Source: Flavobacteriaceae bacterium (lineage in GTDB: Bacteria > Bacteroidota > Bacteroidia > Flavobacteriales > Flavobacteriaceae). Taken from it: 10,746 bases of DNA. Position 1 is the stretch's first letter. Every line of letters begins with the position of its first letter. The notes beneath the pieces are model-generated. The model ran no database searches, was not told where the DNA came from, and saw only the letters and a program-made list of their open reading frames with translations. The stretch spans positions 1 to 10,746 of the forward strand of contig CANHNG010000027.1 in the NCBI GenBank assembly GCA_947461915.1, in the 5' to 3' direction. Position numbers and translations under genes: made by a program. Shown in pieces: positions 1-10,746 of this stretch.

Positions 1-1
1 A

Positions 2-1558
2 CTAAACTACCTGCCAGACTACAGTTATGCTGGTTATCATTTTGGGGAAGTGCAACTTCCGCAAAAGTCTGAGCAAATCATTAATGCTACAGATTATGGG
101 GTTATTGCAAATGACGATTTAGATGATTCAAAAGCGTTGCTAAAAGCAATTAAAACTGCAAGTTTATTGAAAGGGGACGTGGTTTTGCAATTGCCTGCTG
201 GCCGACTTATTCTGAGTGATATTTTATATATTGAACGCAGCAATTTCGTTCTTAGAGGTGCGGGTTCAGGAGAAAATGGTACTGAAATCTTTTGTCCAAG
301 ACCTATGATGTATCTAAAAGCGCCAGAATCGTTAAAGGAATTGAGAGAATATCTTACTACTTTTGACAAACGCCAAAGGGAAAAAGAAAATAACATCGAC
401 TTGCCTTTTTCTCAGTATGCTTGGTCAGGAGGTTTTATCTGGACACAAGTTCCTAATGAAAGAGTAAAATCTTACTTAGAAAAATATGACCCAAAATTAA
501 ATGTATTAGCAAAAGTTTTAACTGGTAAAAGAGGTACTAATACATTTATCGTTTCAGAAGTTGCCGATCTAAAAGTGGGAGATGTTGTCGAATTGCAGTT
601 GTTTAACAAAGAAGGCGAAAATGCAGAAATAATCAAAGCTTTATATAATAGTGCCAAGGTAAAGCCCGGTTCACACCATTGGAAATTTCCAACTTTGCCC
701 ATCGTAAGACAACAAGTGGAGATTGTAAAAATTGCCAATAATAAGGTTACCATCAAAACCCCATTATTATTGGAAATAAAACCGAATTATCAAGCGCAAT
801 TGGTTGAATGGAAACATTTGTCGGAAGTGGGTATTGAACACCTTCGATTTACTTTTCCTGACACGCCTAGAGTTGCTCATCATGTCGAGCAAGGATATAA
901 CGCCCTATTTTTAACTAGAATTTTTAACAGTTGGGTTCGTGATGTAGTGATTCACAATGCTGAAAGTGGAGTTTTAACAGAAGAAATTGCCAATGTAACT
1001 ATTCAAGATATTGTGACTGATGGGAATAATATGGCACACTATACCGTGGCCATGGGAGGGGTACACAATGTATTGGTAAAAAATCTTAAAATATACAATA
1101 AAGCGGTTCACCCTCTAAGTTTTAATACTTTTTCAACAAAAGATGTGTACCAAAACTGTGAAATTTTTGCCAATGCCAATTTAGACCAGCATGCGGGTGC
1201 CAATCATCAAAATTTATTTGATAATGTAAAAGTGCACTTTACACCAAAAGACGATAATAGTTATCCATTATTTTTGGCAGGGGGCGCTGATTATTGGAGG
1301 CCTTCGCATGGAGCCTTTACCACTTTTTGGAATATTGAAGTAGATGTTATGGGGAAATTCGATACTTCAAAACCAATAACTCTAAATGGCATGAATGATG
1401 GACCTTTTTCCAGATTAATTGGTGTGCATGGGAATCAAAATTTCAAAATAGAATATGGTCCGGATGCTTATATTGAGTCTGTAAATCAACCTATTTCTGT
1501 AGCTCCTTCGTTATATGATTATCAACTCAAGAAACGAATGCATCAGATCTTGAAGTAA
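2..1558 (+). CDS. Right-handed parallel beta-helix protein, pectate-lyase superfamily (5' end outside window)
   Basis: Probably a secreted or periplasmic polysaccharide-active or polysaccharide-binding protein. The frame is open from base 2 to the TAA at 1556-1558, giving 518 visible residues. The GTG at 50 is not the start: the codons before it read on as SYAGYHFGEVQLP, a phrase typical of the N-terminal region of this superfamily, so the true start and any signal peptide lie left of the window. Visible residues 28-50 carry the NATDYG...DDSKALLKAI pattern that opens Pectate_lyase_3-type beta-helices (DYGA.gDg..DdT.AiqkAi). The central part (about residues 270-430) shows short strand-turn repeats ending in N/D-rich rungs, as expected for a beta-helix. 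I recall similar Bacteroidota proteins with a DUF4955-like C-terminal part, but could not confirm that here. No lyase or GH28 catalytic triad is identifiable, so enzymatic activity is not established. The HTCS gene follows 104 nt later on the same strand, which suggests PUL membership. Confidence 0.8.
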   Translation, partial: LNYLPDYSYAGYHFGEVQLPQKSEQIINATDYGVIANDDLDDSKALLKAIKTASLLKGDVVLQLPAGRLILSDILYIERSNFVLRGAGSGENGTEIFCPRPMMYLKAPESLKELREYLTTFDKRQREKENNIDLPFSQYAWSGGFIWTQVPNERVKSYLEKYDPKLNVLAKVLTGKRGTNTFIVSEVADLKVGDVVELQLFNKEGENAEIIKALYNSAKVKPGSHHWKFPTLPIVRQQVEIVKIANNKVTIKTPLLLEIKPNYQAQLVEWKHLSEVGIEHLRFTFPDTPRVAHHVEQGYNALFLTRIFNSWVRDVVIHNAESGVLTEEIANVTIQDIVTDGNNMAHYTVAMGGVHNVLVKNLKIYNKAVHPLSFNTFSTKDVYQNCEIFANANLDQHAGANHQNLFDNVKVHFTPKDDNSYPLFLAGGADYWRPSHGAFTTFWNIEVDVMGKFDTSKPITLNGMNDGPFSRLIGVHGNQNFKIEYGPDAYIESVNQPISVAPSLYDYQLKKRMHQILK

Positions 1559-1589
1559 CATCAATTGTATTTTATGGGATACTCTAGCG

Positions 1590-1599
1590 AAAACGTTTT
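1590..1599. repeat. 10-bp perfect palindrome AAAACGTTTT upstream of the HTCS -7 box
   Basis: AAAACGTTTT is its own reverse complement and ends 3 nt before the -7 box TATCTTTG. A central CG flanked by A and T runs resembles half of a LacI-family operator, but symmetry does not extend beyond 10 bp (G1589 faces T1600). In an AT-rich spacer this could be chance. If functional, it would sit between the -33 and -7 regions and could control HTCS expression. Confidence 0.25.
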
Positions 1600-1602
1600 T
1601 TG

Positions 1603-1610
1603 TATCTTTG
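1603..1610 (+). promoter_or_regulatory. Bacteroidota -7 box (TATCTTTG), candidate promoter of the HTCS gene
   Basis: TATCTTTG matches the TAnnTTTG -7 consensus of Bacteroidota housekeeping sigma factors. It lies 52 nt before the HTCS ATG, in the only spacer between the beta-helix gene and the HTCS. I see no TTTG or TTG at the usual -33 distance, so the promoter may be weak or activator-dependent. Bases 1600-1620 closely resemble 5807-5830 at the second promoter, including a following CCCTAT. Confidence 0.5.
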
Positions 1611-1662
1611 AACCCTATCTAAGATAAGTTACTCTCAAATAAAACTGTGATGAAGTAATACT

Positions 1663-4600
1663 ATGAAACCTACATTTTTTTTTCTTTCCTTTTTGCTCCT
1701 GTCGTTTGGCGTTTATTCCCAAACAAATAAGTATCGCTTGAATAATTTATCGACTGTTGATGGGCTGTCACAAAGTTCCGTAATTGCAATTCATCAGGAC
1801 GCAATTGGACAAATGTGGTTTGGCACTAGGGACGGTCTTAACAGATATGATGGTAGTAGATTCACTGTTTACCGAAACAACCCAAGGGATACAACGTCTA
1901 TAAGCAATAATGATATTCTGTCTGTTGAAACCGATAAATCTGGTAATATTTGGGTAGGAACTTACAATGGACTCAACTGTTACAATCCGCTCAAAAATGC
2001 TTTTAGGCAATATTTTCATGCTTCAAAAGGGAATTCATTATGTGACAATACGGTATGGACAATAAAGGATATAAAAAATGAGATTTGGATTGGAACCTCA
2101 AGAGGATTGAGTGTTTATAATAAAACCACAAAAAAATTCACTACTCTTTTCCATTATAGCAGAAATAAATTGAGTTTACCCAATAATTTTGTTCTAAGTA
2201 TTTTAGAAACCAAAAGAGGAGAAATCTGGATTGGAACAGCCAAAGGTTTGTGCAGATTAATTGGAAGAAAAAATGGAGTGTTTTCATTTCAACACTATAA
2301 TGACCCAGAAAAAGGAGAAAGCATTTTCGTTCAAAGTATTAAAGAGGATGCCGCAGGTAATTTATGGATTGGTACTAAATCGAGTGGAATTTACAAATAC
2401 CAAGTTGCCACTAAAAAGCTACTTTCACTTTTGGCAAATGGAAAGCAAAACGGAATTGATGCCGATGTTAGGTCAATAGATATAGATCATAAAGGCGTTT
2501 TGTGGGTTGGAGCTTATAACGGAGTTAGTGTAATTCAGCCTAACGGAACGATACAGAAAGTCTATAATAATCCGGATAAAGCAACCAGCACAGGTAAAAT
2601 AAAATCTGTTTTTACGGATAAAAAAGGATCTGTTTGGATTGGGACTTATTATAATGGAATCAATATTTGGGATGTCTCGAATGTCAATTTTACAAATTTG
2701 AATCAATATTCAGGTAAAAAAGCCCTGAGTTTTGATGTCGTGAGTTCAATAGTTACTGACAAAAATAAAAATATTTATTTCGGCACAGAAGGGGGAGGGA
2801 TAACTATTCTGAACAGCAGTACCCAAACCACTAGTTATCTTTATGCCAATAACACTAGTGAATCATCTAGGAATAATATTAAATCGATGTATATCTCGGA
2901 TAATGGCATTTTATGGATTGGTACTCTTTCGGAAGGTTTAGCTGCGTATGACACAAAATCCAAAAGGTTCATCACTGATAATATTTCCCCAGATCTACGA
3001 AAACTGCTCAAGCAATCTGGTGTATATGTAATAAAAAAAGGCAGGAAGAATGATATAATTTGGTTAGGAACATTTGGTAAAGGTTTAATTCGATATGACA
3101 CTACCAATAATACGTATCAAGTTATTGGTAATGATAATTATTCAGATAATTTCTTAACTAGCGATAGGATTAGGACGCTCCTGATTGATAAAAAGGATTG
3201 TATTTGGATAGGGACCCAAAGCGGTCTCAACCAAATAAATTTAAGTGATTTTGATAATAACAATTATCATATCAACCATTTTTTCTTTGACAACAAAGTG
3301 CTTTCAGGAGACGACATACTCTCTTTGTTTCAGGATAAAAAAAATAGAATATGGATAGGTACCAAGGCTAAAGGAATGTATTTGTTTAACGGTAAAAATT
3401 TTATCAAAGTCAATATTAATTTAGGAAATTCATCAGTTACATCGATTCATTCCATTTCAGAGGATTCTAATAATAATTTGTGGCTAAGTACAAATTACGG
3501 CATAGTTAAATACAAACCTTCCCAAAATTTAGTTACTATTTATGATCAAAAAGATGGTTTGGTCAGCAATGAATTTAACGACAATGCTAATTTACAATTA
3601 AATTCACATTTATTTTATTATGGAGGACCTTTAGGTGTGACTTATTTTGACTCTAATCAAATTGCTGTAAATAGGTATTCTCCTAAAGTAATTTTGACGG
3701 ATTTTAAGGTTAAAAATGAGTCGGTAGGTATTGATGGTGAGCAGGAAATTTTAGAAAAAAGTATCAGCTACACCAAATCACTCTCTTTGAATTATGATAA
3801 TGCAAATTTCTCTATAAATTTTGCAATACCCAATTTTGTTAATTCTACAAATAATAAATATGTGTATCGATTAGTTGGATTAGATGATAATTGGACAACT
3901 ACCACAAACACTGAAGTGGCCTATACCATACAAAGACCTGGCACCTATCATTTTGAGGTTAAGGGATCAAATAATGATGGAGTTTGGAATAAAATCCCAA
4001 CTACCTTAGAAATCATTATTGAACCGGCACCTTGGAGAAGCGGTTGGGCATTTTTATTTTACTTTCTAATAGTAGGAGTAGCATTGTATGGTTTGATTTC
4101 GATTATCAGAACAAAGGAAAATCTTAAGCAAGAGTTAGAATTAGAACAGGTGGAGAGTAAAATAAACAAAGAGAATACCCTTGCCAAATTACAATTTTTT
4201 ACTAATATTTCTCATGAGTTTAGAACGCCCTTAACTCTAATTTTAGGTCCATTACAGCAGATACTTTCGGATTATAACGGGAGTAATGAAATGTACAAGA
4301 AATTATTGGTAATTGAGAATAGTGCAAATCATCTATTGAGTTTAATTAATCGACTGATGGATTTCAGGAAGTTTGAAAACAACCAATTTATTTTGGAGTC
4401 AGCTGAAGGAAATATTGTAAAATTCTTAAAAGAAATATATTTGTCCTTTACTGAATATGCAAAAGATGGGGGATATACATTTAACTTTAATACTTCCGAT
4501 GAAGAAATTTTAGTGTATTATGACAGATATAAATTGGAACGTGTTTTTTTTAATTTACTATCTAATGCTTTCAGATATACTCCAAAAGGAGGTGTAATTT

Positions 4601-5769
4601 CGGTAAATATAAAAAAGGAAGCTAGCGACATTATTATTGAAGTTGAAGATTCAGGAGTTGGAATAGCCCAAGAAAATATAGACAAGATTTTCGAACTTTT
4701 TTTCGAAATCCCTACACACAAAAATGCACAAGTTAATTATAATAAAGGTTCTGGTATTGGGCTTTCCATTGTCAAAAATATAGTTTTACTTCACAAAGGA
4801 ACTATCGATGTTAAAAATAAAAATGACAAAGGTGTTATTTTTACCGTTACCCTTCCACTAGGTAAAAAACATCTTGCCCCGGAAGAAATTATTTCAGATT
4901 TCAAAATCAGTGATGATGTGAGTCAATACATCTCTCAATTAGATATCGTAGAAACAATAGATACTGATGATGTTACTGATTTGGTTGTTCAGGAAGATAA
5001 ATATACTGTTTTGATAGTGGAGGACCATAAGGTTTTGCGTTCCTTTATGAAAAACCTCCTCAGAAAGGAATATAATGTTATTGAAGCCGAAAACGGGAAA
5101 AAAGGACTTAAAAAGGCGCTTGAACATATTCCCGATTTAATCATTAGTGATGTTGTAATGCCTGAAATGGTGGGAACGGAGCTGTGTGCAAAAATTAAAG
5201 AAAATATAAAAACCAGTCATATCCCCGTGATATTATTAACATCAAGATCTTCTTTAATTTATAAAATCGAAGGATTGGAAAATGGAGCCGATGATTATAT
5301 TAGCAAACCATTTAACTTGAAAGAGTTCAAACTGAGAATTAAAAATTTATTGGATTCTACACAAAGATTAAAAGCAAAATTTTCAAGCGATGATGCTTTT
5401 TCTCCAGAGGAACTTACCGTTTCATCGTTAGACGAACAGTTGCTTAAAAAAGCCTTTAAAGTGGTAGAAGAAAATATAGGCAATGAACAATTTGATATTC
5501 CTTTTTTCAGTTCCGAGCTTGGCGTTAGCCGTACCATGTTATTTACAAAAATAAAAGCATGGACAAATCTGACCCCAAATGATTTTGTACAAGAAATAAG
5601 GATGAAACGTGCCGCCCAGTTATTAGAACAGAATAAGTTGAACATTTCCCAAATAAGTTATAAAGTAGGGTTTAATAACCCTAAGTATTTTAGTAAATGT
5701 TTTCAAAAGAAGTTCGGCGAGACGCCTTCTCAATATGCAAATAAATTTTCCAAAGATTTATTAGGTTAG
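1663..5769 (+). CDS. Hybrid two-component system sensor/regulator (HTCS), PUL transcription activator
   Basis: One-piece sensor kinase and transcription factor of 1368 residues, the usual HTCS size. Order: signal peptide with likely cleavage after VYS (residue 19); periplasmic sensor of about 13-14 Reg_prop propeller blades marked by WxGT motifs from W52 to W607, consistent with two seven-bladed propellers; Y_Y_Y domain about 725-785; one membrane segment about 796-816; a short charged coiled linker; HisKA with phospho-acceptor H851 in ISHEFRTP; HATPase with N-box N964/N968, G1 DSGVGI (996-1001) and G2 GSGIGL (1029-1034); receiver about 1113-1230 with acidic pair E1120/D1121, phospho-acceptor D1163, T1193 and K1215; AraC-type double helix-turn-helix about 1257-1365. 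All key residues are present, so it should be active. HTCS proteins bind oligosaccharides released from the PUL's target glycan and activate the neighbouring enzyme genes. The probable target is the promoter just downstream (5784-5817). The ATG at 1663 directly precedes the signal peptide, which supports this start. The ligand cannot be read from sequence. Confidence 0.97.
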   Translation: MKPTFFFLSFLLLSFGVYSQTNKYRLNNLSTVDGLSQSSVIAIHQDAIGQMWFGTRDGLNRYDGSRFTVYRNNPRDTTSISNNDILSVETDKSGNIWVGTYNGLNCYNPLKNAFRQYFHASKGNSLCDNTVWTIKDIKNEIWIGTSRGLSVYNKTTKKFTTLFHYSRNKLSLPNNFVLSILETKRGEIWIGTAKGLCRLIGRKNGVFSFQHYNDPEKGESIFVQSIKEDAAGNLWIGTKSSGIYKYQVATKKLLSLLANGKQNGIDADVRSIDIDHKGVLWVGAYNGVSVIQPNGTIQKVYNNPDKATSTGKIKSVFTDKKGSVWIGTYYNGINIWDVSNVNFTNLNQYSGKKALSFDVVSSIVTDKNKNIYFGTEGGGITILNSSTQTTSYLYANNTSESSRNNIKSMYISDNGILWIGTLSEGLAAYDTKSKRFITDNISPDLRKLLKQSGVYVIKKGRKNDIIWLGTFGKGLIRYDTTNNTYQVIGNDNYSDNFLTSDRIRTLLIDKKDCIWIGTQSGLNQINLSDFDNNNYHINHFFFDNKVLSGDDILSLFQDKKNRIWIGTKAKGMYLFNGKNFIKVNINLGNSSVTSIHSISEDSNNNLWLSTNYGIVKYKPSQNLVTIYDQKDGLVSNEFNDNANLQLNSHLFYYGGPLGVTYFDSNQIAVNRYSPKVILTDFKVKNESVGIDGEQEILEKSISYTKSLSLNYDNANFSINFAIPNFVNSTNNKYVYRLVGLDDNWTTTTNTEVAYTIQRPGTYHFEVKGSNNDGVWNKIPTTLEIIIEPAPWRSGWAFLFYFLIVGVALYGLISIIRTKENLKQELELEQVESKINKENTLAKLQFFTNISHEFRTPLTLILGPLQQILSDYNGSNEMYKKLLVIENSANHLLSLINRLMDFRKFENNQFILESAEGNIVKFLKEIYLSFTEYAKDGGYTFNFNTSDEEILVYYDRYKLERVFFNLLSNAFRYTPKGGVISVNIKKEASDIIIEVEDSGVGIAQENIDKIFELFFEIPTHKNAQVNYNKGSGIGLSIVKNIVLLHKGTIDVKNKNDKGVIFTVTLPLGKKHLAPEEIISDFKISDDVSQYISQLDIVETIDTDDVTDLVVQEDKYTVLIVEDHKVLRSFMKNLLRKEYNVIEAENGKKGLKKALEHIPDLIISDVVMPEMVGTELCAKIKENIKTSHIPVILLTSRSSLIYKIEGLENGADDYISKPFNLKEFKLRIKNLLDSTQRLKAKFSSDDAFSPEELTVSSLDEQLLKKAFKVVEENIGNEQFDIPFFSSELGVSRTMLFTKIKAWTNLTPNDFVQEIRMKRAAQLLEQNKLNISQISYKVGFNNPKYFSKCFQKKFGETPSQYANKFSKDLLG

Positions 5770-5783
5770 ATAAAAATAATCGT

Positions 5784-5817
5784 TTTGGATTTAAAACAGG
5801 TAAGTATTGTATTTTTG
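5784..5817 (+). promoter_or_regulatory. Candidate promoter of the enzyme operon: -33 TTTG (5784-5787) and -7 TATTTTTG (5810-5817)
   Basis: TATTTTTG fits TAnnTTTG exactly, and a TTTG lies 22 nt upstream, within the loose -33 to -7 spacing used by Bacteroidota. It is 14 nt after the HTCS stop and 51 nt before the first microprotein ATG. No comparable box is visible between the second microprotein and GH88, so this is the best candidate for driving both microproteins and GH88-GH2. The -33 box sits in a weak GTTTT/AAAAC inverted repeat (5782-5786 and 5793-5797), a possible but unproven HTCS contact site. Confidence 0.55.
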
Positions 5818-5868
5818 AATACCCTATTTTGAATTTTTGTACCATAATTCATTTTTAAATTTGTCAAC

Positions 5869-5961
5869 ATGAAAAAGAGCAAATTGATATATGGTATTCT
5901 CCAGATTCTCCTTGTGTTTGTAATACTCACGTTGACTCTTTTTGTAATATATTTAAATTAG
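5869..5961 (+). CDS. Single-span membrane microprotein 1 (30 aa)
   Basis: Unrecognised small protein: ATG at 5869, 30 codons, TAG at 5959. It begins MKKSKLIYG, continues with a hydrophobic run of about 19 residues (ILQILLVFVILTLTLFVIY), and ends L-N. The three N-terminal lysines predict the N-terminus inside and the C-terminus in the periplasm (positive-inside rule). It is too hydrophobic at its end, and lacks any cleavage site, to be a signal-peptide fragment. The case for a real gene is the next frame, 13 nt downstream: it has exactly the same length, the same architecture and 12 of 30 identical residues, mostly with different codons. It lies behind a good promoter and ahead of GH88, so it is probably the first gene of the enzyme operon. 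No Shine-Dalgarno is apparent, as is normal in this phylum. Function unknown; a membrane accessory of the PUL, a leader peptide or a small hydrophobic toxin are all possible. Confidence 0.65.
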   Translation: MKKSKLIYGILQILLVFVILTLTLFVIYLN

Positions 5962-5974
5962 AATAAAATCTATT

Positions 5975-6067
5975 ATGAAGCTTTTAAAATTTAAAAATAT
6001 CGTTCTTCAAGTTTACCTAGTGTTGTTATTGATGACTATAAGTTTGCTTGTTTTGTACTTTAATTAA
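5975..6067 (+). CDS. Single-span membrane microprotein 2 (30 aa), paralogue of microprotein 1
   Basis: Unrecognised small protein: ATG at 5975, 30 codons, TAA at 6065. The basic start MKLLKFKN is followed by a hydrophobic run (IVLQVYLVLLLMTISLLVLY) and a terminal F-N. Aligned without gaps to the preceding microprotein it shares M1, K2, K5, L11, Q12, L15, V16, T21, L24, V26, Y28 and N30. Of the 11 shared residues after Met, eight (K2, L11, Q12, L15, T21, L24, V26, Y28) use different synonymous codons in the two genes. That points to selection on the peptide rather than a recent DNA duplication. The conserved L-Q at the start of the span, mid-span T and C-terminal Y-x-N look like family hallmarks. 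The stop codon lies inside a 15-bp palindrome, and GH88 starts 68 nt downstream. Function unknown. Confidence 0.65.
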   Translation: MKLLKFKNIVLQVYLVLLLMTISLLVLYFN

Positions 6068-6077
6068 GTTACTTAAT
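6063..6077. repeat. 15-bp palindrome ATTAAGT-T-ACTTAAT over the microprotein 2 stop codon
   Basis: Perfect 7-bp arms (6063-6069 and 6071-6077) around a single central T. With a 1-nt centre it cannot form a useful RNA hairpin, so if functional it is more likely a binding site for a dimeric protein. The rest of the microprotein-GH88 spacer (6078-6135) is AT-rich, with no -7 box and no terminator that I can see. A related half, TTAATTACTTA, follows near 6095. Confidence 0.35.
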
Positions 6078-6135
6078 AAAAAATAGTTTCTTTAATTACT
6101 TACTCCATAAATTACCTGCCTTTTAAAAAAACAAT

Positions 6136-7320
6136 ATGATCCGATTTAAATATTTAACTACTTTGCTTATTATGGCTTTTCTTTTCGGAGCTTGCAAGTC
6201 ACTGAATCATTCTAAAGCACAAACCAATCAATCAAATGTGACTAATCTTCTCGAAAAGCGATACCAAACTCTTCTCGAATATCCAATAGATTCTGTTAGT
6301 TTTCCTCGAAGTATGGACCTGAAAACGGGGGTTATTAAAAAAGTACCCTCTAAAGACTGGACTAGTGGTTTTTTTGTTGGAAATCTTTGGCAATTGTATA
6401 CACTTACTGGTGATAAAAGATATAAGGAAAGAGCAGCCCTTTGGAATACTTATATAGAAAAAGAAAAATTCAATAACAAAACCCATGATATGGGATTTAA
6501 AGTTTTTTGCAGTTTCGGAAAAGGACTAGAAGTTGAAGAGAACAAAAAATACAAAGAAATTATAGTTAAAAGTGCGCAAACACTTTGCACCCGATTCAAT
6601 AAAACAGTTGGTTCTATTCGCTCTTGGGATTTTAATAAAGACATTTGGGAGTTTCCGGTCATTATGGACAACATGATGAATCTGGAATTGCTTTTCGAAG
6701 CATCGAAAATATCAGGGGACAACAAATATAAAAACATTGCTATTCAGCATGCCAATACAACCTTAAAAAATCATTTTAGAAAAGACGACAGTTGTTACCA
6801 TGTTCTGGTATATGATACCATTGCCGGAAGAGTGAAAAATAAAATAACCTATCAAGGATTTAACGATGATTCTTCATGGGCTAGGGGGCAGTCATGGGCG
6901 GTATATGGTTTTACCATGTCTTACCGCTACACTCATGACAAAGCCTATTTGAATCGTGCCGAAGCCACTGCCCAGTTCTTTATCAACCATAAAAATATGC
7001 CTGAAGACGGAATTCCTTATTGGGATTTTAATGATACTAGTATCCCTAACGCTCCTAGAGATGTTTCGGCCGCTACAGTTATGGCTTCCGCACTTATTGA
7101 ATTGTATACCATCACAAAAAATGAAGCCTATTTGAACTATTCAAATAAAGTAATCAATACCTTAAGTTCAGAAAAGTACATTTTAGGCGAATCAGTAAAT
7201 GGTCCTTTTATATTTGACCACAGCACTGGGAATTGGCCAAAGAAAGACGAAATGGATCAGCCTATTATTTACGCGGATTACTATTTTTTAGAAACCTTAT
7301 TAAGAAAAAAATCACTTTAA
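6136..7320 (+). CDS. GH88 unsaturated glucuronyl hydrolase, lipoprotein
   Basis: Hydrolyses the 4,5-unsaturated uronic acid left at the non-reducing end of oligosaccharides after polysaccharide-lyase cleavage, by hydrating the vinyl ether group. The protein has 394 residues, normal for GH88. An N-terminal lipoprotein signal with lipobox FGAC (C20) suggests membrane anchoring. The (alpha/alpha)6-barrel motifs are present: D118 in HDMGF and D178 in VIMDNMMN. They sit 60 residues apart and match the two catalytic aspartates known in the Bacillus enzyme (D88 and D149, 61 apart). Also present are WARGQSWAVYGF (248-259), DGIPYWDFND, and RDVSAATVMASALIEL near the C-terminus. These patterns fit GH88 better than GH105. 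GH2 starts 5 nt after its stop, indicating co-transcription and probably sequential action on the same oligosaccharide. The ATG at 6136 directly precedes the signal peptide and is the sensible start. Exact sugar preference is not predictable. Confidence 0.95.
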   Translation: MIRFKYLTTLLIMAFLFGACKSLNHSKAQTNQSNVTNLLEKRYQTLLEYPIDSVSFPRSMDLKTGVIKKVPSKDWTSGFFVGNLWQLYTLTGDKRYKERAALWNTYIEKEKFNNKTHDMGFKVFCSFGKGLEVEENKKYKEIIVKSAQTLCTRFNKTVGSIRSWDFNKDIWEFPVIMDNMMNLELLFEASKISGDNKYKNIAIQHANTTLKNHFRKDDSCYHVLVYDTIAGRVKNKITYQGFNDDSSWARGQSWAVYGFTMSYRYTHDKAYLNRAEATAQFFINHKNMPEDGIPYWDFNDTSIPNAPRDVSAATVMASALIELYTITKNEAYLNYSNKVINTLSSEKYILGESVNGPFIFDHSTGNWPKKDEMDQPIIYADYYFLETLLRKKSL

Positions 7321-7325
7321 TTTTC

Positions 7326-9749
7326 ATGAGAAATATACAGTTATTCAAAAGTATAATATTTGCCGCATTGCTAACCAATTTGGGTTTTATTAATGCGCAA
7401 ACTATTAAGAATACCGAAAGAACCAAAGTAAATATAAATAGCAATTGGTCTTATATAGATAATAGCACAAAAAGCTTAAATGAGGTAAATAAATCCACCA
7501 ATTGGGTTACGTTAAACTTGCCTCACACATGGAATAGTCAGGATGCCACTGATCTGGATCCGGGATATAGAAGAAGCGCTAGTTGGTATAAAAAGAATAT
7601 TAATTTTTCTGAAATTGATACAAATAAATTATACTCTTTATATTTCGAAGGATCTAATGTTACCACAAATGTGTATGTCAATGGCAAAGAAGCTGGTGGA
7701 CATATAGGAGGTTATATAGGCTTTACCATAGATATAACAAATTTCATCACCACTGGCGATAATGAAATTTTAGTGCGTGTGGACAATAGTTTTAATATAG
7801 AAATAATTCCTTCCCAAAAAAGCGATTTTACTATTTATGGAGGTATTACAAGAGACGTATGGTTGGAGTCTACGTTAAAAAACCATATCGATAATTTTAA
7901 AATCACTACACCCGCAGTTTCTGCCAAAAGCGCCTCTTTGAGTTTGCTAACGACAGTCAAAAACATAAAAGCAGGCAGTGATTTGTCCTTAAAAGCGGTG
8001 CTGAAAAACCCAAAAGGGAAAGTCGTGGCTACTAAGACTGTTGCGGTTGCCGGAGAGGAAACAAAGATAGTATTTGATCCAATCAAAAATCCAGAATTAT
8101 GGGATACTAAAACACCTAATTTATACTCCGTAAGCGTTTCGCTTCTTGAAAAAGGGGTGACTTATGATAAAATGGATGACAAAGTTGGATTCCGTTGGTT
8201 TGAGTTTAAAGATTTTGGTCCTTTTTATCTTAACGGAAAAAGACTTTTGCTTCGCGGTACACACAGGCACGAAGAGCAAGCAGGTGTAGGAGCGGCCATG
8301 TCTAATGAACAACATAGAGTTGATATGGAATCCATCAAGAATATGGGTGCAAATTTTGTGCGTTTAGCCCATTATCCACAAGATCCTGAGATTTACAAAG
8401 CCTGTGACGAATTGGGTTTATTGGTTTGGGACGAATTGCCATGGTGTCGTGGTGGAGTTGGTAATGAAGTTTGGCAAACCAATTCAAAGAATATGCTTAC
8501 TGAAATAATTAACCAAAATTACAATCATCCTTCTATTATCTTATGGTCCATGGGCAACGAAATGGGTTGGTTACCTGATTTTCCGGGTGGCGACAATACC
8601 GAAAAAATGAATTCCTTTTTAACTGAAATTAATGACATAGCCCATAAATTAGATCCTAGCCGAAAAACTACTCTTCGAAAATATGAAGAGGGATCAAAAA
8701 TCGTTGATGTTTTTTCTCCTTCAATATGGTCTGGTTGGTATTCAGGAAGTTATAAAAGCTACAAAAAAGCGTTAGACACCTACAAGAAAAAATACCCTCA
8801 TTTTATACATGCAGAGTTTGGTGGCGATAGCCAAGTAGGGCGTCATAGTGAAAATCCAATTACTGGAGAGGGAGCCATAAAATCAGAGGGTTGGGAAGAA
8901 GCTATTGTTCAAACTAAAGTGGCTAATATTGCACAAATAGGGGATTGGAGTGAGAGTTATATTGTGGATCTTTTCGATTGGCATCTGCATGTTTCCGAAA
9001 ATGACCCCGATTTTGTTGGAAATGTTCAATGGGCATTCAAAGATTTCGCGACACCATTGCGTCCGGAGGACGACATTCCTTACATGAACCAAAAAGGACT
9101 AGTGGATAGAAACGGGAATCCTAAAGATGCCTATTATGTGTTTAAAAGTTATTGGAGCGAGGTTCCATTTACCTATATAGAATCTCACACTTGGACCGAT
9201 CGTCAAGGTCCAAAAGATGTTCCCCGTGTTCTTAGTGTATACAGTAATTGTCCTAAAGTGACACTCTACCATAACGGGAAGTCTTTGGGTAGCAAACAAA
9301 GGGATATTAAAAGTTTCCCAGCCTGTGGCCTAACCTGGGATGTTAACTTCGCCGAAGGAAAAAACACCTTGATAGCTATTGGTGAAACGAAAGAAGGAAA
9401 AACCGTAACCGATACCATATCCGTCAATTATCGATTCAACAAGAATGAAGCGGCAGAGGATTTGAAATTATCTGCCGAAAAAATGAAAAACGGGAATTAC
9501 CTCGTTACCGCAATCGCTGTGGATAAAAACAATTTACGTTGCCTTGATTACGAACAACGCGTTTATTTTCAATGTGTATCAGGAGGGAAAACAATGAAAA
9601 ATCAGGGCACTCCTATTGGAAGCGAGTCCATTAAAATGTCAAACGGTAAAGCTTCTATCGAAGTGGTTCCGGACTCCGCTAACGGACCAATTGAAATGAC
9701 GGTATTGAACCAAAGTTTTAAAGGAGAATACTTAAAAATACAGCAATAG
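7326..9749 (+). CDS. GH2 beta-glycosidase (beta-galactosidase/beta-glucuronidase type), secreted
   Basis: Retaining exo-beta-glycosidase of 807 residues. The frame is open further upstream inside GH88, but the ATG at 7326 is chosen because it begins a clear Sec signal peptide (MRNIQLFKSIIFAALL..., cleavage near INA-QT). It lacks a lipobox, so a periplasmic enzyme is likely. Domains: jelly-roll sugar-binding domain about 45-195; Ig-like domain about 200-290; TIM barrel about 295-600; DUF4982-like Ig domain about 625-700 (VYSNCPKVTLYHNGKSLG); and a last Ig-like domain to the end. Catalytic residues follow the family pattern: acid/base E412 in WSMGNEMGW and nucleophile E497 in HAEFGGD. FVRLAHYPQDP and LLVWDELPW are typical GH2 barrel motifs. 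The family contains beta-galactosidases, beta-glucuronidases, beta-mannosidases and others, and sequence reading alone does not choose among them. Its position directly behind GH88 suggests that it removes the sugar exposed after the unsaturated uronate is taken off, or works on side chains. Confidence 0.95.
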   Translation: MRNIQLFKSIIFAALLTNLGFINAQTIKNTERTKVNINSNWSYIDNSTKSLNEVNKSTNWVTLNLPHTWNSQDATDLDPGYRRSASWYKKNINFSEIDTNKLYSLYFEGSNVTTNVYVNGKEAGGHIGGYIGFTIDITNFITTGDNEILVRVDNSFNIEIIPSQKSDFTIYGGITRDVWLESTLKNHIDNFKITTPAVSAKSASLSLLTTVKNIKAGSDLSLKAVLKNPKGKVVATKTVAVAGEETKIVFDPIKNPELWDTKTPNLYSVSVSLLEKGVTYDKMDDKVGFRWFEFKDFGPFYLNGKRLLLRGTHRHEEQAGVGAAMSNEQHRVDMESIKNMGANFVRLAHYPQDPEIYKACDELGLLVWDELPWCRGGVGNEVWQTNSKNMLTEIINQNYNHPSIILWSMGNEMGWLPDFPGGDNTEKMNSFLTEINDIAHKLDPSRKTTLRKYEEGSKIVDVFSPSIWSGWYSGSYKSYKKALDTYKKKYPHFIHAEFGGDSQVGRHSENPITGEGAIKSEGWEEAIVQTKVANIAQIGDWSESYIVDLFDWHLHVSENDPDFVGNVQWAFKDFATPLRPEDDIPYMNQKGLVDRNGNPKDAYYVFKSYWSEVPFTYIESHTWTDRQGPKDVPRVLSVYSNCPKVTLYHNGKSLGSKQRDIKSFPACGLTWDVNFAEGKNTLIAIGETKEGKTVTDTISVNYRFNKNEAAEDLKLSAEKMKNGNYLVTAIAVDKNNLRCLDYEQRVYFQCVSGGKTMKNQGTPIGSESIKMSNGKASIEVVPDSANGPIEMTVLNQSFKGEYLKIQQ

Positions 9750-9781
9750 CATTGCCTACTTTTTTTAAACAAGAACCGTTG

Positions 9782-9809
9782 GGTGTAATTTGGTAAAACG
9801 AATTACACC
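9782..9809 (+). other. Intercistronic hairpin / inverted repeat GGTGTAATT...AATTACACC
   Basis: Arms 9782-9790 and 9801-9809 are perfectly complementary. A T-G wobble (9791/9800) and a G-C pair (9792/9799) extend the stem to 11 bp with a six-base loop GTAAAA. It lies in the 106-nt spacer between GH2 and the lyase gene. Only three T residues follow the stem, so it is a poor rho-independent terminator. It may be an mRNA processing or stability element, an attenuator that lowers lyase expression, or an operator for a separate lyase promoter. No TAnnTTTG box is visible between it and the lyase ATG. The rest of the spacer holds an ATAGGGT (9821-9827), the reverse complement of the ACCCTAT seen at both promoters. 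Confidence 0.5.
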
Positions 9810-9855
9810 TTTCGTGCTATATAGGGTAATCCTGTTAGGTAAGCATAAATTCAAT

Positions 9856-10746
9856 ATGGGTATAATAATAAGGTCTAAATTAATCGTGTTGGCAGCATTG
9901 AGCTTGGTGAATTGTGCCACTACTAAATCATCTTTCAATCTCCAAAAAATCGAGAAGGAGCGAGTGCTGAAAAATGCCCTGCTATATCTACATGCTGTGC
10001 CTATAACGGTTACTAATACTATCTGCGAAAGAAGTGCAGGCAATAGCCACGATTTCTATTCCGAAGGTGATTATTGGTGGCCGGACACACAAAATCCTGA
10101 AGGTCCCTATATTCGAAAAGACGGCATGACTAACCCAGATAATTTCACGGCACATAGGGAAGCATTGATTCGGTTGAGTCAGATTTCAGGTGCTTTAGCC
10201 TCCGCCTATATTTTGACCAAAGATCGCATATATGCCGATGAATTGGTGATTCATTTGCGTGCTTGGTTTATCGATGAAAAAACCAAGATGAATCCCAATT
10301 TACTTTTTGCCCAAGCTGTTAAAGGCGTCGCTACTGGTCGTGGCATTGGGATTATTGATACCATACATTTGATTGAAGTGACCAAAGCGATTCAGGCAAT
10401 AGAAACCTCCTCGGCACTTTCAAAGGCAGATCTGACTACCATTCAATCCTGGTTTACCTCTTATTTAAACTGGTTGACCACTCACGAATACGGCATTGCC
10501 GAGCGGGACAACGGCAACAATCACAGCGTTTGCTGGACGATGCAAGTGGCCGCCTTTGCCGATTTTATTAACGACAAAGCGACGATGGATTTTTGCAGGG
10601 CGTTTTATAAAAACACCTTACTGCCCAACCAGATGGCAGCCAATGGTAGTTTTCCTTTAGAATTACAACGCACCAAACCTTATGGTTACTCTATTTTCAA
10701 TTTGGATGTCATGGCAAATCTTTGCCAAATCCTTTCCACGAAAGAA
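9856..10746 (+). CDS. Alginate_lyase-fold polysaccharide lyase, PL38/PL5-like lipoprotein (3' end outside window)
   Basis: Probable polyuronate lyase cutting by beta-elimination. The frame runs from the ATG at 9856 to the right edge without a stop, giving 297 residues; relatives are roughly 380-420, so about a quarter is missing. The N-terminus is a lipoprotein-type signal (hydrophobic stretch then LVNC, C20), although Asn at -1 is unusual where Gly, Ala or Ser is normal. GDYWWPD (71-77) with a following NPEGPYIRKDG block is the hallmark of the Alginate_lyase (PF05426) (alpha/alpha)-toroid. N222 and H223 in NGNNHSVCW match the catalytic Asn-His pair of PL5-type lyases. LELQR (268-272) and Y276/Y278 lie where the Arg and Tyr of the active site are expected. 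Bacteroidota members of this fold are often PL38, which includes glucuronan and polymannuronate lyases, so PL38 is the favoured but unproven family. It would generate the unsaturated ends that GH88 removes. It follows GH2 by 106 nt with a hairpin between them. Confidence 0.88.
   Translation, partial: MGIIIRSKLIVLAALSLVNCATTKSSFNLQKIEKERVLKNALLYLHAVPITVTNTICERSAGNSHDFYSEGDYWWPDTQNPEGPYIRKDGMTNPDNFTAHREALIRLSQISGALASAYILTKDRIYADELVIHLRAWFIDEKTKMNPNLLFAQAVKGVATGRGIGIIDTIHLIEVTKAIQAIETSSALSKADLTTIQSWFTSYLNWLTTHEYGIAERDNGNNHSVCWTMQVAAFADFINDKATMDFCRAFYKNTLLPNQMAANGSFPLELQRTKPYGYSIFNLDVMANLCQILSTKE

Follow-up and report, generated by a model that had tools for sequence, protein, structure and literature searches.

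The question raised by this locus is whether the two frames of 30 codons lying between an HTCS gene and the following enzyme genes encode real small proteins and, if so, what these would do. The analysed stretch of 10,746 nt from a Flavobacteriaceae bacterium, hereafter the window, forms part of a polysaccharide utilisation locus, as seen from its ORF listing and Pfam matches. Its genes are arranged in the order DUF4955/pectate-lyase-like protein, HTCS, the two short frames (ORF1 and ORF2), GH88, GH2 and alginate-lyase-domain protein (Table 1). HTCSs are a main regulator class of glycan use in Bacteroidota. Judged by comparative sequence analysis, ORF1 is a conserved real gene, its existence and the selection acting on it being near certain. 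Its product is predicted to represent a previously undescribed and unannotated family of single-pass inner-membrane proteins of about 30 residues in Flavobacteriaceae, which appears to be inherited together with a clade of HTCSs. This inheritance and the position at the start of the message suggest that the microprotein is probably a partner or a brake of the sensor.

Table 1. Features of the window, with positions counted from its first nucleotide
Feature	Position	Strand	Basis
HTCS	1663..5769	+	Pfam: Reg_prop propeller, Y_Y_Y, HisKA, HATPase, receiver, AraC-type HTH
Probable HTCS transmembrane helix and candidate contact site, aa 795-818	4045..4116	+	HTCS alignment
Operator-like element GTATTTTTGAATACCCTATTTTGAATTTTT, putative HTCS binding site	5809..5838	+	Pattern search
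Sigma-ABfr -7 box TAAATTTG, predicted TSS 5868-5869	5856..5863	+	Sequence
ORF1, 30-aa single-pass membrane microprotein with Lys-rich N-terminus (predicted N-in)	5869..5961	+	Homologues, purifying selection, AF2
ORF2, diverged tandem copy of ORF1	5975..6067	+	Profile score; decayed counterpart in L082
GH88-family protein, next operon gene	6136..7320	+	Pfam PF07470
GH2-type glycosidase, same operon	7326..9749	+	Pfam PF02836/PF02837/PF00703, scanned from 7323; ATG from the ORF at 7233-9749
Alginate_lyase-domain protein, cut by the contig end	9856..10746	+	Pfam PF05426, scanned from 9847; ATG from the ORF at 9790

Both frames were found with 13 nt between them, and a recount confirmed that they have 12 of 30 residues in common without gaps. 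Eight of the 11 common residues after the Met are encoded by different codons, only K5, V16 and N30 using the same one, and the two frames are identical at 52 of 90 nt. The claim of the first-pass annotation that this pattern reflects selection on the peptide and not a DNA repeat was borne out by a dN/dS of about 0.15 and by profile and shuffle scores. Against a profile of 63 homologues from which both window ORFs were excluded, ORF1 scored 23.5 bits and ORF2 17.9 bits, and none of 5000 shuffled peptides reached the real score in either case when the N-terminus was shuffled separately from the remainder. The likeness of the two peptides is therefore more than chance. As A+T-rich DNA abounds in short ORFs, chance frames in the spacer had to be considered, but only 5 of 1760 shuffled 300-nt spacers hold a Lys-containing hydrophobic ORF of 26 to 36 codons. 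The homologues in many genera and the substitution pattern described below also contradict this explanation, which is already refuted for ORF1 and retains next to no probability.

Frames of 28 to 33 residues similar to ORF1 were found in relatives downstream of the orthologous HTCS by a search anchored on GH88. A profile built from seven peptides was searched against 199 genomes of the genus and yielded 37 matches, distributed over 36 genomes, with an E-value of 2.7e-6 or better, the next one standing at 4.5e-4. An HTCS orthologue, counted as present at an E-value of 1e-85 or better, occurs in 45 of these 199 genomes, and all 36 genomes with a strong microprotein match belong to them. Adding a copy with a GTG start (G002), a genome with one microprotein behind each of two HTCSs (G066), a divergent microprotein (G025, locus L233) and one located about 1.1 kb downstream of the HTCS without a -7 box at its start (G181), the microprotein follows the orthologous HTCS in 40 of the 45 genomes. 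The other five (G035, G086, G137, G143 and G194) form one Flavobacterium clade in which no microprotein was found and the HTCS, the operator and the box are kept, indicating that the microprotein is dispensable. Among the 154 genus genomes without the HTCS orthologue, no match was detected at an E-value of 0.001 or better; the best one, in G001 with an E-value of 0.00125, covers part of the profile only. In a family-wide search of 397 genomes with a 33-sequence profile, 19 genomes had matches at an E-value of 0.01 or better. All five inspected matches from other genera (L065-L069) lie downstream of the HTCS, as does the match in G366, judged from its coordinates, the remaining matches being mostly weak and partial. 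Homologues are present in 22 of 42 named GH88-anchored loci, from genera including Lutibacter, Aureibaculum, Maribacter, Hyunsoonleella and a Winogradskyella, and in 15 of 28 HTCS loci of other genera.

The direction of selection on the ORF1 peptide is plain from these alignments and points to purifying selection. For 36 main-clade sequences, the pooled pN was 0.13 and the pooled pS 0.49, and the Jukes-Cantor dN/dS over 514 close pairs was 0.15, which is a description rather than a test because the pairs are non-independent. Divergence at codon positions 1, 2 and 3 was 0.21, 0.07 and 0.33, which is the pattern 2<1<3, and the corresponding ratios were 0.67 and 1.42 when the frame was displaced by one or two bases. 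Weighted conservation across the 63 homologues marks K2, E/Q12, L15, I19, S/G23-L24, I27, Y28 and F/L29, and no significant helical periodicity of conservation was detected across the span (p 0.13). AF2 models ORF1 as a single helix from residue 2 to 29 with a mean pLDDT of 92.6. The aligned homologues have 28 to 33 amino acids, one hydrophobic span and a Lys-rich start, which agrees with the size of fewer than 50 amino acids, the single helix and the positive N-terminus of small membrane regulators of sensor kinases such as MgrB, and membrane insertion with an N-in topology is inferred from these features. The best Pfam match among 33 members was DUF3098, which is weak and was obtained for 11 of the 33 (best E-value 0.0034), and the best NCBIfam match was YniD (E-value 0.0047, one member).

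ORF2 has a different history. It lacks a -7 box of its own, and at an E-value of 3e-6 or better only the window genome has two matches in the genus search, the other 35 matching genomes having one each. In the sister locus L082, the spacer contains a decayed counterpart of ORF2, which lacks a start codon and is interrupted by a stop in frame. Its alignment score of 53 was reached by none of 5000 shuffles (mean 26.3, maximum 52), and the DNA score of the spacer alone lies above the 95% level and was exceeded by some of 500 shuffles. The interruption in relatives that the first-pass annotation had named as evidence against the two frames was thus found for ORF2 and not for ORF1. ORF2 is best read as a lineage-specific duplicate of ORF1, which is probably dispensable and may be on its way to loss. 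Of the proposed two-subunit membrane accessory, the two-subunit part was therefore given up, as ORF2 is lineage-specific and decayed in a relative, and an accessory assisting the HTCS is retained as the best reading.

The association with the HTCS clade was compared with 17 paralogous HTCS loci of three genomes, none of which has a leaderless frame of the microprotein kind. Without the promoter rule, a hydrophobic ORF of 26 to 36 codons that includes Lys was seen within 900 nt at one of these loci; it lies 474 nt away (L145) and is unlike the microprotein family. All four orthologous loci in this control carry the microprotein, at 95 to 99 nt. Ten genomes carry at least two clade HTCSs, and in four of them (G066, G269, G535 and G579) distinct microproteins stand behind two clade HTCSs each, G269 having a third HTCS copy without one. 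In five others (G242, G342, G366, G468 and G570), a microprotein stands behind only one clade HTCS, and none was found in G349, where one of two HTCS copies is unreadable. In this survey, L249, L266, L269 and several loci without a nearby HTCS had no readable long HTCS frame. A divergent HTCS subgroup (L233, L268, L270, L271, L273 and L280) carries a divergent microprotein, in which a motif of a hydrophobic residue followed by Glu was seen. Here the nearest -7 box is 45 to 53 nt upstream in L233, L270, L271 and L280, and none is near in L268 and L273. The subgroup thus keeps the peptide far from a box, which indicates that retention concerns the peptide rather than the leaderless geometry.

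The synteny also fits another membrane partner. The microprotein might serve a different envelope component or step of the pathway, for instance import across the inner membrane, lipoprotein export or the TonB machinery, and its place beside the HTCS would then merely reflect where the operon begins. Many bacterial microproteins stabilise membrane complexes, and the single-pass membrane nature of the peptide, its position as first gene behind the operator in 18 operator-bearing loci, and the five multi-copy genomes with clade HTCSs lacking a microprotein are in line with this possibility. Nevertheless, we consider it less likely than an HTCS partner given that two clade HTCSs each have their own microprotein in four genomes, that the next genes of the window are enzymes by Pfam, and that the cognate SusC is dispensable for retention of the microprotein. 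The order HTCS, microprotein, SusC, SusD, GH88 and GH2 looks ancestral, and the gene downstream of the microprotein varies, being SusC or GH88. In 12 genomes searched, the cognate SusC was found with a 91% match in G103. In the other 11, it was not found genome-wide, the best matches having 30 to 41%, and the microprotein is kept; several of these assemblies are incomplete, and G042 is a single contig of 99% completeness. Because the microprotein persists without its cognate SusC, SusC is not a required partner, and an accessory of SusC was rejected as a candidate on these grounds. The SusC-less order with GH88 directly after the microprotein occurs in the window (5961-6136) and in G002, G044, G026, G138, G028, G106, G126 and G014. 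KdpF and CydX are small subunits of membrane complexes with about 30 residues and one helix, encoded at one end of their operons. The microprotein resembles them in its length, its single helix and its place at an operon end, but the analysis revealed no large inner-membrane complex to go with it, and it is kept after loss of SusC.

The start of the microprotein gene is closely tied to a promoter element. TAAATTTG is the sole TAHHTTTG on the plus strand of the window with an ATG 2 to 6 nt downstream. Among 67 distinct sequences, the start codon follows TAnnTTTG at 4 nt in 46, at 5 nt in 9 and at 7 nt in 1, and 8 of the 11 remaining sequences have TAnnTTTA at 4 to 5 nt; window ORF2, L120 and L179 are without either box type near the start. 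A box at 4 to 5 nt is accordingly present in 55 of 67 sequences in its strict form and in 63 if a final A is allowed, whereas a strict box at 4 or 5 nt arose by chance in 0.4% of the trials with shuffled upstream DNA. Ten sequences found later, outside the 67, have the box at 4 to 5 nt in five cases (one strict, four ending in A) and the nearest box 45 to 51 nt away in three; none was seen in two. In F. johnsoniae, the distance from the -7 box to the TSS of probable promoters is 4 to 5 nt, and 87% of the predicted leaders are longer than 10 nt (PMC6847099). With this spacing, the AUG of the microprotein is predicted to lie at the 5' end of the mRNA, so that the message should be leaderless in most homologues; in the window, no more than 1 nt would precede it. 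Only a small fraction of the mRNAs in the phylum lack a leader, as judged from the 5.5% described for F. psychrophilum (PMC9723704). The first-pass annotation had placed the best promoter of the window here. A sigma70-type scan of 5400-6400 did not support this: it gave 5 sites compared to 4.2 expected, hence no sigma70-type promoter stands out in this region. The leaderless geometry and the operator are points absent from that annotation.

An operator-like element upstream of the box probably represents the binding site of the HTCS, as its distribution suggests. Searching six genomes with up to two mismatches gave one match in five of them and two in the sixth (G044), and the reversed pattern used as a control gave none in the same six. 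Across the window and the named loci, 25 operator sites were found with up to three mismatches, 22 of which have a -7 box exactly 17 nt downstream. Of these 22 sites, 18 stand before the microprotein and the other 4 before enzyme-type genes whose leaders are ordinary, and operator sites before several genes of a locus appear to form a small regulon of one HTCS. Five microprotein-bearing named loci (L097, L100, L114, L115 and L120) gave no operator match with up to three mismatches, which indicates that the element is diverged in genera further from the window's own. The notion of an HTCS-controlled operon thus stands in part: ORF1 is the first gene and its control by the HTCS is probable from the operator geometry, but the tandem pair as a functional unit was not upheld. 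The same operator with a box 17 nt behind was also seen at L084:3741-3770, L084:19064, L085:3753 and L099:9841, where the genes behind these extra sites belong to the same locus and have ordinary leaders.

That most homologues place the AUG at the predicted TSS and that the next start follows after a short gap, for example 24 nt to SusC in L119, could also be explained by a leader ORF acting in cis. The operon mRNA would then be controlled or localised by translation from its 5'-terminal AUG or by insertion of the nascent chain into the membrane, and the finished peptide would have no function. This is improbable because selection on the amino acids is strong and synonymous change is free. An alignment of 24 leaders showed no conserved RNA structure (8 pairs at -1.85 kcal/mol, none of them compensatory), and no Rfam family matched in the window at gathering thresholds. 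In addition, the same operator and box occur at four further promoters, which drive enzymes and no microprotein, an HTCS subgroup keeps the peptide far from the nearest box, and the downstream gene differs. The sensory leader peptide offered in the first-pass annotation is not supported in the form of a classical attenuating leader, given the missing structure and these four promoters. In F. psychrophilum, leader peptides of attenuated operons are known from amino-acid operons (PMC9723704). The microprotein is comparable to those described there as a short first ORF of its transcript, but differs in its protein-level selection and in lacking a conserved RNA structure. An attenuator leader was also rejected as a candidate, since the conserved alternative structure or terminator expected between the microprotein and the next gene was not seen in the aligned leaders.

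Fst, Ibs and TisB are type I toxins, which are small and hydrophobic, and the microprotein is similar in size and hydrophobicity. Together with its Lys content and the tandem copy in the window, this would fit a hydrophobic toxin of the type I kind that is paired with an antisense RNA. In contrast to such systems, no excess of antisense promoters was found, with TAHHTTTG boxes, the promoter type considered, on the antisense strand of 4 of 67 microprotein loci compared to 15% expected by shuffling and at no shared position, for which reason a type I toxin-antitoxin system was rejected. The fixed place after the HTCS, the dN/dS of 0.15 in one operon slot and the lack of a further strong match in the window genome, which is 81% complete, likewise contradict a toxin, making this reading very improbable.

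The reading we favour, tentatively and at slightly less than even confidence, is that the microprotein acts in trans as a single-pass membrane partner or feedback modulator of the HTCS, following the logic of MgrB without belonging to its family. The HTCS of the window would then be both the regulator and the partner of the ORF1 product. The basis for an interaction, which is inferred, consists of the synteny, the separate copies behind duplicated HTCSs in 4 of 10 genomes and a weak rate signal in the HTCS helix. The active HTCS would bind the operator-like element, and RNA polymerase with sigma-ABfr would start transcription 4 to 5 nt past TAAATTTG. The mRNA would start no more than 1 nt from the AUG, and the microprotein, as the first gene of the operon, would be made by leaderless translation. 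It would then insert into the inner membrane, the Lys-rich end facing the cytoplasm, and act in trans, its most likely target being the transmembrane helix of the neighbouring HTCS. By feedback, it may tune the HTCS, most simply as a brake, comparable to MgrB acting on PhoQ. A more general form of this proposal, which we regard as conceivable though somewhat doubtful, is that a class of HTCS-dedicated transmembrane partners of 30 residues tunes signalling via the sensor helix, leaderless synthesis supplying a brake or co-receptor with the first transcript.

MgrB is an inner-membrane peptide of 47 amino acids and a feedback inhibitor of the PhoQ/PhoP system (PMC2789325). The microprotein resembles it in its small size, its predicted single-pass membrane architecture and its probable control by a sensor system that may also be its target. 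In contrast, the microprotein has 30 residues rather than 47, is predicted to be leaderless and is tied by synteny to a one-protein HTCS, its putative partner, and none of 33 members has a Pfam match to MgrB. A literature search at the title and abstract level found no small-protein partner of an HTCS and no such microprotein.

The candidate contact site was chosen by eye as the hydrophobic stretch C-terminal of the Y_Y_Y domain of the HTCS. Of 88 HTCS frames, eight unlabelled ones were left out (L101, L117, L118, L219, L220, L232, L272 and L279). The 80 labelled frames comprise 78 different sequences, with G025 (L233) scored as microprotein-present and the absent labels of L098 (perhaps a decayed copy) and L260 (rearranged spacer) being doubtful. 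A tree of the 78 full sequences was built with the helix region left out, and substitutions were counted by branch. The microprotein was gained or lost at least nine times on this tree, with the root scored as present by preference. The helix underwent 205 changes on branches with the microprotein and 151 on branches without it, and its rate relative to the whole HTCS is 1.41 times higher in the latter. An equally extreme value was seen in 3.3% of 1344 sliding windows, and the helix ranks third of 56 non-overlapping windows. The slower change of the helix where the microprotein is present is suggestive only as a possible sign of contact. In the Flavobacterium clade without the microprotein, no obvious change of the helix was seen by eye.

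If the microprotein does tune the HTCS, it would add a layer of control to glycan use that is likely missed by gene finders, and the lineages without it would provide ready comparisons. The 5'-terminal AUG predicted across several genera would offer a defined case for the study of leaderless initiation. Two spacers contain further features. In Maribacter algarum, a possible decayed microprotein frame (L098:5187-5416) starts with TTG AAA ACA AAG and adjoins a -7-like box; the N-terminal pattern is retained and the hydrophobic span is lost. In L195 (G091), a long low-complexity run of short GTGAGAATG-like repeats lies between the HTCS and the microprotein promoter, a position at which longer gaps were also seen in other genomes.
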